Shown here: positions 1-33,689 of the stretch, piece after piece | Numbering within the stretch: the first letter of the stretch is position 1 | Layout of the letters: each line of letters opens with the position of its first letter | NCBI GenBank assembly: GCA_016187495.1 | Contig: JACPJP010000008.1 | Location: 1-33,689 of the forward strand | DNA from: Candidatus Woesearchaeota archaeon | Lineage (GTDB): Archaea; Nanobdellota; Nanobdellia; Woesearchaeales; GW2011-AR4 | Direction of reading: 5' to 3' | DNA length: 33,689 nucleotides | Program-made: the position numbers and the translations under genes | The notes under the pieces: generated by a model | The model's input: only the letters and a program-made list of their open reading frames with translations | Database searches by the model: none | What the model was told of the DNA's origin: nothing

Positions 1-1
1 T

Positions 2-214
2 GTTGAGAAGAAGATTGCAATGGACCCTAATGTTTTTGCAGTTTATGATGTTACTGGAGCTTTTGACGCTTTAGTTTTGGCGAGATTCCCGACAAGAAGG
101 AAGATGGATAATTTCCTTAAGAAAATCCAGACTTATGAATTTGTAGAAAGGACAGAGACTAGGTTAATATTGAGAACAATGAAAGAGGAGAATATTGGGG
201 CTGTGGATTTGTAA
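2..214 (+). CDS. Lrp/AsnC-family regulator, C-terminal part (5' truncated by window edge)
   Basis: The reading frame is open from base 2 and already inside a gene; the ATG at base 20 is internal. The 71 visible codons match the ligand-binding (RAM) domain of Lrp/AsnC regulators: a strand containing FAVYDVTGAFDALVLARF, a helix beginning RRKMDNFLKKI, and a closing strand TRLILRTMKE. The DNA-binding winged helix must lie outside the window. In the family this domain forms the dimer or octamer interface and binds small effectors such as amino acids. The gene ends before a palindrome-rich 127-base gap. The family call is good; effector and targets cannot be told. Confidence 0.8.
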   Translation, partial: VEKKIAMDPNVFAVYDVTGAFDALVLARFPTRRKMDNFLKKIQTYEFVERTETRLILRTMKEENIGAVDL

Positions 215-247
215 AATTAGAATATATACTCGCAGACAAAAATTTTA

Positions 248-264
248 GACAATTGTCGTATACG
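248..264. promoter_or_regulatory. Two adjoining palindromes upstream of the restriction gene
   Basis: GACAATTGTC (248-257) is a perfect 10-bp palindrome and CGTATACG (257-264) a perfect 8-bp palindrome sharing one base. They lie between the Lrp gene and the TATA box of the nuclease gene, so they could be an operator for either. Function is inferred from symmetry and position only. Confidence 0.35.
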
Positions 265-310
265 AGTCGGGGCTTATTGTATCTAAATTATACTCAAATT
301 GTGATATTGG

Positions 311-319
311 CATATATAA
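311..319 (+). promoter_or_regulatory. TATA box of the restriction endonuclease gene
   Basis: CATATATAA is centred about 26-27 bases before the ATG at 342. This is the distance expected if transcription starts at the initiation codon (leaderless mRNA), and it supports ATG 342 over the upstream in-frame TTG at 321. Confidence 0.5.
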
Positions 320-341
320 ATTGTATTTCTCTATTAAGTTT

Positions 342-1058
342 ATGAGTAATGATTTACCAAAAATAAACATCAAAGAAAAATTAAAAGAAATCGAAGAAAA
401 AGGTTTCATCAAATCTTTAAGAAAAGACAATACGGGTATTGGATATACTCTTGAAGAGCTTCTTGGAATAAAAGAAAATAATATTGGTGAGCCAGATTTT
501 ATCTATAATGGCCTAAAAGTAGAGCTTAAAACTCAACGAAAAAAAGCAGGCTCAAGAGTTACTTTATCAACAAAATCCCCAATTTGGGACCCATTGAGAG
601 ATAGAGAGATTATAGCCAAGTTAGGTTATAAGGACAAGAAGGGGAGGCAAGCACTGAAAGTAACACTCAAAGTTGATCATTTTAACCCTAAAGGCTTTAA
701 ATTGAGTTTTGACAATGACAAGTTAAATATAGCGCATAAAGAATTTGGAATTGTCTGCTATTTTAAGTTCTCTGACTTAGTAGAAGCAACTAAAACAAAA
801 CTATATGAAAATTTGTTATTGGTATTGGCAGATAAGAAAAAAGAAGGTGAAGATGAATACTTCCAGTATGTTGAAGCGACTTTATTTTCAAAATTTGATG
901 AAAATAACTTCAAAGAGCTAATGATAGATGGAAAAATTGTTTGGGAATTCAGGATGCACTTAAAAGAATCTGGTTTTGCAAGAGACCATGGCTCAGGATT
1001 GAGAATAAGTAGAAAATATTTACCTAACTTGTTTGAAAAAGCAGAAAAAATATTGTAA
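342..1058 (+). CDS. Type II restriction endonuclease, MvaI/BcnI family
   Basis: This is a 238-residue protein. The N-terminal block GIGYTLEELLGIKEN, followed by EPDF and then VELKTQ (Asp52, Glu61, Lys63), is the PD-(D/E)xK active-site pattern of the MvaI/BcnI restriction nuclease family. Those enzymes act as monomers and cut CCWGG or CCSGG. The target here is not readable from sequence. The family length is about 240 aa, so the gene looks complete. ATG 342 is chosen because the residues before it (from TTG 321) look non-coding and the TATA box fits a leaderless start at 342. It abuts the convergent methyltransferase with no gap (1058/1059), making a compact restriction-modification locus. Confidence 0.82.
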   Translation: MSNDLPKINIKEKLKEIEEKGFIKSLRKDNTGIGYTLEELLGIKENNIGEPDFIYNGLKVELKTQRKKAGSRVTLSTKSPIWDPLRDREIIAKLGYKDKKGRQALKVTLKVDHFNPKGFKLSFDNDKLNIAHKEFGIVCYFKFSDLVEATKTKLYENLLLVLADKKKEGEDEYFQYVEATLFSKFDENNFKELMIDGKIVWEFRMHLKESGFARDHGSGLRISRKYLPNLFEKAEKIL

Positions 1059-2348
1059 TCATTCTTTTTCTATAATCACAATCCATTCTTCATTCATAGT
1101 AACCCCATGATTGCCGCTTATATTTGTCGGGCTGTTTATTTTTGGCATTCTTTTATGCGGAATGTTTCTAATAAACGTATTGTGATGCTTGTAGTGATTT
1201 TTAGCTTGGAATAATTCAAGAATTATCTCATCTGTTGGGATTTGAACACCCTTTACAGTTCTGTTTCCAACCACAAAACACAAGAAAGCCCCTTCCTTAG
1301 TTACTCTATGCAATTCTTGAACGCATTTGTCAAAATCTACATAAAAGCTTAATACATCTCTTGCCCTCATAGGATCAACATCGGCAATTTTCTGCAAAGT
1401 GTCTTTTAATGTTGGTGAACCTAAATCATGGATTAAATCATTTGTAGGAATTCCGCCTAAGCTAACTTTGTCTATGCCTAAAACTGTCTTTTGGTCGTAT
1501 CCTAGCCATTGCAACGCTAGGCGTGAAAACTGGCCATAAGCTACAGTTGTCCTGCTATCTCCATAAGGCGGTGAGGTAATAATCAAATCCACTTCTCCAT
1601 CTTGAATTGAAGTAGTTTTTCTTGTATCTTCTGCCAATAAGCTGACTTTGCAATTTTTATCATATTCTTGGTAATAATTATGCATGCTGGTTATGTTTTC
1701 TTTTAATTTATCTCTAAACGTAGAAATTGTATCTGGATTATGTTTTTTCATCATTTCGGGGCTCATTCTGTAAAGTTTGTATTCTCTATTTCTTGTGTTA
1801 GATGCATCTCTAACAGTTTCAGAAAAAGCCACTAAGAAAAAATTTTTAATGTCTTTATTTTTTATTTCTGAAATGTTTTTTCTAATGATAGCCAAATCTG
1901 TTACAACTTGTGGCTTAAACCAAAAATCTATATTTGGAAAACTTGGCCTTTCTATCTGCTTTTGGCTAAAATTGACTGCTTGTTTATCATCTGTGCATTG
2001 TTCTATTAATTGATGGTACTCTTTCCACAGAATTTTTGAATCAATTGGAGTTGTTTTAACTTTTGAAATTAACAAAGCTAGAGGATTGATGTCTATCCCG
2101 TACGCCTTTTCAAAATTAGTATGTAAGGTGGCTTCTAAAAGAGCTGTGCCAGAGCCCATAAAAGGATCAAGAAGGACTTTAGCATTTTTTCCGTATGTTC
2201 TTATTAATCTTCTTGCTACTTGAGGTATCATCATAGCTGGATAAGTATGAAAGCCATGATTGCTGTATTTAGTAAAATCTTTCCTAAAATCCCATGATTC
2301 GTCCTTAAACTTTGTTCCTTTACTTTGAATTAAGTTTGTCGATTGCAT
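1059..2348 (-). CDS. DNA methyltransferase (TSPPY type, probably N4-cytosine), modification partner of the nuclease
   Basis: The 429-aa protein has the AdoMet-binding motif I, LLDPFMGSGTALLEA (about residues 59-73), and the catalytic motif IV, LIITSPPYGDS (about 255-265). TSPPY is typical of N4-cytosine methyltransferases. About 190 residues separate the two motifs, so a recognition region probably sits between them. The C-terminal part (VGNRTVKGVQIPTDEII, then IPHKRMP) is usual for this group. The gene is convergent with the MvaI/BcnI-like nuclease, whose known relatives are paired with N4-methyltransferases, so it should protect the host sites. Its start overlaps the upstream wHTH gene by 29 bases, implying one transcript. 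The precise base modified is an inference. Confidence 0.83.
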   Translation of the reverse strand: MQSTNLIQSKGTKFKDESWDFRKDFTKYSNHGFHTYPAMMIPQVARRLIRTYGKNAKVLLDPFMGSGTALLEATLHTNFEKAYGIDINPLALLISKVKTTPIDSKILWKEYHQLIEQCTDDKQAVNFSQKQIERPSFPNIDFWFKPQVVTDLAIIRKNISEIKNKDIKNFFLVAFSETVRDASNTRNREYKLYRMSPEMMKKHNPDTISTFRDKLKENITSMHNYYQEYDKNCKVSLLAEDTRKTTSIQDGEVDLIITSPPYGDSRTTVAYGQFSRLALQWLGYDQKTVLGIDKVSLGGIPTNDLIHDLGSPTLKDTLQKIADVDPMRARDVLSFYVDFDKCVQELHRVTKEGAFLCFVVGNRTVKGVQIPTDEIILELFQAKNHYKHHNTFIRNIPHKRMPKINSPTNISGNHGVTMNEEWIVIIEKE

Positions 2349-2586
2349 TTTTACCCAAAGTTGTTAGCTCATATAGCCTGCCTTTCCTGCTTTCTTCATT
2401 AAGGCATTTGACCATGCTGTTTTCTTTTAGCTCTTTTAAGAATATGCTGACATGATTAAGCCTTATATTAATTTTCTGTGCTATCTCAGAAGGAGTTAAT
2501 GTATCATTGCCTATTGCTTTGATTATTTTTGACCTGTATTCGCTTGATTTCAGCAAAGATATAGCTTTAACCATCCCCTTTTCCAT
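2320..2586 (-). CDS. Small winged-helix regulator, likely controller of the R-M system
   Basis: This 88-aa protein is almost entirely an ArsR/MarR-like winged helix. It has a recognition segment LTPSEIAQKINIRLNHVSIFLKEL and a basic wing, ESRKGRLYELTTLGK. It is first in the transcript and overlaps the methyltransferase start by 29 bases. A role in timing methyltransferase and nuclease expression is plausible, but it is not the HTH type of classical C proteins. The start is uncertain. ATG 2586 has GGGAGG immediately before it and lies 25 bases from the TATA box centre (leaderless). ATG 2574 gives a slightly shorter protein. Confidence 0.72.
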   Translation of the reverse strand: MEKGMVKAISLLKSSEYRSKIIKAIGNDTLTPSEIAQKINIRLNHVSIFLKELKENSMVKCLNEESRKGRLYELTTLGKNAIDKLNSK

Positions 2587-2606
2587 TCCTCCCGTTTAGA
2601 TACAAC

Positions 2607-2615
2607 TATATATAA
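2607..2615 (-). promoter_or_regulatory. TATA box of the wHTH-methyltransferase transcript
   Basis: On the minus strand this reads TTATATATA. Its centre near 2611 places transcription start at about 2585, at the start codon of the wHTH gene. The rest of 2587-2712 is AT-rich and shows no further gene. Confidence 0.5.
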
Positions 2616-2712
2616 CCTTAACCACAATTTAGATATAAGATAGATACATATATAAAATTTACGGAAATTTGAAACCAAAAATTCGGGAGAGTGTCAGCGA
2701 ACTGTTTAACTA

Positions 2713-4275
2713 TTAATAATCCCCCAAGCTAATCTGCCCTTTTCTTTTTCCTTCCGGAATAGGTTTTATTTCCTGCCCGACTTCCTTTTTTAGGTTTAAT
2801 GCAACATTTTGCCCAAGAATCTGCGAAAGCTTCATTAAATCAGCATCTTTAATGTCTCCCACATCTTTTATCCTGTTAAAATATAACCTCCTTGCCCTTA
2901 CCCTCCCGATTCCTGGTATTTTTACTAATGGCAGCAATTCCTCTTTTACTCCATACCTTAGCCTTAGCCTTAATTTTGCAATCTCTTTGTTGAGGTGCTG
3001 GAACTGCAAGATCCTGCTTATCTCTTCAGTTGCGTAAAGCAGCCAATCAGCAATTTCTATTTTGCCTCTAAGCTCACCAGGCCTCGCATTATAGCTTTCA
3101 AGCAAATATTCCTCAGTTTTCTCATTTACCCATTCATTTAGCATTAAAGCTGTTTTTATGCTGCTAATAAAATCCTCGTATTCCGGCTCGTACAAAGAAG
3201 GCTCTTTTTCAAACAACAGCTCATAATTTTTCATCAACTCTTCCTGTATTTTATCCTGTTCTTTCACTCCGACTCTTAACAAAGGCATCATTTCCAAGGT
3301 ATGGCATATCATCTGCAAAAAAGAAAACTCATTTATATTTTTATTAGAATAGTTTCTTAAACAAGTAATGAAAAAATATGCCGTTAGAGGATCAATATAA
3401 AGCTCTGCCACCCTTTTTCCCATTATTGTTGCACTTATATCTATATTATTTTCTTTAATTTTATCAGCGCTTACAAAATCATCTTTTTTGCTTTCCATTT
3501 CAATAAAATTCCACTCTTCTAATAAGTTAAGCATTTTGTCTATTATTAGCTCTAGCTTGTTCATGTCAACAAACTGATGCGCCCAAAAAGTCTTTTCGAA
3601 AAAATCGACAATTTTTTTCTTTGTATTGACAAAATTTGCAGCTATCAAGCTTAATAAATATGTGCGCAAAACAGGCTCTACTGCCAATTTCGAATAAATA
3701 TCCTCTGGCTCTCCAAGAACATACTTTTCATATAGCTTTTCTTTTTCATTCTCGCTAATGGCAACGCAGATAGCTTCCCCTTCTTTGTCATATTTGGGCC
3801 TTCCAGCCCTTCCACACATTTGGAGGTATTCCAAAACAGGAATAAAAGACATGCCCCGGCTTCCGTATCTTTTTAAGTCTTTAATTATCGACCTGTAAGC
3901 AGGCAAATCTACCCCATAAGCTAGTGTAGGAGTAGCACAAATTATTTTTATTGCACCGTTCCTGAAATTTTCTTCTATCAATTCCCTTTGCTTTGCAACC
4001 AAGCCTGCATGATGAAACGCTATACCTTTTTTTATGCATAAAGCTAAGCGCTGGCATTGTTTTGTAGGGCTGGAGAGTGCTTTTAATATTTTAGCGCTTA
4101 AATCGTCAAGGCTTTTGTTATTGGTTTTAATCTTCCCTGCAATGTCTTCTGCTGTCTTCTCCGCGCTTTTCTTCGTATTTGCAAAAACCAATGCCTGTTT
4201 TCCTAGCTTCAATGTATCAAGGGCTAAATCTAATGCGGCATTTCCTGTTTCGGTAGAAATGTTTTTTGAGGGCAT
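2713..4275 (-). CDS. Hel308/Ski2-type DNA helicase, C-terminal half only (RecA2, winged helix, ratchet, HhH); RecA1 absent
   Basis: The 520 residues begin exactly at the second RecA domain: LVFANTKKSAEKTA (about 29-42), FHHAGL (87-92), ATPTLAYGVDLPA (114-126) and QMCGRAGRP (152-160). A winged helix (about 200-290), a helical ratchet region, and a helix-hairpin-helix, LVKIPGIGRVRARRLYFNRI (about 445-465), follow. Walker A, DEAH and the rest of RecA1 (about 200 residues in the roughly 700-aa family) are missing. An in-frame TAA lies at 4291-4293, and upstream DNA up to the divergent gene at 4441 is noncoding. A TATA box is placed for a start at ATG 4275, so this looks like a separately expressed half-gene rather than a simple window artefact. 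Alone it should not hydrolyse ATP. The last residues, QISLGDY, resemble a minimal PCNA-binding motif. Confidence 0.85.
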   Translation of the reverse strand: MPSKNISTETGNAALDLALDTLKLGKQALVFANTKKSAEKTAEDIAGKIKTNNKSLDDLSAKILKALSSPTKQCQRLALCIKKGIAFHHAGLVAKQRELIEENFRNGAIKIICATPTLAYGVDLPAYRSIIKDLKRYGSRGMSFIPVLEYLQMCGRAGRPKYDKEGEAICVAISENEKEKLYEKYVLGEPEDIYSKLAVEPVLRTYLLSLIAANFVNTKKKIVDFFEKTFWAHQFVDMNKLELIIDKMLNLLEEWNFIEMESKKDDFVSADKIKENNIDISATIMGKRVAELYIDPLTAYFFITCLRNYSNKNINEFSFLQMICHTLEMMPLLRVGVKEQDKIQEELMKNYELLFEKEPSLYEPEYEDFISSIKTALMLNEWVNEKTEEYLLESYNARPGELRGKIEIADWLLYATEEISRILQFQHLNKEIAKLRLRLRYGVKEELLPLVKIPGIGRVRARRLYFNRIKDVGDIKDADLMKLSQILGQNVALNLKKEVGQEIKPIPEGKRKGQISLGDY

Positions 4276-4296
4276 TAAAAATTGGGTATTTTAAAT

Positions 4297-4307
4297 TAAT
4301 ATAAATC
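4297..4307 (-). promoter_or_regulatory. TATA box of the half-helicase gene
   Basis: On the minus strand this reads GATTTATATTA, centred about 26 bases from ATG 4275. The position supports a real transcription start for the truncated helicase, leaving no room for a longer N terminus. Confidence 0.45.
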
Positions 4308-4348
4308 TGTTGGTGTGGAAGAGTGAGACCCAGTTAAGAAAATAAATC

Positions 4349-4442
4349 ATAGAAATATTATTATTTTTATTTTTAGACATAATTAAATATTTCTATATTT
4401 ATCGAAAGATTTATAAATAATAGTTATTATTAATAGAAATAT
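4349..4442. promoter_or_regulatory. Promoter/operator of the AbiE-like pair: three copies of a 10-bp motif
   Basis: ATAGAAATAT occurs at 4349-4358 (+), 4387-4396 (minus strand) and 4433-4442 (+). The last copy runs into the ATG at 4441. The second and third form a perfect inverted repeat enclosing the TATA box TTTATAAA (4410-4417). A further inverted repeat, AATAATA-GT-TATTATT (4416-4431), sits between TATA box and start. AbiEi-type antitoxins are known to repress their own promoters through repeats; binding here is inferred. Confidence 0.5.
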
Positions 4443-5037
4443 GAAAAAAATTGAATTTGTGTACAGGGAAATTTTATACCAGTTATTGGAAAAGAAAAAC
4501 AATAAACTAACTCAGCTAGCTGTAGCTTCAAAGCTCAATATTTCTCTTTCTACAGTAAATTATGCATTGAAGCCCTTAAGGGCTATGGGCGCTGTTGATG
4601 TAAAGCTAAAAAATTTTACAGTTGTCGATAAGCAAAAAATAATTTATTACTGGGCGTCTTTAAGGAATATTAGCAAGGATATTATATACGAAACCAGAGT
4701 TGACAAGCCCATACAAAAAATAGAATCTGAGATGCCAGCAAATGTAGTTTATGGCGCTTTTACAGCCTACAAATTTAAATTTAAGGATGTCCCTGCTGAT
4801 TATTCTGAGATTTATGTTTATGGCAGCGATGAGATTATAGATGATATAAAAAAAAGGTTTCCTGAGAGCAAAAATGTCCCAAATTTATTTGTTTTAAAGA
4901 AAGATAGCTTAATGGAAAATTATGGCCAAATAACAACTTTGGCGCAAACCTTTGTTGATTTGTGGAATTTAAAGGAATGGTATGCCAAGGAATTTTTAAT
5001 GGCTCTGGAAGAAAAAATAAGCAATCTAATGAAGTGA
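4441..5037 (+). CDS. Winged-helix regulator, AbiEi-like antitoxin
   Basis: The 198-aa protein has an N-terminal winged helix (about 10-65; NKLTQLAVASKLNISLSTVN is the HTH). A C-terminal alpha/beta part follows, with VVYGAFTAYKFKF and YSEIYVYGSDEIIDDIKKRF, resembling the ligand or toxin-facing domain of AbiEi antitoxins. The immediate neighbour, 6 bases downstream, is a nucleotidyltransferase, so the two form an AbiE-like type IV toxin-antitoxin operon. ATG 4441 is fixed by a TATA box about 27 bases upstream (leaderless). The family assignment rests on architecture and context, not on a strong sequence signature; a general HTH regulator is the alternative. Confidence 0.65.
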   Translation: MKKIEFVYREILYQLLEKKNNKLTQLAVASKLNISLSTVNYALKPLRAMGAVDVKLKNFTVVDKQKIIYYWASLRNISKDIIYETRVDKPIQKIESEMPANVVYGAFTAYKFKFKDVPADYSEIYVYGSDEIIDDIKKRFPESKNVPNLFVLKKDSLMENYGQITTLAQTFVDLWNLKEWYAKEFLMALEEKISNLMK

Positions 5038-5043
5038 TTCAAA

Positions 5044-5673
5044 ATGGAATTTTGGAGCTCATTGCTGACGGAAAAATCATGGAATTTGCTTAAGGAGTTG
5101 AGCAAAAAAGATTTCAATTTTATTGTAATTGGCGGCTGGGCCACTTACCTATGGATAAAGCTGCACAAGTCAAAAGACATTGATATCATAATTCCAAACT
5201 TTGAGGAATTAGAATACCTCAAAAAAAATTATGACTTGAGAAAAGATGAGAATCTTAAAAAATATGAAATCAAGTTTGAGGAGATAGACGTAGATATTTA
5301 CGTTCCATACTACTCAAAGCTTGCGCTGCCGATTGAGGAAATTAAAAGCCACATAACAAAAATAGAAAATATGCAGGTTGTTAGACCAGAAGTTTTGTTA
5401 ATTTTAAAGCAGGGCGCTGAGCTTGACAGGAAAGACTCAGTAAAAGGCTCAAAGGATAGGATTGATATTATGGCTTTGCTGATTTTTTCAGAAATTGACT
5501 TTAAGGGGTATCGGCTTTTGTTGAAGATGCATAATATAAGTCATTACGCTAACAGGCTATTAAGTATTGTAACCGACTTTAAGGACATAAAATACCTTGA
5601 TTTAAACCCAAGGGAATTTAAGCTCAAGAAAAGGGAATTGCTAAAAAAGATGGGGAAAAAGAATAAGAAATAA
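5044..5673 (+). CDS. AbiEii-like nucleotidyltransferase (putative toxin)
   Basis: The 209-aa protein carries the polymerase-beta-type nucleotidyltransferase signature: FIVIGGWATYLW (about 29-40), then KSKDIDIII with the paired catalytic aspartates (about 43-51). A third acidic position falls in EIDVDIYVPYY (about 80-90). Related AbiEii toxins transfer nucleotides to tRNA acceptor ends; the substrate here is unknown. The second half is helical and ends in a Lys-rich tail. It is co-transcribed with the upstream AbiEi-like regulator (6-base gap) and is convergent with the exported repeat-protein genes. Confidence 0.72.
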   Translation: MEFWSSLLTEKSWNLLKELSKKDFNFIVIGGWATYLWIKLHKSKDIDIIIPNFEELEYLKKNYDLRKDENLKKYEIKFEEIDVDIYVPYYSKLALPIEEIKSHITKIENMQVVRPEVLLILKQGAELDRKDSVKGSKDRIDIMALLIFSEIDFKGYRLLLKMHNISHYANRLLSIVTDFKDIKYLDLNPREFKLKKRELLKKMGKKNKK

Positions 5674-5680
5674 GTCCTAT

Positions 5681-7570
5681 TCAAACAACCTCAACATTCC
5701 AAACCTTGCTGACTTTTCCCATTCCATCATTCACAGTTACCTTGACGGTTCTCTCTCCTTTTGAGGAAAATACCCTTTGATGCTCATTTTCCCCTTCAAA
5801 CTTGCTGAAAAACCCAAAATCCCATTCGTACTTTAACTCGTCGCCATCAGGATCAACTGCATTAACCCCAAGAAGTATAGGTTTTCCTTTGACAGCAATA
5901 AGGTTATCGCTAAAATCAACAATTTTTGGAGCTTGATTGACGTTCAAAACCGTAATCTTTGCTTTTTGCTCATTTTCGTTAATGCCGTCAGATGCAACAA
6001 AATCAATGGTAAACTCTTTTTTTGTTCCGTTAACAACATTGTAATCAGGCTTCCAAATGAATAGGTTGTCACTTATTTCTGCGCCTTCCGGAATGTTTCT
6101 TGCAGAGAATCTTATAGCATCATTGTCGGGGTCAGAAGCTTTTAGCTCTAGCCTTAATTCTTGCCCTTCTGCAACTTCTGCATTATTTATTTCGTGGAAT
6201 TCAGGCTTCCTGTTAACATCATTGACCTTTACATTGACGAACTTTGTTTCTGTATTGTACCCATCTGTCGCAACTATTTTTAGTACATAGTCGCCAGAAT
6301 CGTCAAAACCAGTCTTCTTCCTGTTTTTATTCATGAATCCGGAATATGAGAATGAGACCTTGTCTTTGTCAGGGTCATTGTATTTAGGCTCGATAATTAT
6401 TTCCTCGCCTTCATTTATCTCTATGTCTGCGATACCTTCCAGGACAAAAGGCCTGTTGCTGTCCCTTACCATTATCATGGCAGTTTTCTCGTCCTTTAAT
6501 TCATTGCTTTGCGCAATAAAAACAACTTCAACAGTCTTGCTTAGCAACCTGAAACTATCCAAAACATGATCAAAAGCATTTTCTTTCTCTATAAAATTAA
6601 AATCTGGCTGCCACTTGAATGCATTTCCTTCTAATATGGCGCCTTGTGGAATGTTTTCAACTGAAAATATCGCTTTATCACCATCAGGATCTTCAGCGCT
6701 GAATTCCAAAACAAGATTTTCATTTTCTTTTATTGAAATATCCCTTAATCCGGAAAGTTTAGGCGCTCTATCCTTGTTCCGGACTGTTACCTTTACATTC
6801 TTTTCAGCCTCAAAATCACTGCCTTTTACAGTTATCTTTACATCATAAGCGCCAGAATCATCATAACCTGTTTTCCATTTATTGTCATTGCCCAACGGCT
6901 CTGATATCTCATAATTTAATCCATATTTTCTGAAGTCAGGCAGCTTCAAGCTTGCAGTTTCAGTTTCAGTTATTGTAATATCGTTAATATCATTAAGAAT
7001 TTCATTGAGGTTGACGTCATTGACATTTACATTCCACTCCTTGCTTACATTAAACATGCCATCGCTTACAATAATCTTAACAATATACTCCCCTTCATCC
7101 TTGTAGCTTGTCCCAAATGCAATTCCTTTTTCATTGGAAACAATCTCGCCATTTATTGTCCACGTATATGTTAGTTCGTCCTTATTAATGTCTAAAGCCT
7201 CTGCGCTGAACTTGATTTCTTTGCCCTCATCAATTGTAATTGATTTTTCCTTAGGGGAAAACCCCCCTATTGCTGGGCTTTCTTCTTTTCTATGCACAAT
7301 AATTGTAACGTCCTCGCTTATCCTGTTTTCACCGTCGCTTACTGTTATTGTTGATTTATACTCGCCAGCATCTCCATAATTCGTCTGCCATTCTCCTTTC
7401 TCATCTAATGGGCTTGTAAAAGTATAAACCAGCTTGTCAGCGTCTGGATCATCAACATTCAAGTTCAAACTCAATTTCTCTGTTTCAAGAACTTCAAAAA
7501 CTTTTTCGGAGTTGACTGCATAAGAAAGGCTAATGAATAAAAATAGAAATAATAATATTCTTCTTTTCAT
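5681..7570 (-). CDS. Secreted multi-repeat PKD/cadherin-like surface protein
   Basis: The 629-aa protein starts with a signal peptide (MKRRILLFLFLFISLSYA, cleavage near residue 18-20). It then has about seven beta-sandwich repeats of 75-95 residues. Each repeat carries an acidic DPD-type motif (such as DPDADK, DPDGDK, DPDNDA) and a closing strand like VKVTVNDG. Repeats are joined by N-x-N-R-x-P linkers (for example DVNRKPEF, NVNQAPKI). The DPD clusters may bind calcium, as in cadherin-like domains. No C-terminal membrane anchor is visible; the protein ends right after the last repeat. It lies 21 bases downstream of a paralogous lipoprotein gene on the same strand, so the pair probably forms an operon and a surface or adhesion structure. 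Exact partner unknown. Confidence 0.75.
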   Translation of the reverse strand: MKRRILLFLFLFISLSYAVNSEKVFEVLETEKLSLNLNVDDPDADKLVYTFTSPLDEKGEWQTNYGDAGEYKSTITVSDGENRISEDVTIIVHRKEESPAIGGFSPKEKSITIDEGKEIKFSAEALDINKDELTYTWTINGEIVSNEKGIAFGTSYKDEGEYIVKIIVSDGMFNVSKEWNVNVNDVNLNEILNDINDITITETETASLKLPDFRKYGLNYEISEPLGNDNKWKTGYDDSGAYDVKITVKGSDFEAEKNVKVTVRNKDRAPKLSGLRDISIKENENLVLEFSAEDPDGDKAIFSVENIPQGAILEGNAFKWQPDFNFIEKENAFDHVLDSFRLLSKTVEVVFIAQSNELKDEKTAMIMVRDSNRPFVLEGIADIEINEGEEIIIEPKYNDPDKDKVSFSYSGFMNKNRKKTGFDDSGDYVLKIVATDGYNTETKFVNVKVNDVNRKPEFHEINNAEVAEGQELRLELKASDPDNDAIRFSARNIPEGAEISDNLFIWKPDYNVVNGTKKEFTIDFVASDGINENEQKAKITVLNVNQAPKIVDFSDNLIAVKGKPILLGVNAVDPDGDELKYEWDFGFFSKFEGENEHQRVFSSKGERTVKVTVNDGMGKVSKVWNVEVV

Positions 7571-7591
7571 TTTTCATTTTATCTGCAAACA

Positions 7592-8605
7592 TTACTTCTG
7601 GCGAATGTCTAGTATTACTGGAGGCCTGTTTACATTCTCTATATTTACTGTAACTTCTTGGCTTGCAGTGTCCACCCCATCTGACACCGAGATAGTGACT
7701 AGGTGCTTGCCGGCATCATCATAACTCGTTTCCCATCTGAACGTGCCTCCATCCTCCTGAACAAACCTTGAATCATCGATGGAATAGCTTATCTCATCTT
7801 CGTCATCATCCAATGCCTGAACTTCAATAGCGACCGTGTCGGTTTCTTTTGCCTTTATGTCACCAATTTCTGCGATTTGCGGCTTCCTGTTCACGTTGTT
7901 TACGGTCACGCTCCAGATTTTTTCCGCGTCAAATATGCCATCGGATATGACTGCCTTTACCGTATGCGATCCTGAGTCCTCATATGTCGTCTTATACTCC
8001 ACAGAATCGTCATCTCCTATGCTTACCCCATCAAGCTTCCATGAGTACCTTAAGATATCATCATTGAGGTCGGAAGCCCTTACACTAAATGCAACTTGAT
8101 TAGTCTCATCAATAGTAATCGCGGTTTCTTCTGGCGTAAAGCTGTCCAATGTAGGCGCTTCCTCTTTCCTGTTTACTATTATTAAGACCTCTTTGCTTGC
8201 AGTCAATGAGCCATCGCTCGCTGTTACAGTTACAGTGTATTCACCAGCATTACCATAGGTTGTCTTCCATTGCCCATTCTCATCCAGCGGGCTGGTAAAC
8301 GTGAAGGTTAGTTTGTCTTTATCAGGGTCTTCTGCATTTGGTACTATATTTACAACTTCCGTCTCTTTCACAATCAAAACAGTTGCGTCCTCCAAAACTT
8401 CTTTTTTAGCAATGCCTGCGTCTATTTCTTCCCCACCAACTGCTTCTTCTATTATTTTTTCATCAAGGCCTTCAACGATTATTTCTTCATCAGAAACGCC
8501 TTCTGCGTCCTCTGCCTGTTTTACGTAAAGGGTATTATAGACATCACAAGCGCTAATAAGCAAAATAGAAATAGCCATCAATGCAAAAATAATTTCCTTT
8601 TTCAC
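7592..8605 (-). CDS. PKD/cadherin-like repeat lipoprotein
   Basis: The 337-aa protein has an N-terminal lipobox, ISILLISAC, with Cys20 followed by Asp; it is probably lipid-anchored outside the cell. After an acidic spacer rich in Glu (about 32-70) come about three beta-sandwich repeats with DPDKDK or DDDED motifs. Repeats 1 and 2 closely resemble repeats 1 and 2 of the next gene: both have TFTSPLDE-(N/K)-G-x-W and then a GEYT or GEYK strand. This points to duplication. It stops in a linker (NRPPVILDI), where a further repeat would normally begin. The start is GTG 8605, chosen because a strong Shine-Dalgarno sequence AAGGAGG lies 8 bases upstream. Confidence 0.75.
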   Translation of the reverse strand: MKKEIIFALMAISILLISACDVYNTLYVKQAEDAEGVSDEEIIVEGLDEKIIEEAVGGEEIDAGIAKKEVLEDATVLIVKETEVVNIVPNAEDPDKDKLTFTFTSPLDENGQWKTTYGNAGEYTVTVTASDGSLTASKEVLIIVNRKEEAPTLDSFTPEETAITIDETNQVAFSVRASDLNDDILRYSWKLDGVSIGDDDSVEYKTTYEDSGSHTVKAVISDGIFDAEKIWSVTVNNVNRKPQIAEIGDIKAKETDTVAIEVQALDDDEDEISYSIDDSRFVQEDGGTFRWETSYDDAGKHLVTISVSDGVDTASQEVTVNIENVNRPPVILDIRQK

Positions 8606-8760
8606 CTACAATTCCTCCTTTATTAATTGTAATTATTATAAAATAACAACTTATATTTAAACTTTTTGGGTAGTAAAAATTTACCTACAACCATTCAAAA
8701 ATACTTTTAAGTTTTTTATCACTGGTTTCCTAGAACATATATCTTATTTGAAAGTATGAA

Positions 8761-8846
8761 TGGGCCTGGACAGATTTGAACTGTCGACCACTCGATTTCT
8801 AAGAATCTATCAGTCGAGCATTCTAACCAGGCTGAACTACAGGCCC
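8761..8846 (-). tRNA. tRNA-Ile (GAU) with 11-nt intron
   Basis: All arms pair: acceptor GGGCCTG/CAGGCCC, D stem GTTC/GAAT, anticodon stem CTCGA/TCGAG, T stem GACAG/CTGTC with loop TTCAAAT, and discriminator A. The anticodon is GAT. The anticodon loop carries an 11-base insert after position 37 (8797-8807), GATTCTTAGAA. CTGA of the loop pairs with TTAG of the insert, leaving 3-base bulges TA^G and AA^A, which is a minimal bulge-helix-loop splice motif. The mature tRNA is 75 nt. CCA is not encoded. It lies 16 bases downstream of tRNA-Asn on the same strand. Confidence 0.93.
8797..8807 (-). other. tRNA-Ile intron at position 37/38
   Basis: This 11-base intron has its splice sites in two 3-base bulges on either side of a 4-bp helix (CTGA/TTAG, one G-U pair). 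The terminal loop is only TAGATTC, so the inner helix of a canonical bulge-helix-bulge is absent. Confidence 0.8.
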
Positions 8847-8898
8847 GAATGAATAATATGAACGCCCCGGACCAGACTTGAACTGGTGACCTTGCGGT

Positions 8899-8923
8899 TT
8901 CTTGCTTATTATAACAAATAAGA
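8899..8923 (-). other. tRNA-Asn intron at position 37/38
   Basis: This 25-base insert has a 6-bp inner helix, CTTATT/AATAAG. The expected 3-base bulges are TA^T and AA^A. The central helix is weak: the C-G and U-A pairs form, and the remaining pairs are poor. Confidence 0.75.
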
Positions 8924-8945
8924 TAACAGCCGCACGCTCTACCTG

Positions 8946-8965
8946 TTGCTCCATGTTTCACATGT
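8946..8965 (-). other. Non-canonical tRNA-Asn intron in the D loop
   Basis: This 20-base insert, ACATGTGAAACATGGAGCAA, makes a full bulge-helix-bulge. The central helix is GCTT/GAGC, the inner helix CATGT/ACATG with loop GAA, and the bulges are AG^A and AA^C. The intron's GAGC copies the GAGC of the mature D stem, so the 5' D strand can pair with either. Confidence 0.8.
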
Positions 8966-9135
8966 CTAAGCTACCGGGGCATTAAACCATTTTTAAGTTC
9001 TGGTAGGGTAAATATAACAGAGCCTTCAATCCCTTTATAAAATTTTCTGACCGTTTTAGGTATGAGAAATAATTATTATATAAATAAATTAAAAACCTAA
9101 AATAAAAATATAATAAAAAAAGAATAAAAAGAAGA

Positions 9136-9381
9136 TTACCTTCTTTTCTTTTTTCTTCCGCCCCTGACCATCTTAGCCATTGAGACGTCTCCCTGCTTAT
9201 CTATGAAGTAGAGGTATCCGGATTTTTTCTTAACGCCCACTTTGGCAACAACCTGCACCTTTCCTCCTGATCTCTTTTTGCCTCGAGCCATTTTAGCCCT
9301 TGAGACGTTACCTTTCTTGTCTAAGAAGTATAGGTAACCCTTCTCTCTTTTTACCCCAACTTTTGCAACTTTTTCTGCCAT
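9136..9381 (-). CDS. 81-aa basic protein made of two tandem copies of one repeat
   Basis: The protein consists of two copies of a unit, VAKVGVK-x3-GYLYF-x-DK-x-G-x-VS-x-AKM-x-RG, covering about residues 5-34 and 45-75. A Lys/Arg/Gly linker joins them and the tail is RGGRKKKRR. Each copy looks like a short two- or three-stranded beta unit with conserved aromatic residues. The high positive charge suggests nucleic-acid binding. I recognise the repeat as a recurrent small archaeal unknown, not a family with known function. The start ATG 9381 has a good Shine-Dalgarno GAGGTGA about 6 bases upstream. A TATA box at 9450-9457 (TTTATATA on the minus strand) gives a leader of about 47 bases. Confidence 0.72.
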   Translation of the reverse strand: MAEKVAKVGVKREKGYLYFLDKKGNVSRAKMARGKKRSGGKVQVVAKVGVKKKSGYLYFIDKQGDVSMAKMVRGGRKKKRR

Positions 9382-9449
9382 TTATTTCACCTCGCGTTTA
9401 AGTATTAGACGACCACCCGTCTTATATTTACAAGCCACGCCCTACCTTC

Positions 9450-9457
9450 TATATAAA
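9450..9457 (-). promoter_or_regulatory. TATA box of the 81-aa repeat-protein gene
   Basis: The minus strand reads TTTATATA. The predicted start near 9428 gives a leader containing the inverted-repeat-like GACGGGTGGTCGTC before the Shine-Dalgarno sequence. Confidence 0.45.
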
Positions 9458-9482
9458 CTTTTCGTTTTTCCGACGATAAAAT

Positions 9483-10232
9483 TTACCCTAATGGAAGTAA
9501 TGACAGCATCACCAATACACCAAGAACTATCGCAATCAACTGCAGTAAAGACTTTTCAACCTTAACTTCCTTGTGCAGTTCCGGAATTAAGTCGGAGCCT
9601 GCTATATAAATGAAAGTTCCGGCTGCGAAAGGAATAAGAAATGTTGTAATGTTTCCGACAATGGAGCTGAGCAATAAAGAAACAACAGCGCCAAAAACTG
9701 CAGTCAATGCAGTGACAAAATTGAAGAACAATGCTTTGGTTTTTGAAAAACCGCCATGCAGCAATATTCCAAAATCCCCGATTTCCTGCGGCAATTCATG
9801 TAAGATAACGGCTAAGGTTGTAGCAATGCCTACTGGAATGTTAACCAAATAGCTTGCACCTATAATTAGCCCGTCAATAAAATTATGGACACCGTCTCCA
9901 AACAAGTTCATCATCGCAAATGGATGTATATGGTCTTTTGTGTTTGGAATGTGGCAATGTCTCCAATGGATAAACTTTTCAATAATAAAAGAAACCATAA
10001 TGCCAGACGTTACGTATAAGGATATTTGCAGTCCAAAGCCGACTTCTTCAACAATTTCCGGCAATAAATGGATAAAAGCATCACCAAACAATGCTCCTGC
10101 AGAGAAACTAACAAGGTACAACAATATCTTTTTCAGTTTTTCAGTTTTTATGGAAAGGGTTAGTATCCCTACAAAAGACACTAGGCTTACTATTAATACG
10201 CTTACTATAGAATAAATCCAAACATTAGGCAT
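9483..10232 (-). CDS. ZIP-family divalent metal transporter
   Basis: The 249-aa integral membrane protein has about eight hydrophobic segments. It carries the ZIP hallmarks: HNFIDGLIIG in the fourth membrane segment and HELPQEIGD in the fifth, which form the binuclear metal site. A His-containing loop, HWRHCHIPNTKDHIH (about 87-101), precedes the fourth segment, as in zinc-transporting members. Import of Zn2+ or another divalent cation into the cytoplasm is expected; direction and metal are inferred from family. The TATA-like sequence TTTAAATATG (minus strand, centre near 10258) fits a leaderless start at ATG 10232. The gene is divergent from endonuclease Q with a 78-base shared promoter region. 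Confidence 0.9.
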   Translation of the reverse strand: MPNVWIYSIVSVLIVSLVSFVGILTLSIKTEKLKKILLYLVSFSAGALFGDAFIHLLPEIVEEVGFGLQISLYVTSGIMVSFIIEKFIHWRHCHIPNTKDHIHPFAMMNLFGDGVHNFIDGLIIGASYLVNIPVGIATTLAVILHELPQEIGDFGILLHGGFSKTKALFFNFVTALTAVFGAVVSLLLSSIVGNITTFLIPFAAGTFIYIAGSDLIPELHKEVKVEKSLLQLIAIVLGVLVMLSLLPLG

Positions 10233-10310
10233 AAACCATTTTTTTTGTTGTTCATATTTAAAACTTTGTTTTAGAAAAGATTAAAAACAAACTGAACACC
10301 TCTGATTCTA

Positions 10311-11561
10311 ATGAAACTAATCGCAGACCTGCAAGTCCATTCAAGGTTTAGCAGGGCAACTTCTAAGCAGCTAAATCTGGAAAATCTGGAAAAATACGCA
10401 AAAATAAAGGGATTAAACCTTTTAGGAACCGGAGATATAACCCATCCTGAATGGCTCAAGGAACTAAAAGCAGGATTGAGTGAAAATGATTCTGGAATTT
10501 TAAAATCGAAATCCGGATTTAATTTTGTTCTGCAAGGGGAAATATCAAATATCTATACGCAGGACGGAAAAGCGAGAAGAATCCACAATGTAATCCTTGC
10601 AAAAAATTTTGAAATTGTCGAGCAAATACAAGAGGCATTAAAGAAAAAAGGACGCATAGATTATGATGGAAGGCCGATTTTCGGCTTTAATTGCATAGAG
10701 CTTGTGGAAATGATGAAAAATATTGACGAGAAAATTGAAATCGTCCCCGCGCATGCATGGACGCCTTGGTTCTCCCTTTTTGGCTCGATGTCCGGCTTTG
10801 ATTCTGTTGAAGAGTGCTTCAAAGACCAGGCAAAGCACATACACGCTATTGAAACCGGCTTAAGCTCGGATCCGGCAATGAACTGGAGACTTTCTCAATT
10901 AGACAAATATACTCTGGTGAGCAGCTCAGATGCGCATTCTTTCTGGCCATGGCGTATTGGCAGGGAAGCGAATGTTTTCGACATTAATCCAACCTATGAT
11001 GATTTAATTAATTCAATTAGAACGAAAAAAGGGTTTTTACATACAATAGAAGTTGATCCGAACTATGGGAAGTACCATTTAGATGGCCATAGGTCATGCA
11101 ACATATGCATGGAGCCAAAAGAATCACTAAAAAATAAGAATATATGCCCTAAATGCAAAAGGCCTTTAACAATAGGTGTATTAAACCGTGTAGAGCAATT
11201 GGCTGATAGGGAAGAAGGCTACAAGCCAAAAGGCGCTGCGCCTTTTAAGTCATTAATTCCATTGTCTGAAATATTAGCATCGTTGTTTAATTCCAGTGTC
11301 GCATCAAAAAAAGTATTTGCAGAATATTATAGCCTAATAAAACATTTCGAAACAGAACTTAACATATTGCTTGAAGCAAAAAAAGAGGAGTTAATCAAAT
11401 CTACTGATGAAAAAATAGCGAATGCAATCATAGTTGTCAGGGAAGGGAAGGCGAAAATAAAGCCAGGCTACGATGGAGTCTATGGGCAATTAATACTTGA
11501 GAACAGCGAATTAAAAAGTACAAATGATAAAAAACAACAGGGGCTGAATAAATTTTTTTGA
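10311..11561 (+). CDS. endoQ: Endonuclease Q (PHP-domain repair nuclease for deaminated bases)
   Basis: The 416-aa protein begins with the PHP metal motif DLQVHSRFS (H10 region) and has further metal ligands in GTGDITH, EIVPAHAWTP and SSSDAHSFWPWRIGRE. A zinc finger, CNICMEP...CPKCKRPL, lies at about residues 263-284, followed by a helical C-terminal region. This order and the length match Thermococcus EndoQ, which nicks 5' of uracil, hypoxanthine, xanthine and abasic sites. The C terminus QQGLNKFF is a textbook PIP box for binding PCNA, consistent with the reported EndoQ-PCNA interaction. Its stop codon lies in the left direct repeat of the element at 11567-11780. Confidence 0.9.
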   Translation: MKLIADLQVHSRFSRATSKQLNLENLEKYAKIKGLNLLGTGDITHPEWLKELKAGLSENDSGILKSKSGFNFVLQGEISNIYTQDGKARRIHNVILAKNFEIVEQIQEALKKKGRIDYDGRPIFGFNCIELVEMMKNIDEKIEIVPAHAWTPWFSLFGSMSGFDSVEECFKDQAKHIHAIETGLSSDPAMNWRLSQLDKYTLVSSSDAHSFWPWRIGREANVFDINPTYDDLINSIRTKKGFLHTIEVDPNYGKYHLDGHRSCNICMEPKESLKNKNICPKCKRPLTIGVLNRVEQLADREEGYKPKGAAPFKSLIPLSEILASLFNSSVASKKVFAEYYSLIKHFETELNILLEAKKEELIKSTDEKIANAIIVVREGKAKIKPGYDGVYGQLILENSELKSTNDKKQQGLNKFF

Positions 11562-11787
11562 TTTTTAAGGTTGGTGCGAAATTCTCGCCCGGCTCGCGAC
11601 GAGCGACTAGCGAGTCGCTCGCAATTCACGGCTCGGGTTGCCATCGAGTTCGCACATGGTACTTATTCTCGTGATAATCGACATTCGTCCCCGTAAGGGA
11701 CAACCCCCTCGAAGTCGATGCTCTGTTTTTAGCTATGTTGCTCACATAATGATGGCAACCTTCAATTTCGCACCAACCTTTTGATTT
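11558..11787. repeat. GC-rich inverted-repeat element flanked by 7-bp direct repeats (MITE-like or structured RNA)
   Basis: A perfect 17-bp inverted repeat AAGGTTGGTGCGAAATT (11567-11583) pairs with 11764-11780. A second arm, GGTTGCCATC (11636-11645), pairs with 11751-11760. Internal hairpins are GAGCGACT/AGTCGCTC (11601-11620), ATCGAC/GTCGAT (11677-11719) and GTCCC/GGGAC (11687-11701). The direct repeat TTGATTT flanks it at 11558-11564 and 11781-11787. The interior is much richer in G+C than its surroundings and has no convincing ORF. The 3' copy abuts the inverted repeat, while the 5' copy is two bases away. Either a non-autonomous transposon-like insertion or a noncoding RNA gene fits. Confidence 0.7.
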
Positions 11788-11794
11788 CCGACAA

Positions 11795-11804
11795 ATTTAA
11801 ATAT
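11795..11804 (+). promoter_or_regulatory. TATA box of the 220-aa unknown gene
   Basis: ATTTAAATAT is centred 26 bases before ATG 11826, indicating a leaderless transcript that starts just beyond the inverted-repeat element. Confidence 0.45.
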
Positions 11805-11825
11805 GTTCTATCAAATGATTGAACT

Positions 11826-12488
11826 ATGGACAGTCCGCTATTGGCTTCTATAGACAAGGGAGCAATAAAAACTTTTAGGAAAGACCTTCTACAAATGCTG
11901 AATGCAGCCAAAGGGATGGACAAGTACTATTTTGAAGCTAAGCATGACTTTCACAATTACCTGGAAAAGTTTGAGTCTTTGGTTGATGGCTTCAACAAGA
12001 AGTACAAGGGGATAAAATTAAAAATAGCAAAAAAGACGGAAGAAATGGAGCTAAAAATACTCCTAAATGAAAAAAACGTTAAGGATTGCTTTGCAAATTC
12101 AGTCTCAAAGATTGTAGGTTTGCAGGCAGTAGGGGCATCAGGCTTTGGCGCGGCTACAATTTCTGACACTGCAGCTTTTAGTGGCGAGGTGGAAAGAGCC
12201 AAGAGCAAGCTGTATATAACTTATTACAACCCTCAAACTGGTACCACAAATATATTCCTAAAATACGACGGGAAAGAAAAAAAAGTTGAGCTTGTATATG
12301 ACATAGAAGAAATCCAGAACGAGCCAAGCCCAGAATTTCAGCTTGCAGCTTACTATGCATTAAGCCTGGGTTATAGCAAGAAAATAGACTTGCATGATGA
12401 AGCAGGAACATTGGGCTTTTCCTATATACCATACCCAGCAGAAAAAGCAAAATTCCATCGAAAATTTAATCCCCACGCTGGCGAATAG
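11826..12488 (+). CDS. Conserved-looking hypothetical protein, 220 aa
   Basis: I do not recognise this family. The protein is soluble, without signal peptide or membrane segments. Residues 15-75 are helical and charged (KTFRKDLLQMLNAAKGMDKYYFEAKHDFHNYLEKFESLV). The rest alternates strands and helices (KLYITYYNPQTGTTNIFLKYDGKEKKVELVYDIEE region) and ends with FNPHAGE. Codon use resembles neighbours and the promoter position is good, so it is very likely a real gene. It ends directly against the convergent COG1395-type regulator gene (12488/12489). No function can be proposed from neighbours. Confidence 0.7.
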   Translation: MDSPLLASIDKGAIKTFRKDLLQMLNAAKGMDKYYFEAKHDFHNYLEKFESLVDGFNKKYKGIKLKIAKKTEEMELKILLNEKNVKDCFANSVSKIVGLQAVGASGFGAATISDTAAFSGEVERAKSKLYITYYNPQTGTTNIFLKYDGKEKKVELVYDIEEIQNEPSPEFQLAAYYALSLGYSKKIDLHDEAGTLGFSYIPYPAEKAKFHRKFNPHAGE

Positions 12489-13352
12489 TTAAAATTCCTT
12501 AAGAAACTTTATTAACTCGTTGGCTTTCTCAAACTCCAAAAACTCTTTTTTTGTCAATGAAGGTACGCCTTTAGGCTTCTTCTTTTTGAAAATGACTAAA
12601 TTATCTGCATCTAGGAGATTTGAAAGGGAAGAAAAGTCTTTTCTCGTTTTGTCCCCTACCCCGGTAAGTATAAGGTCGTCGTCTTTCTTTGCTATTATAT
12701 CGAAAGGCGTCTTGCTGGTGTCTGATGCATCAAAACCTAAATCAATATATTTTTTTGAAAAGTCCGATTTATACTTGCTTTTTATCTCGCTGCTTTTGGA
12801 AAAAATGTTTACCTCGTTGAAAACCTGATGCCCAAAAATGCCATAAATTTTTCTGGCTTTGCTTATCGTCATTTCCGAATCATTTTTCTCGTACTTGTCC
12901 ATCATCCTGCTAGTTACCCCTACTTTTTTCGACAAATAATTGAGTGAATAGCCCTTTTCTTCCCTTTTCTTCCTGAGCCTGTCTCCAGCAACAGAAACTG
13001 TAAATCCCGCTTGCGTTCTCCTAACAAATGGAAATCTATTCCTAATGGAATTGACAAAAGTATTAAAGTTCAATGTGTACAAATCAAATCTGGTGTAAAG
13101 GACGTTGTCTTCCAATTTGTCGCCAGCTTTTTCTGCCACTATAACTGGAACCGCGCCAATATAAGATGAAACCATGCTCATAGCATCCGTATACTCCTTG
13201 CTGACTGAATTCGCATCTTCTAGGACCTTAATTAGCAGTATCCTGTCCTGTTTTCTCGCAAGCAGATCAAAACACGTTCTTGTAAGTGTCTTTACCGTAA
13301 ATCCATCCTTGAGCAGGAATACTGCCAGTTTATCGATAATCTCTGTTTTCAT
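12489..13352 (-). CDS. COG1395-type archaeal HTH regulator (UPF0368-like)
   Basis: The 287-aa protein has an N-terminal alpha/beta domain (about 1-115), with DLLARKQDRILLIKVLEDANS resembling a nuclease-fold-like strand and helix region. An XRE-type HTH (about 124-178) follows: AGDRLRKKREEKGYSLNYLSKKVGVTS and then MMDKYEKN. A C-terminal alpha/beta domain with DIIAKKDDDLILTGVGD repeats the N-terminal style. This three-part layout is that of the archaeal COG1395 putative regulators. DNA targets are unknown. A TATA box (TTTTATAAG on the minus strand at 13372-13380) is centred about 25 bases from ATG 13352, so the mRNA is probably leaderless. It is divergent from cmk. Confidence 0.82.
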   Translation of the reverse strand: MKTEIIDKLAVFLLKDGFTVKTLTRTCFDLLARKQDRILLIKVLEDANSVSKEYTDAMSMVSSYIGAVPVIVAEKAGDKLEDNVLYTRFDLYTLNFNTFVNSIRNRFPFVRRTQAGFTVSVAGDRLRKKREEKGYSLNYLSKKVGVTSRMMDKYEKNDSEMTISKARKIYGIFGHQVFNEVNIFSKSSEIKSKYKSDFSKKYIDLGFDASDTSKTPFDIIAKKDDDLILTGVGDKTRKDFSSLSNLLDADNLVIFKKKKPKGVPSLTKKEFLEFEKANELIKFLKEF

Positions 13353-13371
13353 GGTCTTATTGATACTTAAT

Positions 13372-13402
13372 CTTATAAAAAGCTTTTGACAAAATTTATA
13401 AG
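13372..13402. promoter_or_regulatory. Back-to-back promoters for the COG1395 regulator and cmk
   Basis: TTTTATAAG on the minus strand (13372-13380) is about 25 bases from ATG 13352. TTTATAAG on the plus strand (13395-13402) is about 27 bases from ATG 13426. Both spacings predict leaderless mRNAs from a 73-base intergenic region. Confidence 0.55.
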
Positions 13403-13425
13403 CAAGTTTGTTTTAGTAAAATAAA

Positions 13426-13974
13426 ATGATAATAACTATCTCGGGAAAAGCGGGCTCTGGAAAAAGCACTGTTGCAAAAGAAGTGGCAAAGAAACTGGGA
13501 CTTAAGCACCACTCTATTGGCGACTTAATGAGGCAGCTGGCAAAAGAAAAAAAGGTTTCATTAAATGAGCTGAGCAGATTAGCCGAGAAGGATAGGTCTA
13601 TAGACATGGAGCTTGACAAAAAAACCATAGGGTTAAGGGAAGAAGACAATTTTGTAATTGATGGAAGGTTGACTGCTTATTTCCTGCCGTATGCAGGCCT
13701 TAAGGTCTTTCTTGATTGCAATGATAATGTAAGGGCAGAAAGGATACTGAAAGACAAAAGAAGCGATGAAAAGAGCAAAAACTTGGGAGAATTGGTTAAA
13801 AAAATAAAACAGCGTGAAAAAAGCGAGAGGAAAAGATATGACAAGCTCTATAATATTGATTATCACAACAAAAAATTGTATAACTTAGTTATTGATACTA
13901 CCAAGATTGGCATAAAAGAAGTAACGGATAGAATAATAAAAGTGGCAAAGAGCGGCGAAACAAAAAACTTATAA
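13426..13974 (+). CDS. cmk: Archaeal cytidylate kinase
   Basis: The 182-aa P-loop kinase has GKAGSGKST (about residues 7-15). A nucleotide-monophosphate-binding segment, HHSIGDLMRQLAKEKKVSLNE, follows. DNFVIDGRLTAYF is the Walker-B-like region, and the lid is rich in Arg/Lys (KQREKSERKRYDKLYNID). This is the short archaeal type of (d)CMP kinase, which phosphorylates CMP/dCMP to the diphosphate with ATP in the cytoplasm. Archaeal homologues often sit near ribosomal-protein or Sec genes, as here. It heads a plus-strand group that continues into FKBP, FtsZ, SecE, Spt5 and L11. Confidence 0.88.
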   Translation: MIITISGKAGSGKSTVAKEVAKKLGLKHHSIGDLMRQLAKEKKVSLNELSRLAEKDRSIDMELDKKTIGLREEDNFVIDGRLTAYFLPYAGLKVFLDCNDNVRAERILKDKRSDEKSKNLGELVKKIKQREKSERKRYDKLYNIDYHNKKLYNLVIDTTKIGIKEVTDRIIKVAKSGETKNL

Positions 13975-14014
13975 AGCAGCAGCAATTCAGAAAATTACTT
14001 CTTGTTTTATAAAA

Positions 14015-14680
14015 ATGGAAACTGTGAAGAAAAGAGATTTTGTAGAAATAGAATATACTGGAAAGATAAAGGGAGACAATATTATATTTGACACTACTGA
14101 TGAGAATGTTGCCAAGGAAAATAATTTGCACGGCCACGATTTCAGCCCGGCAATAATATGCATAGGGGAAGAACAGATCCTAAAAGGCATTGATAAGAAC
14201 CTTGAAGGGAAAGATATTGGTAAAGAATACAAATTTGAGATTAAGCCAGAGGACGCTTTTGGCAAAAAGAATGCAAAGCTTATACGACTAATCCCTACAG
14301 CCAAATTTAAGCAGCAGAGGATAGAACCAATGCCTGGAATGCAGCTGAACATAGATGGCATGGTCGGTACTGTAAAAACCGTATCTGGAGGAAGGACTTT
14401 AGTTGATTTTAACCACCCTCTTGCCGGCAAGGAGCTTTTGTATAGGGTCAAGATAAATAAGAAGGTAACGGACAGCAAGGAGGAACTCAGCGGATACATA
14501 AAACTTACACTTGGCACAAAAGATTTTGAAACATCTGTTGAAAATGGCAACGCGAAAATAACTATTAAAAATGATATACCTCAAGAAATTCAGGAAAGGT
14601 TGATAGGGGAAATAACTAGTCTTATACCAGAAATAAAAAAAGTGGAATTTGACGTCGTAAATAAGCAAAAAAACAAATAA
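14015..14680 (+). CDS. FKBP-type peptidyl-prolyl isomerase, SlyD-like archaeal form
   Basis: The 221-aa protein opens with VKKRDFVEIEYTGKIKGDNIIFDTT, the FKBP core. An insert-in-flap domain follows (EYKFEIKPEDAFGKKNAKLIRLIP, then MPGMQLNIDGMVGTVKTVSGGRTLVDFNHPLAGKEL), typical of SlyD-type chaperone-isomerases. The extra C-terminal domain (about 150-221) is seen in long archaeal FKBPs. Expected role: proline cis-trans isomerisation and holdase activity during protein folding in the cytoplasm. It follows cmk after 40 bases. A TATA-like ACTTATAAAG overlaps the end of cmk (13968-13977), so it may have its own promoter. Confidence 0.9.
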   Translation: METVKKRDFVEIEYTGKIKGDNIIFDTTDENVAKENNLHGHDFSPAIICIGEEQILKGIDKNLEGKDIGKEYKFEIKPEDAFGKKNAKLIRLIPTAKFKQQRIEPMPGMQLNIDGMVGTVKTVSGGRTLVDFNHPLAGKELLYRVKINKKVTDSKEELSGYIKLTLGTKDFETSVENGNAKITIKNDIPQEIQERLIGEITSLIPEIKKVEFDVVNKQKNK

Positions 14681-14729
14681 TTTAAATATAAGTGCGTAAC
14701 TATTTGGATTGTTAGAAGGGTGGGTTAAG

Positions 14730-15848
14730 TTGGCTGAAATAAGCAATGCACGAGTAGAAACTGTTTCTCGAGTAGCGTCTCTACCCGAGCCAAGTTCTAC
14801 TTATGATATAGATGCAGAGCTCGAACAGATTTTGGCAAAACAAAAAGCCGCTATTAGGGTAGTGGGAGCGGGTGGCGGAGGGAATAACACAATACAAAGG
14901 ATTTCTGAGGTAGGGATTATAGGGGCTGAAACAATAGCTATCAATACGGACGCTCAGGATTTATTGTACACAACCGCAAACAAAAAAATCCTGATTGGAA
15001 GGGAGCTTACAAAAGGATTAGGTGCTGGCTCCGAGCCAAGGGTAGGCGAGGAAGCTGCGCGCGAGCAGGAAGCAGAAATCAAGAAGGCATTAACAGGCTC
15101 TGATATGGTATTCATTACATGCGGCTTAGGTGGAGGTACAGGAACAGGGTCGGCTCCAGTCGTTGCGGAAGTTGCAAAAAAGATAGGAGCTTTGACTGTA
15201 GGCATCGTGACATTGCCCTTTAACATGGAAGGCCATAGAAGATATGAAAATGCTATTATTGGCCTTGAGAAAATGGAGCAGGTAGTTGACACATTGATTG
15301 TGATACCCAATGAAAAACTTTTGGAGCTTGCACCAGAACTGCCGTTGCATACAGCCTTCAAGGTAGCAGATGAGATTTTAACAAACGCTGTTAAAGGAAT
15401 TGCGGAACTAGTGACAAAAGCGGGCTTAGTAAATTTGGATTTTGCCGATATAAGAGCTGTGATGAGGGGCGGAGGAGTTGCTTTAATTGGTGTAGGCGAA
15501 AGCGATAGCGAAAACAGAGCTATAGAGGCAGTTGAGAAAGCTATTAATAACCCGTTGCTTGATGCTGACATCTCAGGTGCAAACGGAGCCTTGATTAATG
15601 TTATCGGCGGAGAAGACATGACCTTGGATGAAGCCCGCAAGGTTGTCGAGACCGTATCAAACAAGCTTGACGATGACGCAAGGATTATATGGGGCGCTCA
15701 GATAAGCAAGGATATGGAGAGGACAATAAGGACAATGCTCATTGTTACAGGAGTAAAGAGCTCGCAGATATTGGGTTCTGGGATAAAAACCACAAACAAG
15801 AGAAAAGAAGAAATAGAGTCGGAGCTCGGCATAGAATTCCTTGATTAA
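14730..15848 (+). CDS. ftsZ: Cell division protein FtsZ
   Basis: This tubulin-like GTPase has the nucleotide-binding GAGGGGNNT near the start of the core, the tubulin signature [10 protein letters not shown], and the catalytic T7-loop segment [11 protein letters not shown]. The N-terminal extension of about 40 residues precedes the GTPase domain, and there is no long C-terminal linker (ends ELGIEFLD). It polymerises into the division ring. TTG 14730 is preferred over TTG 14709. GGGTGG lies a few bases before it, the TATA box TTTAAATATA (14681-14690) predicts transcription start near 14711, and the product then begins AEISNARVE after the initiator. The longer form would be 379 aa. The gene ends one base before secE. 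Confidence 0.95.
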
Positions 15849-15849
15849 A

Positions 15850-16038
15850 ATGGATTTAAATTCTTACTGGATAAGGTTTAAGGGCTTTATTAATGAGTCT
15901 ATAAGGGTGCTGAAAGTAACGAGGAAGCCAAGCAAGCTCGAATTCCAGACCATAGTAAAAGCCTCAGGATTGGGCATGATTATTATAGGGCTGTTGGGAT
16001 TTGTAATAACCATGCTAAAACAGCTGCTTTTTCCCTAA
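15850..16038 (+). CDS. secE: Preprotein translocase subunit SecE (Sec61-gamma)
   Basis: The 62-aa protein has an amphipathic N-terminal helix (SYWIRFKGFINESIRVLKVTRKPSKLEFQ, of which the RKPSKLEF segment is the family hallmark). A single membrane span near the C terminus follows (GLGMIIIGLLGFVITML). It clamps the SecY channel. ATG 15850 is one base after the ftsZ stop; the in-frame TTG at 15841 overlaps ftsZ and is unlikely. The ftsZ-secE-spt5-rpl11 order is a conserved archaeal arrangement, but here secE is separated from spt5 by a 378-base noncoding stretch. Confidence 0.92.
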   Translation: MDLNSYWIRFKGFINESIRVLKVTRKPSKLEFQTIVKASGLGMIIIGLLGFVITMLKQLLFP

Positions 16039-16135
16039 AGCTTTTAAATAGTGGCTTATTTTCAATAGTCAGATAATACATTACAGTCCACAACCAATGT
16101 TTATTAAAATTTAACATGAATTCAGGATTCACAAC

Positions 16136-16404
16136 GATAATATTTATTCAATAAAAAATAATAAGAGGATTTTTTGCTAGATAAAAATTGTGAAGGCAAA
16201 AAATACTCGAACGAAGTTCGGTATCCACTGCGTGGATAATCCAATGTAGTTGTGCACAAATAGAATAGGACAAAATTTTTCCTTTGCTCAGCAAGTAAGA
16301 AAATTTTCCTATTATTAATTTTTTCATTGAAATAAATTATTGCCAGTATAAAACAAATGAGAATGCAAATAGTTGTGTACATAAGATAAAATTTTAATTA
16401 TTGA
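16136..16404 (+). repeat. Noncoding element, copy A (homologous to 27001-27286 on the other strand)
   Basis: Four blocks occur in the same order as in copy B. Block 1 is GATAATATTTATTCAATAAA through TTTTTGCT (16136-16178). Block 2 is AATGTAGTTGTGCACAA (16243-16259). Block 3 is TTTTTTCATTGAA (16319-16331). Block 4 is AATAGTTGTG within 16352-16399. Hairpins: CGAAC-gaa-GTTCG (16208-16220), TATCCAC-tgc-GTGGATA (16222-16238), and a long one from AATAGG (16264) to CCTATT (16313). There is no supported ORF. The last block contains the AT-rich TATA-like ATAAAATTTTAA (16385-16396), about 26 bases before ATG of spt5, so the element borders or supplies that promoter. The rest of 16039-16135 shows nothing recognisable. 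Confidence 0.7.
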
Positions 16405-16416
16405 AGCTAATCCAAA

Positions 16417-16902
16417 ATGGAACAGGAAGCCAATACTTCGCAAATTTATGGATTGAGGGTAACTGCCAACAGGGAAGACCAGGTAATGGACTTCATTGTA
16501 GCTAATGCTCAGAGAAAAAATCTTGAGGTTTTCGCAGTTATAAGGCCGCATGGCATGCGCGGCTACATTTTTTTAGAGGCTGGGAACAAGACAGATGCAG
16601 AGCAGGCCGCTTTCAATGTTCCTTATGCCAGGGGTATTCTGCCAAAAACAGTTGATTACTCTGAAATAGAGCATATGCTGGAGCAGGTAAAGTACGAGGT
16701 AAACATACAAAAGAATGATATTGTTGAAATCATATCAGGGCCTTTTAAGCGTGAGCAGGCTAAGATAACAAGGATAGACAAGCAGAAAGAGGAGGTCGTT
16801 GTTGAGCTTTTAGAGGCAGCAGTCCCTATACCAATGACATTGAAGCTTGATGCTGTTAAAGTTGTCAGAAGAGATACAGAAGAAAAGGAAAAGGCAGAGT
16901 AA
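16417..16902 (+). CDS. spt5: Transcription elongation factor Spt5 (NusG homologue)
   Basis: The 161-aa protein has an NGN domain (about 8-88), including YGLRVTANREDQVMDFI and VFAVIRPHGMRGYIFLEA, with the PYARGILP segment after it. A KOW domain (about 98-145) follows: NIQKNDIVEIISGPFKREQAKITRID. Family role: with Spt4 it binds the RNA polymerase clamp and closes the DNA channel, raising processivity and coupling to translation. It lies between secE and rpl11, as usual in archaea. The TATA-like run at 16385-16396 predicts a leaderless start at ATG 16417. Confidence 0.95.
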   Translation: MEQEANTSQIYGLRVTANREDQVMDFIVANAQRKNLEVFAVIRPHGMRGYIFLEAGNKTDAEQAAFNVPYARGILPKTVDYSEIEHMLEQVKYEVNIQKNDIVEIISGPFKREQAKITRIDKQKEEVVVELLEAAVPIPMTLKLDAVKVVRRDTEEKEKAE

Positions 16903-16959
16903 CATTTATAAACATTCCATTTATTCTCGTCATAAACTCAATATTGTTAATTAACAAAA

Positions 16960-17772
16960 ATGCCATCGCAAACAGTTGAATCATTGGTACCAGGAGGAAA
17001 AGCTACTGCGGCTCCTCCACTAGGGCCTGCTCTAGGTCCGTTAGGCGTAAATATCGGCCAGGTAGTTTCAGATATAAACAAAAAAACTTCTGCTTTCCAG
17101 GGAATGCAAGTTCCAGTTAAAGTTATAGTTGATATGGATACAAAGAAATTTGAAATAAAAGTTGGAACCCCGCCTGCTTCTGCTCTGATTTTGAAGGAAG
17201 CAGGAATTGAAAAAGGCTCAGGCAACCCTAAAACAGACAAGGTTGCAGATATTTTTATTGAGCAGATAATCAAAATAGCGAAGATGAAGGAAAGCAATCT
17301 GCTGGGCAATGATCTAAAAGCAAAAGTCAAGGAAATAATTGGGACATGCAATTCAATGGGAATACTTGTGGAAGGAAAGCCTGCAGTGGAAGCCATAAAA
17401 GAGGTAAATGGAGGAAAGTTTGATAAGGAAATAAGAGAAGAAAAGACAGAGCTTACTGCAGAAGAAAAGGCTAGATTAGAAGAAGAGAAGAAGAAGCTTG
17501 CTGCAGAGATTGAGAAAAGAAGGGCAGAGTTTGAAAAGACTGCTAAAGACATTATTGCTGCAATGGCTGGCAAGGAAAGGGGAGAGATTAAGGCTAAACT
17601 TGTTGAAGCAGGAATTCCAGACAAGATGATCAAGGAATTATTGCCTATGGAAGGAGAGGCTGCAGCAGCTGGAGCAGAAGCAAAGCCTGCAGCAGGAGCT
17701 ACAAAAGCCGAAGCAGCGCCAAAGGCAGAAGCGAAGAAAGAAGAAGCCAAGGGGAAAGAGAAGAAGAAATAG
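16960..17772 (+). CDS. rpl11: 50S ribosomal protein L11 with long charged C-terminal extension
   Basis: Residues 1-160 are a normal archaeal L11. The N-terminal domain has the proline-rich APPLGPALGPLGVNIGQV. The C-terminal RNA-binding domain has IKVGTPPASALILKEAGIEKGSG and GTCNSMGILVEGKPA. L11 binds 23S rRNA at the GTPase centre and anchors the stalk base. A further 110 residues follow: a Glu/Lys-rich likely coiled coil (about 160-200, ELTAEEKARLEEEKKKLAAEI), a small helical piece (IKAKLVEAGIPDKMIKELLPM), then an Ala/Lys/Glu tail ending KKEEAKGKEKKK. Usual archaeal L11 is about 160 aa, so the extension is unusual. The gene has a TATA box, CATTTATAAAC (16909-16919 region). It is not followed by L1, L10 or L12. 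Confidence 0.93.
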   Translation: MPSQTVESLVPGGKATAAPPLGPALGPLGVNIGQVVSDINKKTSAFQGMQVPVKVIVDMDTKKFEIKVGTPPASALILKEAGIEKGSGNPKTDKVADIFIEQIIKIAKMKESNLLGNDLKAKVKEIIGTCNSMGILVEGKPAVEAIKEVNGGKFDKEIREEKTELTAEEKARLEEEKKKLAAEIEKRRAEFEKTAKDIIAAMAGKERGEIKAKLVEAGIPDKMIKELLPMEGEAAAAGAEAKPAAGATKAEAAPKAEAKKEEAKGKEKKK

Positions 17773-18060
17773 TTCTTTGTAATTTTATTGTACTGGTTGT
17801 TTTTTTCTAAATGGAATACAAAAAAATATTTACATCAACTATAGTTAACCTAAAAGTTAAGTAGAATTAAACTAAACTATTTATAATTTATATAAAACGT
17901 TACCAAAAGAACGATAAATTTTTAAAGGAAATAGGTATAGCCTCTAACAATAAAGGGGTGCACATTAGAGTCAATGGTTTAGGATTAAATAGATAAAGGT
18001 TTCCTATAAAATAAAAATCACTTAGGCATCTGTTATTAGATTAAACTGAGTAGATAATAA
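17773..18060. other. Intergenic region after rpl11, 288 bases, possible 5' leader
   Basis: No ORF is supported. The region from about 17925 to 18006 could fold: AGGAAA near its start pairs with TTTCCT near 18000-18005, and inside it CTCTAA pairs with TTAGAG around GGGGTGCAC. A TATA-like CTATAAAATA at about 18003-18012 may drive the next gene. The fold is my reading only. Confidence 0.3.
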
Positions 18061-19308
18061 ATGGCTCAAAGTAACCCCCAAAGCTATAGCGAAGGTCGTA
18101 GTATTGATGAATTAGTAGGTAGATTAGTAAATAAGCATCCAAAAATCGGGATTACAACTAGTGACCAACTCTTACGCGAAATATCTGGTAATGAATTAAC
18201 CAGAGTAGGATTTGCTGTAACCACACTAAATCCAGAAAATCTAATTGCAAGTAGTCAGGATGTTTATGTTATCGACCTTGAGGGGTTAGCTGATTATTCA
18301 GCTATTAATACAGCAATCAAACAGTTGAGGGAATCGAGGCCAGACAGCGAAATAGTTTTATTATCTACTGACCAAGTTTTATCAAGGCCTCAAGCTTTGC
18401 CTTTAAAATGGCAAATAGCAAAATACTTAGTGGTTACTTATACAAGGCCATCGCCTAGCCAAGGTATTGATTATGGTGCAGCGCTCCAATCTGCTGCAAG
18501 CGAATTGAATAGGGCAGTTATACTTCCTTTTTTAACCCAGCCATCATTAATTAAGATTGGAGGAAGCCTTTTTGATCTTTATGATACAAATCCTCAAGTT
18601 ATCTTTAAGCTCTTGGAGAAGGTAAAAGAGTTGCATGGAGAAGGATATAACATAATTTTGACTACTGGCGGTGGGCCAAGAAATGATGCAGAAAGATTAG
18701 TAAGCGGAGCTTATGGTGTAAGTATCGATCCTGCTGCTGTTCTAAAAAGGCAGGCAGCAACAATAGAACAAATATTGGGAAGCGCAGGCGAATATGTGCC
18801 TCCTGGAAGATTAAGAACAGAATTGCCATTTTCATACGAATGGCTGAGAAGAAAAATCCTCATTACATCTTTGAGCAGTGATTCGAAAATACCACCAACA
18901 GAGTCAGATGCGCATACTCTAAGAATAGCTGAAGCTCAAGGATTATACAAAGTAATATTCGCAAAAGATACTGATGGAGTTTATCATATGGACCCCTACA
19001 AACAGCCACGTAGGGAGAGGGGCAGATGGCCATGGCAAGCTAGATCCAATGGAAAAGATAACCCGTTTTTCCCTTACATTTATGCCAGCGAAGTGCTGAA
19101 TGGCAGAATTGACAGGACAGATGCCCAAGGAAGAGGCGAGCATTTAATAGAAACCTCAGCATTGTTTTTTTTAAGATCTACCAATATTGTAAGATCAGTT
19201 CAAGTCGTCAACGGCACCAAGCCAGAATTCTTAAGGTATGCTTTAAGCGGACAACGCTATGCTCCGGGAACAACTAATTATGTCGGCTCCTTTATCTTGA
19301 GAGGATAA
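18061..19308 (+). CDS. Amino-acid-kinase superfamily protein (UMP kinase/MoSto-like) with N-terminal receiver-like domain
   Basis: The C-terminal about 250 of 415 residues follow the AAK fold: LIKIGGSLFD (about 161-170), a glycine-rich NIILTTGGGPRNDAERLV, ESDAHTLRIAEAQGLYKVIFAKDTDGVYHMDP, and a closing VQVVNGTKPEFLRYALSGQ. This pattern is nearest to UMP kinases and the molybdenum-storage protein subunits. Kinase activity and substrate are not shown. The first about 155 residues are separate. They look like a Rossmann-type receiver domain, with VYVIDLEGLADYS followed by a helix, then RPDSEIVLLSTD; the aligned Asp and Ser/Thr positions are suggestive only. The gene stands alone, with a 288-base upstream gap, and is convergent with the PhoU-like gene. 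Confidence 0.7.
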   Translation: MAQSNPQSYSEGRSIDELVGRLVNKHPKIGITTSDQLLREISGNELTRVGFAVTTLNPENLIASSQDVYVIDLEGLADYSAINTAIKQLRESRPDSEIVLLSTDQVLSRPQALPLKWQIAKYLVVTYTRPSPSQGIDYGAALQSAASELNRAVILPFLTQPSLIKIGGSLFDLYDTNPQVIFKLLEKVKELHGEGYNIILTTGGGPRNDAERLVSGAYGVSIDPAAVLKRQAATIEQILGSAGEYVPPGRLRTELPFSYEWLRRKILITSLSSDSKIPPTESDAHTLRIAEAQGLYKVIFAKDTDGVYHMDPYKQPRRERGRWPWQARSNGKDNPFFPYIYASEVLNGRIDRTDAQGRGEHLIETSALFFLRSTNIVRSVQVVNGTKPEFLRYALSGQRYAPGTTNYVGSFILRG

Positions 19309-19370
19309 AGGTAGAAAGATTTGAATTAAACCAAATAGGTCGGTTTACGGGCGAGCATTTGATATGGGTT

Positions 19371-19387
19371 GACCTAAAAATCAGGTC
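19371..19387. terminator. Hairpin between convergent genes
   Basis: GACCT-AAAAATC-AGGTC forms a 5-bp stem with a 7-base loop, followed by TTCT on the plus strand. It lies between the AAK-like gene and the PhoU-like gene and may help end transcription from either side. The stem is short. Confidence 0.3.
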
Positions 19388-19430
19388 TTCTAATCTTATG
19401 CATGTTCTGCCTTGTTTATTAGAACAATAA

Positions 19431-20345
19431 TTAACCGCTCATTCCTTTCAGCGTGTCGAGCCTCATTGTGGGAAAATGGTACATTATTCTTGCTATTACA
19501 TCTAAGCAGTTTAATGCGGCAGCCTCATTTTGGTCAGATGTAGAAAGCATTTTTTGAATTTCTGCCTTTATATTGTTGTACAAATTTATGCTCTTAACAG
19601 CCTTATCTTTCTCAGGCTTGTAAAAAAAGTCGTATCCAAGCTTTGTCAATTCATTTACTTTGAATAGAATATCAATTAAGCTTTTCTTCTTTGTCTTGAT
19701 TTTTGCTAAGTGTGATGCTAAATATTTGTATTCATCTCCAGCGTCTTCAAGTATTTCTATGAGGTAGTATAGTATATACGTTCCAAATTCGCCATAAAAT
19801 CCCTTGTTGATATACCTTAAGCAGAAATAACAAAACTTATTCACATCAAAATCTTTATAGTACAGGTTTTCTAAAGTTTTTTTATCTCCCTGCTTATAAG
19901 ATTCCAAGCAGGTTTCTGCCATGTCTATAACTATGAGGAAAGCCCTTCTTAGGCTTGAATCGAAGTCTATATTAAGCTTTTGCGATATGCTTTTAATAAT
20001 TAAAGTGCCTTTTGTTTGTTCCATTATTTCAAATCCCAAAAGCTCATTGACTTTATTTTGTACAGCAATTGCTATTTCAGGATTGTTATATTTAACTGTA
20101 ATTGAATCATAACCCTTTTGATAGGCTCTGGCCATAAACCTATCCGCTAATCTGGGTGTAAGGTCGCTTAAATCTACTGTTATCTCTTTGTTGCTAGGCG
20201 AATTAGTAATCTGGATTATAATCTTATCTCCTTGCTCCTCAACTTCCAGTTCATCACCCTTCTTTATGCTATACTTTTGGCTCCATTTCCTGGGCAAAGA
20301 AATCAACTGCGTGCTATTAGCTATCTGTATTACCTTTCTTTTGAT
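19431..20345 (-). CDS. PhoU-like regulator with N-terminal AbrB-type DNA-binding domain
   Basis: The N terminus is a swapped-hairpin AbrB domain, TQLISLPRKWSQKYSIKKGDELEVEEQ with IIIQIT. Two PhoU-type helical regions follow (about 125-300), e.g. RAFLIVIDMAETCLESY and YHFPTMRLDTL. Archaeal proteins of this build are regarded as phosphate-uptake or signalling regulators. The earliest conventional start, TTG 20306, would remove the first strand of the AbrB domain. The frame is open for 13 more codons (IKRKVIQIANSTQ) up to an ATC at 20343-20345, and a stop TAA lies just before. Relatives begin with Met-Lys-Arg-Lys at that place. GGTGGT stands 4 bases before the ATC. I therefore extend to 20345, with TTG 20306 as the conservative alternative. 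Confidence 0.75.
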   Translation of the reverse strand: MKRKVIQIANSTQLISLPRKWSQKYSIKKGDELEVEEQGDKIIIQITNSPSNKEITVDLSDLTPRLADRFMARAYQKGYDSITVKYNNPEIAIAVQNKVNELLGFEIMEQTKGTLIIKSISQKLNIDFDSSLRRAFLIVIDMAETCLESYKQGDKKTLENLYYKDFDVNKFCYFCLRYINKGFYGEFGTYILYYLIEILEDAGDEYKYLASHLAKIKTKKKSLIDILFKVNELTKLGYDFFYKPEKDKAVKSINLYNNIKAEIQKMLSTSDQNEAAALNCLDVIARIMYHFPTMRLDTLKGMSG

Positions 20346-20593
20346 TTAAACCACCCTTATATTGTCTTATAAACCTTAAATAGATTCAATTAACAAACAA
20401 AATTTAAATGAGTTATGTATAAAACCCCTTAGTCTTTGTATGTACTTAAAGAGATTATATTACCTATATAAACTTTTTGTTTTTATATAAAAATTAAATC
20501 GTTTATAATCTTTAATGGAAAGTTATATAAGAATAGTGGTATCTCTGCATATTGTGGATAAGAATCTGCCAATTTAAAGAGGTGCACAAAGCT

Positions 20594-20607
20594 AAGGAGG
20601 TGTCCTT
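20594..20607 (+). promoter_or_regulatory. Shine-Dalgarno site inside a hairpin, before the 39-aa ORF
   Basis: AAGGAGGTGTCCTT contains the near-consensus ribosome site AAGGAGGTG ending 5 bases before ATG 20608. The flanks AAGGA and TCCTT are exact complements around a GGTG loop, so part of the site can be hidden in a stem. Confidence 0.55.
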
Positions 20608-20727
20608 ATGAACAGAAGAGGCCTTGAGAAATTTAGGAATGTGGAAGAACTTTGGGATAGGGAATTAGAGGAAGAGTTTGGCTATGTGTACACAACTGAT
20701 GCAATGGAAGAGTTTAGGGACAAATAA
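20608..20727 (+). CDS. 39-aa acidic miniprotein
   Basis: The ORF encodes MNRRGLEKFRNVEELWDREL and continues with EEEFGYVYTTDAMEEFRDK, then TAA. Support comes from the strong Shine-Dalgarno sequence just upstream and a TATA-like GTTATATAAG near 20522-20531, which would give a leader of roughly 55 bases. The peptide is charged, probably mostly helical, and has no membrane segment or cysteines. I know no family for it. It is upstream of the HTH-MNT/HEPN module but separated by 177 bases, so operon membership is unlikely. Confidence 0.6.
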   Translation: MNRRGLEKFRNVEELWDRELEEEFGYVYTTDAMEEFRDK

Positions 20728-20865
20728 AAAATGGTTGGAATAGCCGTTTTTATGACTATTATTAGGTTTTTATTATTTAGAGCTATTAGCGATATAAACT
20801 CCGAAAGTAATAAATATTATTAGAAAACCTTATCACTTCTTCTATATTAAACCATAATGAAAAGG

Positions 20866-20903
20866 TTTAAATATTAGTTCACTTATTGAACTGATTAGTT
20901 CAC
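20866..20903. promoter_or_regulatory. Promoter/operator of the HTH-MNT/HEPN operon
   Basis: TATA box TTTAAATATT (20866-20875) is followed by two exact copies of ATTAGTTCAC (20873-20882 and 20894-20903), 21 bases apart. Between them TGAACT (20887-20892) makes an inverted pair with AGTTCA (20876-20881). The array overlaps the likely transcription start and ends one base before ATG 20905. Self-repression by the HTH-MNT protein is a reasonable inference. Confidence 0.55.
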
Positions 20904-20904
20904 A

Positions 20905-21495
20905 ATGAGAACAGATACAATGTCCTTTGTTTTGAGTTCTGAAAATAGAAAAAGTATAGTCCTGACTATATTCGAATACCCTAATAGGCAATGGAGTTGC
21001 TCTGCACTAGAAGATTTAACGAAAAAGCCCCATGCAACTGTTTTTAGAACATTAGATGGCTTATCGAATTTTGGCATATTGAAAAGCATAAGGATAAACA
21101 AAAAAGATGTCCTATACGAATTGGTTAACTCTCCTTTATCAAAAGAATTAAAAAAAATAATGGGTATAGAGAATATAACCGCAAAAAAAATTGCAAATAA
21201 ATTTGTCAATAAGATCAAATCAAAAAAGATTTATTCTATCCTTTTATACGGCTCTATCGTAAAAGGAAATTTAAGGCCGGAGAGCGACATAGACATATTA
21301 ATAGTTTTAAACGAGCACGATAAAATAACTGAAGAGAAAATCTTTGATATTGCTGCTGAGTTGTCATCGGAATCAAACAAAACAATTTCAGCTGTTATTA
21401 TGGACATAAAAGAAATAAATAATGAAAAAAGCGGACAATTTATTAAGTCTGTTAAAGCCAACATGGAGCTAATTTATGGAAAAAAGCCATTTTGA
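20905..21495 (+). CDS. Winged-helix/MNT nucleotidyltransferase fusion (antitoxin of a HEPN/MNT pair)
   Basis: The 196-aa protein has an N-terminal winged helix (about 10-80; SALEDLTKKPHATVFRTLDGL, then FGILKSIR). A minimal nucleotidyltransferase domain follows, with ILLYGSIVKGNLRPESDIDILIVL (about 111-134), containing the GS and the paired Asp motif DID. In HEPN/MNT systems the MNT protein neutralises the HEPN RNase, in known cases by adding AMP groups to it. The next gene, overlapping by 20 bases, is a HEPN protein. The HTH part would allow the antitoxin to repress its own promoter through the repeats just upstream. Confidence 0.85.
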   Translation: MRTDTMSFVLSSENRKSIVLTIFEYPNRQWSCSALEDLTKKPHATVFRTLDGLSNFGILKSIRINKKDVLYELVNSPLSKELKKIMGIENITAKKIANKFVNKIKSKKIYSILLYGSIVKGNLRPESDIDILIVLNEHDKITEEKIFDIAAELSSESNKTISAVIMDIKEINNEKSGQFIKSVKANMELIYGKKPF

Positions 21496-21859
21496 ACAAG
21501 CTAAGTTGTGGTTAGAAGGTGCAAAATACATAGCAGACTTAAGCTTAGAAGGTAAGGATAAATATGCGGTAGCAGTTTCTATGGCAATTCATTCGATAAT
21601 TAAAGCTAATGATGCTTTGACTTTTAAGTTTATGAATATTACAGCTAAACGTCATGACGATGCCAGAAGACTTTTTGAGGATTTGATAAAGAAGAATTTT
21701 GTTAAAGCTGAGTATACGAACTATAAGAATATCATACAAGATGCCATTACTAATAAAGCGAAAGCAGAATACAGAGGAGCATTTTTCAGCAAAAATGATT
21801 TTGAGAATATGGAGAGGAAGGCAGAAAAGTTTTTAAATATGGCAGAGGAAATTGTGTAG
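21476..21859 (+). CDS. HEPN-domain protein (putative RNase toxin)
   Basis: The 127-aa all-helical protein has the HEPN layout. Helix 1 is FEQAKLWLEGAKYIADLSL, helix 2 is YAVAVSMAIHSIIKANDALTFKF, and then a turn with AKRHDDARRLFEDLI. Helix 4 has KAEYRGAFFSKNDFENMERKAEKFLNMAEEI. The strict R-x4-6-H catalytic motif of the best-known HEPN toxins is not clearly present; RHDD and EYRG are the nearest candidates. It may therefore act by a modified site or be a weak nuclease. It overlaps the MNT gene by 20 bases, the usual coupling. It is convergent with the DTD2 gene, 5 bases between stops. Confidence 0.78.
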   Translation: MEKSHFEQAKLWLEGAKYIADLSLEGKDKYAVAVSMAIHSIIKANDALTFKFMNITAKRHDDARRLFEDLIKKNFVKAEYTNYKNIIQDAITNKAKAEYRGAFFSKNDFENMERKAEKFLNMAEEIV

Positions 21860-21864
21860 GGCTT

Positions 21865-22842
21865 TCAAAAAACCTTATCGTTCCTCTTGTATTCTATCTT
21901 ATTATCTTCCAGCAACCCCACAATCCTCTTCTTTTCCTTCCCCAAGCCTTTCCAGTCCAGCAAAGCGAATTTCGGCTTTGGGATTATCTTTTCAATTACC
22001 TGTTTAATTAAGTTCAAGTCTAAATTCTCTAAGTTATATTTTGCGCAGATATGCCCGACAGCTAAATTGCTTTGTAGCATTGCCTTGTTTGCAATGTGGT
22101 TGTAATGGCTGCCTCCAATAACAAAGACGGGCTCATAGTCATTATTTCTTTCCATTAAATTTTTATTATTATAATTATCATTTATTTTATCATTTTTTAA
22201 TTTATTATTATTACTATTAATACTGCAATCTGTTTTATTGTTTTTTTGATTTAATGCGTCATTCTTCATTGTAGCAAAACCATCAAACTTTTCCAAAGCG
22301 CTCACCAGCGAGTTGGCAACAATAAACCCGCCATTATTATCTTTCCAATATTTTTCATTGCTTCCAAGCTCGACAAAGCAAACAGGCTTTTCCATATAAG
22401 GGCCGTGATGAGTGGCTTCCAAAGTAGCTTCATAAGGCTCTTTTGCGTTATTATCCAATTCAATGAACAATTTTTTTAATAATTCTGGGTTAGAGTAGCA
22501 TAAAACCCCATCTTTTCCGCCAAATTCAGCATTTCCGAAATTCCCTATTGCATGGCAAGTTAAAGATGCGCGATCTTCTTGCGCTCTGTGTTTAGAAATA
22601 AAAATAAAAACATCAGCGTCTATCTTCTTGTCCAAGTCGTCTGTAAAAATCAATTCAGAATTAATAGTATAGAGCCTTATTATTTCATTTGAATTACCAT
22701 TTTTATTGTTGATTGTTAATTGAAATATACTATTACGGTCAAATTGCTCGTCCAGTTTATTGAACTTGAAATTACTAATTAAATTCTCTTTAATATTTGT
22801 ACTTGCGATGTCTTTTGTTGATGAAATAATTGCAATATCCAT
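21865..22842 (-). CDS. dtdA: Archaeal D-aminoacyl-tRNA deacylase (DTD2) with Asn-rich insertion
   Basis: Conserved DTD2 blocks are present: MDIAIISSTKDIAS at the start, DVFIFISKHRAQEDRASLTCHAIGN, EATHHGPYMEKPVCFVELGS, FVIGGSHYNHIANKAML, and a C terminus with KPKFALLDWKGLG. The enzyme removes D-amino acids wrongly attached to tRNA, using the metal-dependent archaeal/plant fold. Between FDGFATM and YEPVFVIGG (about 192-235) there is an extra stretch of about 40 residues, mostly Asn, Lys and Asp, e.g. NSNNNKLKNDKINDNYNNKN. It is encoded by almost pure A/T sequence (about 22140-22265). The insert is at a loop between domains and should be tolerated. A similar insert occurs in elp3. Confidence 0.88.
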   Translation of the reverse strand: MDIAIISSTKDIASTNIKENLISNFKFNKLDEQFDRNSIFQLTINNKNGNSNEIIRLYTINSELIFTDDLDKKIDADVFIFISKHRAQEDRASLTCHAIGNFGNAEFGGKDGVLCYSNPELLKKLFIELDNNAKEPYEATLEATHHGPYMEKPVCFVELGSNEKYWKDNNGGFIVANSLVSALEKFDGFATMKNDALNQKNNKTDCSINSNNNKLKNDKINDNYNNKNLMERNNDYEPVFVIGGSHYNHIANKAMLQSNLAVGHICAKYNLENLDLNLIKQVIEKIIPKPKFALLDWKGLGKEKKRIVGLLEDNKIEYKRNDKVF

Positions 22843-22866
22843 TAGGATAGCGGGGATTAACTAAAC

Positions 22867-22876
22867 CTTTAAATAT
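22867..22876 (+). promoter_or_regulatory. TATA box of the DUF3467 gene
   Basis: CTTTAAATAT predicts transcription start near 22898. This leaves a 16-base leader that just contains the Shine-Dalgarno sequence GGTGAT (22904-22909), unlike the leaderless neighbours. Confidence 0.45.
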
Positions 22877-22913
22877 CTAACTTAGTTATATGGAATAAAA
22901 AAAGGTGATACTT

Positions 22914-23264
22914 ATGGAACAAAAGCAAATACCCGCTATACAGAACATAGACAATGCACCTATGATGTCGAACCAGCAGACAGTAGCTCATCAGCCAGAC
23001 AGGTTCATTCTTGATTTCAAGGGCGTTTATCCGCAATATACTCCAGACAACAAGGAAACGATAGTGATAAGCCACAAAGTTGTGTTGATGGACCCTTATT
23101 CTGCAAAGAAATTCACGACTGTGTTAAATGATAATATTGCAAGGTACGAGAAGAAGTTTGGTGAGATAAAAAAGCCCGCTTATGTAAAGAAGGCAGAGAA
23201 GGAATTAAAAAAGCTCCAAAAGCAGGCTGCAACAGGGACAGAAGCGCCTAGTTATATGGGGTAA
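22914..23264 (+). CDS. DUF3467 family protein
   Basis: The 116-aa protein's central part reads RFILDFKGVYPQYTPDNKET, then IVISHKVVLMDPYSAKKFTTVLNDNIARYEKKFGEIK. This is the strand-strand-helix pattern of DUF3467 proteins, small archaeal/bacterial proteins of unknown function. The N terminus (about 1-25) is Gln/Pro-rich, and the C terminus is a Lys-rich helix ending TGTEAPSYMG. ATG 22914 is chosen over the in-frame GTG 22905 because GGTGAT, a good complement of the 16S tail, lies four bases upstream and would be inside the longer form. Confidence 0.8.
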   Translation: MEQKQIPAIQNIDNAPMMSNQQTVAHQPDRFILDFKGVYPQYTPDNKETIVISHKVVLMDPYSAKKFTTVLNDNIARYEKKFGEIKKPAYVKKAEKELKKLQKQAATGTEAPSYMG

Positions 23265-23312
23265 ATTCTTTTGTTTTAGTGCGTGGTAAGGGCAAAGCCA
23301 CATTCCGTTATA

Positions 23313-23427
23313 ATAAGTAACTAAATAAGTGAATAAATAAGTATAAATATAAGTAATACTTTCTTATTTAAAAATATCCTAAATCCAAAACTTTAAATAT
23401 AAGTAACTAAATAAGAATAAAAATAAG
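23313..23427. promoter_or_regulatory. Iterated ATAAGTA repeats upstream of the AbrB-like cluster
   Basis: The 17-bp sequence ATAAGTAACTAAATAAG occurs exactly at 23313-23329 and 23399-23415. The core ATAAGTA occurs at least five times in this interval (near 23313, 23337, 23348, 23399 and 23421). A TATA-like CTTTAAATAT (23391-23400) overlaps one copy. The position before an AbrB-like protein gene suggests an operator array for self-control. Confidence 0.5.
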
Positions 23428-23435
23428 TATGTACT

Positions 23436-23624
23436 ATGCCAACAGAATTCAAAAGGAAGCTGTACAAAAGGGGCTCTAGTTTTGAAACAACTATTCCTAT
23501 GCCCCTGCTTTTTGCCCTCGATTTAACTAAAAAATATAATGTAGTTTTCTTGTATGATGCTGATGCCAACAAATGGTTTATTAAATTTGAAGAATTGAAA
23601 AAAGGTGGTATAAATGATGTATAG
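23436..23624 (+). CDS. AbrB/SpoVT-like swapped-hairpin protein, 62 aa
   Basis: The protein FKRKLYKRGSSFETTIPMPL followed by LFALDLTKKYNVVFLYDADANKWFIKFEEL has the AbrB layout: a strand, a SxxxTIP turn, a short helix, then two strands. Such proteins dimerise and bind DNA as antitoxins or global regulators. The repeats directly upstream are candidate sites. The gene overlaps the next ORF by 11 bases, indicating translational coupling. It heads a run of four small genes. Confidence 0.75.
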   Translation: MPTEFKRKLYKRGSSFETTIPMPLLFALDLTKKYNVVFLYDADANKWFIKFEELKKGGINDV

Positions 23625-23940
23625 GATTAACGAGTTTCTTAACTCTTTGGAGCATTACGAGCTGGTTAAATTAAAGCAGGAGTTGGAGAAGGGAAGCCTT
23701 GACATAACTAAAGTAATACACGAGAAAATAAAAGAGCATGAAAGAACGCATGGAAAGGTATGCGCAACCTGCTCCAATACCATGGATCCTTTCAGCACAA
23801 GCAACTACACCATTGTGTTTGGCCCTGACGATTTCAGGAAAAAAGCGTCTTTTTGCGGTTTAGATTGCTTAGAGTATTTCTTAATAAAGCTAAATCAAAT
23901 AAAAAATGAGGGTAAAAATGCAACAAAAAAAATTGAATAG
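23614..23940 (+). CDS. Small zinc-binding protein (treble-clef-like), 108 aa
   Basis: An N-terminal helical part (YRINEFLNSLEHYELVKLKQEL, then DITKVIHEKIKEHERTHG) leads into CATCSNTMDP at about 50-59 and FCGLDCLEYF at about 80-89. Together these give two Cys pairs (CxxC and CxxxC) that probably hold one Zn. It could be a nucleic-acid or protein-binding adaptor; no family with known function is recognised. ATG 23614 (or 23617) is supported by GGTGGT five bases upstream. It overlaps the AbrB-like gene by 11 bases and the next miniprotein by 23 bases. Confidence 0.7.
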   Translation: MMYRINEFLNSLEHYELVKLKQELEKGSLDITKVIHEKIKEHERTHGKVCATCSNTMDPFSTSNYTIVFGPDDFRKKASFCGLDCLEYFLIKLNQIKNEGKNATKKIE

Positions 23941-24052
23941 TTTCATAGAAAAACAGATTGAGAAGTTCAAAGACGCAAAATTCATAGAGGCACTGGCATT
24001 CGAGCAAATTAAGAGAATCTCTCTTGAGGAAGATGATTATTTTCCAAACTGA
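23918..24052 (+). CDS. 44-aa miniprotein in the AbrB/zinc cluster
   Basis: The ORF gives MQQKKLNSFIEKQIEKFKD, then AKFIEALAFEQIKRISLEED and DYFPN. It is predicted to be almost all helix, amphipathic, with an acidic end. GAGGGT lies about 4 bases before ATG 23918. It overlaps the zinc-protein gene by 23 bases in another frame and is followed 32 bases later by another small ORF. No family is recognised. The reality of the gene rests on the ribosome site and the compact arrangement. Confidence 0.55.
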   Translation: MQQKKLNSFIEKQIEKFKDAKFIEALAFEQIKRISLEEDDYFPN

Positions 24053-24084
24053 AAAACAAAAGTTGGTGAAAAGGCGGTGGTAAA

Positions 24085-24189
24085 ATGCGAATAAATGAAT
24101 TATGCGAGTTAATGGGCAAAACGAGGGAAGAGATGGAACAACTGCTTAAAAATGAGGAAGTTATTGAGCTGAAGCTAACCGAAAAATAA
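24085..24189 (+). CDS. 34-aa miniprotein in the AbrB/zinc cluster
   Basis: The peptide MRINELCELMGKTREEMEQL, then LKNEEVIELKLTEK, looks like the first helices of a helix-turn-helix (ELCELMGKTREEMEQLL) plus one strand. GGTGGT lies three bases before ATG 24085, the same ribosome-site type as the zinc-protein gene. It is the last of the four-gene run. A tiny HTH or an antitoxin-like helper is possible; no family is known to me. Confidence 0.55.
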   Translation: MRINELCELMGKTREEMEQLLKNEEVIELKLTEK

Positions 24190-24235
24190 TATGCTTTTTT
24201 GAAATTGGTATTTGGGATAAAGTATAGTGTATAAA

Positions 24236-26908
24236 ATGCACCACAAAAAACTGGAAGATGTATTTAAGGAATTAGAAACTGACGAAAACGGCCTTACAGA
24301 AAAAGAAGCAGAAGCAAGGCTGAAAAAATACGGATTGAATGAGATACAGCAATTAAAAAAAATAAGCCCAATTAAGATTTTTATAAACCAATTTAACAAT
24401 ATTGTCATTTATATTCTTATTTTTGCCTTAGCCGTTTCAATTTTCCTTAATGAGACCATAGACGCAATAGTCATCGGGGTAATTGTGATAGTAAATGCCA
24501 TTATTGGTTTTATACAAGAATACCGTGCAGAAAAGGCTATAGAAGCATTAAAAAAATTAGCGGGCTTAAGAGCTACAGTAAGGAGGGAAGGAAAGGAAAA
24601 GGAAATTGACGCCAAATTATTGGTCCCTGGGGATATTGTAAAGCTCGAAACAGGAGATAAAATACCTGCTGATTGCAGGCTTATCGATGTTACAGAACTG
24701 CAGACGCAAGAGGCCACTCTAACAGGAGAATCAACCCCTATAAAGAAGGAAATCTCTGTTCTTGCTGAGAAGACACCTTTGGCAGACCGCTTAAATATGA
24801 CTTTTTCTGGAACTATCATAACAAACGGAAAAGCACATGCAGTTATAACAGCAACGGGTATGCAGACAGAAATAGGAAAGATCGCTACACTTATAGAGGA
24901 AATCAAGCCTGATCTAACACCTCTGCAGAAAAAGCTGAACACCTTGGGAAAGAAACTAGGCATAGTTGTCATAATAATCAGCATAATTGTTTTCCTTACC
25001 CAGCTCTTCAAAAATCCTGCAGTATTGGGCTATTTGACTTCATTCCAATTTTTAGAATTTCTTAAAGGCTCCAGGGAAATTTTTCTTACAGCAATTGCGC
25101 TGGCAGTTGCAGCGATACCAGAAGGGCTTCCAGTTGTTGTAACAGTCGGTTTAGCCATTGGCATTAAAAGAATGGTCAAAAGAAATGCGTTAAACAGGCG
25201 ATTGCCATCCGTAGAAACTTTAGGCTCAACCACGGTAATATGCACGGACAAGACAGGAACGTTGACCAAAAATGAGATGACTGTAACAAAAATTTATGCC
25301 AATGGGAAAATAATAGACGTTACAGGCTCTGGCTATGATACAGAAGGGGAATTTTTATCCAATAATAAGAAAGTAAATCTTGACGAATTAAAATTATTGC
25401 TGAAAATCGGGGCTTTGAACAATGATGCCTCATTTGACAAGGAGAATGTTATTGGCGATCCAACTGAAGCTGCTTTATTGGTGAGCGCTGCAAAATCAGG
25501 AGTAGATTATGGGCAGCTAAGAAAAAAACATGCAAGAAAGCATGAAATACCTTTCACTTCTGAGAGAAAAATAATGACTACTATTCATGATATGGATGGA
25601 GATGTTGCTTATGTTAAGGGCGCGCCAGAAGTTGTTCTTAAATTATGCAATTCAATTTATGTAAATGGGGCGGTAAGGGAATTGAAAGAAAATGAGAAGA
25701 AAAACATTCTGCAGACAAATGCCGATTTCGCAGGTAATGCATTAAGGGTTCTGGGATTTGCATTTAAGGCAGTCACAGACGAATCAAGGGCAGAGAAGAA
25801 CCTTACCTTTGTCGGCCTGCAAGCCATGATTGATCCTCCGAGAGAGGAAGTCAAAGAGGCAATTGAGAAATGCAAAAAAGCAGGAATAAAAATTGTGGTT
25901 ATAACTGGAGACCATGAAGAAACAGCAAAGGCAATTGCAAAGGAGATAGGCATAGAGGGAATATCAATTACCGGCTCTCATCTTGAAAAAATGAGCCAGG
26001 AAGAGCTTGACAAAGAAGTTGAGGATATTGTTCTCTATGCAAGAGTCAATCCAGAGCATAAGATCAAAATTGTCAATGCCCTGAAGAAAAAAGGCCATGT
26101 TGTTGCTATGACTGGAGACGGAGTAAACGATGCTCCTGCACTTAAAAAAGCAGACATAGGCATAGCAATGGGCATTACTGGCACTGATGTTGCAAAAGAG
26201 GCTTCTGATACGATACTGCTCGACGACAATTTTGCTTCCATTGTAAACGCTGTGGAAGAAGGAAGAGGTGTGTATGGCAACATCAGGAAATATTTTTCCT
26301 ATTTAATATCTGGAAACATTGGCGAAGTTTTTATAATATTCCTTAGCATAATGTTTGGATGGCCTGCTGCCCTAACCGCTACACAGATATTATTAATCAA
26401 TTTGGTGACAGACGGCCTTCCGGCAGTGGCATTAAGCTCTGATCCTTATGAGCCGAATGCAATGTCAAGGAAGCCCCGTAATCAAAAAGATCCAATATAC
26501 AAGGACTTGCAGCCATTCATAATATATTACCCATCTGCATTGATAATAGCTGCATTGTCCGTTTTTTACTATTTTAACTTTATTAAAGGGAATTTGATTC
26601 AGGCCCAGACAGCTACTTTCCTTACGGTAGCAATGTTCGAGCTCTACCAAGCTTTTGCCTGCCGCTCTACAATTTATCCTGCAATAAAAGTTGGGCTTTT
26701 TAAAAATAAATGGCTGATTTTAGCCGTATTAAGCTCATTTGCATTAATAATTACTTCAATATTTATCCCCTCATTCGGCTCTTATCTTGATATGGTGCCC
26801 ATAACATTCATGGAATTTATTGCAATAGTTGCCTTGTCCAGCATCGGAGCGGTAATAATAGAGATTTCAAAACACTTAAAATCCAGAAACGAGCAGCTTG
26901 AGTACTAA
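24236..26908 (+). CDS. P-type Ca2+-transporting ATPase (SERCA/PMR1-like)
   Basis: The protein is about 890 aa. It has an N-terminal cation-ATPase domain (GLTEKEAEARLKKYGLNEI), then TLTGES in the actuator. CTDKTGTLTKNEM carries the phosphorylated Asp, and KGAPE is in the nucleotide domain. TGDGVNDAPALKKADIGIAMG is the hinge. Ca2+-site residues of the SERCA type are present: PEGLP in the fourth membrane helix, SGNIGE in the fifth, NLVTDGLPA in the sixth, and a Glu in FELYQAF in the eighth. Transport of Ca2+ (or Mn2+) out of the cytoplasm at the expense of ATP is expected. ATG 24236 is preferred to GTG 24227, which precedes it by three codons. Confidence 0.94.
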   Translation: MHHKKLEDVFKELETDENGLTEKEAEARLKKYGLNEIQQLKKISPIKIFINQFNNIVIYILIFALAVSIFLNETIDAIVIGVIVIVNAIIGFIQEYRAEKAIEALKKLAGLRATVRREGKEKEIDAKLLVPGDIVKLETGDKIPADCRLIDVTELQTQEATLTGESTPIKKEISVLAEKTPLADRLNMTFSGTIITNGKAHAVITATGMQTEIGKIATLIEEIKPDLTPLQKKLNTLGKKLGIVVIIISIIVFLTQLFKNPAVLGYLTSFQFLEFLKGSREIFLTAIALAVAAIPEGLPVVVTVGLAIGIKRMVKRNALNRRLPSVETLGSTTVICTDKTGTLTKNEMTVTKIYANGKIIDVTGSGYDTEGEFLSNNKKVNLDELKLLLKIGALNNDASFDKENVIGDPTEAALLVSAAKSGVDYGQLRKKHARKHEIPFTSERKIMTTIHDMDGDVAYVKGAPEVVLKLCNSIYVNGAVRELKENEKKNILQTNADFAGNALRVLGFAFKAVTDESRAEKNLTFVGLQAMIDPPREEVKEAIEKCKKAGIKIVVITGDHEETAKAIAKEIGIEGISITGSHLEKMSQEELDKEVEDIVLYARVNPEHKIKIVNALKKKGHVVAMTGDGVNDAPALKKADIGIAMGITGTDVAKEASDTILLDDNFASIVNAVEEGRGVYGNIRKYFSYLISGNIGEVFIIFLSIMFGWPAALTATQILLINLVTDGLPAVALSSDPYEPNAMSRKPRNQKDPIYKDLQPFIIYYPSALIIAALSVFYYFNFIKGNLIQAQTATFLTVAMFELYQAFACRSTIYPAIKVGLFKNKWLILAVLSSFALIITSIFIPSFGSYLDMVPITFMEFIAIVALSSIGAVIIEISKHLKSRNEQLEY

Positions 26909-27000
26909 TTTATTCATGGAGTGTCTAAAATAGCTTCTCGGATTAATTGCATGGAAATTAGGATGACATTTTCATTGTTTGATTGTCCATTAACTAATCG

Positions 27001-27286
27001 TCCATTAAAATTAATCTTACGATGCTCACAACTATTCGTGCTTTCATTTGTCTATTTAATCATATTTCCTTATTCAATGAAAAAACTTTGTTTTTTCTGG
27101 GTTTTCTATCGCAAACCATTAAAAAATTAAAATTAACAATGTGGAAATTTTTCTTAATGTCTTATTTATTGAAAAATTTCCAGATATGTTGATTGTGCAC
27201 AACCAACATTAGATTGTTTTTTGCATTATTGTGTCCAGTCAGCAAAAACCCCTATTATTTTTTCTTTTTATTGAATAAATATTATC
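27001..27286 (-). repeat. Noncoding element, copy B (minus strand, homologous to 16136-16404)
   Basis: Reading the minus strand, the same four blocks appear in order: GATAATATTTATTCAATAAA through TTTTTGCT (27286-27241), AATGTTGGTTGTGCACAA (27210-27193), TTTTTTCATTGAA (about 27085-27073) and ACAAATGA...AATAGTTGTG...ATTTTAAT (about 27052-27005). At the place where copy A has its long hairpin, copy B has GGAAATTTTTC/GAAAAATTTCC (27181-27171 with 27153-27143). The stem sequence differs but pairing is kept. The palindrome TTGTGCACAA is identical in both. There is no ORF. Confidence 0.7.
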
Positions 27287-27439
27287 TTTGGGAAAGATAG
27301 ATTTTTTATTGCTTTTTTATTATTAAAGTGTTTTGTGTGCTTTACTGGACTTTGTTTCGTAAATGTAAAAAGTGATAAAATACTTCATGCCATGTTGGAC
27401 TTGATGTGAACTTTCATTTTTTCGACATGCCCGTTCATT

Positions 27440-27459
27440 AAGATTTATAAACAAATCTT
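27440..27459 (+). promoter_or_regulatory. elp3 promoter with inverted repeat around the TATA box
   Basis: AAGATTT (27440-27446) and AAATCTT (27453-27459) are exact complements on either side of the TATA core TTTATAAA. The TATA centre is about 26 bases before ATG 27474, giving a leaderless mRNA. The symmetry could be an operator. Confidence 0.5.
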
Positions 27460-27473
27460 CATTCTGGCTTGCT

Positions 27474-29582
27474 ATGGAATTAAAGCAAATCTGCCGCGAG
27501 ATTTTAGAAGAAGCTAAGAAAAATAATGTCCAGGACTTAAGAAAATTCAACCATATAAAGCTGCAAGTTCTTAGCAGATTAAACTATAGCAAGATACCAA
27601 AAAATGCCACAATTGCTTCTTTGGCTTCAGATGAAGATAGGAAGCAGTTTAAAAAAATACTGTCAATGAAGCCTGTAAGGACAATTTCCGGCGTTGCTCC
27701 GATAGCTTTAATGGCAGACCCTTACCCATGCCCTCATACAATCAAAGGCATAGGGCCATGCACCTACTGCCCCGGAGGCCCAGGAAGCGTTTTTGGCGAT
27801 GTCCCTCAAAGCTATACTGGGAAAGAGCCAAGCACGAGAAGAGCTATAAGAAACCTTTATGACCCATATCTTGGAGTCTTCAACAGGCTGGAGCATTATG
27901 TTGCAATGAATTCTGTGCCAGAGAAATGCGAGGTTATATTGCAAGGCGGTACATTTCCTTTTTACCCTAAACACTATCAGGATTACTTTGTTAAATACCT
28001 GCTCAAGGCAATGAATGATTTTTCCATGTTGTTTTACAATGAAAACGGAATGGATCTAGGCAAATTTAACAAATTTTTTGAGCTGCCTGCAGATATAGAC
28101 AATGAACAAAGAACTAGGAGTATTCAAGGAAAATTACTTTTTATCAAGAATTTGGATTTGAATGATGAAAAAATATTATGGTCCATAAACCATTTGTTTT
28201 TTAATAATAAAAATAATAATGGCCTAAAAAATGAATTAATTGCACAATGGGGAAACTTCAATGAAAAAAATTACAATGAAACAAAAAACAGCAATGAAAA
28301 TAATGATTACAATAATTTAGTTACAATAAAAAGTTATTCCAATAATAAAATTAATACGATATTTAATAATAGTCTAATTAATAATAATTTAAGTAATAAT
28401 AAAAAAATAACTAATAATTTTAAAAATGATAAATTAAAAAGTAATAATTCTAATGAAAACAATTCAAATCCAAATATTGCAGCTATGAAACGAGTTTTGG
28501 CAAAAGTCAATGAACGGAATGACCGTAATAGTTCTCTAGAGCAAATACAAAAAGAAAACGAGACTGCTAAAATAAGGTGCATTGGACTTACGATAGAGAC
28601 AAAAAGCGATTATGGTAAATTAGCGCATGGCAATCAGATGTTAAGGCTTGGATGCACGAGAATAGAGCTAGGCATTCAGAGTGTTTATGATGGGGTTTTG
28701 GAAAAAACCAACAGGGGTAATACGGTTCAAGATAACATAGACTCGATAAGAATTCTTAAGGATTTGGGCTTTAAAATAAATGCGCACTATATGCCTGGAC
28801 TTCCATTTACAACGAAAGAGATGGACAAAAAAGGATTAAGGGAATTATTTGCAAACCCAGATTACAGGCCGGATATGCTGAAGATATACCCATGTATGGT
28901 AATGCCAGGAACAAAGCTTTATGATGACTGGAAGGCTGGGAAATTTAGCCCCATGACAACAAAGGAGGCTGCCGAGTTAATCGCGGAAATGTTTTCTTAT
29001 GTCCCGGAATGGTGCAGGATTATGCGTGTTCAAAGAGATATCCCAACTTATGCGACAGCCTCTGGCGTTGACAGGACCAATTTAAGGCAGTATGTTGAAA
29101 AATTATGCAATGAAAAGGGAATAAAGCCAAGAGATATAAGGGCAAGAGAAGCAGGGTTCAATAAATTAAGGAGCGACAATATAAATTTAAAAAATTTAAG
29201 AATTAAAGTAATTGAATATGAAGCATCGCATGGAAAAGAATTTTTCATAGCAGCTGAAGATGGAAAGAATGATGTTTTATTTGGATATTGTAGGCTAAGA
29301 TTTCCATCACAATCACTAAGAGAAGAAATAACGAAAGACTCTGCCTTAATTCGCGAGCTGCATGTCTATTCATTAGCTGTTTCAATAGGAAAAAAATCAG
29401 AGGAAAGCTTCCAGCACCGCGGCATTGGTAAAAAATTGATGAAAAATGCAGAGGAAATTGTAAAAAGCAGCGGAAAAAATAAAGTAGTGGTTATATCAGG
29501 CATTGGGGCAAGGGAATATTTTGCTAAATTAGGCTACAAACATGATGGGCCTTATATGTCTAAGATGTTGAATTTAGTATAA
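27474..29582 (+). CDS. elp3: Elp3 family tRNA U34 carboxymethyltransferase (radical SAM plus acetyltransferase) with large Asn-rich insertion
   Basis: The radical-SAM cluster motif C-x9-C-x2-C (CPHTIKGIGPCTYCPGG, about 84-100) and RCIGLTIETKSDY, GCTRIELGIQSVYD and INAHYMPGLP mark the catalytic core. The GNAT domain at the C terminus includes LRELHVYSLAV, FQHRGIGKKLMKNAEE and GAREYFAKLGYKHDGPYMSK. The enzyme builds the cm5 group on wobble uridine using SAM and acetyl-CoA. Archaeal Elp3 is usually about 520-560 aa; here it is 702. The excess lies at about 205-360, between KYLLKAMNDFS and the ENETAKIRC block, and is dominated by Asn, Lys, Ser and Ile. The insert is in frame. The gene ends 9 bases inside the convergent 70-aa ORF. 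Confidence 0.93.
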   Translation: MELKQICREILEEAKKNNVQDLRKFNHIKLQVLSRLNYSKIPKNATIASLASDEDRKQFKKILSMKPVRTISGVAPIALMADPYPCPHTIKGIGPCTYCPGGPGSVFGDVPQSYTGKEPSTRRAIRNLYDPYLGVFNRLEHYVAMNSVPEKCEVILQGGTFPFYPKHYQDYFVKYLLKAMNDFSMLFYNENGMDLGKFNKFFELPADIDNEQRTRSIQGKLLFIKNLDLNDEKILWSINHLFFNNKNNNGLKNELIAQWGNFNEKNYNETKNSNENNDYNNLVTIKSYSNNKINTIFNNSLINNNLSNNKKITNNFKNDKLKSNNSNENNSNPNIAAMKRVLAKVNERNDRNSSLEQIQKENETAKIRCIGLTIETKSDYGKLAHGNQMLRLGCTRIELGIQSVYDGVLEKTNRGNTVQDNIDSIRILKDLGFKINAHYMPGLPFTTKEMDKKGLRELFANPDYRPDMLKIYPCMVMPGTKLYDDWKAGKFSPMTTKEAAELIAEMFSYVPEWCRIMRVQRDIPTYATASGVDRTNLRQYVEKLCNEKGIKPRDIRAREAGFNKLRSDNINLKNLRIKVIEYEASHGKEFFIAAEDGKNDVLFGYCRLRFPSQSLREEITKDSALIRELHVYSLAVSIGKKSEESFQHRGIGKKLMKNAEEIVKSSGKNKVVVISGIGAREYFAKLGYKHDGPYMSKMLNLV

Positions 29583-29786
29583 TTCTCCCTTTATCTTCAA
29601 ATATTCCTTGGGGGTTAATTTAGAATTCTTCGCATTTTTCATAATCGAATTAATTAAGATATTCTGCTGCCTGCTCCATTCCTTGTCTGAGTGGGTTTTA
29701 ACATATTCTGCCCAGTACTCTACAAACCACATTCTGTCTTCGTTGTTTAGCTTTCTGATTTCTTCCGAGCTAAATTTTTTTTTCAT
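29574..29786 (-). CDS. 70-aa partner of the nucleotidyltransferase (putative antitoxin/toxin partner)
   Basis: This is a short helical, charged protein: SSEEIRKLNNEDRMWFVEYW, then AEYVKTHSDKEWSRQQNILI and NSIMKNAKNSKLTPKEYLKI. It is coupled to the nucleotidyltransferase gene upstream by an ATGA overlap (29783-29786), the usual sign of a two-component module. No domain name is known to me. The tail KLTPKEYLKIKG resembles C-terminal parts of small unknown proteins found beside nucleotidyltransferases. It overlaps the elp3 stop by 9 bases on the opposite strand. Confidence 0.68.
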   Translation of the reverse strand: MKKKFSSEEIRKLNNEDRMWFVEYWAEYVKTHSDKEWSRQQNILINSIMKNAKNSKLTPKEYLKIKGELY

Positions 29787-30358
29787 GGTTTTTTCCTTAA
29801 TTCTTTTTTGTACTCGTTTATTAAACTTTTGTTTAAATGCCCTTTAGCCACCAATCTTATATGCCTCGCATCTTCTAAATCTTTGTTGTTTTTCAAAACT
29901 TCCTCTTTATATGCAATCTGTAGCTCTAAAAAAGATGTCTTTATTCCGTTATTGCCAATTTTAACCGTAATTGGATTTTTTAATGCAATATCATCATAAA
30001 AATCTTTTGAAAACTTTATTTCAACATTTGGCGAAATGTTAGGCTCAATAGCAAACCTTATGCTATGTTTGGACCTTAATATCTCATAAATATCATCTAA
30101 ATCGGAAGAATTTAAACACCAATACCCATTTTTAGTAAGATCATCATACAATAATTTTAATCCATTTTTGTCAGTTTTTGGTGTGATAATGTCTATATCC
30201 TCAGTAGCCCTGTCCCTTCCAAGCAATATTGCAACATAACCGCTGACAACAACATAATTAACATGCTTTTCAAGTATTTTAATGAACCTAATCACAAATT
30301 TGTCCAGCTCATTGATTTCCTTATCAAGTTTTATGGTGTTTTTATTTACAAACTCCAT
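29783..30358 (-). CDS. Nucleotidyltransferase-fold protein (putative toxin-antitoxin component)
   Basis: The 191-aa protein's motif NYVVVSGYVAILLGRDRATEDIDIITP (about 33-60) is the nucleotidyltransferase signature: an SGY in place of the more usual GG/GS, then Arg and a paired Asp in EDIDI. A third acidic position may be VEIKFS (about 112-117). The C-terminal helices contain FLELQIAYKEEVLKNNKDLEDARHI, which in this family contacts the substrate region. The 4-base overlap with a 70-aa ORF suggests a toxin-antitoxin-like module. The target is unknown. It is divergent from the m5C methyltransferase. Confidence 0.78.
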   Translation of the reverse strand: MEFVNKNTIKLDKEINELDKFVIRFIKILEKHVNYVVVSGYVAILLGRDRATEDIDIITPKTDKNGLKLLYDDLTKNGYWCLNSSDLDDIYEILRSKHSIRFAIEPNISPNVEIKFSKDFYDDIALKNPITVKIGNNGIKTSFLELQIAYKEEVLKNNKDLEDARHIRLVAKGHLNKSLINEYKKELRKKP

Positions 30359-30408
30359 ATCATAAAGGTTATTTTCAGCGTTTAATAATCTGTTGTTTTT
30401 TGAAAAGG

Positions 30409-30418
30409 TTTAAATTAT
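30409..30418 (+). promoter_or_regulatory. TATA box of the m5C methyltransferase gene
   Basis: TTTAAATTAT is centred 26 bases before ATG 30439, matching a leaderless mRNA. Confidence 0.45.
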
Positions 30419-30438
30419 AGACAGCTTAGCTTTCCAAT

Positions 30439-31392
30439 ATGACGGAACAAATCCCAAATGCAGAGGAGTTAGAATTCAAAGACAAATTTGTAGAAAGGTA
30501 TTCTAAATTAACAGATTTCGAACAATTTAAAAAATATTCCCTATCATTTCTAAAAAGATCAATTAGGGTTAATACATTAAAAATATCAATAAATGAACTA
30601 AAAAAACGCCTTGAAAAAAACTGGGCTCTTGAGCAAATACCTTGGTGCAGGGAAGGATTTTATATTGAGCACATAAAAAAGGAAAGAAGGGACATAGGCA
30701 ACTTAATTGAGCATTCTTTGGGCTTTTTTTATACCCAAGAAGCAGCTTCCATGATTCCACCGATAGTTTTGGAGCCGAAAGGAACTGATATTGTTTTGGA
30801 TATGGCAGCTTCACCTGGAAGCAAAACTACGCAAATTTCAGCTTTGATGGGCAATAAGGGAATTTTAGTGGCAAACGACATCAATTCAGAAAGAATGAAG
30901 CCATTGAGCTTGAATGTGCAAAGATGCGGCATCACAAACTGCATTATAACAATGATGTATGGGCAAAGGTTTAGTGGCTTTGAATTCGACAAAATACTCC
31001 TTGATGCGCCTTGCTCAGGAACCGGAACAATAAGAAAATCATTGAAAACATTAAGAATCTGGAATCCGTTGATGGTTCAAAGGCTTGCGCATACGCAAAA
31101 ATCACTTATCGATATAGCATTTAATAATCTAAAGAAGGAAGGAACCTTGGTTTATTCAACATGCTCCTGCGAACCGGAAGAAAATGAAGCAGTAATTGAT
31201 TTTTTACTTAATAAATATGAAAATGCTAGAGCAGAGAAAATAGATTTGAATGAGATTAAAAGAAGCGAACCAGTTTTAGAGTTTGAAAACAATAAGTATA
31301 ATCATAATCATGAAATCAAAAAATGCCTAAGAATATGGCCCCAAGATAATGATACGGAAGGCTTCTTCGTTGCTAAAATAAAGAAATTGTGA
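30439..31392 (+). CDS. NOL1/NOP2/Sun-family RNA cytosine-5 methyltransferase
   Basis: The 317-aa protein shows AdoMet-binding DMAASPGSKTTQISALM (about 119-135) and ILVANDINSERMKPLSLN. The two catalytic cysteines are in DAPCSGTGT (motif IV) and YSTCSCEPEENEAV (motif VI); one attacks C6 of the cytosine and the other releases the product. It is the short archaeal type without an added PUA domain, near the size of archaeal Trm4-like tRNA enzymes. Whether it acts on tRNA or rRNA is not determinable. Confidence 0.9.
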   Translation: MTEQIPNAEELEFKDKFVERYSKLTDFEQFKKYSLSFLKRSIRVNTLKISINELKKRLEKNWALEQIPWCREGFYIEHIKKERRDIGNLIEHSLGFFYTQEAASMIPPIVLEPKGTDIVLDMAASPGSKTTQISALMGNKGILVANDINSERMKPLSLNVQRCGITNCIITMMYGQRFSGFEFDKILLDAPCSGTGTIRKSLKTLRIWNPLMVQRLAHTQKSLIDIAFNNLKKEGTLVYSTCSCEPEENEAVIDFLLNKYENARAEKIDLNEIKRSEPVLEFENNKYNHNHEIKKCLRIWPQDNDTEGFFVAKIKKL

Positions 31393-31405
31393 AATGAGTG
31401 TTGCC

Positions 31406-32032
31406 CTACTTAGACTTCTTAACTACCTTATGTCCATTCCCGATTGAATGCCCATTGCCATTCAAAACCATAGAGTGACCATTGCCAAGACCATTTCCCA
31501 TCTTGAACCCATTGCCCATCTTGCTGAATCCATTGGTCCTATACAGCTCTTTTATCTGCCCTTGCAAGAACTCAATGGTTTTGGAATTATCCTGTAAATT
31601 TAATATGCTCCCGCATTCAGGGCATTTGAACCCAAAATCAGTCGCTTTCTCAAAGTTAACCCTTACACAGGCGCTTGGACAAAGGTACATATTTCCTTTA
31701 TTGGCTTCCTCATGCTTAAGCCTTTCGGCAAACTTCTCCATCTTGGAATAATGTAGGTTCTTCATAATATCCTTAATCCTTTTTTTGTTGAAAGTCCAGT
31801 AGCTTATGTACCATCCTTTCTGCCTGTCTTTTTTCCTGTAATAAGTAACTAGGTTATGGTTATACAGCCTATAAAGAATGTTTCTAATCTCATGAATATC
31901 GGCTTTGACTTTTTCCGCAATTTTGAAGTCAGAAATATTCTTCTTATCTCTTAAGAATTCAACTACCTTTAAGCTGTCTTCCCCAACGACTTCCTTTACA
32001 GTGTCGTAAATCTTGGTGTTTGTGACTTTCAT
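31406..32032 (-). CDS. tfe: Transcription initiation factor TFE, alpha subunit
   Basis: The 208-aa protein has an N-terminal winged helix (about 5-85; SDFKIAEKVKADIHEIRNIL, then YRLYNHNLVTYYRKKD), followed by GWYISYWTFN. A zinc ribbon follows with CPSAC and CPECGS (about 118-142). It aids TBP/TFB/RNA polymerase in opening weak promoters. The tail, about 165-208, is unusual: GNG-rich and His/Asn-containing (MGNGFKMGNGLGNGHSMV, NGNGHSIGNGHKV) with a basic end. The start ATG 32032 has no clear ribosome site. Upstream is a long structured stretch with its own TATA box, so the mRNA may have a leader of about 230 bases. Confidence 0.92.
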   Translation of the reverse strand: MKVTNTKIYDTVKEVVGEDSLKVVEFLRDKKNISDFKIAEKVKADIHEIRNILYRLYNHNLVTYYRKKDRQKGWYISYWTFNKKRIKDIMKNLHYSKMEKFAERLKHEEANKGNMYLCPSACVRVNFEKATDFGFKCPECGSILNLQDNSKTIEFLQGQIKELYRTNGFSKMGNGFKMGNGLGNGHSMVLNGNGHSIGNGHKVVKKSK

Positions 32033-32035
32033 CTT

Positions 32036-32261
32036 AATTATAAAAATCCCACCCAGCGTTCATAAGGGAAAAGAGGTGATAAAAACCCCTACGAGCCTAT
32101 GGTGGGATAATTTTAGCATGAAATTGCATTCCAGTCTCTTATGTCTAAGCTTCCAAAACCTTTCCACCCCACATTAAGGAAATTAGACAGGAATGTTTAA
32201 CTCTTCTCTTTTTTGTCTCTATAATAGGTCCAGAACTTCATTCCGTTCACTAGGACCTAGC
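32036..32261 (-). ncRNA. Structured leader or small RNA upstream of tfe
   Basis: A TATA box reading TTTATATA on the minus strand (32283-32290) predicts transcription start near 32261. The transcript would begin with a hairpin TAGGTCC/GGACCTA (32259-32253 with 32231-32225), with GAAC/GTTC inside. Near the 3' end ATCCCACC (32108-32101) pairs with GGTGGGAT (32053-32046), and the second arm is directly followed by a U-run (ATTTTTAT), as in a terminator. An upstream GTGGGG (around 32167-32172) could pair with the same CCCAC instead, giving two exclusive folds. There is no ORF in it. Known families such as RNase P or SRP RNA were not recognised. Confidence 0.5.
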
Positions 32262-32404
32262 AAGAGGTTTAGGCATACCTACTATATAAATTTTCCTATA
32301 CTCTAAAACCACCTTTTGAATATATTCATTGTATAGCATATATTTAAATGTTTCGGTTTTGGGATATAAAAGTATATAAAATTTGTAAAGGTTGACAAAA
32401 TTCA

Positions 32405-32836
32405 ATGAAACGCGAAAAATCAGCAGGAGCAATTGTCTTTAGGAAGGAAAAAGAAATTAGATATTTATTGCTTCATTATGAGGCAAAGCACTGGGATTTC
32501 CCTAAAGGCCATATAGAAAAAAATGAAACAGATGAGCAAACCGTAAAAAGGGAAATACAAGAAGAAACTGGAATAAAAGATGTTGAAATTGTGAAAGATT
32601 TTAAGGAAAAAATCCATTATTACTACAAGTTTGAAGGTGAGTTAATAACCAAGACAGTTATGTTTTACCTTGCAAAAACCGATGAAGATCAGGTAAAACT
32701 CTCTTTTGAGCATATTGGCTATGCATGGCTGCCTTATGAAAAAGCACTTGGCAAATTAACATTTGAAAATGCTAAAGAAATACTGGAAAAGGCTAATAAT
32801 TTTCTAAAAACCCATAAGACTTTAGACGACTTCTGA
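32405..32836 (+). CDS. Nudix hydrolase, Ap4A-hydrolase-like
   Basis: The 143-aa protein has a complete Nudix box, G-x5-E-x7-REIQEETGI (Gly35 to Ile57). The N terminus EKSAGAIVFRKE and the segment HWDFPKGHIEKNE match the asymmetric bis(5'-nucleosyl)-tetraphosphatase (NUDT2/MutT) type. The likely role is clearing Ap4A or other nucleoside polyphosphates. Substrate is inferred from the family. A TATA-like AGTATATAAAA (about 32370-32380) is centred about 29 bases before ATG 32405. The region 32262-32404 between it and the tfe leader promoter has no other gene. Confidence 0.85.
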   Translation: MKREKSAGAIVFRKEKEIRYLLLHYEAKHWDFPKGHIEKNETDEQTVKREIQEETGIKDVEIVKDFKEKIHYYYKFEGELITKTVMFYLAKTDEDQVKLSFEHIGYAWLPYEKALGKLTFENAKEILEKANNFLKTHKTLDDF

Positions 32837-32889
32837 AATAATGTTCTAAATCAATACATTTTTATACAATTCATTGAACATAGTTATTT

Positions 32890-33687
32890 ATGGCCAAGAA
32901 GACAAGAGTGCAAAAAGCAAGAGCAGCTTATGAATCCAAAGACATAGAAGCGACAAAAAAAGCGCATACAGCCGAGGCTATAAAAGGAGCTGCAGAGCGC
33001 CATGAAGCTACTGGGTCGTATATTGGTGATTTTGTCTATGGCGCAATAGACGGCTCTGTTACAACCTTTGCAGTAGTTTCAGGAGTGGCAGGAGCAGCTC
33101 TATCTGCTAACATTGTAATAATTCTCGGCTTGGCTAATATATTTGCAGATGGATTTTCAATGGCAATTGGCAATTACTTAAGCTCAAAATCAAATATTGA
33201 ATTTATACAAAGAGAAAGAAAAAGAGAAGAATGGGAAATTGAGCATTATCCTGAGGGAGAGGTAGAAGAAATAAGGCAGATTTACAGGCAAAAGGGCTTC
33301 AAGGGAAATGACCTTGAGAGGGCAGTGAGCATAATCACATCAAATAAGGATGTATGGGTAGACACGATGATGAAAAGCGAGCTTAGGCTTATAGAAGATC
33401 AAATATCTCCGCTCAAAAAAGGCGCTGTCACGTTTATTTCATTTTTATTAGTTGGTTCAATACCTTTAATGCCATACTTTTTATCATTTTTTTCTGAAGC
33501 AATAAAGCAAATAGTTTATCCACTTTCATTTATAATGACATTTATCGCTTTTTTCTTTATCGGCTCTGCGAAAGTCTTCGTAACAAAGAAAAACTGGTTT
33601 ATCAGTGGCTTAGAAACATTATTAGTGGGTGGAGCAGCTGCAGTTATATCCTATGGAATAGGATTTTTCTTGAGGGGATTGGCGTAA
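32890..33687 (+). CDS. VIT1/CCC1-family iron/manganese transporter
   Basis: The 265-aa protein shows the VIT family start IGDFVYGAIDGSVTTFAVVSGVAGA and the following LANIFADGFSMAIGNYLSSKS, which holds the conserved Asp, Met and Gly of the transport path. A charged loop (about 105-165, ERKREEWEIEHYPEGEVEE region) corresponds to the cytoplasmic metal-binding domain. Three further membrane spans follow. Function: H+-coupled Fe2+/Mn2+ export from the cytoplasm. The N-terminal 35 residues are a basic/Ala extension. The stop TAA ends at 33687, two bases from the window edge. TATA centre near 32864 is 26 bases from ATG 32890. Confidence 0.9.
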   Translation: MAKKTRVQKARAAYESKDIEATKKAHTAEAIKGAAERHEATGSYIGDFVYGAIDGSVTTFAVVSGVAGAALSANIVIILGLANIFADGFSMAIGNYLSSKSNIEFIQRERKREEWEIEHYPEGEVEEIRQIYRQKGFKGNDLERAVSIITSNKDVWVDTMMKSELRLIEDQISPLKKGAVTFISFLLVGSIPLMPYFLSFFSEAIKQIVYPLSFIMTFIAFFFIGSAKVFVTKKNWFISGLETLLVGGAAAVISYGIGFFLRGLA

Positions 33688-33689
33688 AA

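Follow-up and report, generated by a model that had tools for sequence, protein, structure and literature searches.

A MITE-like palindromic element between secE and spt5 in a Woesearchaeota-like archaeon, a candidate for cis-acting operon punctuation

Results

The window, a stretch of 33,689 nt from a Candidatus Woesearchaeota archaeon (contig JACPJP010000008.1), carries the codirectional genes secE (15850-16038, plus strand) and spt5 (16417-16902, plus strand), with a noncoding element, A, inserted between them in the same direction. As judged from the alignment with about 20 other copies and from empty sites in relatives, A is as a whole an imperfect palindrome spanning about 16076-16404 on the plus strand; the original prediction of an element of about 270 bases, present here and once more as copy B (inside 26917-27432), had the region right and the length too short. 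On the plus strand, A starts with an inverted-repeat box GTCCACAAC (16086-16094), the consensus of which (GTTCACAAC) is the inverse of the 3′ motif, followed by a second CACAAC box with the first conserved block, ending in TTTTTTGCT (16130-16178, from the copy alignment). This first block folds into its own hairpin, hairpin 1 (TTTTTTGC ... GCAAAAAA, 16170-16203), with a stem that covaries across genera (GCGTTTTTGC/GCAAAAACGC, GCATTTTTGC/GCAAAAATGC). Next come a nested doublet hairpin of 34 nt (ACTCGAACGAAGTTCGGTATCCACTGCGTGGATA, 16205-16238), which has an identical core in five copies and is missing from B, the palindrome TTGTGCACAA (16250-16259), recognized on copy comparison, and hairpin 2 (AATAGGACAAAATTTT ... 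AAAATTTTCCTATT, 16264-16313), which displays compensatory changes within the family. The 3′ module (TTTTTTCATTG ... ATAAGATAAAA, 16319-16392), matched by our sequence model of this module (R1), includes the 3′ motif CAAATAGTTGTGTACATAAGATAAA (16366-16390), with the ATG of spt5 26 nt further on. A coding role for A was rejected, as its 86-aa antisense ORF is disrupted in most copies.

The proposed kinship of A and B was borne out, with a local alignment score of 120 vs. 50.2 ± 7.6 (maximum 87) in 500 dinucleotide-preserving shuffles and with the shared blocks in their predicted places, comprising block 1 (AACGATAATATTTATTCAATAAAAAATAATAAGAGGATTTTTTGC), TTGTGCACAA, the hairpin and the 3′ block (ATAGTTGTG..CAT). 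The hairpin had indeed changed in sequence with its pairing kept, from AATAGGAC-AAAATTTT / AAAATTTTCCTATT in A to GGAAATTTTTC / GAAAAATTTCC in B (hairpin 2 of B, 27143-27181, minus strand). B proper (GTCCAGTAAAG ... TTTTAATGGAC, 26986-27349, minus strand) also harbors, by comparison with A, hairpin 1 (27217-27249, minus strand) and the TTGTGCACAA palindrome (27193-27202), as well as a 3′ module matched by R1 (27017-27085, minus strand). It lies within a larger unit (26917-27432, minus strand) defined by shared outer ends, TGGAGTGTCTAAAAT (26917) and GGGCATGTCGAAAAA (27432) with the consensus GGGCGTGTCTAAAAA; these outer ends also bound several other copies, and a 160-nt element (C22:4758-4917) has B-type outer ends without any A-type core. 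Composite copies of the B type carry TSD-like short repeats at their insertion points in three cases (CCATCAC, TAATGG, TATAAA). B is a composite, with an A-type element captured inside another MITE; because it sits within this second MITE, B is antisense to both of its neighbour genes, and it probably acts on no gene. The elements ending in GGGCGTGTCTAAAAA make up a separate MITE-like family of ~160-516 nt with TSD-like repeats and A-type elements as cargo (26917-27432; C22:4758-4917; C15:17079-17457; C9:40898-41150). Elsewhere in the window, ORFs at 27474-29582 (Elp3-like radical-SAM/acetyltransferase) and 21865-22842 have long asparagine-rich low-complexity insertions (NNKNNNGLKN..., NSNNNKLKNDKINDNYNNK...), and an 81-aa protein encoded at 9136-9381 (minus strand) consists of two near-identical halves (VAKVGVKREKGYLYFLDKKGNVSRAKMARG / VAKVGVKKKSGYLYFIDKQGDVSMAKMVRG).

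A and B both belong to a family that is not confined to the two copies originally described. A search of the window's genome (778 kb in 31 contigs, 67% complete; stretches around the copies were analysed) with A as query yielded 39 matching pieces in about 20-25 places, and model R1, searched against 36 members of the taxonomic family, gave 18 matches in the window's genome, 30 in G016, 17 in G009, 8 in G002 and 7 in G003, with few or none in the remaining genomes. Among 288 genomes of the order, only four had matches (the window's genome, G003, G006 and G009), all of the same family. The 3′ motif was absent from backward-sequence controls, though present in other genomes of the family, with exact matches in Candidatus Woesearchaeota NC_groundwater_302_Ag_B-0.1um_38_13 and Nanoarchaeota B4T1B8. 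On these searches, the element is restricted to a single family of Woesearchaeota-like DPANN archaea. The view of A and B as two decayed copies of one repeat is ruled out by the ~20 further copies and those in relatives; both the presence of copies in related genomes and the A-B identity above shuffled sequence speak for the original prediction. A known RNA family was likewise ruled out, as Rfam at its curated threshold gave no match to the element, its sole match in the window being a tRNA. This 86-nt tRNA (8761-8846, minus strand; Rfam 59 bits) was missed by ARAGORN and probably carries an intron. A search of the literature on Woesearchaeota repeats turned up nothing relevant, and, as far as the literature covered shows, the MITE-like palindromic family is previously undescribed.

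The family consensus is an end-to-end imperfect palindrome with 15-nt inverted ends (GTTCACAATTATTTG and its inverse GTTCACAACTATTTG, less than perfect in individual copies), terminal inverted repeats GTTCACAAC..ATTTG / CAAAT..GTTGTGAAC, a conserved 3′ motif CAAATRRTTGTGnnCATAAGATAAA and one or two covarying hairpins at its apex. In order, the 5′ part comprises the 5′ box (GTCCATTAAAA..CACAAC), the second CACAAC box, TATTCAATAAAAA, AATAATAAGG and hairpin 1, and the 3′ part TTGTGCACAA, hairpin 2 (AAAATTTTC/GAAAATTTT and variants), CCTATTATT, TTTCANTG and the 3′ motif CAAATAGTTGTGnnCATAAGATAAAA. The distance from hairpin 1 to the end of hairpin 2 is nearly constant at 120-125 nt, rising to 155-158 nt in the five copies with the 34-nt nested doublet. 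Element length ranges from 167 to 330 nt, being ~330 nt in the window's genome and ~200 nt in the genus of G009 and G016, where the central TTGTGCACAA is missing and copies have a single apex hairpin (GCGTTTTTGC/GCAAAAACGC), some with a hairpin of type 2 instead and some with none. Some copies without a hairpin or without GATAAA still precede genes. IS200/IS605-derived elements have subterminal hairpins and no terminal inverted repeats; the terminal inverted repeats of this family set it apart from them. The nested doublets represent a second repeat class, in which small hairpins are paired up with a partly kept spacer (CGGTRTCC-like) and arms that change with pairing kept (CGAACGAAGTTCG..ATCCACTGCGTGGAT in the window, CGAAAATTGAAAATTTTCGGTG..GGGAAATTTCAAAGAAATTTCC in relatives); they occur both nested in elements and elsewhere in the window's and related genomes (16205-16238; C10:49129; C15:28410; L131, L208, L218, L243, L255, L256).

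For hairpin 2, columns 118 and 145 hold A-U in 9 of 17 copies from the window's genome and U-A in the other 8, and the covariation score exceeded that of all 500 column shuffles; 97% of cells were paired, compared with only 45-76% once the partners were slid. Hairpin 1 is nearly invariant within the window's genome, and its outer pairs change on both sides across genera (pair 8: G-C 15, T-A 16, C-G 4, A-T 2; pair 9: C-G 16, A-T 11, G-C 10), with the caveat that these counts lean somewhat towards pairing because TTTGC/GCAAA served as anchors for the arms and only the best pairing was retained. Folding z-scores averaged about -2, with several copies near zero. This pattern of substitution suggests a selected fold, which may act either as RNA or as DNA. 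An RNA helix joining the two arms was rejected: the boxes are often pairable, but the whole-element alignment gave no common fold, and no clean covariation between the arms was seen by eye. Runs of at least five T on the sense strand number 2.3 per element vs. 0.5 in shuffled sequence; A-runs are even commoner, and the T-runs may merely reflect an A/T-rich palindrome.

Among the 61 copies with visible neighbours, 57 were oriented with the downstream gene (binomial 2e-13) and 50 were situated between two codirectional genes; the copies were found without regard to orientation, although many of them had trained the model. The four exceptions in orientation were B, one more antisense copy and two copies beside convergent genes. 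The end of the 3′ motif is mostly 10-25 nt upstream of the ATG of a mixed set of genes (spt5, rrp41, FttA, OapC, L18e, uS7, uL10, AGOG, lgt, genes for glucosidase-like, RNA-binding and SprT-like proteins, and others), with upstream partners that include secE, rrp4, proteasome beta, aRF1 and RNAP subunit D. The RNAP large subunit has a truncated copy between its two halves, and rpoA'' is among the core genes concerned. In one copy (L236, G009 C15:1910-2070), the 3′ motif is found in three tandem copies (CAAATnnnTTGT..ATAAGATAAAA) ahead of one gene. The idea that A ends at the TATA region of spt5 now appears doubtful: relatives whose secE-spt5 site is empty keep a TATA-like AGCTTTTAAATAG that lies upstream of A, and the terminal GATAAAA of A departs from the canonical TATA box. 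GATAAA as a TATA box for leaderless transcription was rejected as well, being in the right place in some copies of the window's genome and too near the ATG in many G009/G016 copies.

In G009 and G016, 28 of 31 located 5′ ends start with ATG, nearly all with ATGCC and most often with ATGCCAATA, in a start-codon-like context. From this ATG, a 12-codon ORF (MPIRLTNKFTTI-like) extends in 12 of 28 copies (e.g. L234, L204, L229); synonymous change in this frame was 0.29 vs. 0.10 and 0.20 in the other frames, with codon positions varying almost equally. No such 5′ ORF is present in the genus of the window. The 5′ ATG may be the relic of an ancestral start codon, part of the element end, or the start of a leader ORF; given the weak frame signal and its occurrence in 12 of 28 copies, a leader peptide is kept as a possibility only.

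The remark that A breaks a normally tight operon proved correct, since relatives that lack the element have only 37-46 nt between secE and spt5 (37-38 nt in G003, G004 and G005 of the window's genus, 46 nt in G009). The flank TTTCCCTAAAGCTTTTAAATA is kept in these empty sites and, in the window, is followed by A. The same site carries an element in G000 and G016, the latter belonging to the genus of the empty G009; in G016, an ancestral-looking ...TTAAAATG is followed by CCAATACG... up to the element end TTTTTGAAAATGGAACAA, with AAAATG on both sides of the copy, the left one aligning with the ancestral start codon. Similarly, the rrp4-rrp41 spacer is 18-34 nt in three empty genomes, and the spacer at OapC is 1-60 nt in nine genomes vs. 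225-361 nt in four. These filled and empty orthologous spacers indicate that the element enters and leaves spacers; the turnover may represent repeated gain or repeated loss, the five-protein tree being too weakly supported for counting. The A-type copies have no clear target-site duplication, no copy among those examined had a coding interior, and no transposase with matching ends was met among these copies.

Within one genome, the 3′ modules are just 62-69% identical, with no near-identical copies, so no A-type copy is recent and recent transposition is ruled out. Nine sites are shared between G009 and G016, and seven between the 15 A-type sites of the window's genome and that genus, far above chance (p < 1e-3, even when the eligible spacers are taken to number just 300). 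At sites shared by G009 and G016, the elements are 54-73% identical, compared with 47-51% in shuffled sequence and 53% at 4-fold degenerate sites of the downstream genes, and orthologous-site copies keep the 3′ motif despite saturated synonymous sites. The simplest reading would be that these are old insertions with the motif held by selection. The main alternative is that elements of one consensus were inserted independently at these shared start codons, which could still apply because same-site copies are no more alike than those at different sites (67.5% vs. 65.4% identity between G009 and G016).

Discussion

The original prediction left a choice between a new ncRNA family and a small mobile element, and our analysis, which supports it in part, has brought evidence for both. 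The terminal inverted repeats, the empty sites and the composite structure of B indicate the build of a MITE-like element. A cis-acting role for which the copies have been retained is suggested by their fixed orientation, their position and their persistence at orthologous start codons. We therefore propose, tentatively and as close to an even call, that A is a family-restricted, noncoding MITE-like palindrome retained by selection as cis-acting operon punctuation at the start-codon end of codirectional spacers. Retention itself appears well supported by the comparison of copies across genomes; as to mechanism, we infer a terminator or processing site plus a leader or promoter. The anatomy, in which a T-rich palindrome bearing a selected hairpin is followed by a fixed 3′ module just before the ATG, all in gene direction, would fit an insulating operon cassette. 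The element was inserted, in one orientation, at the start-codon end of a spacer between two codirectional genes; upon transcription of the upstream gene, we surmise, the T-rich palindrome with its hairpin(s) would lower read-through, either by terminating transcription at a U-tract or by having the transcript processed. The 3′ module would provide a leader, perhaps a promoter, for the downstream gene, which could then be expressed at its own level. Against the promoter part, the 3′ motif is not a canonical TATA box and, in many copies of G009 and G016, is too near the ATG for a leaderless start.

A purely selfish MITE is an unlikely explanation, albeit the weightiest of the rivals. Here, an absent transposase would prefer start-codon sequences (e.g. 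AAAATG) or transcribed strands, with position and orientation reflecting targeting plus purging of harmful insertions. The palindromic build with terminal inverted repeats, the turnover of filled and empty sites within a genus, the TSD-like repeats of composite copies, the ATG at most G009/G016 5′ ends and the AAAATG on either side of the G016 spt5 copy, one of them at the ancestral start codon position, are all in keeping with such an element, but it accounts poorly for the compensatory changes in the hairpins and for a motif that survives at orthologous sites with saturated synonymous sites when no copy is recent. It seems improbable to us that the element is a structured RNA leader of the attenuator or riboswitch-like kind, controlling the downstream gene through its hairpins and possibly, in one genus, through the short upstream ORF; although the hairpins covary, the mean folding z is about -2 and the 12-codon ORF with its conserved start shows most synonymous change in its own frame, the downstream genes (spt5, rrp41, FttA, OapC, uS7, lgt, AGOG and others) share no common pathway, some copies have no hairpin, the ORF is not found in the window's genus, Rfam gives no match, and the arms have neither convincing covariation nor a common whole-element fold. 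Still more improbable is a set of DNA operator sites, where a regulator bound both to the inverted GTTCACAAC / GTTGTGAAC boxes and to TTGTGCACAA would loop the DNA and so control a housekeeping regulon: the boxes are the best conserved parts and mutually inverted, but the covarying hairpins and the insertion history would go unexplained, and the central TTGTGCACAA is missing from the other genus.

A bolder form of the punctuation proposal, which we consider rather unlikely, is that a start-codon-targeted mobile element was domesticated in DPANN archaea as a portable punctuation/leader cassette, which in one genus may include a short leader ORF, and that it has rewired a common set of housekeeping genes in several genera. 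If true, archaea would possess a regulatory layer built from a transposon. Given how small and compact DPANN genomes are, one would not expect about 20-30 tight operon spacers to have gained 200-330 nt each, always at the start codon and in the direction of the gene. Should the elements set expression, they would clearly exemplify, in archaea, the conversion of mobile DNA into a regulatory layer shared by core genes (spt5, rrp41, FttA, rpoA'', ribosomal proteins); if they are purely selfish, a start-codon-targeting transposase would itself be new.

As short noncoding sequences (167-330 nt) with terminal inverted repeats, dispersed copies and filled vs. empty sites, the elements resemble prokaryotic MITEs, including the archaeal ones of Sulfolobus, Halobacterium and Haloquadratum, which are likewise short, noncoding and multicopy with inverted ends, filled and empty sites and no transposase of their own (PMC10969869). 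Unlike these, the present family is old and diverged, locked in orientation, placed at start codons inside operons and kept at orthologous sites across genera, with no parent transposon among the copies examined. Correia elements (CREE/NEMIS) of Neisseria, which supply genes with promoters and processing sites (PMC2649163; PMC10969869), are also inverted-repeat elements found mostly 5′ of genes (PMC2649163), a likeness that would be functional only if the promoter/processing reading is right; they differ in being unrelated in sequence, young and still mobile, in having a promoter at each end and in being cleaved by RNase III, whereas the present family has an archaeal host, one orientation and a putative promoter. 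REP/BIME, ERIC and BOX repeats of bacteria are palindromic, intergenic and transcribed in operons as well, but differ in size, sequence and host and show no such one-way placement at start codons. Operon-internal terminators occur widely in Methanococcus, where they control the expression of RP and RNAP genes (PMC10450193). The ioTTS of Methanococcus maripaludis (PMC10450193) are similarly T-rich and positioned between genes of RP/RNAP-type archaeal operons, and the T-rich tract on the sense strand that marks archaeal U-tract terminators is found in our family too; the ioTTS, however, are U-tracts in situ, in contrast to the dispersed, inserted repeats with hairpins described here.

Follow-up and report, generated by a model that had tools for sequence, protein, structure and literature searches.

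The window, which is the whole 33,689-nucleotide stretch of DNA analysed here, contains a 516 bp element between its Ca2+-ATPase and elp3 genes. This element, copy B, probably belongs to a family of mobile intergenic repeats, non-coding and non-autonomous, ~300–520 bp long and each a layered imperfect palindrome with nested modules. Copies would be mobilised in trans, and selection would act on their orientation. The family is best read as MITE/BOX/ERIC-like and as tolerated mainly in sense inside operons. The genome of the window (G000; 778,074 bases in 31 contigs, 67.2% complete) is marked as archaeal by genes for SecE/Sec61-gamma, Spt5, FttA, the proteasome and a split RNA polymerase A; its size and kinship suggest DPANN or Woesearchaeota. 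Mobile intergenic repeats in a small-genome archaeon would invade essential informational operons without breaking them.

The unusually long gap that a preliminary description had reported at this locus is confirmed, with 565 bases separating the stop of the Ca2+-ATPase gene at 26908 from the start of elp3 at 27474, both on the plus strand. Copy B occupies positions 26918–27433 on the minus strand, antisense to both flanking genes, and has outer inverted repeats at both ends; the extent of 27001–27286 originally proposed for it takes in the core but stops short of either end. The outer terminal inverted repeat at the 5′-end of the element (27411–27433, minus strand) is CGGGCATGTCGAAAAAATGAAAG, the family form being GGGCGTGTCTAAAAAATGAAGG, while the one at its 3′-end (26918–26940), read inward on the plus strand, is GGAGTGTCTAAAATAGC. 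The direct repeat TTCAT adjoins the element on the ATPase side (26913–26917) and on the elp3 side (27434–27438), and is a possible 5-bp target duplication, although other copies have no uniform duplication. Just outside the element, a TATA-like box of elp3, TTTATAAA (27444–27451, plus strand), has been retained, and by eye a similar box is found upstream of elp3 in most relatives. The conserved core of copy B (27125–27264, minus strand) scores 99.5 bits against R1, the core covariance model. On the same strand it comprises hairpin H1, with its 5′ arm GGGGTTTTTGC at 27242–27252 and its 3′ arm GCAAAAAACAATCT at 27211–27224, a 22-nt middle hairpin predicted from the single-copy fold (TGTTGGTTGTGCACAATCAACA, 27187–27208), and hairpin H2, whose 5′ arm TGGAAATTTTTC (27171–27182) and 3′ arm GAAAAATTTCCA (27142–27153) are perfectly paired over 12 bp. 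Module M3, GTTTGCGATAGAAAACCCAGAAAAAACAAAGTTTTTTCATTG (27075–27116, minus strand), is the sole M3 copy in G000. No ORF of at least 80 aa is found inside copy B, and a 69-aa frame crosses one of its arms.

Copy A, also in the window, lies in the secE/spt5 gap in sense with both genes (16040–16416, plus strand, ends approximate), and its conserved core (16155–16326, plus strand) scores 97.7 bits with R1. The view that copy B is a second, minus-strand element resembling copy A is borne out by this shared match to R1 and by a DNA search of the genome of the window, in which a copy A-like match falls within copy B (C21:27241–27294, E = 3.7e-9, 83% identity). Searches of G000 at the DNA level returned 31 matches with copy B as the query and 39 with copy A, which were merged by hand into 26 places. 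Model R1, whose training set was 19 G000 copies plus one from the congener G003, finds 23 places in G000, among them two new ones (C15:17179 and C18:8883). The family total is therefore 28 places, five of them without an R1 match, and the search for all genomic copies that had been proposed as a check supports a dispersed element. In G003, 10 R1 matches correspond to nine copies, one match (L130) being the reverse strand of another (L122) and left uncounted. Large proteins with intein splicing domains adjoin copies C3b and C20 (L044:2733–5000 and L055:2–2347).

At E ≤ 0.001, R1 matches only G000 and G003 among 36 genomes of the same family; the other 34 have no match and serve as a control for base composition. 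Chance similarity of AT-rich intergenic DNA is exceedingly improbable as an explanation, although the DNA is indeed AT-rich and dominated by A/T runs, and some weak matches in relatives fall in coding DNA. A DNA search with copy B gives weaker matches in 11 of 39 genomes (G000 included); some of these lie in coding DNA and are noise, and others are right-half relatives. Exact 23-nt copies of module M1 are found, whereas the reversed control pattern has no match. The possibility, raised at the outset, that the block similarities arise from base composition alone is ruled out by the R1 search of the family genomes together with the covariation seen in 27 native copies. A pattern search for H1 in a wider contig collection gave two matches (Vibrio and a Paceibacterota MAG), both due to chance. 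At the gathering score, Rfam has no match in 20 copy loci, and within the window it matched only a tRNA. The literature searched, which lay largely outside subscription journals, yielded no account of a comparable family from DPANN archaea or Woesearchaeota.

The copies share a common anatomy. In element orientation, the left end is GTACAATAAA or GTCCATTAAA followed by CACAAC; next comes H1, whose arms have the family form GGATTTTTTGC / GCAAAAAATAATCC. A middle hairpin of the type GTTGTGCACAA lies between H1 and H2, the arms of H2 are of the type AAAATTTC / GAAATTTT, and the right end is GTTGTG..CATAAGATAAAA, or GAGCATCGTAAGATTAATTTTAATGGAC instead in the B type. The inner ends of the family can be written as GTACAATAAA..CACAAC / GTTGTG..AAGATAAAA..TTTAATGGAC. 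In single-copy folds, hairpins are often closed by AATAATAGG/CCTATTATT. The order H1–middle–H2 and the conserved ends are common to 19 G000 copies.

Two of the three core hairpins, H1 and H2, covary; these are the two that the test covered. Twenty hand-trimmed copies, with M1 removed from five rows, contain 15 double-change cells compared with 8.0 in shuffles, and have a covariation score of 0.124 compared with 0.078. When 27 native copies are placed on the model, 93.2% of cells are paired, against 88.7% in shuffled and at most 60.8% in slid alignments, a result favoured by the fitting of this alignment to the structure. The same copies contain 34 double-change cells where 15.8 are expected, and score 0.192 compared with 0.119, values reached in 0 of 500 shuffles in either case. 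This model alignment (A4) leaves out L111 + (a reverse-strand palindrome match), as well as L126 and L128 (above the cut-off). A model-free comparison of the H2 arms agrees, since arms of the same copy pair at 8.81 of 10 positions and arms of different copies at 8.22 (0 of 10,000 permutations). Covariation alone is no proof of RNA function, since replication can make the two arms of a DNA palindrome conform to each other. Nor is the strand told by folding alone, for the two strands fold about equally well (fold z in eight copies of −1.8 to −3.8 in sense and −1.2 to −4.6 in antisense). The earlier notion that the outer blocks are held while the centre is exchanged is not borne out: H1 and H2, at the centre, are the most conserved parts and covary, while the outer arms occur in at least two forms.

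Insertion is demonstrated at four loci (ATPase/elp3, secE/spt5, rrp4/rrp41 and rpoA′/rpoA″) where relatives have sites free of the element. The rpoA′ and rpoA″ genes are joined as TAA-A-ATG, with a 1-nt gap, in G001, G002 and G004, and are separated by a few bases in G005, whereas in G000 the left half of an element lies between stop and start. All 14 relatives viewed at secE/spt5 are free of the element there. In G003 and G004 this gap is ~50 nt and opens with the same promoter-like CCCTAAAGCTTTTAAATA, which places copy A between that sequence and the spt5 start codon. The element-free ATPase/elp3 gap is 39 nt in G008 and likewise short in G015. The same gap in G001 (L108) contains a different inverted-repeat insert, GGTAACGGTGCC .. 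GGCATCGTTACC; in the other relatives viewed, elp3 is preceded by another gene. At rrp4/rrp41, inspection by eye shows a short gap in G005 and remnants in G002 and G003. The rrp41 frame at the G003 locus (L163; G003:C26:19233) has several in-frame stops and an overlapping second match, perhaps through an assembly frameshift. An ancestral intercistronic spacer was also considered, and is ruled out by the element-free secE/spt5 and rpoA′/rpoA″ gaps. Four of the nine G003 copies share their gene pair with a copy in G000 (OapB/OapC, proteasome/fttA, SecDF/EamA and RDD/S49, the last of these shared on the strength of the upstream gene alone). As some sites are shared and others element-free, part of the insertions must predate the divergence of G000 and G003, and others came after it. 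Filled and empty sites in congeners are in effect a natural experiment on the tolerance of archaeal operons to insertions.

The modules of the family are nested and exchangeable as units. Copy B lacks the hairpin pair CGAAC/GTTCG and TATCCAC/GTGGATA, as had been stated, while copy A has it at 16206–16238 (plus strand) as module M1, CTCGAACGAAGTTCGGTATCCACTGCGTGGATA, a 33-nt unit of two short G+C hairpins. The seven M1 copies of G000 all lie within family copies and take up three positions. In five of them (A, C22a, C12a, C7a and C31) M1 sits in the 3′ arm of H1, to which 27211–27224 is the counterpart in copy B, and in C12b and C22b it is located elsewhere. Two loci (L057 and L058) have a 23-bp similarity to M1 that a 17-nt string does not recover. 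M3, present in copy B and absent from copy A, follows TTTTCAATG, or a sequence much like it, in the right half, and occurs at the same point in G016, in G009 and at two places of G002; by eye, the site in G016 is the rpl1/rpl10 gap. An M3-like unit is also found in G034, a genome of another family. C15a (L034) and C3a (L043) have in common, at different positions, a third nested module whose two hairpins are AGCAAAAGACAC..GTCTTTTGCT and GCGGACAACT..GTCCGC. Of the suggested conserved frame with an exchangeable centre, the exchangeable parts are therefore real, M1 and M3 each being either there in full or missing, but they are nested inserts and not a variable centre. In G003, intergenic REP-like arrays of small AT-rich hairpins occur at L114, L120, L126, L128 and L163, some of them nested in family copies, and their spacers are short and constant (GGTGTCC, GGTGAACTGG and CCGGTTTCCC).

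An alternative is that the spacers have grown by repeated insertion and recombination of REP-like hairpin modules (M1, M2, M3, H1 and H2) from a shared pool, so that there would be no unit with defined ends. Such an origin would account for M3 standing by itself in G002, G009 and G016 and the M3-like unit in G034, for the hairpin arrays in G003 gaps, for the three positions that M1 takes up in family copies, and for C7b and C6b, which retain only part of it. It is nevertheless unlikely. Amplification of a whole unit is favoured because the order H1–middle–H2 and the ends are shared by 19 G000 copies and M1 is confined to family copies.

The outer repeat has the family form GGGCGTGTCTAAAAA, from which the two ends of copy B differ by 2 and 3 mismatches. 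It is present on seven of the 27 copies examined, at both ends in five (B, C22a, C9a, C3b and C15b) and at one end only in C22b and C12b, and is missing from the other 20. Flanking repeats, the check proposed for transposition, are seen as TTCAT at copy B and as offset repeats at C9a and C15b, and none is clear at C22a or C3b; a duplication is thus a candidate at copy B, but C22a, C9a, C3b and C15b have no common length or offset. Across 25 genomes, the GGGCGTGTCTAAAAA pattern matches eight times in G000 and once in G008, and in the flanking sequences viewed (G000 being 67% complete) no transposon with matching ends was found. The family is called MITE-like and is not filed in a named family, because inverted ends occur in only seven copies, target duplications are non-uniform and the end-pattern search gave no parent transposon. 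Copies bearing the outer repeat at first seemed to differ in orientation from those lacking it (p = 0.014), a difference discarded when p rose to 0.14 once C27 and C9b were counted as repeat-free. From G000:C22:4758 onward lies an element of ~165 nt (L079) that shares the outer inverted repeats (GGGCGTGTCTAAAAAATGAAGGTTAGC) but has a different, G+C-richer centre and neither H1 nor H2; ends like its own are also present at C1:23999 and C7:28289. This element is possibly a MITE whose ends wrap copy B.

Orientation relative to the neighbouring genes is strongly biased. Neighbours were called from ORFs and Pfam for 27 of the 28 G000 copies (all but C18:8883). In co-directional gaps, 19 copies are in sense and three (B, C15a and C29) in antisense (p = 0.0009), or 19 and four (p = 0.0026) if C9b is included, which is probably antisense, its tRNA neighbour having been read by eye and not recovered by the tRNA search. 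The remaining placed copies are three in convergent gaps and one in a divergent gap. In G003, 9 of 9 copies are in sense with the upstream gene, some neighbours being known from an open frame alone, and four of these copies are insertions shared with G000 and so not independent. A pooled orientation test (27 v 3) was set aside, since it mixes shared insertions of two species. Over 26 copies, the sense strand contains 2847 A and 1989 T, and T-runs of five or more number 55 in sense and 83 in antisense. The A-richness of the sense strand may simply come from genome strand bias.

The neighbours of the copies include informational genes (spt5, rpoA′/A″, rrp4/rrp41, fttA, pelota, L18e and L34e). 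Together with the sense bias, the covarying hairpins and the four G003 copies at G000 loci, they would fit a structured RNA encoded by the host, either a leader or intercistronic, by which informational genes are regulated and which selection has kept, with losses in some relatives. Such a regulator is quite improbable, as no congener viewed has the element at secE/spt5 or rpoA′/rpoA″, genes for MFS, MgtC, glycosyltransferase, invertase and redoxin proteins adjoin copies as well, and antisense, convergent and divergent copies exist.

For a mobile family, the bias could be explained by what transcription encounters in each orientation. U-tracts terminate archaeal transcripts, so antisense copies would be expected to cut operons more often. 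A transposase that recognises the ends would move copies in trans, and selection would purge antisense copies from most operon junctions. Sense copies, being A-rich and having fewer T-runs, would let transcription pass to the next gene, while antisense copies would present U-rich tracts that could end it. Copy B has five T-runs of five or more on its sense strand and eight on its antisense strand, which is the ATPase-sense strand. Its place downstream of the ATPase stop codon and upstream of the promoter that elp3 itself has, where termination of the ATPase transcript would be harmless, would explain why it is tolerated in antisense. Judging from its sequence, copy B may serve as the end of the ATPase transcript. 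As for the proviso, made at the outset, that the region may be just 3′ UTR, copy B could well be part of the transcribed 3′ region of the ATPase gene, yet it is an insertion all the same. When transcribed, sense copies would fold into three hairpins in the intercistronic stretch, or in the leader in the case of spt5, and these may tag the mRNA for processing or stability by analogy with ERIC and Correia elements in bacteria. It is rather doubtful that the family is instead a transcription-coupled mobile RNA element of archaea, inserting preferentially, and in sense, between a stop and the next start, even into a 1-nt gap such as rpoA′/rpoA″, with a sense bias that stems from the insertion mechanism and not only from selection. 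If that were so, each copy would supply a folded RNA of its own as a module between cistrons, and would spread through the informational operons while nested modules pass from copy to copy. The family also bears on the relation of orientation to U-tract termination and on the shuffling of small hairpin modules.

In behaviour, the family comes nearest to BOX, ERIC and Correia elements and to archaeal MITEs (PMC3049150, PMC2229807, PMC10969869). The BOX elements of Streptococcus pneumoniae are dispersed, intergenic and modular, with part B absent or repeated (PMC3049150). As with BOX, the transcript is predicted to fold, copies lie inside operons or as 5′ or 3′ extensions, and mobility in trans is proposed (PMC3049150). 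Unlike BOX, the archaeal family has modules nested at several places instead of a tandem box B (PMC3049150), a strong sense bias and element-free sites inside essential-gene operons. The enterobacterial ERIC/IRU and the Neisseria Correia/NEMIS elements are short palindromic mobile intergenic repeats co-transcribed with their neighbours; orientation matters for ERIC, and a long form of Correia has a 50-bp internal sequence (PMC2229807, PMC10969869). Compared with these elements, the archaeal copies are longer (300–520 bp) and have three hairpins instead of one long stem, and a TA target is not seen. The resemblance to BOX, ERIC and RUP is taken as likeness and not as descent. The SM1–SM4 MITEs of Sulfolobus belong to IS families with known transposases. 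Like these archaeal MITEs, the family is multi-copy and apparently non-coding, with inverted ends on some copies and without a transposase of its own (PMC10969869). It differs from them in that an end-pattern search found no transposase for it and in that the outer repeat is on 7 of 27 copies. The Chunjie MITE of Geobacter has conserved inverted ends and direct repeats, and the passage describing it makes no mention of a sense bias or modules (PMC10969869). The family combines traits of the BOX/ERIC type, being intergenic and in operons with a predicted base-paired fold and modular insertions, with those of MITEs, namely inverted ends in seven copies and filled and empty sites at four loci.
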